A stretch of DNA of 38,911 nt, taken from assembly GCA_020845955.1 (NCBI GenBank), contig JADLEU010000374.1, positions 1 through 38,911 of the forward strand, in the 5' to 3' direction. This document shows positions 1-38,911 of the stretch, piece by piece. The position numbers and the translations under genes were made by a program. The notes under the pieces are model-generated. The model saw only the letters and a list, made by a program, of their open reading frames with translations. It was not told where the DNA came from and did no database searches. This stretch comes from Anaerolineales bacterium. GTDB lineage: Bacteria; Chloroflexota; Anaerolineae; Anaerolineales; UBA6663. Position 1 is the stretch's first letter. Each line of letters opens with the position of its first letter.

Positions 1-127
1 ACGGTTTACGCGGGCTATCAAGCCCGTCGGTTAGAACTCCCCGTTCGTACTACGTAGCACAAACGGTCTGCTCCAACCTAGGAGCGGGTGAAGGGATTCG
101 GACCCTCGACATTTTGCTTGGGAAGCA
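1..127. repeat. Terminal direct repeat (copy 1): circular-assembly overlap
   Basis: Bases 1-127 are identical to 38785-38911. A repeat of exactly 127 bases at the two ends of a contig is what a de Bruijn assembler with k=127 leaves when it closes a circle, so I read it as overlap and not as a packaged terminal redundancy. The repeat lies in the attP region, so the circle closes across an intact attachment site. Confidence 0.93.
11..86. other. Short palindromes beside attP (possible integrase/excisionase arm sites)
   Basis: Three short inverted repeats lie next to the attP core: CGGGCT-ATCA-AGCCCG (11-26), the palindrome CTACGTAG (50-57) and GCTCC-N6-GGAGC (70-85). Phage attachment sites often carry arm-type binding sites for Int and Xis at such distances. 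No repeated arm consensus is evident, so the role is inferred from position only. Confidence 0.3.
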
Positions 128-131
128 GATG
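81..131 (-). other. attP: Probable attP core: 3' part of a tRNA-Gly(CCC) gene
   Basis: Read on the minus strand, this stretch matches the 3' part of a bacterial tRNA-Gly. It has an anticodon stem around loop TTCCCAA (anticodon CCC, bases 125-112), a T arm GAGGG/CCCTT with loop TCCGAAT, and the acceptor 3' strand CACCCGC followed by TCC. The 5' half is missing: upstream bases do not form a D arm and give only five of seven acceptor pairs. A partial tRNA directly beside a tyrosine integrase gene (20 bases from its stop codon) is the classic form of a phage attachment site that rebuilds the host tRNA on integration. Core limits are my estimate; a broken tRNA gene is the alternative. Confidence 0.72.
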
Positions 132-150
132 AACTACCTGCCAGGCAAAG

Positions 151-1080
151 TCACCCCTTCCGGTCCAAATCCAGCCCCAGTTGCCGCCCGCGGGCGAGTT
201 GCGCGAGCGGTGAGCGCTGGGCGTGGTCGCGGATTAGCTCTTCATCGAGGCGGTGGCGGTAGATCGTGATCGTCGTCTCGACGTTGGCGTGCCCGAGTAT
301 CTTCTGCAGGTCGTCCAGCGGACCGTCGTAGTAGGTCGCAAATGTGTGCCGCAGCCCGTGGACGGAAACTTCCACGCCGGCGCGGTGTGCGGCGCTCCGG
401 ACCATGCGGTAGATCGCGATCCCAGTCATCCCGAAGAGCGAGCGCCCCAGGCTGGCTGGCCGCACCGCCAACCAGCACCGCAAAGCATAGATGGTGGTTG
501 ACGTGAGCGGCACCCGCCGCCCCTTGCCACCCTTGCCGCGCCGGATGGTCAGCACACCAGTAGTTATATCAAGGTCCGCCACCGCCGCGCTCGCAACTTC
601 TCCCCGGCGCGCGCCGCAGTCCAGAAAGACCAAGCCAACGGCCAAGTTGCGCACCGGTAGCAGACTGGTCAGCAGCGCGTCTCTAAAGCGCTGCATCTCC
701 GCGACCGAAAGGAAATGCGGCACTTCCTGGTCGACCTTTGGTTTACGCACCCCAGCCATCGGGTCAGCTTCTAGGTAGTGGTTGGCGACACACCAGGTCA
801 CGAACGTGTGGACTGACCGGTAACACTGTGAAACCGTAGATTGTGAGAATGGCTTGCCCCTGGCCGATTTCGCGTCGGCCAGCCCTGCTAGCCAAGTGCG
901 TATGCCGCTCGCCGTAAGGCTCCTCAGCGGCGTCGTCTCGCCTGCGTACTGCACAAATCGCAGCAACCCATAGCTATATGCCGTGAGGGTGGCCTTTGTA
1001 AGGCCACCGGCCCGGCAGCTCACCAGGTACTCGCGCGAGGCCTCCCCCAGCGTGAAGCCCTGGCCTCCATCACCGCCCAT
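151..1080 (-). CDS. int: Tyrosine recombinase, phage integrase
   Basis: Catalyses site-specific integration at attP/attB and, with an excisionase, excision. The 309-residue protein has an N-terminal SAM-like core-binding domain (about 10-115) and a C-terminal catalytic domain with the complete active site: Arg158 in GARRGE, Lys183/186 in the beta-hairpin RGKGGKGR, His241-x-x-Arg244 (HGLRH), His264 (LGHAN) and the nucleophile Tyr274 (ITIYRH). I chose the ATG at 1080 because GGAGGGG lies about six bases upstream; an earlier in-frame start at 1137 would add a Cys-rich leader with no family support. The gene ends 20 bases from the tRNA-Gly-like attP core, the usual int-attP arrangement. It runs opposite to the early operon and converges on attP with the xis-like gene. 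Identification is secure. Confidence 0.97.
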   Translation of the reverse strand: MGGDGGQGFTLGEASREYLVSCRAGGLTKATLTAYSYGLLRFVQYAGETTPLRSLTASGIRTWLAGLADAKSARGKPFSQSTVSQCYRSVHTFVTWCVANHYLEADPMAGVRKPKVDQEVPHFLSVAEMQRFRDALLTSLLPVRNLAVGLVFLDCGARRGEVASAAVADLDITTGVLTIRRGKGGKGRRVPLTSTTIYALRCWLAVRPASLGRSLFGMTGIAIYRMVRSAAHRAGVEVSVHGLRHTFATYYDGPLDDLQKILGHANVETTITIYRHRLDEELIRDHAQRSPLAQLARGRQLGLDLDRKG

Positions 1081-1320
1081 TCGCACCCCTCCCCCGTGGC
1101 ACCGGCAGAAACAAAAACGCCGGCACCACGGACTCAAAGCGAGTCCGCGCCGCCGACGGCGCGCGCTCTCCCTGGATAGCAGCCGTTGCGACCGGCAGCC
1201 ATCCCCACATCCATCGCGACTCTACAGGAGTTCACGGCCAACTGTCAAACCAGTCTCCCAGCGCCGGCGCGCCTGGCCCGCCTCGCCGGCGCTGTACCCA
1301 ACCCACAGAAAGGACCACCC
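1081..1320. promoter_or_regulatory. Divergent intergenic region with hairpins
   Basis: A 240-base gap between int (leftward) and the early operon (rightward) that must hold both promoters. I see three inverted repeats: GTGGCACCGGC/GCCGGCACCAC with a central mismatch (1096-1129), GGACTC-AAAGC-GAGTCC (1130-1146) and a 10-bp perfect stem AGCGCCGGCG/CGCCGGCGCT (1260-1293). No convincing -35/-10 pair stands out. A ribosome site AGAAAGGA precedes the ATG at 1321. The stems could be attenuators or repressor targets. Confidence 0.45.
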
Positions 1321-1620
1321 ATGACCCACATGCCCTTACCCAATCCCAACGACCCGGCTGTGCTCGCCCGACACCAGTATTTCCTGCGCACGCGGCCGCA
1401 GTTCGCGCTCGCTTTGCGCGAACTGATCGAGTCGGGTTGGTCCAAAGCCCACGTGCTGGAGATCCTCCGGCGCGGCGGCCTGCAGCCCTGGTTTGTCGAA
1501 GACGCCGGCATCGAGATCGACTACCTGCTGGCCACCGGCGCCGCGGGGCGCTCGCTGCGCGCCGCCCCGGCCGTCACCGTCGACGCCGATATGTCCGCAG
1601 ACATGCCGGCGGCGGTCTAG
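1321..1620 (+). CDS. Hypothetical early protein (99 aa)
   Basis: First gene of the rightward early operon; I do not recognise the family. I used the ATG at 1321 because AGAAAGGA lies just upstream; an in-frame start at 1186 would run through the structured leader and is less likely. The first 80 residues look folded and helical. The tail is Ala/Val-rich and ends in MSADMPAAV, which is the translation of a copy of the dispersed palindrome (1591-1604) lying 20 bases before the next start codon. The tail is therefore probably shaped by the DNA site more than by protein function. Position suggests replication or regulation. Confidence 0.7.
   Translation: MTHMPLPNPNDPAVLARHQYFLRTRPQFALALRELIESGWSKAHVLEILRRGGLQPWFVEDAGIEIDYLLATGAAGRSLRAAPAVTVDADMSADMPAAV
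1591..1604. repeat. Dispersed palindrome ATGTC-YRYR-GACAT, site 1
   Basis: ATGTCCGCAGACAT, perfect arms. It lies in the 3' end of the first early gene, in frame as MSADM, just upstream of the start at 1624. Confidence 0.9.
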
Positions 1621-1623
1621 CGC

Positions 1624-1971
1624 ATGGCCACGCTCAAAGAGCAGCTCACCGACCAGTTGGCCTGGTGCCGGCGCCATGTCGAGCAGCGCCAGCGAATCGA
1701 GCTCAAAGGCGGCCTGCGCATCACGGTCTACATCGACGGTGCCGGCGCCGCGCACGTGATGCTGGCGCGCGACGGCGCCAAAGGCCCGAGCGACGATGAA
1801 GCGCGGACCGTGCTCGCCCACTGGCCCGAGCCGATCGCCGGCCCGGTCACCTGGGAGCGCGCTGCCGGCCGGCTGGCCGCCTGGATGACGGCCACGCTGC
1901 CGAAGACGAACCAGCTGAGCTTGTTCGACAGTCCCACCCAACCACACACCCAGCACAACCACAACCCATGA
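1624..1971 (+). CDS. Hypothetical protein with a C-terminal clamp-binding-like motif (115 aa)
   Basis: No family recognised. The N-terminal 90 residues look like a small alpha/beta domain. Residues 97-101 read QLSLF, a textbook bacterial beta-clamp binding pentapeptide (consensus QLxLF), in a probably disordered, His/Pro-rich tail. Known clamp-binding proteins (polymerases, Hda, mismatch repair proteins, some phage clamp inhibitors) use this motif to dock on the sliding clamp. The inference that this protein contacts the host clamp fits its place one gene upstream of the replication initiator block. It starts three bases after the previous stop and overlaps the next gene by 4 bases, implying translational coupling. 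Confidence 0.72.
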   Translation: MATLKEQLTDQLAWCRRHVEQRQRIELKGGLRITVYIDGAGAAHVMLARDGAKGPSDDEARTVLAHWPEPIAGPVTWERAAGRLAAWMTATLPKTNQLSLFDSPTQPHTQHNHNP

Positions 1972-2324
1972 ACGTCTCACAGTTGTTCCCGCCCGAGCTG
2001 CACCTGATCGGCACCTTCGGCGACCTGGTCATCGCTACCCGGCCGGCCCCCGACGTGGCCCCCGGCCATCAACACATCTACATCACCCAGGCGCCCGACC
2101 ACACCCTCAGCACACCCACCCTGCTCGCCCATGATTTGGCAATGGTGCTCGGCCTGCACGACTACACCTGGGCCGACGTCGCCGGCGCGCGCTGGCTGGT
2201 CGTCCCCCACACCCCCACCGTGGACGCCCGGCTCAAGGCGCTTGTGGACCTGGCTCATGCGCTGCGGATGGCGGCGCCGGGCCTGGTGCAACTCTCCTTC
2301 GCCATCCCTGGGACGGCGCTATGA
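1968..2324 (+). CDS. Hypothetical early protein (118 aa)
   Basis: A compact protein without signal or membrane segments and with no family that I know. It overlaps both neighbours by 4 bases (ATGA junctions at 1968 and 2321), so it is probably translated together with the initiator that follows. Codon use and composition match the surrounding early genes. Its constant position upstream of the replication genes suggests an accessory replication or regulatory role, but nothing in the sequence shows one. Confidence 0.7.
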   Translation: MNVSQLFPPELHLIGTFGDLVIATRPAPDVAPGHQHIYITQAPDHTLSTPTLLAHDLAMVLGLHDYTWADVAGARWLVVPHTPTVDARLKALVDLAHALRMAAPGLVQLSFAIPGTAL

Positions 2325-3619
2325 CCGCGGTGCCAATCGAAGCCACCATCATTCTCAATCACGGGCTGAGCAGCAGCATGTTCCGCACCTACGCCCGGCT
2401 CAAAGCCCGGGCCTGGGATGGGACCGCCACTCGGGAGCTGCGCCTGCCCTTCGACGACCTGAAGGCGCTGGTGGGACTGTCCGACTCGAAGACGCGTGAG
2501 CACCTGAAGTGGCTGAAGGAGCTCCACCGCCTGGTGGCCTGGACCACCAACGGCGACCAGGTCTATACCCTGCGCTTCCTGCCGCCGCCGGCCGTGGGCG
2601 ACAGCCGGCCGCTGGACAGCCAGCTCCCGGAAACGGGAGCAGACGGCCTCCCAAAAACGGGAACTGGCGAGCTCCCATTTTTGGGAATCCCGGAATCCCG
2701 AAAACGGGAGTGTGGTGGTGGTGGTTTAAATACAGACTCTCAAGACCCTCTAGATTCAAACCACCAACACCAGCCTCCCGAAAACGGGAGCTCGGGAGCG
2801 GGCGCGATCTTCGCCCGGGTGGAGCGCCTGCTGCTGGCGGTCCGGCTGTGGCCGGACGCCGCCATCCGCCTGGCCGGGCAGATCGCCCAGATCGAGGCCG
2901 CGGCGCCGGGGGACCTGCACTACCTCGACGCTCACGTCACCACCCGCGACGTGCTCGGCTATGTGCTCTACGTTCGTGATCCGGAGCAGGAAATTCGCAA
3001 CCGGCCCGGGCTGATCAGCAAGAACCTGGCGGCCGGGCGCTGGGCCAACGAGCACTACCGCCCGCACTACATCTGCGGCGGCTGCCACAAGATTGCGCCC
3101 CACTGCACCTGCGCGGATGGTCCGCAGCCGACGCTGCCCGAGGTCTACGACGTGCTCGCCCTGGCGCCGCAGCCCGCGGCGGGGGAAGGGCTGGCGCGGA
3201 ATGTCTTTAGCCGCTGGGGCATCTGCGAGACCTGCTACGCGCTGCCCTGCCAGTGCCCGGCGCCGGCCGGCGACGAACGCGAGCCGGAGCCCGCGCGCGG
3301 GCCCGTCTCGGCGGCGGCGCCCGAGTCGCCCACCGCGCGCTTCTGGCGCCACGTGCTCGACCAGCTGTCGCTCGAGTTGCCCAAGTCCACCTTCGACGCC
3401 TGGCTGCGCCCGACGCAGCTCCTGCACGTGAGCGAGCCGGGGGAGGCCGGCCGCCTCACCTACACCCTCGGCGCCGCGAACCAGTACGCGCGCGATTGGC
3501 TGGATAACCGCCTGGCCGGCACGCTGACCCGCCTGCTGGGCGCCGCCAGCGCCGGGCGGCCGGTCCAGGTCGTCATCGAGATCTCACCCACCCCCAACCC
3601 ACAGGACACACACCCATGA
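2321..3619 (+). CDS. Phage replication initiator: winged helix, iteron linker, Cys motifs, DnaA domain I-like module
   Basis: 432 residues in four parts. Residues 1-95 look like a winged-helix DNA-binding domain of the kind found at the front of phage and plasmid initiators. Residues 100-165 are a low-complexity linker encoded by the iteron array. Two Cys clusters follow, CGGCHKIAPHCTC and CETCYALPCQC, likely zinc knuckles. The C-terminal 85 residues match the DnaA N-terminal domain, from FWRHVLDQL through STFDAWLRP to YARDWLDNRLAG, including the W-hydrophobic pattern that in DnaA contacts DnaB helicase. There is no AAA+ domain. I infer an origin-binding protein that recruits the host helicase directly, comparable in logic to lambda O. 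It overlaps both neighbours by 4 bases. The DnaA_N match is good by eye; the winged helix is less certain. Confidence 0.85.
   Translation: MTAVPIEATIILNHGLSSSMFRTYARLKARAWDGTATRELRLPFDDLKALVGLSDSKTREHLKWLKELHRLVAWTTNGDQVYTLRFLPPPAVGDSRPLDSQLPETGADGLPKTGTGELPFLGIPESRKRECGGGGLNTDSQDPLDSNHQHQPPENGSSGAGAIFARVERLLLAVRLWPDAAIRLAGQIAQIEAAAPGDLHYLDAHVTTRDVLGYVLYVRDPEQEIRNRPGLISKNLAAGRWANEHYRPHYICGGCHKIAPHCTCADGPQPTLPEVYDVLALAPQPAAGEGLARNVFSRWGICETCYALPCQCPAPAGDEREPEPARGPVSAAAPESPTARFWRHVLDQLSLELPKSTFDAWLRPTQLLHVSEPGEAGRLTYTLGAANQYARDWLDNRLAGTLTRLLGAASAGRPVQVVIEISPTPNPQDTHP
2623..2791. other. ori: Putative replication origin: five palindromic iterons and an AT-rich segment inside the initiator gene
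   Basis: Five near-palindromic 14-mers with consensus TCCC-RWWWW-YGGGA have cores at 2625-2638, 2649-2662, 2673-2686, 2696-2709 and 2776-2789. The first four are spaced 24, 24 and 23 bases, just over two helical turns. The fifth follows an AT-rich stretch (2725-2760, including TTTAAATA) flanked by the inverted repeat GGTGGTTT (2720-2727) / AAACCACC (2758-2765). Iterons plus an easily melted segment within the initiator gene is the arrangement of the lambda O-gene origin. The encoded peptide is a flexible linker, so the DNA is free to serve as a binding array. Confidence 0.8.
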
Positions 3620-5337
3620 GCATCGAACTCTTCGCGCTCGACCTGGTCGTCGAGAACCCCTGGAACGAACGCCCGCTGGACGCCGAGAACGTCGCGCAGA
3701 TCGCGGCGAGCTTGCTCACCGACGGCTTGCTCCAGACGCCGGTCGGCCGCCCGCACCCCACCAAGCCCGGGCACGTGCAGCTGGCCTACGGCCACCACCG
3801 CGCCGCGGCCTTCCGCCAGCTGGCGGCCGCGCACCCCACCGACCAGCGCTGGCAGCTGCTGCCGGTGGACCTGCGCGAGATCGATGACTTGCGCATGGCG
3901 CGCTATGCCATCATCGAGAACCACAGCCGCAAGGACCCATCAGCAATCGAGAAGGCCCGGGCGCTGCTGCGGCTGACCAGCGAGTTCAAACAGACGCACG
4001 CCCAGGCCGGCGAGGTCTTTGGGCTGAAGAACCAGGCCTCGGTCGCCAATCTCCTGCGGCTGCTAAAGCTCCCCGAGGAAGTGCAGGCCCTGGTGGACGC
4101 CGGCCAGCTGCCCGAGAGCCTGGCGCGCCAGCTGGTATCGCTCAGCCGCGTGATGCCCAAGGAAGCGGCCAAGATCGCGGCCGCAGCCGCCAAGGCCGAC
4201 CCCCACGAGCGCCACGTGGAGTTCGAGAACGCCTTCAACGAGACGGTGCGCAACAGAGGCCGGTGGTTGTCGAACACGGCCTGGCCGCAGGGCTGGCCCG
4301 AGCAGCCGATCGCGCTCACGGGCCATAAGAGCCTGACCGAGATCCCCAGCTGCGACGGCTGCGAGTTCAGCGTGCGCTCGCGCTTCCACGGCCCGGCCTG
4401 CATCCGCCCCGAGTGCTACGCGGCCAAGGAAGTCGAGCACGCCCGGACCAAGGCGGCCGCCGCGGCCAAGAAGCTCGGCCTCGCCGTCGGCGCGCCGGGC
4501 GAGAAGGTCGTTGACCTGATCAGCAGCGCCGACGCCGACCTGGCGCTGGTCCAGCGCGCGCTCAAGGCCAACCACCCCTCGCTGCGCGTGGTGCCGGCGC
4601 CGACCGACAGCTACTACACGCGCAACACCCGGGCGCGCGTGACTGGCGACGGCCAGCTGACGATCGCCACCGTGGACCGCACAGCCCTGGTTGCCGCCTT
4701 CCCGCCGCCCAAGCCCCGGGAGGCGTCGAAGTCCGCCAATGGCACGGGAGCCGGGGCGAAGCCGGCCGAGCCGCACGTGATGTCGGAGAGAGATTCGAAG
4801 TGGGCCATGCGCCGCAAGCATGGCGAGGCGCTGCTGGCCGCCGCGGCGCCCCACATCGCGGAAGCGCTGCCAGCTGACAACCGCGCGTTGAACCTGCTCT
4901 GGACCGTCTTTGGGCACAACTACATCGACCCGAAGTTCCGGCAGGCCTGGGCGAAGGCCACCACGCCGGCTGGCCGCCGCGTGGTCCTGGCGCACTGGCT
5001 CCTTAACGAAATGGACGAGACGACCGACTGGGAGTCGCTCGACGATATGCACGCGGGCGTGGTGAAGCTGGCCGCCGAGGTCAAGGTCAAGCTGCCGGCG
5101 GACTGGGACCCGACCGCTAAGAAGGCTGAGCCGGCGCCCAAGCCTGCCAAGGATGTCCGTGGACACACCCGCCCGACGCCGACACAGTCCCCGCGCTCCC
5201 CAGCGGGGAAGCCCAGCACGAAAAAACAGCCCGCGCCGGCGAAGCCCGTCGGCGTCTCGACCGGCCGCCCCAGCCGCGCCGCGCAGCAGCGCGCGCAGGC
5301 CGCCGCCGCGAGCGCGAAGAAGGGCGGGCGGAAGTGA
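3616..5337 (+). CDS. ParB/Spo0J-like protein with HTH and Cys cluster (573 aa)
   Basis: The N-terminal 120 residues form a ParB/sulfiredoxin-like domain: the box that is GERR in ParB reads GHHR here (59-62), followed by the conserved region IIENHSRKD (about 99-107). A helix-turn-helix follows (AGEVFGLKNQASVANLLRLLKLP, about 133-155). Mid-protein there is a Cys cluster, CDGCEF...CIRPECY, common in long phage ParB-like proteins and probably zinc-binding. The C-terminus is a Lys/Pro/Ala-rich tail. ParB relatives bind specific palindromes and load CTP-dependent clamps, though some phage versions are nucleases; which applies here is open. A near copy of the dispersed palindrome lies in its own tail region. 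It overlaps the initiator by 4 bases and the next gene by a GTGA junction. Confidence 0.88.
   Translation: MSIELFALDLVVENPWNERPLDAENVAQIAASLLTDGLLQTPVGRPHPTKPGHVQLAYGHHRAAAFRQLAAAHPTDQRWQLLPVDLREIDDLRMARYAIIENHSRKDPSAIEKARALLRLTSEFKQTHAQAGEVFGLKNQASVANLLRLLKLPEEVQALVDAGQLPESLARQLVSLSRVMPKEAAKIAAAAAKADPHERHVEFENAFNETVRNRGRWLSNTAWPQGWPEQPIALTGHKSLTEIPSCDGCEFSVRSRFHGPACIRPECYAAKEVEHARTKAAAAAKKLGLAVGAPGEKVVDLISSADADLALVQRALKANHPSLRVVPAPTDSYYTRNTRARVTGDGQLTIATVDRTALVAAFPPPKPREASKSANGTGAGAKPAEPHVMSERDSKWAMRRKHGEALLAAAAPHIAEALPADNRALNLLWTVFGHNYIDPKFRQAWAKATTPAGRRVVLAHWLLNEMDETTDWESLDDMHAGVVKLAAEVKVKLPADWDPTAKKAEPAPKPAKDVRGHTRPTPTQSPRSPAGKPSTKKQPAPAKPVGVSTGRPSRAAQQRAQAAAASAKKGGRK
5153..5166. repeat. 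Dispersed palindrome, site 2 (13/14)
   Basis: ATGTCCGTGGACAC, one mismatch in the last base. It lies in the disordered tail of the ParB-like gene in a different reading frame (DVRGH), so the DNA is kept without the usual peptide. Confidence 0.75.
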
Positions 5338-5951
5338 GCGCCTTCACCGCCTGGTCCGATTACCACGCCTGGCCGATCTGCGATGACATCATCGCCGCGG
5401 CTCGGCTCGTGCTGCCGACGGAGGTCCACGCCGCGCTGAGCGCCGCGGCCGTGGCCACCACGGGCCAGCCGCTCTACCCGCGCGAGGCCATCGAGGACGC
5501 CGCGCTGGCCATGGAGACGCCCGACGCCTGCGCCTGGCTGGAGGAAGTCTACGAACTGCCGACCGGCGCCGGCGTCAAGCTGCTGGACGTCATAAAGCGC
5601 GTGCGTGGCACCCTGGCCGCGATCGACACGCGGCCCTATGCCAACCTGGCGCCAAGCTCGCCGCGGGCCCCTGACTGGCTGCGCGTGTTCGGGCGGTTGG
5701 ACCATATCCCGCTTGTGTCCGTGGCGCCGGTGCCCGCGGAGCTGCCGGGCCGGCCCGCCGGCCAACTGGTCTACCTGCTCGACGTCGCCGCGCTAACCGC
5801 TGAGCAGCGGGGCCGGCTGGTTCAATACATCGGCGCAGCCTTCCACGCGCCGCCGACCGAGGTCGAGGCTGAGATCACCGCTCACGGCCTGCCGCTCCTG
5901 GCCAACGACGTCTTCGCGGTGCAGGTCCTGCCGCTCAGGCTGCTGCTATGA
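5334..5951 (+). CDS. Hypothetical protein (205 aa)
   Basis: Starts with GTG overlapping the stop of the ParB-like gene and ends in an ATGA overlap with a small membrane protein gene, so it belongs to the same coupled operon. The protein is soluble, mostly helical in its first 100 residues and Pro-rich around 115-140. The last 70 residues form an alpha/beta stretch with the hydrophobic core QLVYLLDVAAL. No catalytic motif or family recognised. Confidence 0.68.
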   Translation: MSAFTAWSDYHAWPICDDIIAAARLVLPTEVHAALSAAAVATTGQPLYPREAIEDAALAMETPDACAWLEEVYELPTGAGVKLLDVIKRVRGTLAAIDTRPYANLAPSSPRAPDWLRVFGRLDHIPLVSVAPVPAELPGRPAGQLVYLLDVAALTAEQRGRLVQYIGAAFHAPPTEVEAEITAHGLPLLANDVFAVQVLPLRLLL

Positions 5952-6127
5952 ACGCTACACCCTGGCTCGTGCCCTTCTGCGCCGGCGCGCTGCTGACGGT
6001 TATCGTCCAGGGGCTGGCGGCGCTGGCCGTCATCGTGCTCATGGCGCGCGACGCCCCTGAGGCGGCGCTGGCCGTCATCGTGCTCATGGCGCGCGACGCC
6101 CCTGAGGCGCCGCCGTCCGAAGAATAG
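5948..6127 (+). CDS. Small membrane protein with a duplicated hydrophobic segment (59 aa)
   Basis: A 59-residue reading frame begins in an ATGA overlap with the previous gene. It contains an N-terminal hydrophobic segment and then two identical 15-residue units, AALAVIVLMARDAPE, arising from an exact 45-base tandem duplication. Without the duplication it would be a single-span protein with a short polar tail; with it there are two hydrophobic stretches separated by a charged RDAPE turn. The coupled start and intact frame argue that it is expressed. Function unknown; holin-like or membrane-anchoring roles are possible. Confidence 0.6.
   Translation: MNATPWLVPFCAGALLTVIVQGLAALAVIVLMARDAPEAALAVIVLMARDAPEAPPSEE
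6017..6106 (+). repeat. Exact 45-bp tandem duplication
   Basis: Bases 6017-6061 are repeated without change in 6062-6106. The unit is a multiple of three, so the frame is kept. Zero divergence points to a very recent event or an assembly effect. Confidence 0.92.
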
Positions 6128-6154
6128 ACACCGCTACCGAATATCGAGGAACCC

Positions 6155-6571
6155 ATGCAAATCCAAGCCAATGATCGCACCGTCACGGTGCGCGAGTACA
6201 CCTTCACCATCACCGACACCGCGCTTGCCGTCTACCTGGACGACCCCGCCGAGTGGGCGGCCGACACGCGCGCGCTGCTCGGGCTGCCGGCCGCGACGGC
6301 GCCGGCCCGGCGCCGGAAGACCAGGCGCACCGGCGCCAAGCGGGCGCCGAAGAAAGCCGCGGCCCGCCGGGCCACTAAGGGGGGAACCCCCAAGGGAAAA
6401 GCCCAGCGCCGGCGGAAGGCGTCGGCGACGGACAAGCCGGCGAAGGCGTTCCAGTGCCCGCAGTGCCCCCGCAGCTTCAAGGGGCAGGGGCATCTCGACC
6501 GTCATATCGTGAAGGTCCACCAGTCGCCCCAGACGCCGAGCCGGGAGACGCCGGCGACGACGGAGCGCTAG
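6155..6571 (+). CDS. C2H2 zinc-finger protein (138 aa)
   Basis: Three parts: a short beta-rich N-terminus (1-45), a strongly basic Arg/Lys/Ala linker (50-98) and one classical C2H2 finger, Cys101-x2-Cys104-x12-His117-x4-His122, with the conserved Phe108 and Leu114 in their canonical positions (C-x3-F-x5-L-x2-H). Such fingers are typical of eukaryotic DNA-binding proteins; bacterial Ros/MucR fingers differ in spacing. With the basic linker, sequence-specific or general DNA binding is likely. GAGGA precedes the ATG at a good distance. The 3' end overlaps a second zinc-binding reading frame. The finger call is secure; the target is unknown. Confidence 0.85.
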   Translation: MQIQANDRTVTVREYTFTITDTALAVYLDDPAEWAADTRALLGLPAATAPARRRKTRRTGAKRAPKKAAARRATKGGTPKGKAQRRRKASATDKPAKAFQCPQCPRSFKGQGHLDRHIVKVHQSPQTPSRETPATTER

Positions 6572-6753
6572 ACGAGCTGGACCTCGACGAAGACGAGGCT
6601 GGGCCCCAGCCCAAGGCGCCGGCGCGCCGGCATCGCACGGGGCCGCCCATGGCGACGCTCATGCGGCCGCGTCGCTACTGCCCGAACTGCGGCATCGAGC
6701 AGCCACTGGCCCGGCCCGCCCGCTGCCCGTACTGCAATCGCGTTGTCAACTGA
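6454..6753 (+). CDS. Small zinc-ribbon protein, start uncertain
   Basis: The C-terminal 26 residues form a treble-clef or ribbon, CPNCG...CPYCN, preceded by an acidic stretch (DELDLDEDE) and a basic patch. The only ATG starts in this frame are 6454, which overlaps the C2H2 gene by 118 bases, and 6649, which leaves 34 residues with no obvious ribosome site. The frame is -1 relative to the C2H2 gene, so a frameshifted fusion joining the finger to this ribbon is a third possibility, though I see no classic slippery heptamer. The ribbon is convincing; the limits are not. Confidence 0.5.
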   Translation: MPAVPPQLQGAGASRPSYREGPPVAPDAEPGDAGDDGALDELDLDEDEAGPQPKAPARRHRTGPPMATLMRPRRYCPNCGIEQPLARPARCPYCNRVVN

Positions 6754-6765
6754 GGGGAGACCGAT

Positions 6766-8208
6766 GTGACGAAAGCTAAGGACCTGCGGCTCGCGCCGTC
6801 GCTCCAGCTGAGCGACGACATTGTCACACTGACCATTGCCGTGCTCGGCAACCGCGGCAGCGGCAAGACGAACACGGGCGTGGTGATCACCGAGGACCTG
6901 CTCGACCTCGGCTACCAGGTGGTCGTGATTGACCCGCTCGACGTGTGGTGGGGGCTGAAGTCCAGCGCCGACGGCAAGGCCGCGGGGTACCCGGTGATCG
7001 TGCTGGGCGGCCCGCATGGCGACGTGCCGCTGGCCGACACCGACGGGCGGGTCGTCGCCGACTTCGTCGTGGACAGCCGCCGGCCGGTGATCATCTCACT
7101 CCGCCACGTATCGAAGGCCGGCCAGCGCCGCTTCATGGCCGACTTCGCCGAGCAGATCTACCGCCGCAAGGGCGAGCCCGGGCGCAACACGCCCTGCCTG
7201 TTTGTGATCGACGAGGCCTCCAGCTACGTGCCGCAGCGCGTGGGCCCCGACGAGACCCGCATGCTGGGCGCGCTGGAGGACTGGGTCCGCCGCGGCCGCG
7301 CCAGCGGGATCGGGGTCACGCTGATCGACCAGCGCGCCGCCTCTGTCAACAAGGACGTGCTGACGCAGATCGAGCTGCTCGTGGCCCACCGCCACACCAG
7401 CCCGCAGGACCGCAAGGCCCTGCAGGAGTGGGTGAGGGGGCACGACACCGAAGGGCACGAGGCCGCCTTCATGGAGTCGCTCGCCGCCCTCAAGCAGGGG
7501 GAGGCCTGGTTCTGGTCGCCGAACTGGCTCGACCTGTTCCAGCGGGTGCAGGTGCGGCCGCGCCGCACCTATGACTCCAGCCGCACGCCCGAGCGCGGCC
7601 AGGCCCTGCCGGCGCCGAAGGCCCAGGCCGAAGTTGACCTGGAGGCCCTCAAGGCCCAGCTGACGCGCACGATCGAGCAGGCGCGCGAGAACGACCCGCG
7701 CGAGCTGAAGGCGCAGATCGCCAAGCTGCAGGGCGAGCTCCGCAAGGCGGCCGCCGCCCAGCCCGCGCCCAAGGTCGAGCGCGTCGAGGTGCCGGTGCTG
7801 GACGCCGGCGACGTGGCCCGGATGATGGCCGCCGCCGGGCGCCTGGACGAAGCGGCGGCCGCGATCCAGCGCCTGGTGGCGGCCTACCAGGCCAGCGCCA
7901 AGGAACTCAGCGAGCTCGTGCGGACCGCCCAGGCCCGCTTGGAGGCCCGGCCGGCGGCCCCCCGGCCACAGATGCCCCAGCGGGCCGGGGCGGCGCCCAG
8001 CGCCCCGCGCGTGCCCACCGCTGCGCCGCGCGGGAGACGCCGAGCCACCTGCCGCGGCCGCAGCAGGCCATCCTCAACGCCCTGGCCTGGCTGGAGTCAG
8101 TCGGCATCGCACCGGCCAGCCGGCCGCAGGTGGCGCTGCTGGCCGGCGCGTCGCCCAACTCCAGCGCCTACACGAACAACCTGGGCGCGCTGCGCACGGC
8201 CGAGCTGA
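6766..8208 (+). CDS. HerA/FtsK-like P-loop ATPase (DUF87-type), 3' end frameshifted
   Basis: A GTG start with GAGGGGAGA upstream. Walker A is GNRGSGKTN (28-36), Walker B is CLFVIDEAS (Asp149-Glu150), and an arginine-rich segment with LIDQRAASVNKDVL follows, as in HerA/VirB4-type hexameric DNA pumps. Residues 285-400 are coiled-coil, then a Pro/Ala linker. After about residue 420 the frame degrades into an Arg/Trp-rich composition, while the -1 frame from about 8034 continues sensibly into a winged-helix region (8130-8528). I read the two as one original gene of about 585 codons. In the cell it would translocate or sort DNA; with the ParB-like protein it suggests segregation or replication-fork handling. 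Residues after 420 should not be trusted. Confidence 0.85.
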   Translation: MTKAKDLRLAPSLQLSDDIVTLTIAVLGNRGSGKTNTGVVITEDLLDLGYQVVVIDPLDVWWGLKSSADGKAAGYPVIVLGGPHGDVPLADTDGRVVADFVVDSRRPVIISLRHVSKAGQRRFMADFAEQIYRRKGEPGRNTPCLFVIDEASSYVPQRVGPDETRMLGALEDWVRRGRASGIGVTLIDQRAASVNKDVLTQIELLVAHRHTSPQDRKALQEWVRGHDTEGHEAAFMESLAALKQGEAWFWSPNWLDLFQRVQVRPRRTYDSSRTPERGQALPAPKAQAEVDLEALKAQLTRTIEQARENDPRELKAQIAKLQGELRKAAAAQPAPKVERVEVPVLDAGDVARMMAAAGRLDEAAAAIQRLVAAYQASAKELSELVRTAQARLEARPAAPRPQMPQRAGAAPSAPRVPTAAPRGRRRATCRGRSRPSSTPWPGWSQSASHRPAGRRWRCWPARRPTPAPTRTTWARCARPS

Positions 8209-8528
8209 TCGACTACCCAACCCCCGGCGCGCTGGCGCTGACTCAGGCGGGCCGCGGCCAGGCCCATGCCCCCGACCGCGCGCCTACGTCGGAAGATCTC
8301 CAGGGCCGTATTCTCCAGCACGTGTCGCGGCCGCAAGGCGCCATCCTGCGCGTGCTGCTCGCCGCTTACCCGGACGCCATCAGCCGCGAAGCGCTGGCGC
8401 TCGACGCCGAGGCCTCGCCCACGTCGAGCGCGTACACCAACAACCTGGGCGCGCTGCGCACGCTCGGGCTGATCGACTATCCGGCGCCGGGCCAGGTGGT
8501 GGCCCTGCCGGTGCTGTTCATCGACTAA
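8130..8528 (+). CDS. C-terminal part of the HerA-like ATPase: two winged-helix repeats, -1 frame
   Basis: Two copies of the same module, sharing SSAYTNNLGALRT and LIDYP, lie about 90 residues apart and look like duplicated winged helices. The frame is already sensible upstream of the GTG at 8130: from about 8034 it reads LPRPQQAILNALAWLESVGIAPA, which fits the first helix of the module and has no start of its own. That makes it the detached tail of the preceding ATPase. A one-base indel, a sequencing error in the GC-rich linker (a run of six C lies at 7958-7963) or a programmed -1 shift would all explain it. Separate translation from 8130 is possible but would cut off the first module. Confidence 0.65.
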   Translation: MALLAGASPNSSAYTNNLGALRTAELIDYPTPGALALTQAGRGQAHAPDRAPTSEDLQGRILQHVSRPQGAILRVLLAAYPDAISREALALDAEASPTSSAYTNNLGALRTLGLIDYPAPGQVVALPVLFID

Positions 8529-8538
8529 GGAGAGCTCT

Positions 8539-9483
8539 ATGTCAGACGGAATTGGCAACGCCCTCATCAAAGCTGAGCGTCGCCGGCAGCTCCAAGTGGA
8601 ACGCTGGACGGCCGAGCACGATGACGAGCACGAAGACGGCGCGCTGGAGCAGGCGGCCCACTGCTACTGGACGGCCCAAAACGCGCAGGCGGAGCCGCCG
8701 GGCGCGGCACCCGGCTGGCCCAGCGAGTGGCCCTGGGACATTGCCTGGTGGAAACCGCGCGACCGGCTGAGCAACCTCATCCGCGCCGGCGCGCTCTACC
8801 TGGCTGGGGCTGACCGGGCGTTGCGCCACAACCTGCTCGATCTCCAGGCCGGCGACCTGGCCCACGTGGTGACGATCGGCGACGAGATCGACGAGCTCGT
8901 GCGCGGCCGGAGCATCGCCCATCGGTCCGGTATGAACCCATTGGGCTGGGAGAAATATCCCGACGGCGTTATGGACTGGCACGCGGCCGAGCCGCCCAAC
9001 CTGACCGGCGACCGCCACGAGCGGCGGGCCGGCATGCTGCGGGCCTGCCCGTATTGCGGCTCAATGCACCCAGCCGACCTGGTCGCCGCGATCCGCGCCG
9101 GCGCCGTGGGCAGCTGGGCCGACCGCAAGTACGGCTGGCCGCATAAGGCCTACTTCGATCGTATCCCCAACCCGCACGTCGGCATGTTGGAGAGCCGGGC
9201 GGCCGCCAACTATGAAGTTCCCGGCTACCGCAAAGTGCAGGATGGTTTCGACCCCCACACCGGCGAACCGACGTATCACTGGCGCGAAGAAGGCCGGCCG
9301 GCCGCGGCGCTCACTCAGGGCAAGTTCTACAGCGTGCATCTGCAGGACGCGCTGACCGAAGAGCGCGCGCTGATCGAGCAGCACCTGGGGATCGTGTTCC
9401 ACTTCGGCCCCGATGGCCGGTCGGTGGCCTGGCAGCGGTGGGAGCCGCCGGCCCCGCTGCCGCAGGATGACGGGAGCGCCTAG
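8539..9483 (+). CDS. Two-domain phage protein of unknown function (314 aa)
   Basis: The first 95 residues carry the pattern ERRRQ...WTAEHDDEHEDGALEQAA...WPW...KPRDRLSNLIRAGAL, which I know from many phage hypothetical proteins of otherwise unrelated phages. The second half (165-300) is another phage-specific family with ACPYCGSMHPADLVAAI, then KYGWPHKAYF and KFYSVHLQDA. The two are normally separate, so this seems to be a fusion. The CPYCG part looks zinc-binding. A strong AAGGAG site precedes the ATG. Neither domain has an established function. Confidence 0.8.
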   Translation: MSDGIGNALIKAERRRQLQVERWTAEHDDEHEDGALEQAAHCYWTAQNAQAEPPGAAPGWPSEWPWDIAWWKPRDRLSNLIRAGALYLAGADRALRHNLLDLQAGDLAHVVTIGDEIDELVRGRSIAHRSGMNPLGWEKYPDGVMDWHAAEPPNLTGDRHERRAGMLRACPYCGSMHPADLVAAIRAGAVGSWADRKYGWPHKAYFDRIPNPHVGMLESRAAANYEVPGYRKVQDGFDPHTGEPTYHWREEGRPAAALTQGKFYSVHLQDALTEERALIEQHLGIVFHFGPDGRSVAWQRWEPPAPLPQDDGSA

Positions 9484-9485
9484 CC

Positions 9486-9499
9486 ATGTCCATAGACAT
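9486..9499. repeat. Dispersed palindrome, site 3 (gene start)
   Basis: ATGTCCATAGACAT, perfect arms. It supplies the start codon of the ASCH gene and encodes MSIDM. Confidence 0.9.
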
Positions 9500-9950
9500 G
9501 AAGGCCATCACCCTGACGCAACCCTACGCTACGCTGGCTGCCATCAACGCCAAGCGCATCGAAACACGCGGCTGGAAAACCGACTATCGCGGGCCTTTGG
9601 CGATCCACGCCGCTAAGGGCTGGACCGAGGAAGTGGTCAAGATGACCATGCGCGGCGAGCCCTTTCGCTCGGTGCTCGTGGCCGCCGGCTACTCGCTCTT
9701 CAGCTTGCTGCCGCGCGGCGCTGTGCTCGCGACCTGTACGCTGGTCGATTGCCGCCGCATTGTGGCTGGCGTGAAGGAGTTCGGCGCCAACGGCGTCCTG
9801 TGGCCGCTTGATGACCAGGAGCGCGCGTTTGGTGACTACACGCCCGGCCGCTACGCCTGGCTGCTGGCCGACATGCAGCCGCTGCCGACGCCCATGCCGG
9901 CGCGTGGTTCGCTCGGGTTGTGGAAATGGAGTGGGGAGGCGGCGCAGTGA
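9486..9950 (+). CDS. ASCH-domain protein (PUA-like fold)
   Basis: AITLTQPYATLAAINAKRIE followed by TRGWKTDYRGPLAIHAAKG is the signature start of the ASCH domain, an RNA- or modified-nucleoside-binding beta-barrel related to PUA and EVE domains. Residues 75-110 and 125-150 supply the remaining strands, ending in GLWKW. Some ASCH proteins are N4-acetylcytidine amidohydrolases; the active residues cannot be assigned here. The start codon is the first base of a dispersed palindrome (9486-9499), which also contains a second in-frame ATG at 9498, so the true start may be either. It couples to the next gene by a GTGA overlap. Confidence 0.88.
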   Translation: MSIDMKAITLTQPYATLAAINAKRIETRGWKTDYRGPLAIHAAKGWTEEVVKMTMRGEPFRSVLVAAGYSLFSLLPRGAVLATCTLVDCRRIVAGVKEFGANGVLWPLDDQERAFGDYTPGRYAWLLADMQPLPTPMPARGSLGLWKWSGEAAQ

Positions 9951-10303
9951 ACGCCCAGCAGCTCGACAAGCTCGAGCACCAAGCGCGAGCAGCACTCGAC
10001 CAAACGCGCGGCGAGTGGCGCGTCGAATGGTTCAACGGCAAGGCTTACCTGAAAGACCTGCGGAGCACGCTGGCCAGCTTCACGCTTATGAGCGGCGAAG
10101 CGGCGCACCTAGCGGCGCTCTGCTATCCCGCGGCCGTGCTCGACCTGGTCGCCGATGCGCGGCGCGGCCTGGGTGCGCTCGAGCTGCAGGCCGAGGTCGA
10201 GCACCTGCAGGCTGAGCTAGGGAAGCTCCAACGCGACTACAACGCGCTCTGCCTGGAGGTGGACCCGGAGAGCGCCGTGGATGGCGAGGACTTCGGTGCT
10301 TGA
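9947..10303 (+). CDS. Hypothetical coiled-coil protein (118 aa)
   Basis: The GTG at 9947 overlaps the preceding stop and has GGGGAGG upstream, which decides the start over an in-frame ATG at 9920. The N-terminal 60 residues include a small beta element (WRVEWFNGKAYLKDL). Residues 75-110 form a heptad-like coiled coil rich in Leu and Glu. It resembles in general form the short phage proteins of the Ead/Ea22 type, but I cannot claim homology. Last gene of the rightward early operon before an oppositely oriented gene. Confidence 0.72.
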   Translation: MNAQQLDKLEHQARAALDQTRGEWRVEWFNGKAYLKDLRSTLASFTLMSGEAAHLAALCYPAAVLDLVADARRGLGALELQAEVEHLQAELGKLQRDYNALCLEVDPESAVDGEDFGA

Positions 10304-10307
10304 GATG

Positions 10308-10973
10308 TCAAAACTCGTCGGACGGTTCTATAGCAAATCGGTCCAGGGCGCGGTACAGGAGCCCAAGATGCTCATGCGCAGCGATGGCCTCAGGGTCGCT
10401 CTTTCGCAAGAACTCGTCCGCCGAAGGAAGCTTGCCAGTGTTCAGGTAGTCAATGCAAACCGTCGCATAGTACTGGCTCAACCCATCGGCCATGGCGATG
10501 TACGCCTTCAGTTCCTTGAGAACATTGGCGTCCAGAATGCCCGCTAGCTCGGCGATGCCGGTCGTGGCATTGGTGAAGTCCAGTGCCAGTTGGTCTGCCA
10601 TGACCTGCTTGATAGCAGCGGTGGTTTTCTCGGCATCCTGCTGGGTGATCAGTATGTGTCCCAATCGACGCCCAAGCAGAAGGAGTTCTCTGGTGACGTC
10701 GCCTAATAATGACCTTATGGCTGCTTGCCGCTCCAGCCGCAGTTCACGGATAACGGCCATGCGAGCTTCTTCGCGTCGATCTGCCCGGTCGCGCAGTTGG
10801 GAGATGCTCTGGAACAGGGATGCGCTTGCACCGCCGACCACGATGCTAAGGACGGCGTTGAGGGTTGCGGCGCTCGGGTCATTTCTGACGGCGAGCAGAA
10901 GCACGATAGCCGCCCCCAGGACTGCCGCGTTGATCAGTACAGGCCACACAAAGTACCAGCGTTGTCGTTTCAT
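10308..10973 (-). CDS. Membrane protein, moron-like (221 aa)
   Basis: Two hydrophobic segments near the N-terminus (about 6-29 and 36-57) are followed by a long helical cytoplasmic part with a basic, Arg-rich coiled coil (60-110). It is the only leftward gene inside the rightward block, sits between two transcription units, and has visibly more A/T in its codons than its neighbours. These are the marks of a moron: an independently expressed, recently acquired gene often active in the lysogen. Superinfection exclusion or an anti-phage membrane effector would be typical roles, but nothing in the sequence proves it. A purine-rich AAGGGGATG precedes the ATG. Confidence 0.8.
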   Translation of the reverse strand: MKRQRWYFVWPVLINAAVLGAAIVLLLAVRNDPSAATLNAVLSIVVGGASASLFQSISQLRDRADRREEARMAVIRELRLERQAAIRSLLGDVTRELLLLGRRLGHILITQQDAEKTTAAIKQVMADQLALDFTNATTGIAELAGILDANVLKELKAYIAMADGLSQYYATVCIDYLNTGKLPSADEFLRKSDPEAIAAHEHLGLLYRALDRFAIEPSDEF

Positions 10974-11075
10974 GGCATCCCCTTAGTCAAAGGTGCCCGA
11001 CCCCGCGGTTATGACGCGAGGCCGGGCTGCTGGAGCGATCCAGCGCCGGAAGTGTAGCACCAACTGGAGCGAACC

Positions 11076-12191
11076 ATGCGCAGACTCTGCCTGCTCTTAC
11101 TCAGCATCACCCTGGCCGCGTGCAGCTCACCGGCGCCGGCGGCCGTGACACCCATCATGCGCCAGATCTCCGCGCAGGAGGCCGGGGCCATCATCATCGA
11201 CGCGACGAACACCGCCGCTGCGGTGGCCACCAGTGCCGCGCTCGCGACCGCGACCGAGATCTCGGCCCGCGCCACGTCGACGGCCGTCTGGCACGCTACG
11301 CAAGACTCGCTCACGATGGCCCAGACGATGACGGCGCTCGACCTCACCCGCGCGGCCGGCCAGGCAGCGGCCACCGAAGCCGCCGGCGTGAAGACGCAGG
11401 CGGCCGGGCAGACGGCGACCTGGGGGCCGCCCACGCTGCAGGCCGTGGCCACCGCTGCCGCTGCGACCCAGCGCGCCGCCGTCGCCGCGGACGCCGCAGC
11501 CACGGCCGAGGCCACGTTCCGCCAGGGCCTGCGCCAGGGTTGGAACAACATGCTCATCTTCGTGAGCGCGATCGGGCTGCTGGCTATTTTGGTCGCCGTG
11601 GCCTTTGGCGTGTCGGACATCCTCAAGGGCCGGGCCGAACTGCTGCGGGCGGAAGCCGAGCGCGGCTACGCGCAGGCCCGCCAGCTGCTGGTGATGCAGC
11701 ACGAGGGCCACCTGCTACAGCGGAAAGGAGAGGGCTGGGTGATGATGGCGCTGCCGCAGCTGGCGGCCCCTGGCCGTGCAACGCTCGGCGCGCCGCCGCC
11801 CAGCGACGTGCGCGAGGTGCCGATCAAGGTTCGCCAGGAGATCGTCAGCCACATCCCCGTCGGCGTGCCGGAGACGCCCGAGCGCGAGAAGGTGCTGCGC
11901 CTCCTGCGGGCTGCCCGCGACCTGGTGGGCGGCAACGCCCGGCACGTGCCCTCGGCCGTGCAGCTCAACATGCACCCCGAAGATTGGCAGGCCGGGGTGG
12001 ACCTGCTCAAGCCGAAGGACGGGCGGGAAGGCTACATCGCCACCAAGACCGGCCGGCCCAAAGCGGGTGAGGACGGCCGCACGAAGCTGGTGCACCCCCA
12101 GTACCGGACCCTGGCCGCGCTCCTGGAAGGGGTCCAACGCGGGGATGTGCTGCCGCCTCCCCCCGACGTGGCCGTCACGGTGAGCGCGTGA
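11076..12191 (+). CDS. Lipoprotein with internal membrane span and probable cytoplasmic winged helix (371 aa)
   Basis: The N-terminus is a lipoprotein signal with lipobox TLAAC (Cys16). Residues 25-150 are an Ala/Thr-rich helical region with the look of a long coiled coil. A clear membrane span follows (about 158-180, LIFVSAIGLLAILVAVAF). The 190-residue C-terminus would lie in the cytoplasm and ends in a region (about 270-345) that resembles a winged helix: ALRELL-like helix, PSAVQLNMHPEDWQAGVDLL, and a wing GYIATKTGRPK. Lipid anchor outside, DNA-binding-like domain inside: a membrane-tethered regulator or DNA anchor is a reasonable inference. The winged-helix call is by eye and moderate. 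Confidence 0.75.
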   Translation: MRRLCLLLLSITLAACSSPAPAAVTPIMRQISAQEAGAIIIDATNTAAAVATSAALATATEISARATSTAVWHATQDSLTMAQTMTALDLTRAAGQAAATEAAGVKTQAAGQTATWGPPTLQAVATAAAATQRAAVAADAAATAEATFRQGLRQGWNNMLIFVSAIGLLAILVAVAFGVSDILKGRAELLRAEAERGYAQARQLLVMQHEGHLLQRKGEGWVMMALPQLAAPGRATLGAPPPSDVREVPIKVRQEIVSHIPVGVPETPEREKVLRLLRAARDLVGGNARHVPSAVQLNMHPEDWQAGVDLLKPKDGREGYIATKTGRPKAGEDGRTKLVHPQYRTLAALLEGVQRGDVLPPPPDVAVTVSA

Positions 12192-12331
12192 AAACATTCA
12201 AAACCTTATTTTCGAGTGTTTCTGAATGTTTCCGAATAAATTCTGAAGGTTTTTCGGCAGGCGAGCGGGCCGCCATGTCCGTAGACATAACGCTCTGACT
12301 CGCCTTATGCTAGCACCCAGGAGGGACCCCC
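12192..12331. promoter_or_regulatory. AT-rich gap with helically phased TTCYGAA repeats
   Basis: An AT-rich island in GC-rich DNA. Inverted repeat AAACATTCA (12192-12200) / TGAATGTTT (12223-12231). TTC-headed repeats start at 12211, 12220, 12230, 12241 and 12253, the central three being TTCTGAA, TTCCGAA and TTCTGAA, spaced about 10-12 bases. A dispersed palindrome follows at 12275. It could be a promoter with a regulator array, or a centromere-like element. AGGAGGG precedes the next ATG. Confidence 0.55.
12275..12288. repeat. Dispersed palindrome, site 4 (intergenic)
   Basis: ATGTCCGTAGACAT, perfect arms, in the only gap that carries a copy. An eight-codon frame MSVDITL-stop could be read from it, but no ribosome site is visible. 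Confidence 0.88.
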
Positions 12332-12799
12332 ATGCGTAAAAACCTTATGTTGAGGCTGGCCGGCCTGTTGGCGGTGGTGGCGGTGTTGAGTGCTCGGGTG
12401 GCGCTGGCCCGCTGCCTCGATGAGGGCGACGATTGCCGCCCGCCCGCGACGGTGACGCCGGCCAAGGCGCTGATTGTGCTCGACGGGGCGCCGGACACCC
12501 CAGCACCTGCGGTGGGGGCGGGCATGTCTACGGACATACCGGCTCCGCCGGCTACGGACGCGCCCGCCGGCTACCCCGGAGCCGCCGCCAGCCCGACGTC
12601 GCCCCCCAGCCCCACCCCATGCGCGCTGGACTGGGGTCAGCCGTTCAGCCCCGAGGCGCTGATCACGCTCACAAGCTGCTTCCATGCCCAGGCGCGCGCC
12701 GGCCGGCCGCTGGCCGAGATCTGTCCGCCGGCCGGGTCGGCCTGGTGGCCGTACATCGTCATGATCACCGGCGGCAATCGGGTCTGCCCGCAACCCTAA
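12332..12799 (+). CDS. Exported Cys-containing protein (155 aa)
   Basis: A typical signal peptide (RKNLMLRLAGLLAVVAVLSA, cleavage likely after ALA at about residue 26) leads to a Pro/Ala/Ser/Thr-rich linker with four or more Cys in the mature protein and a compact C-terminal domain (about 95-155) with ICPPAGSAWWPYIVMITGGN. The linker contains MSTDIPAPP from a dispersed palindrome copy. I do not know the family. The gene closes the rightward accessory block just before a strong terminator, so it may be a lysogenic-conversion or cell-surface protein; a lysis role cannot be excluded because no endolysin is recognised in this genome. Confidence 0.75.
   Translation: MRKNLMLRLAGLLAVVAVLSARVALARCLDEGDDCRPPATVTPAKALIVLDGAPDTPAPAVGAGMSTDIPAPPATDAPAGYPGAAASPTSPPSPTPCALDWGQPFSPEALITLTSCFHAQARAGRPLAEICPPAGSAWWPYIVMITGGNRVCPQP
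12524..12537. repeat. Dispersed palindrome, site 5
   Basis: ATGTCTACGGACAT, perfect arms, in frame as MSTDI in the linker of the exported protein, 236 bases from site 4. Confidence 0.9.
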
Positions 12800-12812
12800 G
12801 CCGACAGCACTC

Positions 12813-12850
12813 AAACACAAAGCGCCTCCGAGCGGAGGCGCTTTGTGTTT
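12813..12850. terminator. Strong bidirectional terminator
   Basis: A perfect 17-bp stem AAACACAAAGCGCCTCC / GGAGGCGCTTTGTGTTT with loop GAGC lies between convergent genes (12799 and 12889), with T-rich flanks on both strands. Confidence 0.95.
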
Positions 12851-12888
12851 TGCCCGGCAGCCCCTCACGCCGCCGGGCCGCGGTGAGC

Positions 12889-13164
12889 TCAATCGCCCAG
12901 CGCAAACACCCGCACCTGCACCGGCCCGGGCTGGCCGTCAATGACTTCCTGAACGGTCCCCAGCCGGCAGCGGTGACGCTCGAGGATCGGCCCGAGCGCG
13001 GCGAGCACTTCCTTCTCACACTGCGCGATGCGGTTGGCGCGCGCCGCGCGCGCCAGGGCCTCCACGTCCGGCGCCGGGCCGGGCGGCGGCACCGGCGGCG
13101 CGGGCGGCAGCTGGCGTTTGACGGGCGCGCTCACGCGCGCGGGGCGGCGGCTGCTCTTACCCAT
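12889..13164 (-). CDS. Hypothetical protein, last gene of the leftward late operon (91 aa)
   Basis: Basic, Pro-rich N-terminus (RRPARVSAPVKRQLPPAPPV) and a helical C-terminal part (35-91). It overlaps the gene before it by 8 bases and ends 39 bases from the bidirectional terminator. Its place after the receptor-binding protein suggests a virion or tail-assembly accessory protein, but I recognise no family. Confidence 0.65.
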   Translation of the reverse strand: MGKSSRRPARVSAPVKRQLPPAPPVPPPGPAPDVEALARAARANRIAQCEKEVLAALGPILERHRCRLGTVQEVIDGQPGPVQVRVFALGD

Positions 13165-13453
13165 TGGCGGACCTCCCTGGCTTGACGGGCACGGTGGCGC
13201 CCAGATCGGCGATTACTTTCTGCGCGATGCGGGCAGCGCGGTTCTCCTCCCGCGTCTCTTCCTGGGCCGTCAGGTAGTCGCGCAGGTTTTCCGTGGTGGC
13301 GTTGAAGCCCGGCTCGCCGTCGAGTTGGACCGTGACGGCCATCTCGGTTTTGAGCGTGCCGTCGTCGTTGGCCGTGATCGTGGTCAGCAGCGCCACGGAC
13401 TTGAAGACGGGCGGCGGAAGTTGCGGGCGGGTGAAGGTGCGGGAGCCGGGCAT
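13157..13453 (-). CDS. Hypothetical late protein (98 aa)
   Basis: Residues 15-55 look like a beta-rich segment (FKSVALLTTITANDDGTLKT), residues 56-85 are helical and charged. GGAGAG precedes the ATG. It lies 12 bases after the tail-fibre gene and overlaps the next one, so it is part of the tail operon. No family recognised. Confidence 0.66.
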   Translation of the reverse strand: MPGSRTFTRPQLPPPVFKSVALLTTITANDDGTLKTEMAVTVQLDGEPGFNATTENLRDYLTAQEETREENRAARIAQKVIADLGATVPVKPGRSANG

Positions 13454-13465
13454 GGGTCTCTCCAG

Positions 13466-14659
13466 TTAGGGCGCAGAGGTGGTGTGGGTCCAGGTCACGC
13501 CTGTGCCCGTGAGGTCGAGGTACTTATAGCGGATCGTGCCCGCGTTGTTGAAGCGGATCACCAGCTTGTCGGCCTTCATGTATATGTCGCATTGGGTATC
13601 TTGCGTGATGGCGGCCGGGGTGCTGCCCTGCTCTTGGAGCAGGAGGTTGGTGTTGGTGTAGATCGTCCCGCGCACATCGAGCGTATAGCTCGGGCTGAGG
13701 TTGTTGTTGATGCCGACCCGATGGTTGGTGAAGTCCACCGACAGCTCATCCTGGCCGGCGGCGAAGCTCGCCTTGAAGGCCGAGGCGGGCATGTAGAGTT
13801 GCCAGGTGCCGACCGAGTTCTGCCCGTACTGGATGCTGAGGATATTGCCGCTGGCCCGGCTCAGGTCAATCATCACGTTGGATGTGGCCCCCGAGACCGC
13901 CAGCTTGCTCGTCGTGATCGTCGCGCCGCCCGCCGTCAGCGCCCCGCCGTTGAGATCGAGCGGCGTGGCCCCGCCCGAGGTGTAGAGGCCCAGGTTGATA
14001 AGCGCCTGGCGCAGGTCCGTCGTGCTCGAGGGCCTGACCACCGCCGTCGCGCCCAGGAAGCCGATCATCGGGTTGGCGCCATCCGACTCCAGCCGGAAGC
14101 CTTCGCGCACGGCCGTCACGTCGTAGATGCCGAAGAAGGCCCGCGCCTTGAAGGTGGCATCGGTGACGTTGGTCGCGGTCACGTCCAGCCGGAAGGCGTC
14201 CCGCACCTGTGTGTCGTCCTCAACCCCGAAGATGATGCGGGCACCGATGCCAGCGGCGGGTGAGCTCGTCGAGTAGCGGTCAATCCGCAACCCGGTGACG
14301 GTGTTGCTCGCGCCGGCATCGGTCCGGTTGACCTGGATGGCGGTGCCGGCGCCGTTGGCCGCGCCGATCTGCAAGCCGTCGAACTGCGGCGACTGGTTGG
14401 TGCCCAGGTAGGAGACGGGCAACACGCCCGTGATGGCGTTGGCGTTCGCCAGGTCGAGCGCGCCGAAAGCAAAGCTGGTCGCGCCGGTGGCGCGCAGCGG
14501 CTGGCCAGTCGTGAGCCCGCTGGCCGTGTGTGCGGCGCCCACCAGGGCGTGGGCAGCCACACTGCCGGCGGCCGGCTGCTCGATCCGCTGAAGCTCACCG
14601 AAGAGCCGGCGCAGATCGGCGACGTCCGCGGCCAGGTGGTCAAGCGTCAGGTCACGCAT
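13466..14659 (-). CDS. Tail fibre / receptor-binding protein (397 aa)
   Basis: A short helical N-terminus (DLTLDHLAADVADLRRLFGEL) probably docks to the baseplate. It is followed by a long Gly/Ala/Thr-rich beta-structured body with fibre-like phrases such as ATGATSFAFGAL, DFTNHRVGINNNLSPSYTLDVRG and GTIYTNTNLLLQ, the last typical of phage fibre stems that end in a trimeric tip. There is no intramolecular chaperone motif I can name. Its position as the last large tail gene, after the baseplate hub gene with an 8-base overlap, supports a host-recognition role. Confidence 0.75.
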   Translation of the reverse strand: MRDLTLDHLAADVADLRRLFGELQRIEQPAAGSVAAHALVGAAHTASGLTTGQPLRATGATSFAFGALDLANANAITGVLPVSYLGTNQSPQFDGLQIGAANGAGTAIQVNRTDAGASNTVTGLRIDRYSTSSPAAGIGARIIFGVEDDTQVRDAFRLDVTATNVTDATFKARAFFGIYDVTAVREGFRLESDGANPMIGFLGATAVVRPSSTTDLRQALINLGLYTSGGATPLDLNGGALTAGGATITTSKLAVSGATSNVMIDLSRASGNILSIQYGQNSVGTWQLYMPASAFKASFAAGQDELSVDFTNHRVGINNNLSPSYTLDVRGTIYTNTNLLLQEQGSTPAAITQDTQCDIYMKADKLVIRFNNAGTIRYKYLDLTGTGVTWTHTTSAP

Positions 14660-15767
14660 CGGCCAACTCCACCTCGACTGTCTGGAGGGTGGGCGCTTCC
14701 GGCGTGTAGGCGATGTTGACGCCGTCGATCACCTGGGCCGCGACGTGGTCGCGGAAGCGCGCATTGACCTTATCACCCAGCACGCCGCCGGCGGCGTAGT
14801 GCAGGCCGTAGGCGCAGGCCGGCGTCTGCCGCACCTTGAAGCCGTACTGCTGGCGCGCGCGCACGCGGTCCAGCGCGGCGTCGCCGGCGGCATCGAGCAC
14901 GTTGTTGGCGCTGTCGCTGCGCTTATCGACGAAGAGCTCGCTCTTGCGGCTGGCCGTGTAGTCGGCGCCTGTGCGGGTCCGGATCAGCCGCCCTGATCCT
15001 TCGCCGGCGCCGCCTACTATCGCCACGGTCGCCTCTTCGGACCGCACCAGGTCATAGGTCGGCTCGACCATGTTGCCGAACGCGGTGGAGAACGTGACGG
15101 CGTTAGCGCCCGCGGTCAGGTCGCTGCCGCGCTGCCCGGTGTACCAGCGGAACTGCCAGGTCGTCGGGCCGGTCTTGACCAGGTCGTAGTCCCCGCCGGC
15201 AATGCGCGCCAGCTGCTCGAGCGTGTCCAGCAGTGGGTCCCAGGCGCAGCTCCAATCCTTGACGTTCCCGCCACCGCCGTCCGCCTGGAGGGTGATCGTC
15301 TTGTCCGGCCAGGTGCCATCGAACTGTCGCCCCGCGCCCGTCGTGGCCGAAGCCGTGGCGTTGTACTGCACCAGGGTCTTCATGATGGTCTCGGCTGCGA
15401 CGGCGGTGAAAGCACTGCGGTTGGCGGTGGCGGCCTTCCAAGCGACGATCCGGCGCGCCAGCAGGGAGAGCTGGCCCGGGCCGCCGCCTTCGAAGCCGGG
15501 CAGGAGCGGGTGCTCCTCGTGCTGGTCTTTGAAGAAGATCTCGAAGTCCTTATACCAACCCAGCCCCAGCGCGACGTCGCGCCGGTGCACCTCGAGCTGC
15601 CAATCGTCGGCGAGCTCGGCGACCAGGGGGTGATCACCCGGCAGCCCGAAGCGTAGCAGGCCGGGCCGGCGCCGGCGCTTGGAGTACGCCAGCCAGAGGA
15701 AATCGAAGACGTGAAATTGCTTCACGCCGCTCGCATTGCGGGCAATAAGCTTGTACTCGGCCGCCAT
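14652..15767 (-). CDS. Baseplate hub / tail protein, siphovirus ReqiPepy6 Gp37-like
   Basis: 371 residues beginning YKLIARNASGVKQFHVFDFLWLAY. The pattern of an N-terminal beta domain, a central IVAWKAATANRSAFTAVAAETIMKTLVQYN segment and a late DAALDRVRARQQYGFKVRQT stretch fits the Gp37-like family of siphovirus tail proteins (gp27-like baseplate hub). In the virion it should lie at the tail tip between Dit and the fibres. GGGAAGA precedes the ATG. The neighbouring Dit, fibre and tape measure genes agree. The family call is from memory of its pattern. Confidence 0.75.
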   Translation of the reverse strand: MAAEYKLIARNASGVKQFHVFDFLWLAYSKRRRRPGLLRFGLPGDHPLVAELADDWQLEVHRRDVALGLGWYKDFEIFFKDQHEEHPLLPGFEGGGPGQLSLLARRIVAWKAATANRSAFTAVAAETIMKTLVQYNATASATTGAGRQFDGTWPDKTITLQADGGGGNVKDWSCAWDPLLDTLEQLARIAGGDYDLVKTGPTTWQFRWYTGQRGSDLTAGANAVTFSTAFGNMVEPTYDLVRSEEATVAIVGGAGEGSGRLIRTRTGADYTASRKSELFVDKRSDSANNVLDAAGDAALDRVRARQQYGFKVRQTPACAYGLHYAAGGVLGDKVNARFRDHVAAQVIDGVNIAYTPEAPTLQTVEVELADA

Positions 15768-15808
15768 CGTCAGTCTTCCCAGCGCATAGAGCTCTCTGCC
15801 GCGGCCGC

Positions 15809-16954
15809 CTAGCTATCGGCCGTGTAGGAGACGATCCAGCCGACGCCGTACACGTTACCGGCAAAGGTGTCGGAAGCATTGCCGCCGACCCGGTCGAGCT
15901 GCAGTTGCACCTGCTCGCCCACCGCGGCGTTGGTGAGCGTTTGGGCCAGGGTGCTCAGGTGCTTGGTCGTGTTGTTGGCCGGGCAGGCCACTGTGACGTT
16001 GCCGGTGTCATACTCATCAACGTTGTAGGCTTCCCCATCGGTGAAGGCCCGCGCGTCGTTGCGGAAGACACAGTTATTGGCGCTGGCACCGGTGGGGCCA
16101 ACGATCACCGGGGTTACGACCAGGGTTGAGACGAAATCCTGCGGGACCAGGAAGGCGCCGTAGATACTGTCAGTGGTGGAGGGCCCGAGCGTGAAGCCTT
16201 GGGCAAACCAGCCGCTCCCCATCAGGCCTTGGACAAAGAACTTGCGGGTCCGGTTGGCGATTTTGGCCGCGGTTACGCCGCCATCCTTGAGCTGGAGCGT
16301 GTCGGCCGCGATCTCGATCCCGACGCCGTCCACATTCACGCTCAGCGCGGCGCCGCCGCCGCCGGCCAGGCCGTTGCCGGCCACCGCCGCGGCGATCTTG
16401 GCCGCCGTGACGGCGTTATCGGCCAGCTTGGCGGTGGTGACGATGGCGTCGGCCAGGCCGTCGCTCGCGCCCACGCGCGCGAACACACGCTCGTCGGTCA
16501 GAGTCACCGTGCCGCTGGTGTTCACCAGGGCCTGGTAGAGCATGAGGTCGTAGGTGGTGCCCGGCGTCTGCGTGATGGCCGGCGCCGTGGGGCTGGCCGC
16601 GTCGGTGCCGGCGATGCGGGTAAGGCGCACGGTGCGCGTCGCGCCCCAGCTGGCCCGTAGCACAATCCGGTCAATGCGCGTGTTACCCCCGCCGACGGCG
16701 CTGGGGATATTGACGTCGACGTTGGCGTCGTTGCTGTAGGGCTTGCCGTCCACGAGCGCGCCGCCCGTGGCGATCCGGGCCGTGTTGGCGCCCGGCACGC
16801 TGCCGGCGAGCTGGTTGAGGTAGGCCGGCGCGACGCCCTCGTCATCCAAGCAGGCGGCCAGGACTTTGGCAACGACCGACAGATCGGCCTCGGTATAGGT
16901 GGCGCTGCCGTCGCCGGCGACGCCCGTATTCCACCAATAACTCTTCTGCGTCAT
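15809..16954 (-). CDS. Baseplate/tail fibre-like protein (381 aa)
   Basis: The N-terminal 170 residues (SYWWNTGVAGDGSATYTEADL, later ITQTPGTTYDLMLYQALVNTSG) resemble the upper-baseplate or appendage-attachment domain seen in many siphovirus fibres. A collagen-like helical bundle region with TTAKLADNAVTAAKIA and GGVTAAKIANRT repeats follows, a frequent trimeric stalk motif. The last 150 residues are a beta-rich head domain. AGGAGG lies upstream of the ATG. It is probably a structural appendage anchored near Dit. Confidence 0.75.
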   Translation of the reverse strand: MTQKSYWWNTGVAGDGSATYTEADLSVVAKVLAACLDDEGVAPAYLNQLAGSVPGANTARIATGGALVDGKPYSNDANVDVNIPSAVGGGNTRIDRIVLRASWGATRTVRLTRIAGTDAASPTAPAITQTPGTTYDLMLYQALVNTSGTVTLTDERVFARVGASDGLADAIVTTAKLADNAVTAAKIAAAVAGNGLAGGGGAALSVNVDGVGIEIAADTLQLKDGGVTAAKIANRTRKFFVQGLMGSGWFAQGFTLGPSTTDSIYGAFLVPQDFVSTLVVTPVIVGPTGASANNCVFRNDARAFTDGEAYNVDEYDTGNVTVACPANNTTKHLSTLAQTLTNAAVGEQVQLQLDRVGGNASDTFAGNVYGVGWIVSYTADS

Positions 16955-16973
16955 CTCTGACCTCCTGCCGGGC

Positions 16974-17873
16974 CTACTGGCCCAGGTAGCGCCTGTAGTA
17001 CTGGATAAAGACCTGCGTGTTGGTGTTCACGCCGCTGCCGGTGACGCGGATCTCGTTGACCCCGCTCGGCGCGTCCGGGTGGGCGGCCAGGTGAAAGGTC
17101 TCGATATCGCTGTCATCGCTCAGGTTGGCGATCTGTCGCGCGCCGGCCAGGTCCACCACCGTGTGCGCGCCGTAACTGGTATCGATGATGTACTCGTCGC
17201 CCCCCGCGATGCTGGCGCCGCTCACTGCCTGGAGCACTTCGGCGGTAGTGACGTTCTCGATACGCCAGTCCGTGATCGGGCCGCGCACGATAACGACGGG
17301 GCTTGACCCGAACGTGCCCAAGTAGGGGATGAGAGCCGTCTGGTCGATGGTGCTGCCGCCCACCCCCAGCGGCACGGACATCGGCACGCTGAAGGCGTCA
17401 GCGCCGCCGGCCAGGCCGAACGTCACGCTCTGGAGCGTCGGGTCGTAGAGCAGCGGGTCGGGCGCCAGCAGCTGGATCACATTGCGCTGGGCGTTGCCGA
17501 ACTTCTCGGCCGTGCTCATCCCCAGGCCGTCGAGATAATGCACGTCGAGCTGTCGTACCCGGCCGCCGGCATACGTTCGCCGCAGGCGCACCGGCTCGGC
17601 GCGCGGCGCGAAGAGCGCGATCAGGCGCTCGCGGGCGGTCCAATAGGCGGCCAGGTCCGTGCCAAAGCCGGCAATGCGCAGGTGCAGCACGCGGGGCTGC
17701 AGGCGATAGCCGCGGTCGCTGACGCCGTGTTGGTTGGGGCCACGCTCGGTCAGGCGCTCGACGGGGGCCATGCCCCAGCCTTCGTCGCCTTCGTGCACGA
17801 AATCAATCAGGTCGCTCAGGTCGACCGGGTCGTCGGTGCCGATTAGGGCTTCGAGCTTATCGTCGGTGCTCAC
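16974..17873 (-). CDS. Distal tail protein (Dit-like)
   Basis: 299 residues, GTG start. It lies directly after the tape measure gene, the fixed place of Dit in siphoviruses. The N-terminal 160 residues follow the Dit/Sipho_tail pattern: early LERLTERGP-like strand, then RVLHLRIAGFGTDLAAYWTARERLIALF, VRLRRTYAGGRVRQLDVHYLDG, and QRNVIQLLAPDPLLYDP. The second half is the galectin-like domain expected in this family. It forms the hexameric platform joining tail tube and tip. Confidence 0.86.
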   Translation of the reverse strand: MSTDDKLEALIGTDDPVDLSDLIDFVHEGDEGWGMAPVERLTERGPNQHGVSDRGYRLQPRVLHLRIAGFGTDLAAYWTARERLIALFAPRAEPVRLRRTYAGGRVRQLDVHYLDGLGMSTAEKFGNAQRNVIQLLAPDPLLYDPTLQSVTFGLAGGADAFSVPMSVPLGVGGSTIDQTALIPYLGTFGSSPVVIVRGPITDWRIENVTTAEVLQAVSGASIAGGDEYIIDTSYGAHTVVDLAGARQIANLSDDSDIETFHLAAHPDAPSGVNEIRVTGSGVNTNTQVFIQYYRRYLGQ

Positions 17874-17893
17874 TCTGGCGTCCTCTGGGGGGC

Positions 17894-20434
17894 CTAGGCG
17901 CGCGTGTGCATCAGCCGCAGCCGGCGCATGTCATCCGTCAGCCGCTTCTCCGGCTGATAGCGGTAGGCCGCGTTCACGATGGTCGTGTTGTTCGTGGTCG
18001 GCCCGGCGCCGCCGGCGGTTAGCATCTGGAGCGGCCCGGCCGAGAGCTGCAAGCCCGCGTCGAGCCCAGGCAGCGAGTCGCTGATCGTGCCGATGGCGTC
18101 GGCGATGCCAAGCAGGCCCAGCTCGAAGGGCGTGGGGCTGCCGGGCGTGTAGAGCGGCGGCGGGCTAGGCAGCCCCCGGATCGCGTCCGCCAGCGTGCCG
18201 AAGAACGTGGTCAGGTTCTGAATACCCTGGCTGATGCTGTCGATCGCGCCCTGCAGCAGCTTGAAGGCGCCATCCAGCAGGCCGTCGACCACGGTGCCCA
18301 GGGTGGTGAAGGCCGGCCCAAAGGTCTGCCCGAGGTACTCGGCGATGTCCTGGAAGATCGGGAAGACCTTATCGTTGAGGAAGGTCCACACGTCGGTGAT
18401 TGCCGGCAGGAGCGTGTCCGTCCAATACGAGGCCAGCACCTCCAGCGCTCGGCCAAAGACGGCGTCGAGCAGATCGATGAGCGACTCGACGAAGGGGAAG
18501 AGCGTGCCGTCCAGCCAGGACCAGACGCCCTCAATCGCCGGCTGCAGGGTGCCGGTCCAGTAGTCGCTCAGCGACTGCAGCGCGGCCGTGAGGGTGGCGC
18601 TCAGCCAGGTCCACAGGTCGGACAGCGTCGGCAGGAGCGTGCCCGTTACCCAGGCCCAGACGCTCGTGATCGCGGGCTGGAGCGTGCCGGTCCAGAAGTC
18701 CGACAGCGCCTGAATGGCAAGCGGCAGGTTGACCTTCAGCCAGTCCCACAGACTCGCCAGCAGCGGGCCGAGGTTGTCGCGGTACCAGTTGCTGAAGGTG
18801 ATCAGGGCCGGCAGCAGGACGTTATTCCAGAAGTCAACCTCTGCCTGGATGGCTTCGGGGATGAAGACCTTCAGCCAGTCCCACAGGTCGCTCAGCAGCG
18901 GCAGCAAGTTCGCCTGCGCCCAGGTCCAAGCGGCTTGCAGATCGGGCAGCAGTTGCGTGGTCCAGGCAGTGCCCAGCTGGGCGGCGCTATCCTGGATACC
19001 CTTGAGGTAGACGTCTGCCAGGGCCGATAGAAATGGCAGGAGCTCGGCCTGCGCCCAGGCCCACGCGGTTTGCAGCGCCGGCAGCAGCGTGCCATTCCAG
19101 AAGCCAACCAGGGTGTCAATCGCGACAGGGATGTTTGTGCCGAGCCAGGCCGAGATATCGGCAAAGACTTGCTGAGCGAAATGGATCTGTTCGTTCAGCC
19201 CAGGAAAGGCGTTCGCGAGGATGTCGAAGCCTTCGTAAGCTGCTTCGAGGGCGCCGCTGGTGTCGCCGCTTATCAGCGCCTCGAAGATGTAGCCAACTTG
19301 CTCCCCAACTTCTTCCGCCACGGGCAGCAGCGGCATGAGCACGTTATCGACGAGCGTGCTGAGCGGCGGGATCAGGACACTCATGACGCCCTCGCCCACG
19401 TCGGCGAAGCGCTCCTTGAGGATGTCCATCTTGCCGGCCAGGGTGCCGGCCTGCGCGGCCGCGGCGCCGCCGATCGTCTGCGCCAGCTGGTCGAGGATCA
19501 TCTGCTGGGCGCCGGCCGCGTCGCCGGCGTCCACCATCGCCTGAATTTGCTCGATCTCGGCGTCGGTGAAGGCGCCCGTCTGCTTGTTCAGGCGCATGAG
19601 CGACTCGCCCGGGTTGTCCAGGGCGAAGCCCAGCGTCTGCGCGGCCGTGGCCACGTCGGTCCCCAGGAAGGCGGCCAGGTCGGTGGCCGCGCCCAGGGCG
19701 TCGGGGAACGTCTCCCGGCCGATGGTCTGGAACTTCAGCAGCACCGACTCGGCCGCGATCACGGCATCGTCACTGCCGCCGGCGAGGTCCTTGTACTGGT
19801 CGGCCAACGCCAGCAGCTCGTCGCGGGTCAGGCGCGCCACCGGCGCCACCAGGCCGAGCTTGTCGGCCATGGTGGTCGTGATCGTCGCTGAGCCGGCTTC
19901 GATCTGCGCGGCCAGCTCGGCCACAGCCTCGCGCTGGTTCTTCAGCGCCACGGTCTGGGCGGCCGTCGGCTCGGCCGTGTCGGCGTAAGCCTGCTCCAGC
20001 TTGGCGAGCTTCTCGGCCGCAACCGCGTATTTGTCCTGGAGGTCGTCGAGGGCCTCGGCCGACAGGGCCGCATAGGTGACCTGCTGCCCGGCCGCCTCGG
20101 CATAGGCGGCCGCCTGCTCCTCGGCCGAGACGGTCGTGGCGCGCAGCACGGCGTCAAAGCGCGCCATGTTCTGCTCGGCGTCGAGCGCGCCGGTGAAGGA
20201 GTCGGTAAAGAAGCTCCCGACCTTGCCGGCCAGGTCCAGGAGGCCGCCGCCGATGGCGCTGAGAATCTGGCCGCCGACGACGCCCAGGGCCGTGCCCAGG
20301 GCGGTCTGCAGCACCCCGCCGATGGCGTCGCCGCCGGCGCCGGCCGCCCCCTTGGCTTCGTCCAGGCCTTTGTTGAGGCCGCTGAGGTCGATCCCGGTCC
20401 CCAGCAGCGCTTCACCAAGCGCAAAGTCGCCCAC
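17894..20434 (-). CDS. Tape measure protein (846 aa)
   Basis: Sets tail length and is threaded through the tail tube. The N-terminal 120 residues are Gly/Ala-rich and amphipathic (GAAGAGGDAIGGVLQTALG), then a coiled coil (120-180), an LTRDELLALADQYKDLAG region typical of tape measures, and from about 450 to 690 a chain of Trp-rich repeats of the form W-x-W-x4-LLPxLSDLWxWL...IQxxxDFWNxxLLPAL. By the usual 0.15 nm per residue the tail would be near 125 nm (inference). The start is a GTG behind two hairpins. It follows the chaperone frames, as in other siphoviruses. Confidence 0.95.
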   Translation of the reverse strand: MGDFALGEALLGTGIDLSGLNKGLDEAKGAAGAGGDAIGGVLQTALGTALGVVGGQILSAIGGGLLDLAGKVGSFFTDSFTGALDAEQNMARFDAVLRATTVSAEEQAAAYAEAAGQQVTYAALSAEALDDLQDKYAVAAEKLAKLEQAYADTAEPTAAQTVALKNQREAVAELAAQIEAGSATITTTMADKLGLVAPVARLTRDELLALADQYKDLAGGSDDAVIAAESVLLKFQTIGRETFPDALGAATDLAAFLGTDVATAAQTLGFALDNPGESLMRLNKQTGAFTDAEIEQIQAMVDAGDAAGAQQMILDQLAQTIGGAAAAQAGTLAGKMDILKERFADVGEGVMSVLIPPLSTLVDNVLMPLLPVAEEVGEQVGYIFEALISGDTSGALEAAYEGFDILANAFPGLNEQIHFAQQVFADISAWLGTNIPVAIDTLVGFWNGTLLPALQTAWAWAQAELLPFLSALADVYLKGIQDSAAQLGTAWTTQLLPDLQAAWTWAQANLLPLLSDLWDWLKVFIPEAIQAEVDFWNNVLLPALITFSNWYRDNLGPLLASLWDWLKVNLPLAIQALSDFWTGTLQPAITSVWAWVTGTLLPTLSDLWTWLSATLTAALQSLSDYWTGTLQPAIEGVWSWLDGTLFPFVESLIDLLDAVFGRALEVLASYWTDTLLPAITDVWTFLNDKVFPIFQDIAEYLGQTFGPAFTTLGTVVDGLLDGAFKLLQGAIDSISQGIQNLTTFFGTLADAIRGLPSPPPLYTPGSPTPFELGLLGIADAIGTISDSLPGLDAGLQLSAGPLQMLTAGGAGPTTNNTTIVNAAYRYQPEKRLTDDMRRLRLMHTRA

Positions 20435-20450
20435 GTGGCCGCCTGACTGC

Positions 20451-20512
20451 GTTCCCCGCGAGGGGGAACAAAAACGGCGACGCCACCCCTTGAGCGGGAT
20501 GTGCGTCGCCGT
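20451..20512 (-). terminator. Double hairpin / intrinsic terminator before the tape measure gene
   Basis: On the minus strand, stem ACGGCGACGC/GCGTCGCCGT (20512-20474) is followed by TTTTTG, then a second stem GTTCCCC/GGGGAAC (20469-20451). The first hairpin is nearly identical to one before the protease gene. It ends the chaperone unit, yet no new promoter is visible before the tape measure start, so readthrough or antitermination is implied. Confidence 0.82.
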
Positions 20513-20534
20513 AGCGAGAGTGATGGTGTTGGGC

Positions 20535-20912
20535 TTAGGCCCCGACGACCTTGATGCCCTGGGCCTCGAACCAGTCCCGGGCCGCCGCCGGGTCCTGGAC
20601 GGCCGGCCGGTCGTCGGCCGGCATGTCTGCGGACATGCGCGGCTGGGCGGCCGTGCGCAGCTTACGCAGCTGCCGGCGCTGCTCGGCCGGCTTGAGATTG
20701 GGCATCAGCGCGGCGATGGCCGCCTGGTGCAGCTCGCGCGCCTCCAGCCGCGGCAGGTGCTCCCACAGCACGCCCAGCAGCCAGCCCGGCGTCTCCAGCA
20801 GGCCCCGCGGCTCCAGGTGATAGAAGCGGACCAACCGGGCGAGGGCTAAGCCGGTTGGCCCGCCGTGGCTTCCCCCGCCGCCGGCGCGGGCGCCTCCTGC
20901 TGATCCCTCCAC
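20535..20912 (-). CDS. Tail assembly chaperone, frameshift extension (gpGT-like)
   Basis: This frame is -1 relative to the chaperone gene before it and overlaps it by 67 bases, the standard arrangement in which a minority of ribosomes shift back one base to make a longer chaperone. The unique part (about 20-125) is helical with LARLVRFYHLEPRGLLETPGWLLGVLWEHL. There is no good ribosome site at the nominal GTG. A run GGGGG (20876-20872) in the overlap is the best shift candidate. Residues MSADMPADDRPAV derive from a dispersed palindrome in a linker. Confidence 0.72.
   Translation of the reverse strand: MEGSAGGARAGGGGSHGGPTGLALARLVRFYHLEPRGLLETPGWLLGVLWEHLPRLEARELHQAAIAALMPNLKPAEQRRQLRKLRTAAQPRMSADMPADDRPAVQDPAAARDWFEAQGIKVVGA
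20623..20636. repeat. Dispersed palindrome, site 6
   Basis: ATGTCTGCGGACAT, perfect arms. Read on the minus strand it encodes MSADM within a linker of the chaperone extension. Confidence 0.9.
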
Positions 20913-21220
20913 CAGGTGACGATGGCGTTCTTCTCGCCAAAGCTGTAGGCCTGGCGCACCGGGGCGGGCAGCTCGGGCAAGATGATGCCGACCAGCTCGT
21001 CGACGGCGCGCTCGAAGGTCTGCGCCGCGGTCACGTCGGCGACATTGAGCTTCAGGGCCGCCAGGGCCGCCTGCACGTCCTGCTGCAGGGCGTGCAGGCG
21101 GGCGGCATCGGTCACCCCCAGATCGGCGCGGTTGCGGAACTCGTAGCGCTGGCCGTCGCGCGTGGTGAAGGTATCCCGCTCGGGGATCAGGGCCGAGAAG
21201 TCGAGATTATGGCGCGGCAT
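20846..21220 (-). CDS. Tail assembly chaperone (gpG-like, 124 aa)
   Basis: Lies between the tail tube and tape measure genes, the conserved place of gpG-type chaperones. I chose the ATG at 21220 (PRHNLDFSALIPERDTF) because residues before it are Arg-rich and unlike a coding start. The protein has a short beta-hairpin (TFTTRDGQRYEFR), then helices, and ends with a Pro/Ala/Gly tail where the -1 frame takes over. It would bind the tape measure during tail assembly. Confidence 0.8.
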   Translation of the reverse strand: MPRHNLDFSALIPERDTFTTRDGQRYEFRNRADLGVTDAARLHALQQDVQAALAALKLNVADVTAAQTFERAVDELVGIILPELPAPVRQAYSFGEKNAIVTWWRDQQEAPAPAAGEATAGQPA

Positions 21221-21228
21221 GGGGCCTC

Positions 21229-21801
21229 TTAGGCGGTCTGGGCGATCAGCCAGCCCATCCGGTCGGCGTCGGCCTGGCTGTCGTCTTCGAGCACGTAGAA
21301 GTCGCACTCGAGGGCCGGCCGGCCGTCCTTCGCGAAGGTCGGCTGGGGCTGGCCGTCAAACACCCCGCGCGGGATGACGTACATGGCCGGGAAGATGCCG
21401 TAAGGCGACATGGCCTCGCCCCGCAACAGCAGGGCATACTCGGTCAGCGTCGCGCCGCGCTTGAGCGGGATCTTCTTGGTCGCCGGAGGCCCACCGGCCG
21501 CGGTGACCTGGCTCACCTGGTGCAGGATGCGCGCGTAATTCTCCAGCGTCAGCCCGACCACGGTGAAGTGCGCGATCACGTCCTCCTCCGGGCGCACGCC
21601 TTTGACCGGCCCCTGGTGGGCATTGTCGCGGAAGTAGGTGTTCTCGCCGGCATGCTCGAGGCTCTGCTCGCCGTCGGTGGCGCCGAGCTCGACCCAGTTG
21701 CCCGCGGGCGTCGTGTTCACCGCGGGGATCGCCTCCCCCTGCGGGGCGATATAGATTTTGAGCGTGCCGGTCAGCTGGTCAAACGGTTCGGTCGAAGCCA
21801 T
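21229..21801 (-). CDS. Major tail tube protein (190 aa)
   Basis: A beta-sandwich-like protein with FDQLTGTLKIYIAPQGEAIP at the start and LTLENYARILHQ in the middle, followed by LKRGATLTEYALLLRGEAM and a late FDGQPQPTF...LECDFYVLED segment, which fits siphovirus tail tubes. AGGAGG precedes the ATG. The position after the tail terminator and before the chaperones agrees. It polymerises as hexamer rings around the tape measure. Confidence 0.85.
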   Translation of the reverse strand: MASTEPFDQLTGTLKIYIAPQGEAIPAVNTTPAGNWVELGATDGEQSLEHAGENTYFRDNAHQGPVKGVRPEEDVIAHFTVVGLTLENYARILHQVSQVTAAGGPPATKKIPLKRGATLTEYALLLRGEAMSPYGIFPAMYVIPRGVFDGQPQPTFAKDGRPALECDFYVLEDDSQADADRMGWLIAQTA

Positions 21802-21810
21802 TGGGTCCTC

Positions 21811-22245
21811 CTAGGCAGCGGCCTGCTCGGCCACCGCGGTCTTAAGAAAAACGAGCACGGCATCCACGCCGGCCGCCGGGTCCTGGATAAAGCTCGGCCC
21901 CGAGTCCGGGAGGAGATAGTCGATCAGCGCCGCCACGCCGCCGGTTTCGGCCAGCACGCGGGTGCTGCGGCGAGTGAGGGCGATCAGCCGGGCGTAGACC
22001 TGGAAGGCGGCCGCCTGGCTCTCGCCATAGCAGCGCGCCTCCAGGCGCAGGCGGCTGCGGCGTGTGTAAGTGTCGGGGGTGCCGCCGCCATCGTAGCGCA
22101 GCTGGAGCGCGGCGCTGGGCACCGGCCAGCCGGTCGCGCCCTTCACCCCGAACTTATGCCGGGCGGCGATGCGCTGCTCGACCAGGGCGTTCAGGTCGGC
22201 GTCCTGGCGCGCGAGGTTGATCACGGCTTCCAACGGGTCGATCAC
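21811..22245 (-). CDS. Tail terminator / tail completion protein (144 aa)
   Basis: GTG start overlapping the previous stop by 4 bases. DPLEAVINLARQDADLNALV followed by RLRLEARCYGESQAAAFQVYARLIALT and a short C-terminal helix is the pattern of siphovirus tail-completion proteins (DUF3168/gpU-like). Gene order between the gp10-like protein and the tail tube supports this. Confidence 0.75.
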   Translation of the reverse strand: MIDPLEAVINLARQDADLNALVEQRIAARHKFGVKGATGWPVPSAALQLRYDGGGTPDTYTRRSRLRLEARCYGESQAAAFQVYARLIALTRRSTRVLAETGGVAALIDYLLPDSGPSFIQDPAAGVDAVLVFLKTAVAEQAAA

Positions 22246-22670
22246 CGCTTACCCCCGGTGTGCTTGCGGACGATGTCCAGGGCCTGCGGCGCCACCCGAT
22301 CGAGGGCATTTGTCAGGTAGTGATAGCCCGCGAAGTCGCCATGGCCCTGGTGCACCGGCAGCGCGTAGACCAGCCCGGAGCCGACGGCGATCATGAGCCG
22401 GTCGCCCAGCAGTTCGGCCTCCGGGGCCTGATTGCCCCGCTCTGGCGAAGACTCAGACGGCGTGACGTCGTCGCCGGCGAAGTCATAGGACGGCGCCGCG
22501 GCATGCAGCGAGCGGCGCAGCGTACCGGTCAGCACGCCATGCCCGGGCTGCAGTTCCTTCTTGGCCTCGCCCTCGACGCGCAGGCCGATCTCGCCGAGCG
22601 CGCTTTTGAGCTGCTCGATGAGCTGCGCCTTCAGCTCATCCCCTTGCCAGTTCAGGCCTGCTTTGCTCAT
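22242..22670 (-). CDS. HK97 gp10-like head-tail joining protein (142 aa)
   Basis: The ATG at 22670 forms an ATGA overlap with the gene before it; an in-frame start further upstream would run through another gene. The helix LKAQLIEQLKSALGEIGLRVEGEAKKE, then HGVLTGTLRRSLHAA and the C-terminal VYALPVHQGHGDFAGYHYLTNALD fit the HK97-gp10/neck family, where the L-TG-LR-S box is characteristic. It acts at the head-tail interface during tail attachment. Confidence 0.8.
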   Translation of the reverse strand: MSKAGLNWQGDELKAQLIEQLKSALGEIGLRVEGEAKKELQPGHGVLTGTLRRSLHAAAPSYDFAGDDVTPSESSPERGNQAPEAELLGDRLMIAVGSGLVYALPVHQGHGDFAGYHYLTNALDRVAPQALDIVRKHTGGKR

Positions 22671-23026
22671 GGCCCAGACTCCAGCTCGACCGTCACATGG
22701 TGCACGGTCCGTGCGCGCCGCGGCAGCACCGCCGCGATCCCGAACGGCCCGGCCAGCACCTGACCCCCTTCGATGACGATGTTGACTACCTGACAATCCT
22801 CGGCCGCCACGTCAGTGCCGGCCGGCAGCAGCAGCTTACTGCTGGTCAGCACCGCCAGCTGCGTCCGGTCGTCGCTCGCCACGCGCTGGGCCTTGGTCAC
22901 CAGCCGGCAGGGCACGTCCGTGAGCCAGTCGGCCCATTGGACCTGGTCGGCCTGGTAACCGTCCGGGACCGGGTTCCGCAGGCGCTGGATGGTGCAGCGG
23001 TGCACCAGGTGGGCGGCGAGGCTCAT
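22667..23026 (-). CDS. Head closure / head-tail adaptor protein (119 aa)
   Basis: Starts at the ATG at 23026. LAAHLVHRCTIQRLRNPVPDGY, QVQWADWLTDVPCRL and a C-terminal beta-rich half (EDCQVVNIVIEGGQVLAGPFGI) match the small beta-barrel head-closure proteins (gp16/gpFII-like), including the typical W-x-D-x-x-C-R. It overlaps the gp10-like gene by 4 bases and follows the connector genes. Confidence 0.72.
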   Translation of the reverse strand: MSLAAHLVHRCTIQRLRNPVPDGYQADQVQWADWLTDVPCRLVTKAQRVASDDRTQLAVLTSSKLLLPAGTDVAAEDCQVVNIVIEGGQVLAGPFGIAAVLPRRARTVHHVTVELESGP

Positions 23027-23039
23027 GGTCGGCGCCGGC

Positions 23040-23375
23040 CTAGCCGCGGACCACGACGATATCGACCGTCTGGTCGAAGGTGACTTTGACCTTGCCGTTG
23101 CCGTCGTTGTAGTCGCCCGGCGGGAACGGGCCGATCTCAAACTCCTTGGCCGTCGCCACCGAGACGGTGCGATTGGCGATGGCCTGGCCGTCCACGGTGT
23201 TCGGCGTGTCAATCGTCACCACGCAGGTCGAGCCGGTGGCGTTCTTGACATACAGCTTCGTGCGGCCGTCGTTGGGGAAGAAGTAGTTGTTGGCGGTGAC
23301 GACCGTCGTCTTGCTGGCCGTCAGGTCGAGCCCGCCCCGCGCGACCTCGTACACCGTCTGCGTAATGTCAGCCAT
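23040..23375 (-). CDS. Phage structural protein, possible decoration protein (111 aa)
   Basis: DITQTVYEVARGGLDLT, FFPNDGRTKLYVKNATGS and FPPGDYNDGNGKVKVTFD form a compact beta-sandwich pattern that I have seen in phage structural modules beside connector genes. A strong ribosome site GAGGAG and an 8-bp hairpin (23393-23413) lie upstream, suggesting high expression as expected for a multi-copy virion protein. The exact virion position is not known. Confidence 0.72.
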   Translation of the reverse strand: MADITQTVYEVARGGLDLTASKTTVVTANNYFFPNDGRTKLYVKNATGSTCVVTIDTPNTVDGQAIANRTVSVATAKEFEIGPFPPGDYNDGNGKVKVTFDQTVDIVVVRG

Positions 23376-23392
23376 GATCCACAAACTCCTCT

Positions 23393-23413
23393 GCGGGGCC
23401 ACAGTGGCCCCGC
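23393..23413 (-). promoter_or_regulatory. Hairpin before the structural gene at 23375
   Basis: GCGGGGCC-N5-GGCCCCGC, directly upstream of GAGGAG. No T-tract follows, so an mRNA-stabilising or translational role is more likely than termination. Confidence 0.55.
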
Positions 23414-23444
23414 TGCTAGTGAGCGCCGCGTGGAGGCGCCCCAC

Positions 23445-23969
23445 TTACACCCGCGGAAAGCCCAGGTTGGCGAGTAGCTGCCCGCGGGCCTGGTCCCAAT
23501 CGGGCGCCTGGTAGCTGTACTCGCCGGCGACCGACTCGCTCTTCATTGCCGTCCGCTCCAGCGCCAGGCGCACCAGCTCGATCAGCGCGGCCGCGCGCCG
23601 CAGGTTGTCATTGGCGGGCACGTAGCTGATCACCACGAGCTCGCCCCAGCGCGCGCCGACCGGCAGCCGTGTCAGTCGGCCCTCGTCGAGCCAGGCATAG
23701 TAGTCGGCCGCCTCCAGCGTCAGCGGATCGTCGCTGAGCGCGGCGCGCTCGGTGACCGTAGCCACCGAGGTCAGTGCCCGGCGGAGGTAGACGCTCACGC
23801 CTCCGCCGGGCACGGTTTCACTCACCGTGGTCGCACCGTCGACGTAATGGGCGCCCAGCCGGCGCACCAGCGCGTCGTCCTCGCGATCGATCACCGCCTG
23901 CAGCTGCGGGTCAGTGAGCGCCGTTTGGACCAGCGCGCGCACGTCGGCGATGGTGACCAGGGCGGCCAT
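23445..23969 (-). CDS. Head-tail connector protein, gp6/gp15-like (174 aa)
   Basis: VTIADVRALVQTALTDPQLQAVIDREDDALVRRLG is the helical start of the siphovirus DNA-packaging/connector adaptor family, and LRRAAALIELVRLALERTAMKSESVAGEYSYQAPDWDQAR is its C-terminal helix with the conserved SE-x-x-G-x-Y-S-Y box. It forms the ring beneath the portal. Gene order after the capsid genes agrees. Confidence 0.82.
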   Translation of the reverse strand: MAALVTIADVRALVQTALTDPQLQAVIDREDDALVRRLGAHYVDGATTVSETVPGGGVSVYLRRALTSVATVTERAALSDDPLTLEAADYYAWLDEGRLTRLPVGARWGELVVISYVPANDNLRRAAALIELVRLALERTAMKSESVAGEYSYQAPDWDQARGQLLANLGFPRV

Positions 23970-23972
23970 GGC

Positions 23973-24419
23973 TTAGGCCGTGCCTTCGGCCGGCGAGATG
24001 TGGCGCTCGAAGGTGACCGCGTCAGCCAGAGTCTGCGTGACGGGCAGCTCGCGGGCGCCATAGCCGATGTAAGTCAGTGTCTCGGCCGTGGCGTTGACGG
24101 CGTCCTTGTCGACCACGCCGCGCACGTAGCGCTCGGTCGGCCGGTACAGATCGATGATGAAGATCTGATTGTCGTCATCATCCGCGACGGTTTGGGCGGT
24201 GCCGGCGAGGTCGGCGGCGTCGCTGAGGTTGGAGGCCTGGCCCTGCTGGGCCTTGATGCTGGTGACGGCGCCGGCCGCGATCGCGGCCATCTTGAAGATC
24301 ATCAGGACGCCCTCAAAGCCCGCCATGTCAAAGACGGCGCCATTTCGGTCGGCCGAGCCGGAGGCGTAATCCAGGCCCGTGCGCACCTGCGCGCCGGCGG
24401 AGAGATTGTTGGGATACAT
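23973..24419 (-). CDS. Phage head-associated structural protein (148 aa)
   Basis: GAQVRTGLDYASGSADRNG, VTSIKAQQGQASNLSDAADL, DDNQIFIIDLYRPTERYVR and a terminal LHISPAEGTA-like ending place it in a family that lies next to the HK97-type capsid gene in several phages I know by pattern. A multi-copy capsid or decoration protein is likely. AAGGAG precedes the ATG. Confidence 0.72.
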   Translation of the reverse strand: MYPNNLSAGAQVRTGLDYASGSADRNGAVFDMAGFEGVLMIFKMAAIAAGAVTSIKAQQGQASNLSDAADLAGTAQTVADDDDNQIFIIDLYRPTERYVRGVVDKDAVNATAETLTYIGYGARELPVTQTLADAVTFERHISPAEGTA

Positions 24420-24453
24420 GCTGCAGCTCCTTGGTGGCAGTTAGCCGGTAGGC

Positions 24454-24483
24454 GGCGCCGGGCTCCCCCTGGTGCCCGGCGCC
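24454..24483 (-). terminator. Hairpin after the major capsid gene
   Basis: Perfect 10-bp stem GGCGCCGGGC/GCCCGGCGCC with a 10-base loop, 20 bases after the capsid stop. No T-tract follows, so it is more likely a 3'-end stabiliser or partial terminator than a full stop. Confidence 0.6.
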
Positions 24484-24502
24484 GAGATTTAGTCAGTGCG
24501 CC

Positions 24503-25777
24503 TTAGCTCTTCACCTTCAGCGCGTAGAAGGCCTCGGCGAGCACGGCCTGGCCGTCTACTTCCTTGCGCCCGATAAAGCCGGTCTGGTTGGTCTCCGCGT
24601 ACAGCTCAACCAGGCGCTGGATGGACAGGTTCAGGCTGTCGACGATCCAGTAGTAGCTGAAGTCGCCGATGACGGCGATGACGGCGTTGGCTTCCCACGC
24701 GTCGCTGGCATCGAGCCCATCGTCGAAGCGGTCACTCAGCTCGTAGGGCCAGTCCAGAATCTGGTTCGGCTTGCCGCTGGCGAGCCCGGGCTGCCACAGG
24801 TACTGGCTGGCGGCCGCGCCGCTGGCGAAGGTGTGCAGCGCGCGCACCTTGCGGATGAAGGCGCGGTTGCACAGGATGCGGGCGTTCGGCGAATAGCGCG
24901 CCGGCAGCGCGTAGGCCCAGTTGATGATGTCATCCCCGTAGACCTGCGTGCTGGTGGCCGTGGTGAAGGTCGGCAGGCTGGGCGTGTTCTTCAGCCCCAG
25001 CGGCTGCTGGGCGCCGTTGCCGTTGATGAAGCCATTCTCCTCCGGCACCGCGAACTTGTAGGCCAGGCCGTCGCGGACCCAAGCCTCCACGTCGAGCGTG
25101 GGCGTGCGCAGCAGGGTGTTGCTCACCTTGATCCGCTTGGCGAGGGCATGGGGCGTCAGCACGCGGCCGCCAAAGGGCTTGACGGTGTCGTCGCTGCCGG
25201 TCTTGATCTCGGGTGTCCATTCCGCGTCGCTCAGATCGCTGTCCTGCGAGGGGGTGATTACCGAGCCGGGCGCCACGGGCGGCAGCACGCGGCCGATCCG
25301 GCGCATGGCCTGCACCTCGCGCTGCTTGGTGAGCAGCTCGGTGCGGTTGGTGTTGACCAGCAGCGCACCGCCGGCGGTGTACTCGTCGGCCGCCAGGGCC
25401 TTCAGCTCCGTGCCCTGCAGGCTATAGCCGCCCTGGGCGACGGCCTTGAGCTCATCGTTGGTCAGCGCGGCCGGGCCGTGGCGGTAGAACTTGGCGAGCG
25501 CGGACTTGGCCGACTTCTGCTGCTCGTCGCTGGGCGCGGTGTTGGCCGCCGGCGCCGGCAGGCTGTTGGCGGGCGCATTGAGCTGCGTATCCATCTCCGC
25601 CATGCGCTCGAGCCGCTTGGCCTCGGCCGTCTTGGCCTCGACCTGGTCCAGCAGCTGGTCGAGCTCGGCCGACTTCTCCGCCGGCATGGCCTTGCCCTGG
25701 TACTCGGTCATGAGGCCCTTGGCGCGCTCGTAGAGCTGGCCGGCCTCCGCGTACAACTCCTTGATCTTGGCTTTCAT
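24503..25777 (-). CDS. Major capsid protein, HK97 fold (424 aa)
   Basis: The first 80 residues are a charged coiled coil (KIKELYAEAGQLYERAKGLM) acting as the delta scaffold domain that the prohead protease removes. The mature shell starts near 105. Typical HK97 elements follow: MRRIGRVLPP, SDAEWTPEI, the P-domain IKVSNTLLRTPTLDVEAWVR, FINGNGAQQPLGL and the A-domain with VIAVIGDFSYYWIVDSLNLSIQRL. AAGGAG precedes the ATG. It follows the protease by 12 bases, the standard order. Confidence 0.97.
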   Translation of the reverse strand: MKAKIKELYAEAGQLYERAKGLMTEYQGKAMPAEKSAELDQLLDQVEAKTAEAKRLERMAEMDTQLNAPANSLPAPAANTAPSDEQQKSAKSALAKFYRHGPAALTNDELKAVAQGGYSLQGTELKALAADEYTAGGALLVNTNRTELLTKQREVQAMRRIGRVLPPVAPGSVITPSQDSDLSDAEWTPEIKTGSDDTVKPFGGRVLTPHALAKRIKVSNTLLRTPTLDVEAWVRDGLAYKFAVPEENGFINGNGAQQPLGLKNTPSLPTFTTATSTQVYGDDIINWAYALPARYSPNARILCNRAFIRKVRALHTFASGAAASQYLWQPGLASGKPNQILDWPYELSDRFDDGLDASDAWEANAVIAVIGDFSYYWIVDSLNLSIQRLVELYAETNQTGFIGRKEVDGQAVLAEAFYALKVKS

Positions 25778-25789
25778 CGGACAGGCTCC

Positions 25790-26530
25790 TTAAGGGGTGC
25801 GAATGGCGAGTGCCAGGCCAGCGGCTCGCAGGCGTTTCTGGAGCAGTGCCGAGTGGAAGCCTTTTTCCGGCTCAGCGGCTGCGAGGAGATTATTGAGCGC
25901 CTCCAGCGCGCCTTCCAGCGCGCCGATGGCGGACTGCACTTTTTCTTTGTTGCCGGCCGAGAGCACGCGGCCTTCCTTCAGGCCGGCCGCCACCTGGGCC
26001 AGCGCCGCGGCGCGCTCGGCGAGCACGTCGGCGGGATCGCCGCGCTCAGCGGCGCTCTTCACGGCCCGGATGGCGGTCAGGCCGTTCATGCCCAGCGGCA
26101 CGGGCGAGATCTCGTATAGCTTCAGCTCGCGCAGGTTGCGGACCATGCCGTACTGGTCGTTCTGCTCGAAGTCGAACTTCACGGCGCCGTAGCCAAAGCT
26201 GCCTTCGGTCAGCGCCCCGTCCTTCATCAGCGACCAGGCCTCCTTGCCGTAGAAGGAGTCGAGCGTCAGGCGGCCGGCGGCAAACAGGCCGACTGAGTCC
26301 TCGCGCAGGGTGTGCGGCGGCGGCCCGATCAGCTTCATGAAGTCATGCGCGAAGAAGACCTTCACGCGGTTGGCGCGCTCGGCGATGGTCTTGAGGAAGG
26401 CGCCGGGGTGCACGACGTCGGCGCCGTCGTCGACATTGCCGAAGACGCTGAAATGCCCCTCGTACTCCCCCTTGTCGCCGGCGGCCTTGAACTCGGTGCG
26501 GACTGCCTTGAACTCCATCTCGTCGGCCAT
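25790..26530 (-). CDS. HK97-family prohead protease (246 aa)
   Basis: A serine protease that cleaves scaffold and itself during head maturation. His62 (FFAHD), Ser111 (TEGSFGYG) and Glu140 (LYEISPV) match the catalytic His-Ser-Glu positions of the family. FSVFGNVDDGADVVHPGAF is the conserved front region. The C-terminal 70 residues are helical and Ala-rich, resembling a scaffold extension. I start at 26530 because GGGAG lies seven bases upstream; 26548 is an in-frame alternative. A terminator-like hairpin sits 20 bases upstream. Confidence 0.95.
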   Translation of the reverse strand: MADEMEFKAVRTEFKAAGDKGEYEGHFSVFGNVDDGADVVHPGAFLKTIAERANRVKVFFAHDFMKLIGPPPHTLREDSVGLFAAGRLTLDSFYGKEAWSLMKDGALTEGSFGYGAVKFDFEQNDQYGMVRNLRELKLYEISPVPLGMNGLTAIRAVKSAAERGDPADVLAERAAALAQVAAGLKEGRVLSAGNKEKVQSAIGALEGALEALNNLLAAAEPEKGFHSALLQKRLRAAGLALAIRTP

Positions 26531-26550
26531 GGTCAACTCCCCAAACACAA

Positions 26551-26589
26551 ACGGCGACGCACCCCCTTGACCGGGGATTGCGTCGCCGT
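26551..26589 (-). terminator. Terminator-like hairpin before the protease gene (twin of the tape-measure hairpin)
   Basis: Stem ACGGCGACGC/GCGTCGCCGT with an inner CCCC/GGGG, then TTTGTGTTT on the minus strand. Stem and trailing bases match 20474-20520 over about 46 positions with few changes. A second stem GCCGGGC/GCCCGGC lies just upstream (about 26617-26637). Confidence 0.8.
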
Positions 26590-26642
26590 AGCGAGAACGT
26601 CTGTAATTCGGTGGCGCTAGCCGGGCAGGCTAGCCCGGCGGG

Positions 26643-26831
26643 TTAAGCGGCCCCGCCCAGCACCCAGCCCAGCCAAAAGAGCTTGTACCAGATGCCGGCC
26701 GCCGTCGCCAGCACCAGCAGCACAATAAACCACAGGATGACCGAGGCGAACAGGCGCGCCTCAGGCGAGGGCGGGCGCCGGGCCGGGGCCGTGAGCGGCG
26801 CGCGCGGGTAGCCAGAGCGGGGCTGATTCAT
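26643..26831 (-). CDS. Small membrane protein (62 aa)
   Basis: The ATG at 26831 overlaps the stop of the gene before it (ATGA). The N-terminus is Pro/Arg-rich, followed by one or two hydrophobic spans (RLFASVILWFIVLLVLATAA and KLFWLGWVLGG). It lies between portal and protease, an unusual place for a membrane protein; a lysis-regulating or membrane-docking role is possible. No family recognised. Confidence 0.68.
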   Translation of the reverse strand: MNQPRSGYPRAPLTAPARRPPSPEARLFASVILWFIVLLVLATAAGIWYKLFWLGWVLGGAA

Positions 26832-27058
26832 GTGGTGACCCTCCCACTGGGCAAGCACCGGTTGAAATTGAGTGTCGGGCCGTCGAACAACACCAGAATA
26901 CCACGGTCGCCGCCGGCTTCCGCCGTCTCGACCGCCAGAATCAGGCGCACGCGGCGCTCGGAGAGCCCGAGCGCGAGCAGCCGCTGGTGCTCAAGCTGCC
27001 GCTGCTGGGCGGCCGCCGCCCGGACGGCCTGGGGGTTGGGGATGATGTCTGTGGACAT
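26828..27058 (-). CDS. Hypothetical protein starting in a dispersed palindrome (76 aa)
   Basis: The start codon is the first base of palindrome site 7, and the protein begins MSTDI. Residues 10-50 are a charged helix (AAQQRQLEHQRLLALGLSERRVRLIL), and the rest may be a short beta segment. GAGGG lies upstream. It starts eight bases after the portal gene, so it is coupled to the head genes. Function unknown. Confidence 0.68.
   Translation of the reverse strand: MSTDIIPNPQAVRAAAAQQRQLEHQRLLALGLSERRVRLILAVETAEAGGDRGILVLFDGPTLNFNRCLPSGRVTT
27045..27058. repeat. Dispersed palindrome, site 7 (gene start)
   Basis: ATGTCTGTGGACAT, perfect arms. Its minus-strand reading is the MSTDI start of the gene ending at 26828. 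Confidence 0.9.
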
Positions 27059-27066
27059 GTTGGCCC

Positions 27067-29106
27067 TCAGTCGAATACCGGTGCAAAGCAGCGCACGCAG
27101 TTCGGGTGCTGGAGCGGGTTCGCCTTCGCCCATTCCAGCGACTTGACGGTGCCGGCGCCGCCGGCGCCGAGCTCCTGACAGACCGGGTCCGAGTCGTCGA
27201 AGCCGTTGTCGAGCACCAGCACCTCCTTGACGCCGGCGCCGGCGTAGCGCTCCACCGCCGCGGTCTGCTGCGCTTCGCCCAGCTCCGTGCGGGCGATGGT
27301 GCGCGCCCGATCCTTGTAAGTCTCTTCGATCAGGCGGCGCAGGCCGGCGCGCTCGTCGGTGCCGCGCACGAGCTGGTCGATGGACCAGCCCTGCTCATTA
27401 CCGTATTGCAGCAGGTCGCTCAGCGCCTGGCGCGTGGTTTCGGTGATCCCCTTCACCTTCTTGCCGGCCAGCTTCAAGACTTCGGTCACCGCTGGATCAC
27501 TGAGGTCGAAGGCGACGTCGACGCCCAGGGCGGTGTTCCAGGTTTCCCAGCTGGCCGACAGCACCTCAACATAGAAGCGCTTGACCACGTCGACCAGGTC
27601 GGCGCCGTCGCCGGGCTCGAGCAGGTCATCCACGCTGGGCAGCTCTTTGCGCTCGACCGGCCGGGCCGGCCAGGCCTTCTGCGCGCGCGCGACGACGCGC
27701 TTCGCCAGCTCACCGAAGTAATCGTCGACCGCTGACTCCATCCGCTTCGCCACATTGGTGCGCACCCGCTGCAGGGCCTTCGCCATGGTCAGCGCCGTCT
27801 TGCGGCGGTCGCGCCGGGCCTTGGCGGCCGCGGCGCCGGCGCCCAGCCGCTTGGTGCTCAGGCCGGCCGGCACTAGGTACTTCACGCCGGCCGGGACTTC
27901 CTCAACCGCCATGCCGCGCAGGTAGACGTCGCCGGCCGGGTCGGTCTCGAAGCCGGTTTCGGTGAGCGCCTGGTTGACCGTCAGCCAGCCGGCCGTCACC
28001 GCGGCCGTGACCCGCGTCCACTTGGCTGTTTCCTTGTCCGCCAGCGCGCGCACGTTGCCGAGGTCATAGGCCACCAGGGCGCTGCCGCCAAAGTCCGGGC
28101 CGAGCGCCGACTCGATCTCCCCCGCGTCCATCTGCCACAGGGGCACCAGCGTCTGCTCGGTGAAGGCCTGGCGGGCCTCGGCAAAGTTGGCAAAGGTCGA
28201 GCGCGATAGGCCAATGTTGAGGCCGGCCACGATCGCGGGCACCCGGAACGCGCCCGCGATGCGCGCCTCGGGCACGCCGTGCAGCGCGTCGAAGGCCAGC
28301 TCCTTGAGGTCCAGGCCCACGCGCTGCATGGTGGCGCCTTCGGGCAGGATCGCCACGTCGCCGCGGTTGTCGCCGCCGTACTTTTCGCGCCACTGGGACT
28401 TCAGCCGGCGCTCGGTCGGATCGTCGAGCACGGCCGTCGCCGGCAGGGTGATCGCCATGCGCGGGATCGCGTCGTTCTTCAGGAGGGCAAACAGGTAGCG
28501 CGTGAGCTCGTTGTCCGTGTCGGCGTCGCGCGCCACGGGCCGCAGCGGCGGGATTGCTTGCCAGGGCTGTTCGGGGTCCGGCGCGGGCCACTTGAAGTGG
28601 ACGATGTCCTCGACCGGCACGTCCAGGCCGCGGCCGTCGCCGTAGGGGTCATAGTTGTACTTGGCGATCCAGTTCGGGCCGCCGGGCACCGGCTTGATCT
28701 GGCCGGCGTGATAGGGCCAGAGCTCGATCACGCGATTGGCCTTCGAGCGCACTTTGTGCCAGTAACAGTTGCCACCGATGGCCTTATAGACCATGGTGTA
28801 GACCTTCAGCTCGGCCTCCCCCATGAGCGGGTTGGGCCGGCGCAGCAGCTGGCGCAGTGGATGCTTGGGCTGTGGATTCTCGTCTTCATCCAGCACCATC
28901 AGCGGCGGCTCGGGGTAGGCGAAGGCGAGCGCGCTGATGCAGGCGAAGACCGCGCCGTTCTTGAAATAGCCCTCGCGCACGAGCACGCGGTGCACTGGCT
29001 CGATGAAGGACGCGTTGACCCAGGGCGCGACCACGGGCAGTGCCGCGGCCTTCACCAGGCCCTGAGCCAGCCACAGGCGGAAGCGGTCGAGGGGTCCCAG
29101 GCTCAT
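27067..29106 (-). CDS. Portal protein fused to a MuF/SPP1 gp7-like domain (679 aa)
   Basis: Residues 1-400 are an HK97-type portal: KNGAVFACISALAFAYPEPPL, YKAIGGNCYWHKVRS, VEDIVHFKWPAPDP, MAITLPATAVLDD and the stem/wing FRVPAIVAGLNIGLSRSTFANFAEARQAF. Residues about 440-679 are a minor head protein of the MuF type, ending in RARTIARTELGEAQQTAAVERY, DSDPVCQELG and HPNCVRCFAP, the last a likely metal-binding box. The two are usually separate neighbouring genes; a fusion enforces one MuF per portal subunit. It overlaps the terminase by 4 bases. Confidence 0.93.
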   Translation of the reverse strand: MSLGPLDRFRLWLAQGLVKAAALPVVAPWVNASFIEPVHRVLVREGYFKNGAVFACISALAFAYPEPPLMVLDEDENPQPKHPLRQLLRRPNPLMGEAELKVYTMVYKAIGGNCYWHKVRSKANRVIELWPYHAGQIKPVPGGPNWIAKYNYDPYGDGRGLDVPVEDIVHFKWPAPDPEQPWQAIPPLRPVARDADTDNELTRYLFALLKNDAIPRMAITLPATAVLDDPTERRLKSQWREKYGGDNRGDVAILPEGATMQRVGLDLKELAFDALHGVPEARIAGAFRVPAIVAGLNIGLSRSTFANFAEARQAFTEQTLVPLWQMDAGEIESALGPDFGGSALVAYDLGNVRALADKETAKWTRVTAAVTAGWLTVNQALTETGFETDPAGDVYLRGMAVEEVPAGVKYLVPAGLSTKRLGAGAAAAKARRDRRKTALTMAKALQRVRTNVAKRMESAVDDYFGELAKRVVARAQKAWPARPVERKELPSVDDLLEPGDGADLVDVVKRFYVEVLSASWETWNTALGVDVAFDLSDPAVTEVLKLAGKKVKGITETTRQALSDLLQYGNEQGWSIDQLVRGTDERAGLRRLIEETYKDRARTIARTELGEAQQTAAVERYAGAGVKEVLVLDNGFDDSDPVCQELGAGGAGTVKSLEWAKANPLQHPNCVRCFAPVFD

Positions 29107-30422
29107 CGGATGGATACTCCGGCCGTGCGCTTTTCCCAGGCGACGATGTAGCGCTCGGCATCCATGAAGTGATAGGTGGCCTTGTCGGCGATGGCCTCGG
29201 TCGGCTCGCCGCGCTCGTCGAGCTCGCGGCTGTAGCTGCCCTTCTGCTCGAGGTACTCCGTCAAGTCGTCAAAGACGATGATCTCGTTGCGCTTGTGGGC
29301 GCCATAGACGCGGTCGATGCCGATCTCGACGTCGCTCCACAGCGGCGGCCGCACCAGCAGCCCGCCAGCGCCGAATTCCTGGCGCCACTGGCCCTCGGAC
29401 TTCGAGCCGCCGAAGCAAATGAGCTCTAGGGGCTCGCCCTCGCGTAGCTTGGCGGCGTGCTCCGCGGCAGTGCGGCCGCCGGCCTTGTAGCTGCGGTACA
29501 GGATCAGGCGGCCGGTCGGGTCGCCCCACTCGATCTCGCCGGCAGCCGTGCGGCCGGCTTCCTTCAGCTCGCGCGCGTAGAACAGTGCCGCCGTGTTGAC
29601 CCCGCCGAAGTCCAGGCCCAGCAGCCGCGGCCAGGCGACCGGGATCGGGAAGCGCTTGACCTTGCACAGCGCCTCGTTGAAGCTGTCGTAGATCATGCCG
29701 GCCGGCCGCGTGAAAATCGCGCGGTAGAAGAGGTCGACCTTCCACTGGGGGAGGTCGCGCAGCACGCGCGCCATCTCGGCCGGCGGGAAGGCCGGGTTCT
29801 CGGTCGAGTCGAAGCGGATGACGTCGATGTCGGGATCGCCGGCCTTGAAGCGGTCGTAGAGCTGCTGCTTGAGCCAGCCGAGGTCGTAGGGGGTCGTCGT
29901 CACCAGCACGCGGCCGAGGTGAATGGACAGCCGGCGCAGGATCGCTTCCCAGCTGCCCAGGCGGAACTTCTTCTGCCCGGCCTCGTCGAGCCAGGCCGCT
30001 TTGGCCGTGGCCGACTCGAGGCTCTCGGGGTCCTGCGCGTGGCCGAAGAAGACCGTGGTCGGCTCACCGTTCCAGGCGGCGCCGAACGTGCGCCGGCTGC
30101 CGTTCTCGCTGAAGACGAACTTGCGCACCGGCGAGCCCTGGTAGGCGCCGACGCCCAGCAGCTTCTCAAACAAGCGCAGGAAGGTGGGCAGCGCCTTGAC
30201 TTCCAGCAGCGGAAAGGTCGGTGTTACAACCATGTAATCACCGGGGCCGCGCCCCTGGATTTCGCGGTAGAGCCAGTGCGGCCCGAAGGAAGTCTTCCCG
30301 CCCTGGGTGCCGGCGAGGACGCAGACGAAGCGGCGTCGGCTTCGCCAGGCGCGCCATTGGCCGGGGTGGAAGTGCAGCCGCAAACGGCCCTGCGGAGTAA
30401 CGTCATACAAGTCATGCAGCAC
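29103..30422 (-). CDS. terL: Terminase large subunit (439 aa)
   Basis: The packaging motor. Walker A-type loop GTQGGKT (38-44), Walker B AAWLDEAG (Asp146-Glu147), coupling motif VTTTPYD (about 174-180). The RNase H-like nuclease has Asp271 in LGLDFGGVNTA and a C-terminal acidic residue in HFMDAERYIV. GTG start; it overlaps the small-subunit gene by 11 bases and the portal gene by 4. The closest type (cos or headful) cannot be told from this sequence alone. Confidence 0.95.
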   Translation of the reverse strand: MLHDLYDVTPQGRLRLHFHPGQWRAWRSRRRFVCVLAGTQGGKTSFGPHWLYREIQGRGPGDYMVVTPTFPLLEVKALPTFLRLFEKLLGVGAYQGSPVRKFVFSENGSRRTFGAAWNGEPTTVFFGHAQDPESLESATAKAAWLDEAGQKKFRLGSWEAILRRLSIHLGRVLVTTTPYDLGWLKQQLYDRFKAGDPDIDVIRFDSTENPAFPPAEMARVLRDLPQWKVDLFYRAIFTRPAGMIYDSFNEALCKVKRFPIPVAWPRLLGLDFGGVNTAALFYARELKEAGRTAAGEIEWGDPTGRLILYRSYKAGGRTAAEHAAKLREGEPLELICFGGSKSEGQWRQEFGAGGLLVRPPLWSDVEIGIDRVYGAHKRNEIIVFDDLTEYLEQKGSYSRELDERGEPTEAIADKATYHFMDAERYIVAWEKRTAGVSIR

Positions 30423-31080
30423 TACCTGCCCCTGTCGGGTCGGCGGCCGGCTGCTCGCCGGCAGCGTCGCTCAGCGCGGGCGCGACGACCTCGATATAGG
30501 ACACCTGCACCGGCCCGCCGCCCTTGCCGCTGACCTCCACGCCGCGCACCCGGCCGCCCAGTTCGAGCGCAATGTCATCGAGCGCGCCGCGGAACTGCTC
30601 CAGCAGCGTGCCGTTGGGCCGCCAGATATCGACCTCACGCGCCGCGTCACCACCGCCGATCTGCTTGACGTCATGCACCCACAGCCCGCCCGGATCGCCG
30701 GGCGTGCCGGGCTCATCGCCGCTGGGCGGGGTGCCCAGGCTGGGCGGCCGCTCCAGCTCCTCCAGCATCCGGCGGGCCAGGCGGTTGAGGGCTTCCACCC
30801 GCTGGTGCATCTGGGCGAAGCCCTCGTTGAAGACCCGCAGGCGCTCGGCTTCCAGCCGGGCGGCGGCCGCGGCGGCCAGCGCCTCGTCGCGCTGGGCGAC
30901 ACGCGCCTGCCAGCCGAAGGTGGCCGACCAGGCCTTGAGGCTCCCTAAACGCCGCGTGGGCGGACTCGGTTTGGACTCGCTTTGGACTCGGTATTGGTCT
31001 AACAGGTCCGCCAGCGAGCGGCCCGGCCCGAGCGCGTAGTAATCTTCAAAGGCCTGGCGGGCGCGGTTACTCTCACGCAT
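30412..31080 (-). CDS. Terminase small subunit-like protein (222 aa)
   Basis: RQAFEDYYALGPGRSLADLLDQY and RLGSLKAWSATFGWQARVAQRD form the N-terminal DNA-binding helix-turn-helix of phage small terminases. A long charged helix (85-120) follows for oligomer formation, then a Gly/Pro-rich region and a C-terminal beta segment. I use the ATG at 31080, which overlaps the previous gene by 8 bases. It should recognise the packaging site and feed the large subunit. Confidence 0.83.
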   Translation of the reverse strand: MRESNRARQAFEDYYALGPGRSLADLLDQYRVQSESKPSPPTRRLGSLKAWSATFGWQARVAQRDEALAAAAAARLEAERLRVFNEGFAQMHQRVEALNRLARRMLEELERPPSLGTPPSGDEPGTPGDPGGLWVHDVKQIGGGDAAREVDIWRPNGTLLEQFRGALDDIALELGGRVRGVEVSGKGGGPVQVSYIEVVAPALSDAAGEQPAADPTGAGSAA

Positions 31081-31306
31081 GGGCCAGTCCTTTGCGGCGG
31101 CCGCGGCCGGCCAGGTGCGCCCGGCGCCGGGTGACGACGCGGCGGATGGGCAGCCCGTCCTCACCGGTCTCCTCGATCAAGACCAGCAGCACGCCGCAGG
31201 TGCAGCGCTGCATGGGGGGCGTGCCGTCGGCCGAGGCCGCGATGGGCACGCGGCGCTGGCAGGCCGCGCAGGTGATGGTGACGGGCTGGCTGATGTCTGT
31301 GGACAT
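31073..31306 (-). CDS. Small zinc-ribbon protein starting in a dispersed palindrome (77 aa)
   Basis: Starts MSTDI from palindrome site 8. CAACQRRV and, 16 residues later, CTCGV make a four-Cys zinc site. The C-terminal 25 residues are basic (RRVVTRRRAHLAGRGRRKG), suggesting nucleic-acid binding. It lies between the methyltransferase and the small terminase and overlaps the latter. No family name can be given. Confidence 0.7.
   Translation of the reverse strand: MSTDISQPVTITCAACQRRVPIAASADGTPPMQRCTCGVLLVLIEETGEDGLPIRRVVTRRRAHLAGRGRRKGLAHA
31293..31306. repeat. Dispersed palindrome, site 8 (gene start)
   Basis: ATGTCTGTGGACAT, identical to sites 7 and 10. Supplies the start codon of the zinc-ribbon gene on the minus strand. 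Confidence 0.9.
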
Positions 31307-31308
31307 GA

Positions 31309-32163
31309 TCAGGCGCGAGCCTCTGCGGCGCGGAGCGCGGGCGCTCGCCGCGCCCGGGCGCGCGCGGGGGCCGGGATCAGCTGGGGCACCTGGCCGGTCA
31401 GGTCGGCCCAGCGCTGCAGCTCGACCGCCACGAACTCGGGCGCCTGCTCGATCCCGATGCAGGTCCGCCCGGCGGCTTCGGCCGCCAGGAGCGACCCGCC
31501 CGAGCCGAGGAAGGGGTCATAGACCAGGCCCGCGGCCGGGCAGGTATTGGCGATCGCCCGGGCCGGCAGCTCGACCGGCTTCTCGGTGGGGTGGTGGCGC
31601 TTGCCCGTGGGTGGGCGCATGACGCGCCACAGATCGGTGGCGGCCTCTCCGCCGCGGCTCCCCAGCCAGCGATTGCCGGCGCCGCCGACGTATCCGAAGT
31701 AGACGAACTCGTAGCGCGAGTGGTAGCCGTTGCGCCGCAGCGTCATCGCCAGCTTGTCCCACACGATCACGCGCGGCAGCAGGCGCAGGTGGTGCTCGAA
31801 GAGCCGGGAGTAGAGGACCATGTTGGCCCAGCCGCCGCAGACGTAGACCCAGGCCTTGGGCGCCAGCACGTCAGGCAGCAGCGCAAAGAAAAGGGCCACG
31901 GCCGCGAGGGTCAGGTCGCCGTCGATGGCGTCGCCGGTCGTCGAGGTGTAATTGACGCCGTAGGGCGGATCAGTCCAGACGAGATCTGCCTGGCGGCCGT
32001 CCAGCGCGCGGGCCACGTGCTCGCGCCGGGTGCCGTCCCCGCAGAGCACGCGGTGCCGGCCTAGCTGCCACAGCTGGCCGAACTCGACGCGCCATTGTCG
32101 GCGCAGTTCGCCGGCGCGGGCCATCAGGTTAGAGCGGGGTGTGGTGAGCGCAGCCGAAGCCAT
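31309..32163 (-). CDS. DNA methyltransferase, N6-adenine/N4-cytosine beta-type (284 aa)
   Basis: Motif IV is TDPPYGVNY (65-68 DPPY), ahead of the AdoMet motif I region DPFLGSGGSLLAAE (about 216-229), and the HPTEKPVELP signature (191-200) sits between; DPPY before FxGxG is the beta-class order. DPPY chemistry allows adenine-N6 or cytosine-N4. The first 45 residues resemble the ParB-adjacent lead-in of phage methyltransferases (GRHRVLCGDGT). No restriction partner is nearby, so it is an orphan, probably protecting phage DNA or marking packaging or origin sites. Confidence 0.94.
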   Translation of the reverse strand: MASAALTTPRSNLMARAGELRRQWRVEFGQLWQLGRHRVLCGDGTRREHVARALDGRQADLVWTDPPYGVNYTSTTGDAIDGDLTLAAVALFFALLPDVLAPKAWVYVCGGWANMVLYSRLFEHHLRLLPRVIVWDKLAMTLRRNGYHSRYEFVYFGYVGGAGNRWLGSRGGEAATDLWRVMRPPTGKRHHPTEKPVELPARAIANTCPAAGLVYDPFLGSGGSLLAAEAAGRTCIGIEQAPEFVAVELQRWADLTGQVPQLIPAPARARARRAPALRAAEARA

Positions 32164-32567
32164 CAGGGAATTGCCTTCGCGGCCTGGGCCGCCTGGACGA
32201 TGAGATACACGGTGCCGGCCAGGCTGACCAGGGTCGCCACGAGTTGGAGCCAGAAGCGGCGGTCGCTGCGCAGGGCGCGGATCGCCGCGGTCAACTGGTC
32301 GAAGCGCTTCGCTACGTCCGTTTTGAAGTCGCTCAGCCGGTCCTCGGCCGCCTGAAAGCCTTCCGAGACATCCACGCTCAGGGCATTGAGGCCGTCCTGC
32401 ACCTTGTCCACGCGCTCGATCAGCCCGGCGATGCGATGCAGGGGCGAGCCAAACACCGCTAGCTCCAGGTTGCTGACCCGGTCGTCAAGGGTGGGCGGCC
32501 GCGGGCCGGCTGGCGGGGCGTAGGCAGTGGCGCCATCGTCGACGGGCGCAGCCGGGTTACTCGCCAT
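32163..32567 (-). CDS. Coiled-coil protein with C-terminal membrane anchor, holin-associated (134 aa)
   Basis: A Pro/Ala-rich start, a long coiled coil (30-105, VSNLELAVFGSPLHRIAGLIERVDK onward) and one C-terminal membrane span (FWLQLVATLVSLAGTVYLIV). The design resembles XhlA-type lysis accessory proteins, and its stop-start contact with the holin-like gene fits this. It overlaps the methyltransferase start by one base. Confidence 0.72.
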   Translation of the reverse strand: MASNPAAPVDDGATAYAPPAGPRPPTLDDRVSNLELAVFGSPLHRIAGLIERVDKVQDGLNALSVDVSEGFQAAEDRLSDFKTDVAKRFDQLTAAIRALRSDRRFWLQLVATLVSLAGTVYLIVQAAQAAKAIP

Positions 32568-32961
32568 TCCGCGGACGCGCCGGCAGGATGAGGAAGGTGG
32601 CCTGGTTGGCGATCAGCGCGGAGATGAAGGCGGTCCCCATGCCGACGGCGCCGCTGCGGGTGCAGCTGACGGCCGTCAACAGCGGCAGGTCGGCGCCCAG
32701 GCCGGCGCAGGCGCCGAGGTAGATGGCGGCCGTCACGATGAGCAGCAGCCCCAGCATGACCAGCCGCTTGTAGTCGGCGCTGAGCGCGTCGTATTTGGCG
32801 CGCAGGCCCGGGGTGTAGGCCATCACCACCGAGAGCGCCACGCCGGCGAAGAGCGTGAGCGTTTCGGGCGGGATGGGGGTGCCGGCTGCCTGGAGCAGCC
32901 AGCGCGCAGCGAAAGCCAGCGGCAGGATAAGGGCGAGCGGTGCAGCGGCGAGCAGCAGCAT
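32557..32961 (-). CDS. Holin-like membrane protein (134 aa)
   Basis: Three to four hydrophobic segments: residues 2-20, 36-52 (LTLFAGVALSVVMAY), 69-92 (VMLGLLLIVTAAIYLGACAG) and 105-128 (GMGTAFISALIANQATFLIL), with short charged turns. GGAG precedes the ATG at 32961. The size, spans and partner gene with coiled coil plus anchor suggest a holin. It lies just behind a strong terminator. No endolysin is adjacent, which leaves some doubt. Confidence 0.65.
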   Translation of the reverse strand: MLLLAAAPLALILPLAFAARWLLQAAGTPIPPETLTLFAGVALSVVMAYTPGLRAKYDALSADYKRLVMLGLLLIVTAAIYLGACAGLGADLPLLTAVSCTRSGAVGMGTAFISALIANQATFLILPARPRNGE

Positions 32962-33004
32962 GAGGGGCTCCTTTGCGGCAGCGCCGCGGTGGGAAATAAA
33001 AAAA

Positions 33005-33046
33005 CCGGCGCACTTCGCAGGGAGGAGCATCTGCGAAGCGCGCCGG
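33005..33046 (-). terminator. Strong intrinsic terminator before the holin-like gene
   Basis: Sixteen-position stem CCGGCGCACTTCGCAG/CTGCGAAGCGCGCCGG (one non-Watson-Crick pair) with a 10-base loop, followed on the minus strand by TTTTTTTATTT. Only 43 bases separate it from the holin-like start and I see no promoter there, so late expression probably relies on antitermination. Confidence 0.9.
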
Positions 33047-33122
33047 GGGGCACCGCGGCGGGCGGGTCAGTCGTCAATGGCTGGCCCGCGTGTTATGGGT
33101 GGGGTATGCCGGGATCATACAC

Positions 33123-33458
33123 CTACACCGCCGGCGCTGGCAAGCCCCCGTTCGGCGAGAGCCGGATGGACGTAAAAATGCGGGTTTGCTTGCAGTGCTG
33201 GCACTCGATGCCGATCGTGAAGACGCGGCCGCCGCCGATCTGCGGCAGATAGGTGTGGTTGTCTTCGTCGACAAAGACCTCGGCCAGCACCGTGTGGCAG
33301 CCCGGGCTTTGGCAATAAAACGTGCCAGTCCAGCGGTGGCCGGGAGAGTCCGGGCGAGGCGGGCGCACCGATTGCGCCGGCGGCACAACCCGGGCGGGAC
33401 GCGCTGCCGGCGGGCGCCGGCGGCGGGGAGCGAGATCGATTGTCTGCGATTGGAACAT
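33123..33458 (-). CDS. Small protein with paired Cys motifs (111 aa)
   Basis: The N-terminal 45 residues are Arg/Pro-rich (RRRRPPAARPARVVPPAQ). The C-terminal half has FYCQSPGCHTVLAEVF and GIECQHCKQTRIF, a likely four-Cys zinc site around a beta sheet. I use the ATG at 33458; TTG starts upstream are possible. It is the last gene before the late terminator. Function unknown; nucleic-acid binding is likely from composition. Confidence 0.66.
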   Translation of the reverse strand: MFQSQTIDLAPRRRRPPAARPARVVPPAQSVRPPRPDSPGHRWTGTFYCQSPGCHTVLAEVFVDEDNHTYLPQIGGGRVFTIGIECQHCKQTRIFTSIRLSPNGGLPAPAV

Positions 33459-33741
33459 GCGGGCCTGCGCCTTTAGCAGAACAATTGTCCGCGATGTCGA
33501 CTCGACGCGCAAGTGAGCGATGGCCTGCCGTGGGGGTGCCGCTAGCCACAAACGCAGTCCAGCGGCTGGGGAGGGTGAGGGGGGGCACCGACCAGCCGCT
33601 GGACTGGCATGGAGTCTAGCATGGATTGATGGGCGGGGCCAAATGGGCCAAACGCAAGCCCGCCGGCAGCGCTCGGAAGCACTGCCGGCGGGTGGGGCAA
33701 GGAGTGGTAGGCGGTATTCTACGCCCGACCCGGGCGCGGCG
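33459..33741. promoter_or_regulatory. Non-coding gap with two large hairpins and a direct repeat
   Basis: Holds a 14-bp perfect stem (33556-33569 / 33592-33605, AGTCCAGCGGCTGG and its complement), an 11-bp stem CCCGCCGGCAG/CTGCCGGCGGG (about 33660-33692), the 8-base palindrome ACAATTGT, and direct repeats ATTGTCYGCGAT at 33439-33450 and 33484-33495. A weak extended -10 TGCTAGACT can be read leftward. Probably transcription-termination and restart region between two sets of leftward genes. Confidence 0.6.
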
Positions 33742-34734
33742 CTACTTCGGCGGCTTGTACGGGCACCAGGAGCCGTCGTCGAGCTTCTGTGGGCAGGACC
33801 AGAAAGAGCCGTTCTGGCCTTTGCGCTTCTTCATCGGCGTCTTGTGGATGGCACACATGGGCGCCTCTTCGTCGTCCGCTCCAGCGCCAGCGGCCGCACC
33901 GGCCGGCGCGGCGGGCTGGTGCAGGTGCACCTCCGCCGTCGGCGCGGGTGGCACCGGCTTCGCGCCCTGCTCAACGAGCTTCTTACGGGCTGCCGCGCCG
34001 GCTTCCAGGACCTGCACGCCCGTGGGTGCCACCAGCTGGAGCAGGCACTCGAAGCCCTCGGACGACAGGAAGCGCACATCGAGCCGGGCCGGTGGTGGCG
34101 GCGTGATCCCGCGCACCTCGGCCGGCGGGGGAGCTGCCGGCGCCGGCGTCTCACGTGGGGACGCCGGCGCCGGGCTGGGAGTGGAAGCCTGGGCCGCGGG
34201 CGGCGCAGCTGGAGTCGCTCCAGCAGCCCGTTCGGGTTTCACCGGCTGCGCCGCAGCCTTGGCTTGCTCTTCGCGCTCCCGGATGGGATTGGGCGGCGCC
34301 TGGCGGGGTTCACCAGCCAGACGCGCGCCATGCTTGGCAAAGAAGCTCTTAGCGTCCGCGATCTGCTCGGGCGTCAGGGGCGAGAACGGCTCTTGCCCGC
34401 TCTTCTCTTGCAGGTAGTAGTCCAGCCGCCAGTCCTTCAGCTTAGTCAGCGCGTCGAGCCGGGCGCTGGCTAGAGAGTACTTGCGGCGGAGCTCGTCGGC
34501 TTCGCTCGGGTGAATCAGCGCCGGCGTGGTGTCGGTGGCCTTGGCGAAGAGCACGGCGTTCTGCTCAAAGAGCTTATGGGCCGAGGCCTCGGCCTGCTGC
34601 GCCTTCTCGCTCAGCGAAGGCGGCGGCGGACCAGCCGGGCGCGCGGGGGGCGGCGTGGGGCGATTGCTTGGACGGTTGCCAGTGAAGCCGGCGCGGCGGT
34701 CGATCCCCTGCGAGGACTGCGTGCCTGCGGACAT
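33742..34734 (-). CDS. Phage protein with C-terminal zinc motif, possible DNA-binding role (330 aa)
   Basis: Begins MSAGT in a degenerate palindrome copy, with AGGAGG upstream. Residues 15-45 are Pro-rich, 50-125 helical (KAQQAEASAHKLFEQ), 130-215 a Pro/Ala linker. About 217-260 is an alpha/beta element (LDVRFLSSEGFECLLQLVAPTGVQVLEAGAAARKKL), and the end is MCAIHKTPMKKRKGQNGSFWSC followed by WCPYKPP, a zinc-finger form common at the end of phage DNA-binding proteins. Its position in the leftward non-structural block suggests DNA metabolism or modification. I do not know a name for it. Confidence 0.75.
   Translation of the reverse strand: MSAGTQSSQGIDRRAGFTGNRPSNRPTPPPARPAGPPPPSLSEKAQQAEASAHKLFEQNAVLFAKATDTTPALIHPSEADELRRKYSLASARLDALTKLKDWRLDYYLQEKSGQEPFSPLTPEQIADAKSFFAKHGARLAGEPRQAPPNPIREREEQAKAAAQPVKPERAAGATPAAPPAAQASTPSPAPASPRETPAPAAPPPAEVRGITPPPPARLDVRFLSSEGFECLLQLVAPTGVQVLEAGAAARKKLVEQGAKPVPPAPTAEVHLHQPAAPAGAAAGAGADDEEAPMCAIHKTPMKKRKGQNGSFWSCPQKLDDGSWCPYKPPK
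34721..34734. repeat. Dispersed palindrome, site 9 (12/14, gene start)
   Basis: GTGCCTGCGGACAT, two mismatches in the left arm. On the minus strand it is the start MSAGT of the gene ending at 33742. Confidence 0.6.
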
Positions 34735-34736
34735 GG

Positions 34737-35180
34737 TTAGGCCTCCTGCGTCCAAAAGAGCTGCGCCTGCTTGTCGTACTTCAGAAATTCCGGCCAGCCG
34801 TCGAGCAGCCGCAGCCGATCCGGGGGCGGCGTAGCAACCACCGCTTCATGCCAATGCAGGTCGGCCGCCTTGAGCCAGGCCTGGACATGCCGCCAGGCCT
34901 CGTCGTGCAATTCGATGCGCCGCTCACTGTCACGGCTGATCGGCTGATCAAGCAGCCAGGTCACGTTTGCCACGGTCATCCGGAAGTAATGCACATCGCC
35001 GGCAGCGTCAGGCTGGGCCACCATGAGCCGCAGGTATTGCGTGCGCAGACCGCGCTCACCTTCGCTCTCGTCAACGACCTTGCTGGCGTAGACCGGGCGA
35101 CTCGAGTCAATCGCCGCCTCCCAGGCTTCTAGGGAGGCATAGCCGATGTAGTTGCTGGCGCGGACGGGTGCGGTGCTCAT
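34737..35180 (-). CDS. Hypothetical protein (147 aa)
   Basis: AAGGAG seven bases before the ATG at 35180 fixes the start. The protein has an N-terminal YIGYASLEAWEAAI segment, a charged middle and a C-terminal WPEFLKYDKQAQLFWTQ. It looks folded and soluble. Two bases separate its stop from the next start, so the two genes are co-translated. No family recognised. Confidence 0.7.
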   Translation of the reverse strand: MSTAPVRASNYIGYASLEAWEAAIDSSRPVYASKVVDESEGERGLRTQYLRLMVAQPDAAGDVHYFRMTVANVTWLLDQPISRDSERRIELHDEAWRHVQAWLKAADLHWHEAVVATPPPDRLRLLDGWPEFLKYDKQAQLFWTQEA

Positions 35181-35205
35181 AACAAACTCCTTATGTTCCA
35201 GTGTT

Positions 35206-35571
35206 TCAAATTCGAGTCCCGCTGTCAAGCGGAGTCTTTAAGATTGCGCGCTCGGCCGCGGCCGGGTCGCACAACGGACAGAACTGCGCGCTCCCGTGCC
35301 AGCGCTTCAGCCGGCGCTCGAAGGTGCGCGTGGCGCCGGGCCAGACGCGGGCCAGCTGCACGTCGATGCCGGCGGCGGCCACCGCGGCCACCAGGCGCGC
35401 GCCTCGGCCGGCCAGGTGGTGCTCGATCCGCTGCTCCAGGTCGTACTCCACAAAGCCGACATAATGTCGGGCGTGGTGCAGCGGCCGGCTAAAGTGTAGG
35501 AGATACACCTGCGGCTGGCCGGGCTGGATGCCGCGGGCCAGCTGCCGAACCGGTCGGTCAGTCGTCTTCAC
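35206..35571 (-). CDS. GIY-YIG-like nuclease, single domain (121 aa)
   Basis: The motif pair is VYLLHF (Tyr23) and HYVGF (Tyr37), with Arg48 in LEQRIEHH and Glu85 in TFERRLKR, which match the GIY-YIG catalytic set (Tyr, Tyr, Arg, Glu). RGARLVAAV lies in the place of the usual family core. A CPLC near the end may bind zinc. No DNA-recognition domain is attached, as in the small URI-type proteins. It could be a homing-type or repair nuclease. GTG start. Confidence 0.78.
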   Translation of the reverse strand: MKTTDRPVRQLARGIQPGQPQVYLLHFSRPLHHARHYVGFVEYDLEQRIEHHLAGRGARLVAAVAAAGIDVQLARVWPGATRTFERRLKRWHGSAQFCPLCDPAAAERAILKTPLDSGTRI

Positions 35572-35573
35572 CG

Positions 35574-35810
35574 CTAGCTCCCCGCCTGGCGCATGCGCCG
35601 CGCCGACTCGTCGGCGGCCGCGCTGAAGAACTCACCGATCAGGTGCCAGCCTTCTTCGGGGTACACGTCGGCCTGATGCGTGCCGTCCACGTGGACGCCG
35701 CCCTTGGTCAGCGTCATAGCGCCGGCGCCGTCGTTGGTGAGGACGTAGTCAAAGGCGCACGCGCGCCAGGCGCTGTCGAGCTGGATGAAGCGGAAGTCGA
35801 TGGTGATCAC
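35574..35810 (-). CDS. Hypothetical protein (78 aa)
   Basis: GTG start overlapping the gene before it by 4 bases; two bases separate its stop from the nuclease start. Beta-rich first half (TIDFRFIQLDSAW, FDYVLTNDGAGAMTLTKGGV) with a helical end. No family recognised. The tight spacing supports real translation. Confidence 0.66.
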   Translation of the reverse strand: MITIDFRFIQLDSAWRACAFDYVLTNDGAGAMTLTKGGVHVDGTHQADVYPEEGWHLIGEFFSAAADESARRMRQAGS

Positions 35811-36061
35811 GCCTGGCCCCCTTGCCGTAACCCGGCGCGCCCCAGGCTGCGCTCGAGGAGCTCGGCGACGTGGCGCTGCGCCGAGGCCCAGCCCTGGTAA
35901 TGGCCCCGACCCCAGGCATCGCCCTCGCGCGCCGCGGCTGTGGCGTCGTGCTCGGCGGCCATGGTGCGCAGGTGGGCCGTCAGCCAGTTCAGATCGGCGG
36001 CCAGGGCGGCCAGCTTCTGGTCGGCGGTGGTGGGTGTCGGCGCGGGGATGTCTGTGGACAT
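35807..36061 (-). CDS. Hypothetical protein starting in a dispersed palindrome (84 aa)
   Basis: Begins MSTDIPAP from palindrome site 10; GGAGAG lies upstream. The body is a helical hairpin (QKLAALAADLNWLTAHLRTMAAEHD; QGWASAQRHVAELLERSL). No catalytic motif. It overlaps the next gene by 4 bases. Confidence 0.7.
   Translation of the reverse strand: MSTDIPAPTPTTADQKLAALAADLNWLTAHLRTMAAEHDATAAAREGDAWGRGHYQGWASAQRHVAELLERSLGRAGLRQGGQA
36048..36061. repeat. Dispersed palindrome, site 10 (gene start)
   Basis: ATGTCTGTGGACAT, identical to sites 7 and 8; start codon of the gene ending at 35807. Confidence 0.9.
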
Positions 36062-36064
36062 GGC

Positions 36065-36244
36065 CTAGCTCTCCTGGCGCTCGCGGTGGCGCGCGTCTTC
36101 GAGCTTGATAACGGCCTGCGCCAGGGCGATGACGGCCCGGATCAGGCGCAGCAGGATCAGGCGCAGCGGCAGCGGCTCGCCTTCGACGAGGCTCTCGGCC
36201 TCGCGGGCGTTGAACAATGCGCGTTGGGCGGGATCGGCGGCCAT
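36065..36244 (-). CDS. Small helical protein (59 aa)
   Basis: A 59-residue frame fills the space between two genes with three-base gaps on either side, which is the spacing of real genes here. The sequence (REAESLVEGEPLPLRLILLR, then IRAVIALAQAVIKLED) forms one long amphipathic helix with a basic end. No family recognised. Confidence 0.6.
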   Translation of the reverse strand: MAADPAQRALFNAREAESLVEGEPLPLRLILLRLIRAVIALAQAVIKLEDARHRERQES

Positions 36245-36247
36245 GGC

Positions 36248-36490
36248 CTACCCCTCCCCTGCGTGGGAGTCGGCCTGGTCACCGTGGCGGTCAGTGTAGT
36301 AGCTGCCGTTGGCGACCGGAAAGCTGGCGGCCAGCGTGGCGCGCTCCAGCACGCCGGCGGCGCCACCGCGCGAGCGGAAGCTGCTGGAATGTGAGCTGCG
36401 GCGGGCCTTGGGGCGCTTGGCGCAGTGGGCGCAGATGCGCTTACCGGTCTGGGCTTCGCGTTTGTGGCAACGGCGACATTTAAGATTCAT
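36248..36490 (-). CDS. Small zinc-binding protein (80 aa)
   Basis: Starts NLKCRRCHKREAQTGKRICAHC: two CxxC pairs eleven residues apart, a zinc-ribbon start, followed by an Arg/Ser-rich region. GGAGG lies upstream inside the end of the HNH gene, which it overlaps by 11 bases. Likely a nucleic-acid-binding accessory protein. Confidence 0.7.
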   Translation of the reverse strand: MNLKCRRCHKREAQTGKRICAHCAKRPKARRSSHSSSFRSRGGAAGVLERATLAASFPVANGSYYTDRHGDQADSHAGEG

Positions 36491-36935
36491 AGAGGGCCTC
36501 CTGAGCAGCCTTACGGATGGCGGCGCGGGCGGCACGCCGGGCGCGCTGCCGGTCGTTGATGCAGGTGCGGCATTGGCGCCGGCCGCGGCTGTCGACGACC
36601 AGGTTGGCGCCGGCCAGCGCGTGGCCGCGCTTGCAGTGGGTCTTGTGGATGTTGCGTGTGAGGGGGTTCTCGGCTAGCGCCGAATGCTCGGGGTGGCGCT
36701 GCAGCTCCAGGTGCGCCGGGTTGACGCAGCGCCGGTTGCGGCACGTGTGATGCACGTCATAGCCGGCCGGGATCGCGCCGACGCTTAGCTGGTAGCTGAG
36801 GCGGTGCGCCAGATGCGAGCGGCCCTGGCGCCAGACCGAGCCGTAGCCGCGCGACTGAATGGCGCGCTGCCACACCCAGCAGCCATTGGGCTGGACGCTG
36901 TATTTGCCTGCGAACGGATCGGGCCGAGACGACAA
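36480..36935 (-). CDS. HNH endonuclease (151 aa)
   Basis: NGCWVWQRAIQSRGYGSVW and HLAHRLSYQL precede the catalytic HNH box VHHTCRNRRCVNPAHLE (His62-His63, Asn72, His75), followed by a second Cys set (THCKRGHALAG, CRTC), the usual HNH_3-type phage enzyme. The only possible start is a TTG at 36935, which lies in the T-tract of a hairpin just upstream, so the annotated start is doubtful. It is the first gene behind the leftward promoter. Such enzymes are either homing nucleases or packaging partners of the terminase. A truncated relative lies at 37554-37733. Confidence 0.9.
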   Translation of the reverse strand: MSSRPDPFAGKYSVQPNGCWVWQRAIQSRGYGSVWRQGRSHLAHRLSYQLSVGAIPAGYDVHHTCRNRRCVNPAHLELQRHPEHSALAENPLTRNIHKTHCKRGHALAGANLVVDSRGRRQCRTCINDRQRARRAARAAIRKAAQEALYES

Positions 36936-36936
36936 A

Positions 36937-36974
36937 GCCGGCGCTCCTGTCCAAGGGTGGAGGGGAGCGCCGGC
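36937..36974 (-). terminator. Leader hairpin 2 (terminator-like) touching the HNH start
   Basis: Perfect 11-bp stem GCCGGCGCTCC/GGAGCGCCGGC, followed on the minus strand by TTTGTC. It lies between the leftward promoter and its first gene. It may be an attenuator that must be read through. Confidence 0.75.
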
Positions 36975-37025
36975 TGTAGTAAAATCCGGGGCAGCCCTGC
37001 CACGCTGATACCGTGGTTTGGGTCA

Positions 37026-37060
37026 GCCCCCGCTTGGAGTTAACGGCTCCAGGCGGGGGC
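37026..37060. terminator. Leader hairpin 1
   Basis: Stem GCCCCCGC/GCGGGGGC with an inner TGGAG/CTCCA, about 20 bases downstream of the leftward promoter. Followed by GTTTTC on the plus strand. Acts as a terminator for rightward readthrough or as a leader structure of the leftward RNA. Confidence 0.7.
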
Positions 37061-37068
37061 GTTTTCAA

Positions 37069-37089
37069 ACTTATAAAGCTAGTATAAGT
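37069..37089. promoter_or_regulatory. Operator-like inverted repeat over the leftward promoter
   Basis: ACTTATA-N7-TATAAGT covers the -10 box and the probable start point. A repressor bound here would block the promoter. The neighbouring DUF2513-like or xis-like protein would be candidate binders; this is inference. Confidence 0.6.
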
Positions 37090-37108
37090 GAATTGGCGCG
37101 GTTGTCAA
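37081..37108 (-). promoter_or_regulatory. Sigma-70-type leftward promoter
   Basis: Minus strand TTGACA (37108-37103), 16 bases, TATACT (37086-37081): a near-consensus promoter. It points at the HNH gene and the whole leftward operon behind it, in one of the few AT-rich gaps. Confidence 0.85.
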
Positions 37109-37142
37109 GCAGCAGAATCGAGCGGGGCAGGAAAAGGAACTG

Positions 37143-37520
37143 CTAGAGAAGGCCCTGGCGCCGCAGGAGTTCATTGACTTCGGCGAGCGCCAGGTTGGTG
37201 AGCACGTTTTTCAAGACTTCCAGGGCCAGACCGCCAGTACCCTTCACCAAATTCAAAGCCTGGTTCCAGCGCTTGTCGCTGCGGGCGTTATCTAGAAACT
37301 CATGACCATCCCAAGTCAGAGCCGTCGGCAGAAGAAGATTGGCGGTGTTGCTCGACTTGTCAAACACCTCGATAAAGCCGGCCTTCTGCAGCAGGCGTAG
37401 ATGCTGGTAAATCTCGGCCGCGGTGTAGCCGTCAAACGCCAGTGGCGCCATTGGCTCAAGCGTTGGGTGCGCTTCAATCGCCAGCAAGATCTTGCGGATG
37501 AGGTCCATGCTGCGAATCAT
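37143..37520 (-). CDS. DUF2513-like winged-helix protein, candidate regulator (125 aa)
   Basis: SMDLIRKILLAIEAH, GYTAAEIYQHLRLLQKAGFIEV and LTWDGHEFLDNARSDKRWNQA, then VKGTGGLALEVLKNVL, follow the DUF2513 pattern found in many prophages. The middle reads as a winged helix. GGAGA precedes the ATG at 37520. It sits directly upstream of the leftward promoter and operator-like repeat and is more AT-rich than the structural genes, so it is my best candidate for a lysogeny regulator, although the family has no established function. Confidence 0.82.
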   Translation of the reverse strand: MIRSMDLIRKILLAIEAHPTLEPMAPLAFDGYTAAEIYQHLRLLQKAGFIEVFDKSSNTANLLLPTALTWDGHEFLDNARSDKRWNQALNLVKGTGGLALEVLKNVLTNLALAEVNELLRRQGLL

Positions 37521-37553
37521 ACTTCTTCTCCGACTCTCTGTGGACGGCGACGA

Positions 37554-37733
37554 CTAGCGCCTGCTGATACGACCGAGCATGGTGTAGCTCAAGCGATGCG
37601 CCAGCCAGGTCACCCCCTAGTAGCCGACCGAGCCGTACCCCTTACTCTGCTTGGCGCGTTTCCACACCCAGCAGCCATTCTTCCAAACGTTGAATTTGCC
37701 ATCAAGGGGATCGGGCACTTGGATTATGGTCAT
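37554..37733 (-). pseudogene. Truncated HNH endonuclease relic
   Basis: Translation from the ATG at 37733 gives DPLDGKFNVWKNGCWVWKRA, then QSKGYGSVGY, a stop codon TAG (37619-37617), and WLAHRLSYTMLG. This lines up with DPFAGKYSVQPNGCWVWQRA, QSRGYGSV and HLAHRLSYQL of the intact HNH protein (36480-36935). The frame ends at 37554 before the catalytic HNH box. An in-frame stop plus truncation make it a relic of a second HNH gene, whether a duplicate or a remnant of a homing event. Confidence 0.85.
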
Positions 37734-37750
37734 TGGTCTGCCTGTTATAG

Positions 37751-38392
37751 CTACGGACAATTACCCGCTTTTGTCCAGCCAGCCCCTTGGGCCTCTGCTT
37801 CGCTTACAAACCAGCGCTCACCAGCGCTGGTGTCGATTTTTGTGTTGTTGTAGCTGGTGCAGCCGGGAAAGTGATACAGGTGGCGCCCGTCGCTACTGAT
37901 ATTCCCCTTGATACAAGCTTCGCCTCCGGCGCAGACGTAACCGGCCGGCGCAGCCGGAGGCGGTTGGGTTGCAGCTACTTCGATAGTGGCAGTGGCGGCT
38001 TCGACAACCGCGTTGCTCGTGGCCGTCCAGAGCGGAGCCAGGGTGCGCGTTGGCGCCGCCACGACCGTCTGGCTTGGCAAGGGACTAGGGATTGACGTGT
38101 TGGACGGCGAAGACGATGGCCTGGGTGAGCTGGTTGGCCGTGGCGTCACAGTGGGGCGAGGGGTATTGCTTGGGCGCGGTGTATTACTGGGCTTTGGCGT
38201 CAGCCGCGTCGCAGCCTCGGTGGTTCGTTCAATCGCCTGGCTCGCGATTGCGGCCCGGCCATCTGGCGTGTTTGCCCAAATCTGCGACACGATGAGTAAG
38301 AACGCACACGCAAGTAGGCAGACAGCGACAAGGATCGCGGCGACGAGCGAAATCCGGCCCCGGCTCGATTTTGCTTGAGGTGTAGCGCCCAT
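37751..38392 (-). CDS. Membrane-anchored surface protein with a sunset-like domain (213 aa)
   Basis: An N-terminal membrane anchor (about 15-38, [20 protein letters not shown]) with a positive start, a long Pro/Ser/Thr linker with repeats such as [17 protein letters not shown] (65-105), and a C-terminal domain (about 152-213): [19 protein letters not shown], then [20 protein letters not shown] and GWTKAGNCP. This is the pattern of the sunset domain found at the end of bacterial surface nucleases and lipoproteins. The domain is exposed outside the cell. The gene lies in the lysogeny region with AGGAGGGGG before the ATG, so it is likely a lysogenic-conversion protein. The linker style is typical of Chloroflexota surface proteins. 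Confidence 0.82.
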
Positions 38393-38405
38393 TTCCCCCT
38401 CCTAG

Positions 38406-38434
38406 TTGACTCTTCCCCAAAGCCGGTGTATTCT
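38406..38434 (+). promoter_or_regulatory. Sigma-70-type promoter of the xis-like gene
   Basis: TTGACT (38406-38411), 17 bases, TATTCT (38429-38434). Two direct repeats CTTTCAAA follow at 38437-38451, where a regulator could bind between the start point and the gene at 38462. Confidence 0.8.
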
Positions 38435-38461
38435 GCTTTCAAACTTTCAAAGGTTGCGCCA

Positions 38462-38677
38462 ATGCCAGAAGTGCCGGACAAGCTGATGACAGCCGAAGAT
38501 GTCGCTGCCGCCTTGCAGGTGACCGTTCAGACAGTAGCCAACTACTGCAAGGCGGGAGTCTTCCCTGGCGCCTTCAAAACTGGGCCGGGCCGTACATCGG
38601 CTTGGCGCATTCCCCATGAGGACTTCAGCGCCTACATGGAAGAACAAAAAAAGCGCGCCCAGGCCACAAAGGCCTGA
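38462..38677 (+). CDS. xis: Excisionase-like helix-turn-helix protein (71 aa)
   Basis: MTAEDVAAALQVTVQTVANY, then CKAGVFPGAFKTGPGRTSAWRIPHEDFSAYME, is the HTH_17/excisionase (MerR-like winged helix) pattern. I chose the ATG at 38462 since upstream residues would be coded in the promoter. The last codons lie in the left arm of the terminator hairpin. Acting with the integrase it would bend attP-side DNA and favour excision; a repressor role is the other possibility for this family. It converges with int on attP. Confidence 0.85.
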   Translation: MPEVPDKLMTAEDVAAALQVTVQTVANYCKAGVFPGAFKTGPGRTSAWRIPHEDFSAYMEEQKKRAQATKA

Positions 38678-38686
38678 GCGCGCTTT
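38650..38686 (+). terminator. Terminator overlapping the end of the xis-like gene
   Basis: Stem AAAGCGCGC-C-CAGGCC / GGCCTG-A-GCGCGCTTT (one mismatch), with an A-run before and T-run in the right arm, so it can act in both directions. The stop codon TGA lies inside it. Confidence 0.9.
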
Positions 38687-38714
38687 CCGTAACACAATCC
38701 GGTGTCCATCACCG

Positions 38715-38757
38715 GGTCGCGCTCCCCGACTCTTGGCAGGGGCTGGAAGCGACGACC
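38715..38757. other. Nested stem-loop next to attP
   Basis: GGTCG-CGCT-CCCC-N11-GGGG-N5-AGCG-A-CGACC: three stacked stems in 43 bases, preceded by CCGGTG-N5-CACCGG (38699-38715). It lies between the xis terminator and attP. It may be a folded small RNA, or a set of protein sites for excision. No family recognised. Confidence 0.4.
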
Positions 38758-38784
38758 ACGGATACTTACCAACCGAATAGTATT

Positions 38785-38911
38785 ACGGTTTACGCGGGCT
38801 ATCAAGCCCGTCGGTTAGAACTCCCCGTTCGTACTACGTAGCACAAACGGTCTGCTCCAACCTAGGAGCGGGTGAAGGGATTCGGACCCTCGACATTTTG
38901 CTTGGGAAGCA
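38785..38911. repeat. Terminal direct repeat (copy 2)
   Basis: Exact second copy of bases 1-127. Remove one copy to obtain the 38,784 bp circle. Confidence 0.93.

Follow-up and report, generated by a model that had tools for sequence, protein, structure and literature searches.

The window that we analysed is one entire contig of 38,911 bases, and its exact 127-bp terminal repeat indicates that the molecule is circular, with a length of about 38.8 kb. Among its genes are those for a portal, both terminase subunits, a head protease, a major head protein, a tape measure and a tail, and the same circular phage encodes a tyrosine integrase (151-1137, minus strand; Phage_integrase, E = 1e-23). Given the integrase together with the portal, terminase, head and tail genes, the contig is a temperate siphophage or phage-plasmid of a Chloroflexota bacterium, its host assignment resting on binning; the relatives of the bin are Anaerolineales (Chloroflexota). 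On the plus strand, a small gene of 118 aa (1968-2324) lies directly upstream of the initiator gene (2321-3619, 432 aa), and a ParB-like gene (3616-5337; HTH_ParB, TIGR00180) overlaps the end of the latter. A homologue of the 118-aa gene was found at the equivalent position in the viral contig L068 (E = 2.4e-7).

The only Pfam and NCBIfam match of the initiator protein is the DnaA N-terminal domain (PF11638, E = 1.9e-8, aa 341-406). An AF2 model built with a 14-sequence alignment (mean pLDDT was only 38 without an alignment) predicts a confident winged-helix domain at aa 7-93, followed by a disordered linker at aa 94-157 (pLDDT below 50), a poorly predicted middle region with two Cys clusters (encoded at 3074-3113 and 3224-3257) and a C-terminal DnaA domain I at aa 337-421 (pLDDT about 90). 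In Foldseek/VIA comparisons with solved structures, the C-terminal domain matched DnaA domain I (4tps, Z 13.6). The best wHTH-type PDB matches of the N-terminal domain were to Rep, the staphylococcal multiresistance plasmid initiator (4pql, 4pt7 and 5kbj; Z 9.7-10.9), with an identity to this RepA_N-type winged helix of 15-16% and a Z only about 1-2 above that of generic winged helices. Against predicted viral proteins the top matches were phage replication initiators and helix-turn-helix proteins. The domain I of the dnaA gene in the same bin is related to that of the initiator.

Inside the initiator gene there are five TCCCN6GGGA palindromes, all listed on the plus strand: TCCCGGAAACGGGA (iteron 1, 2625-2638), TCCCAAAAACGGGA (iteron 2, 2649-2662), TCCCATTTTTGGGA (iteron 3, 2673-2686) and two copies of TCCCGAAAACGGGA (iteron 4, 2696-2709; iteron 5, 2776-2789), the last on the far side of an AT-rich core. 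A preliminary description of this DNA had given them the form TCCC-RWWWW-YGGGA; all five are present and four fit exactly, but the first is one base off RWWWWY. The start spacings are 24, 24, 23 and 80, in agreement with the 23-24 base spacing described for four of the palindromes. The iteron pattern TCCCRWWWWYGGGA is confined to the array within the 6.06-Mb assembly. TCCCN6GGGA occurs 6 times in the whole window against 0.86 expected, a count reached in none of 100 dinucleotide shuffles; the sixth match, at 36255, is unrelated. With the peptide fixed, at least five copies arose in none of 20,000 synonymous shuffles of the gene (maximum 3) and in none of 20,000 resamplings with the codon usage of the contig (maximum 2). 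Iterons 1-3 are read in one frame as LPETG, LPKTG and LPFLG, iteron 4 in a second frame as SRKRE and iteron 5 in the third as PENGS. Because all three reading frames are used, the iteron is a feature of the DNA and not a peptide repeat. The encoded peptide, described earlier as a low-complexity linker, is the predicted disordered segment of the model, which coincides with the DNA of the iterons and the AT-rich core.

The two sequences reported earlier as boundaries of the AT-rich segment, GGTGGTTT (2720-2727) and AAACCACC (2758-2765), are both there around an AT-rich stretch. They form the core of longer complementary arms built around (GGT)4/ACCACC, the left arm GTGTGGTGGTGGTGGTTTAAAT at 2710-2731 and its complement, the right arm ATTCAAACCACCAACACCAGCC, at 2754-2775 (both plus strand). 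Their pairing score of 17 exceeded that of all 300 peptide-preserving shuffles (maximum 12.5). The AT-rich core, beginning with TTTAAATACAGA (2725-2761, no strand assigned), is the presumed unwinding element. The AT-rich 40-mer at 2722-2725 is 62% AT, compared to a window mean of 32%, and is the fourth richest in AT among the 40-mers of the 38.9 kb. Folded as a single strand of DNA, the stretch 2696-2789 (94 bases) gives one long hairpin with z = -6.7, and none of 200 shuffles was as stable. Hairpin formation on opening, binding of a further protein and a role in the mRNA are all possible for the arms. In-gene iteron origins are recognised by peptide-independent repeats about two turns apart inside the initiator coding sequence and by an AT-rich unwinding region adjoining them; both were found here, and the AT-rich region was found in relatives too.

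GC skew had been proposed as a check on this location. The skew minimum lies at about 9-12.5 kb and not at 2.7 kb, but the skew follows gene direction and cannot place an origin; at third codon positions, genes of both strands had a coding-strand skew that was negative or close to zero. We therefore rejected GC skew as an origin locator. No consensus DnaA boxes were found in the phage. None of the early genes searched was recognised as coding for a helicase loader, a primase or a DnaB-type helicase, a result that fits recruitment of the host helicase and proves nothing. Peptide patterns in the genome and viral collections and tblastn against plasmids and phages gave no close DNA-level relatives of the initiator gene, and residues 1-330, searched against 400 Chloroflexota genomes, gave one short match only (L034).

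Relatives were obtained with a domain profile, which retrieved 13 viral contigs from IMG/VR. Most of them keep the order wHTH, linker, middle region and DnaA domain I, and their wHTH domains are mostly dissimilar (mean identity 17%). Linker palindromes were found as AGTGCGGAAAATCGCACT (L068 and L069), GGGGGGAAATCCCCCC (L071), AAGATTCGAGGAATCCTCGAATCTT (L073), GCGCACAAAATGTGC (L074), CAGTTCCCGAAAAATCGGGAACTG (L077), GGGGACACCATGTCCCC (L078) and GGGTGACAGCCTGTCACC (L067), and the genome contig L006 has 5-6 copies of TGTTGCGCCC..GCGCAACA. The arrays exceeded nearly all peptide-preserving shuffles in L067, L070, L073, L077 and L078, and in L068, L069 and L072 they did so by one or both of two measures; the arrays of L006 and L052, from Anaerolineales genomes, were likewise above such shuffles. 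No array was detectable in L003, L035 and L075. The array of L071 was not counted because it precedes the start codon; the two flanking palindromes of this locus, GGGGGGAAATCCCCCC, were counted instead. The preliminary description had named relatives with the peptide and without the iterons as the case that would speak against an origin. The opposite was seen: the peptide and the iteron words are lost, and palindromic iterons and an AT-rich core are kept in place. Further viral scans with single relatives as query returned self-matches only. One match to a Leptolinea plasmid (L066) was set aside: it is a short protein with DnaA_N that has no array.

An AT-rich core between complementary triplet arms is present in the window, L068, L069, L070, L071, L073, L074 and L077 and is weaker in L072 and L079; this inverted repeat is absent in L078, L067, L006 and L075. 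The triplet pairs vary (GGT/ACC, GGA/TCC, GAT/ATC and GAA/TTC), and the complement follows the triplet. Arms paired better with their own partner than with those of other loci in 9 of 9 cases, that is, they covary. For six relatives the arm region was folded, with z between -3.5 and -8.8. L068 and L069 also contain the core TTAAATACAGA seen in the window.

A second, larger class with DnaA_N was found in Anaerolineales. These Rep proteins are mostly 640-810 aa long, usually have the DnaA domain I at the N-terminus and contain no AAA+ domain. We called an array when it had at least four copies and stood above all 25 peptide-preserving shuffles. By this test 45 of 49 large Rep genes and 0 of 46 true dnaA genes have linker arrays, counts that describe breadth and not a probability, as the relatives are mutually non-independent. 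The spacing is mostly 21-24 bp. The large Reps, found in L080-L135 and L037-L061 (for example L096, 6034-7965, with a ParA gene upstream at 4431-5201), look like the initiators of integrated plasmids or similar elements. To judge from the sequences, the same design is used, with other iteron words, by other phages and by this large class of Anaerolineales Rep genes.

Based on these data, we conclude that the array is very probably an in-gene replication origin, located in the circular temperate phage within its own initiator gene; the replication activity is what we infer. By analogy with lambda O and the pSK41 Rep, the N-terminal winged helix would bind the palindromic iterons, which are about two helical turns apart, and the resulting nucleoprotein complex would open the AT-rich core. 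The complementary arms might then form extruded hairpins or keep the opened DNA stable. The C-terminal domain I is probably the helicase-recruiting module of the initiator and would bring in DnaB, the replicative helicase of the host, as domain I does in DnaA. In E. coli, the contact of DnaA domain I with DnaB is made by Glu21 and Phe46 (PMC5448010); in an alignment made by eye these positions are Thr and Tyr, respectively, in the window protein, and for this reason the DnaB step is one that we infer. The linker peptide would be a by-product of the DNA and free to change. A wider proposal, which we find equally easy to accept and to doubt, is that these genes form an undescribed, widespread initiator class of Chloroflexota (Anaerolineales) phages and mobile elements, in which an origin-encoding linker connects an interchangeable winged helix to a DnaA domain I. 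The unwinding core would lie between covarying triplet arms that may form a hairpin for helicase loading, and domain I would recruit the helicase without the ATPase of DnaA.

The complementary arms, as distinct from the iterons, could instead form an RNA hairpin in the initiator mRNA that controls translation or copy number. The arms would fold as RNA as well as DNA, and they covary across phages. This reading is compatible with an origin, and we consider it unlikely, given that the arms flank the AT-rich core, between iterons and deep in the coding region, and that Rfam gave no credible match; the sub-threshold miRNA models that it returned reflect the hairpin shape only.

The presence of a ParB-like gene directly after the initiator gene raises the idea that the palindromes are parS-like centromere sites for its product. 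parS sites are palindromes near par genes. Of the 13 viral loci, just two (L068 and L078) gave a ParB homologue close to the initiator, which makes a parS reading quite unlikely; iterons or flanking palindromes occur in others without one. In every family the iterons fall in the linker of a predicted DNA-binding protein, and a par site leaves the AT-rich core with its complementary arms unexplained. In addition, iteron identity followed wHTH identity in the single testable pair: L068 and L069, the only two with similar wHTHs (81% identical over 48 aligned residues), have an identical iteron.

An operator is a third candidate, at which the initiator protein would repress or autoregulate expression without any origin function. 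A winged-helix protein could bind palindromes of its own gene, and there are weak matches to repressor-type HTH families. As a full account of the array we find it very unlikely. Neither sigma-70-type promoter-like sites nor terminators were found in 1500-4000, and the place would be unusual for an operator, being 300 bases into the gene, at a domain boundary across protein families, and adjoining an AT-rich core; the DnaA domain I indicates replication. Autoregulation is possible as an extra role beside origin function. Finally, a selected LPxTG-like peptide repeat or low-complexity sequence might have produced the repeats as a by-product, as the shared frame of LPETG, LPKTG and LPFLG could suggest. 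For the window this is ruled out by the two other frames of iterons 4 and 5 and by the 20,000 peptide-preserving shuffles without five copies, and more than one frame is likewise used in 44 of the 45 large-Rep arrays.

An in-gene origin invites comparison with the lambda origin, which lies in the middle of the O gene and has 19-bp inverted-repeat iterons (PMC7466680). The preliminary description had likened the locus to this origin while giving it iterons of its own, and we agree: in both, an early phage gene for the initiator contains mid-gene an origin, a probable one in the window, with several inverted-repeat iterons adjoining an AT-rich region (PMC7466680), and the iteron sequence is unrelated to that of lambda. 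Unlike the lambda origin, the window has one iteron beyond the AT-rich core, and complementary triplet arms stand on both sides of this core. Unlike lambda O, the protein has a DnaA domain I as its C-terminal part, and the window genes searched included no recognisable lambda P-like gene. Phage_rep_O (PF04492), the lambda O family, gave no match to the window protein up to E = 1 and E = 0.17 with the relative L078.

The linker of the pSK41 Rep is dispensable and encoded by the origin, and its C-terminal domain contacts the host replisome (PMC5703833). The window protein resembles such RepA_N initiators (pSK41 and the chimeric pPR9 Rep) in its winged-helix N-terminus, in a probable in-gene origin that encodes the linker and in having a C-terminal domain, the one that makes the replisome contact in pSK41 (PMC5703833). 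It differs in having no Pfam RepA_N (PF06970) match, in the DnaA domain I that replaces the DnaG-binding domain, and in belonging to a phage in a Chloroflexota bin and not to Firmicute plasmids. With DnaA it shares the C-terminal 85 residues, where both PF11638 and solved structures of DnaA domain I match. Unlike DnaA, it has no Pfam match to an AAA+ ATPase or to the DnaA-type DNA-binding domain IV (TIGR00362 scored 17 bits against a cut-off of 344), and domain I is C-terminal here and N-terminal in DnaA; the phage lacks the DnaA boxes as well.

In-gene iteron origins are known; what is new is the combination with a DnaA domain I, the core between covarying triplet arms and the breadth in Chloroflexota. 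We know of no phage origin described so far in Anaerolineae. A literature search of open-licence papers found no description of this type of initiator and origin and no paper joining Anaerolineae with iterons. Dozens of related elements of phages and bacteria show the same layout with different DNA words. With this pattern as a sequence signature, such origins can be sought in Chloroflexota elements that have not been cultured, and it would yield minimal replicons on which to build genetic tools for a phylum in which manipulation is difficult. The arrangement suggests that DnaA domain I is detachable and reusable as a helicase-recruiting module, and the role of this domain could then be tested directly with the remainder of DnaA absent. 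The variety of iteron words at a constant position in the protein offers a natural experiment on the co-change of initiator and origin.

Several minor observations were made. The middle region of phage-type initiators has motifs like C2H2 zinc fingers, in L068 at 3755-3870 and in the window protein as the Cys clusters; these might bind the triplet-repeat arms. The same bin has a second HTH/DnaA_N-like protein without a detectable iteron array, on a 3.8-kb contig (L049, G000:C292, 2212-3600). The early block of the window encodes a HerA/FtsK-like ATPase (6766-8208) that matches HerA models and a PHROG named terminase, and L068 has an FtsK-like gene directly downstream of its initiator. A perfect 45-bp tandem duplication of 2.2 copies is located between predicted genes at 6016-6113. 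The minus strand encodes a DNA methyltransferase (31309-32163), an HNH endonuclease (36480-36935) and a DUF2513 protein (37143-37520). The top AT-rich 40-mer of the window (12192-12231, 72%) comes directly after the early gene block and may be an att site, a terminator or a promoter region.
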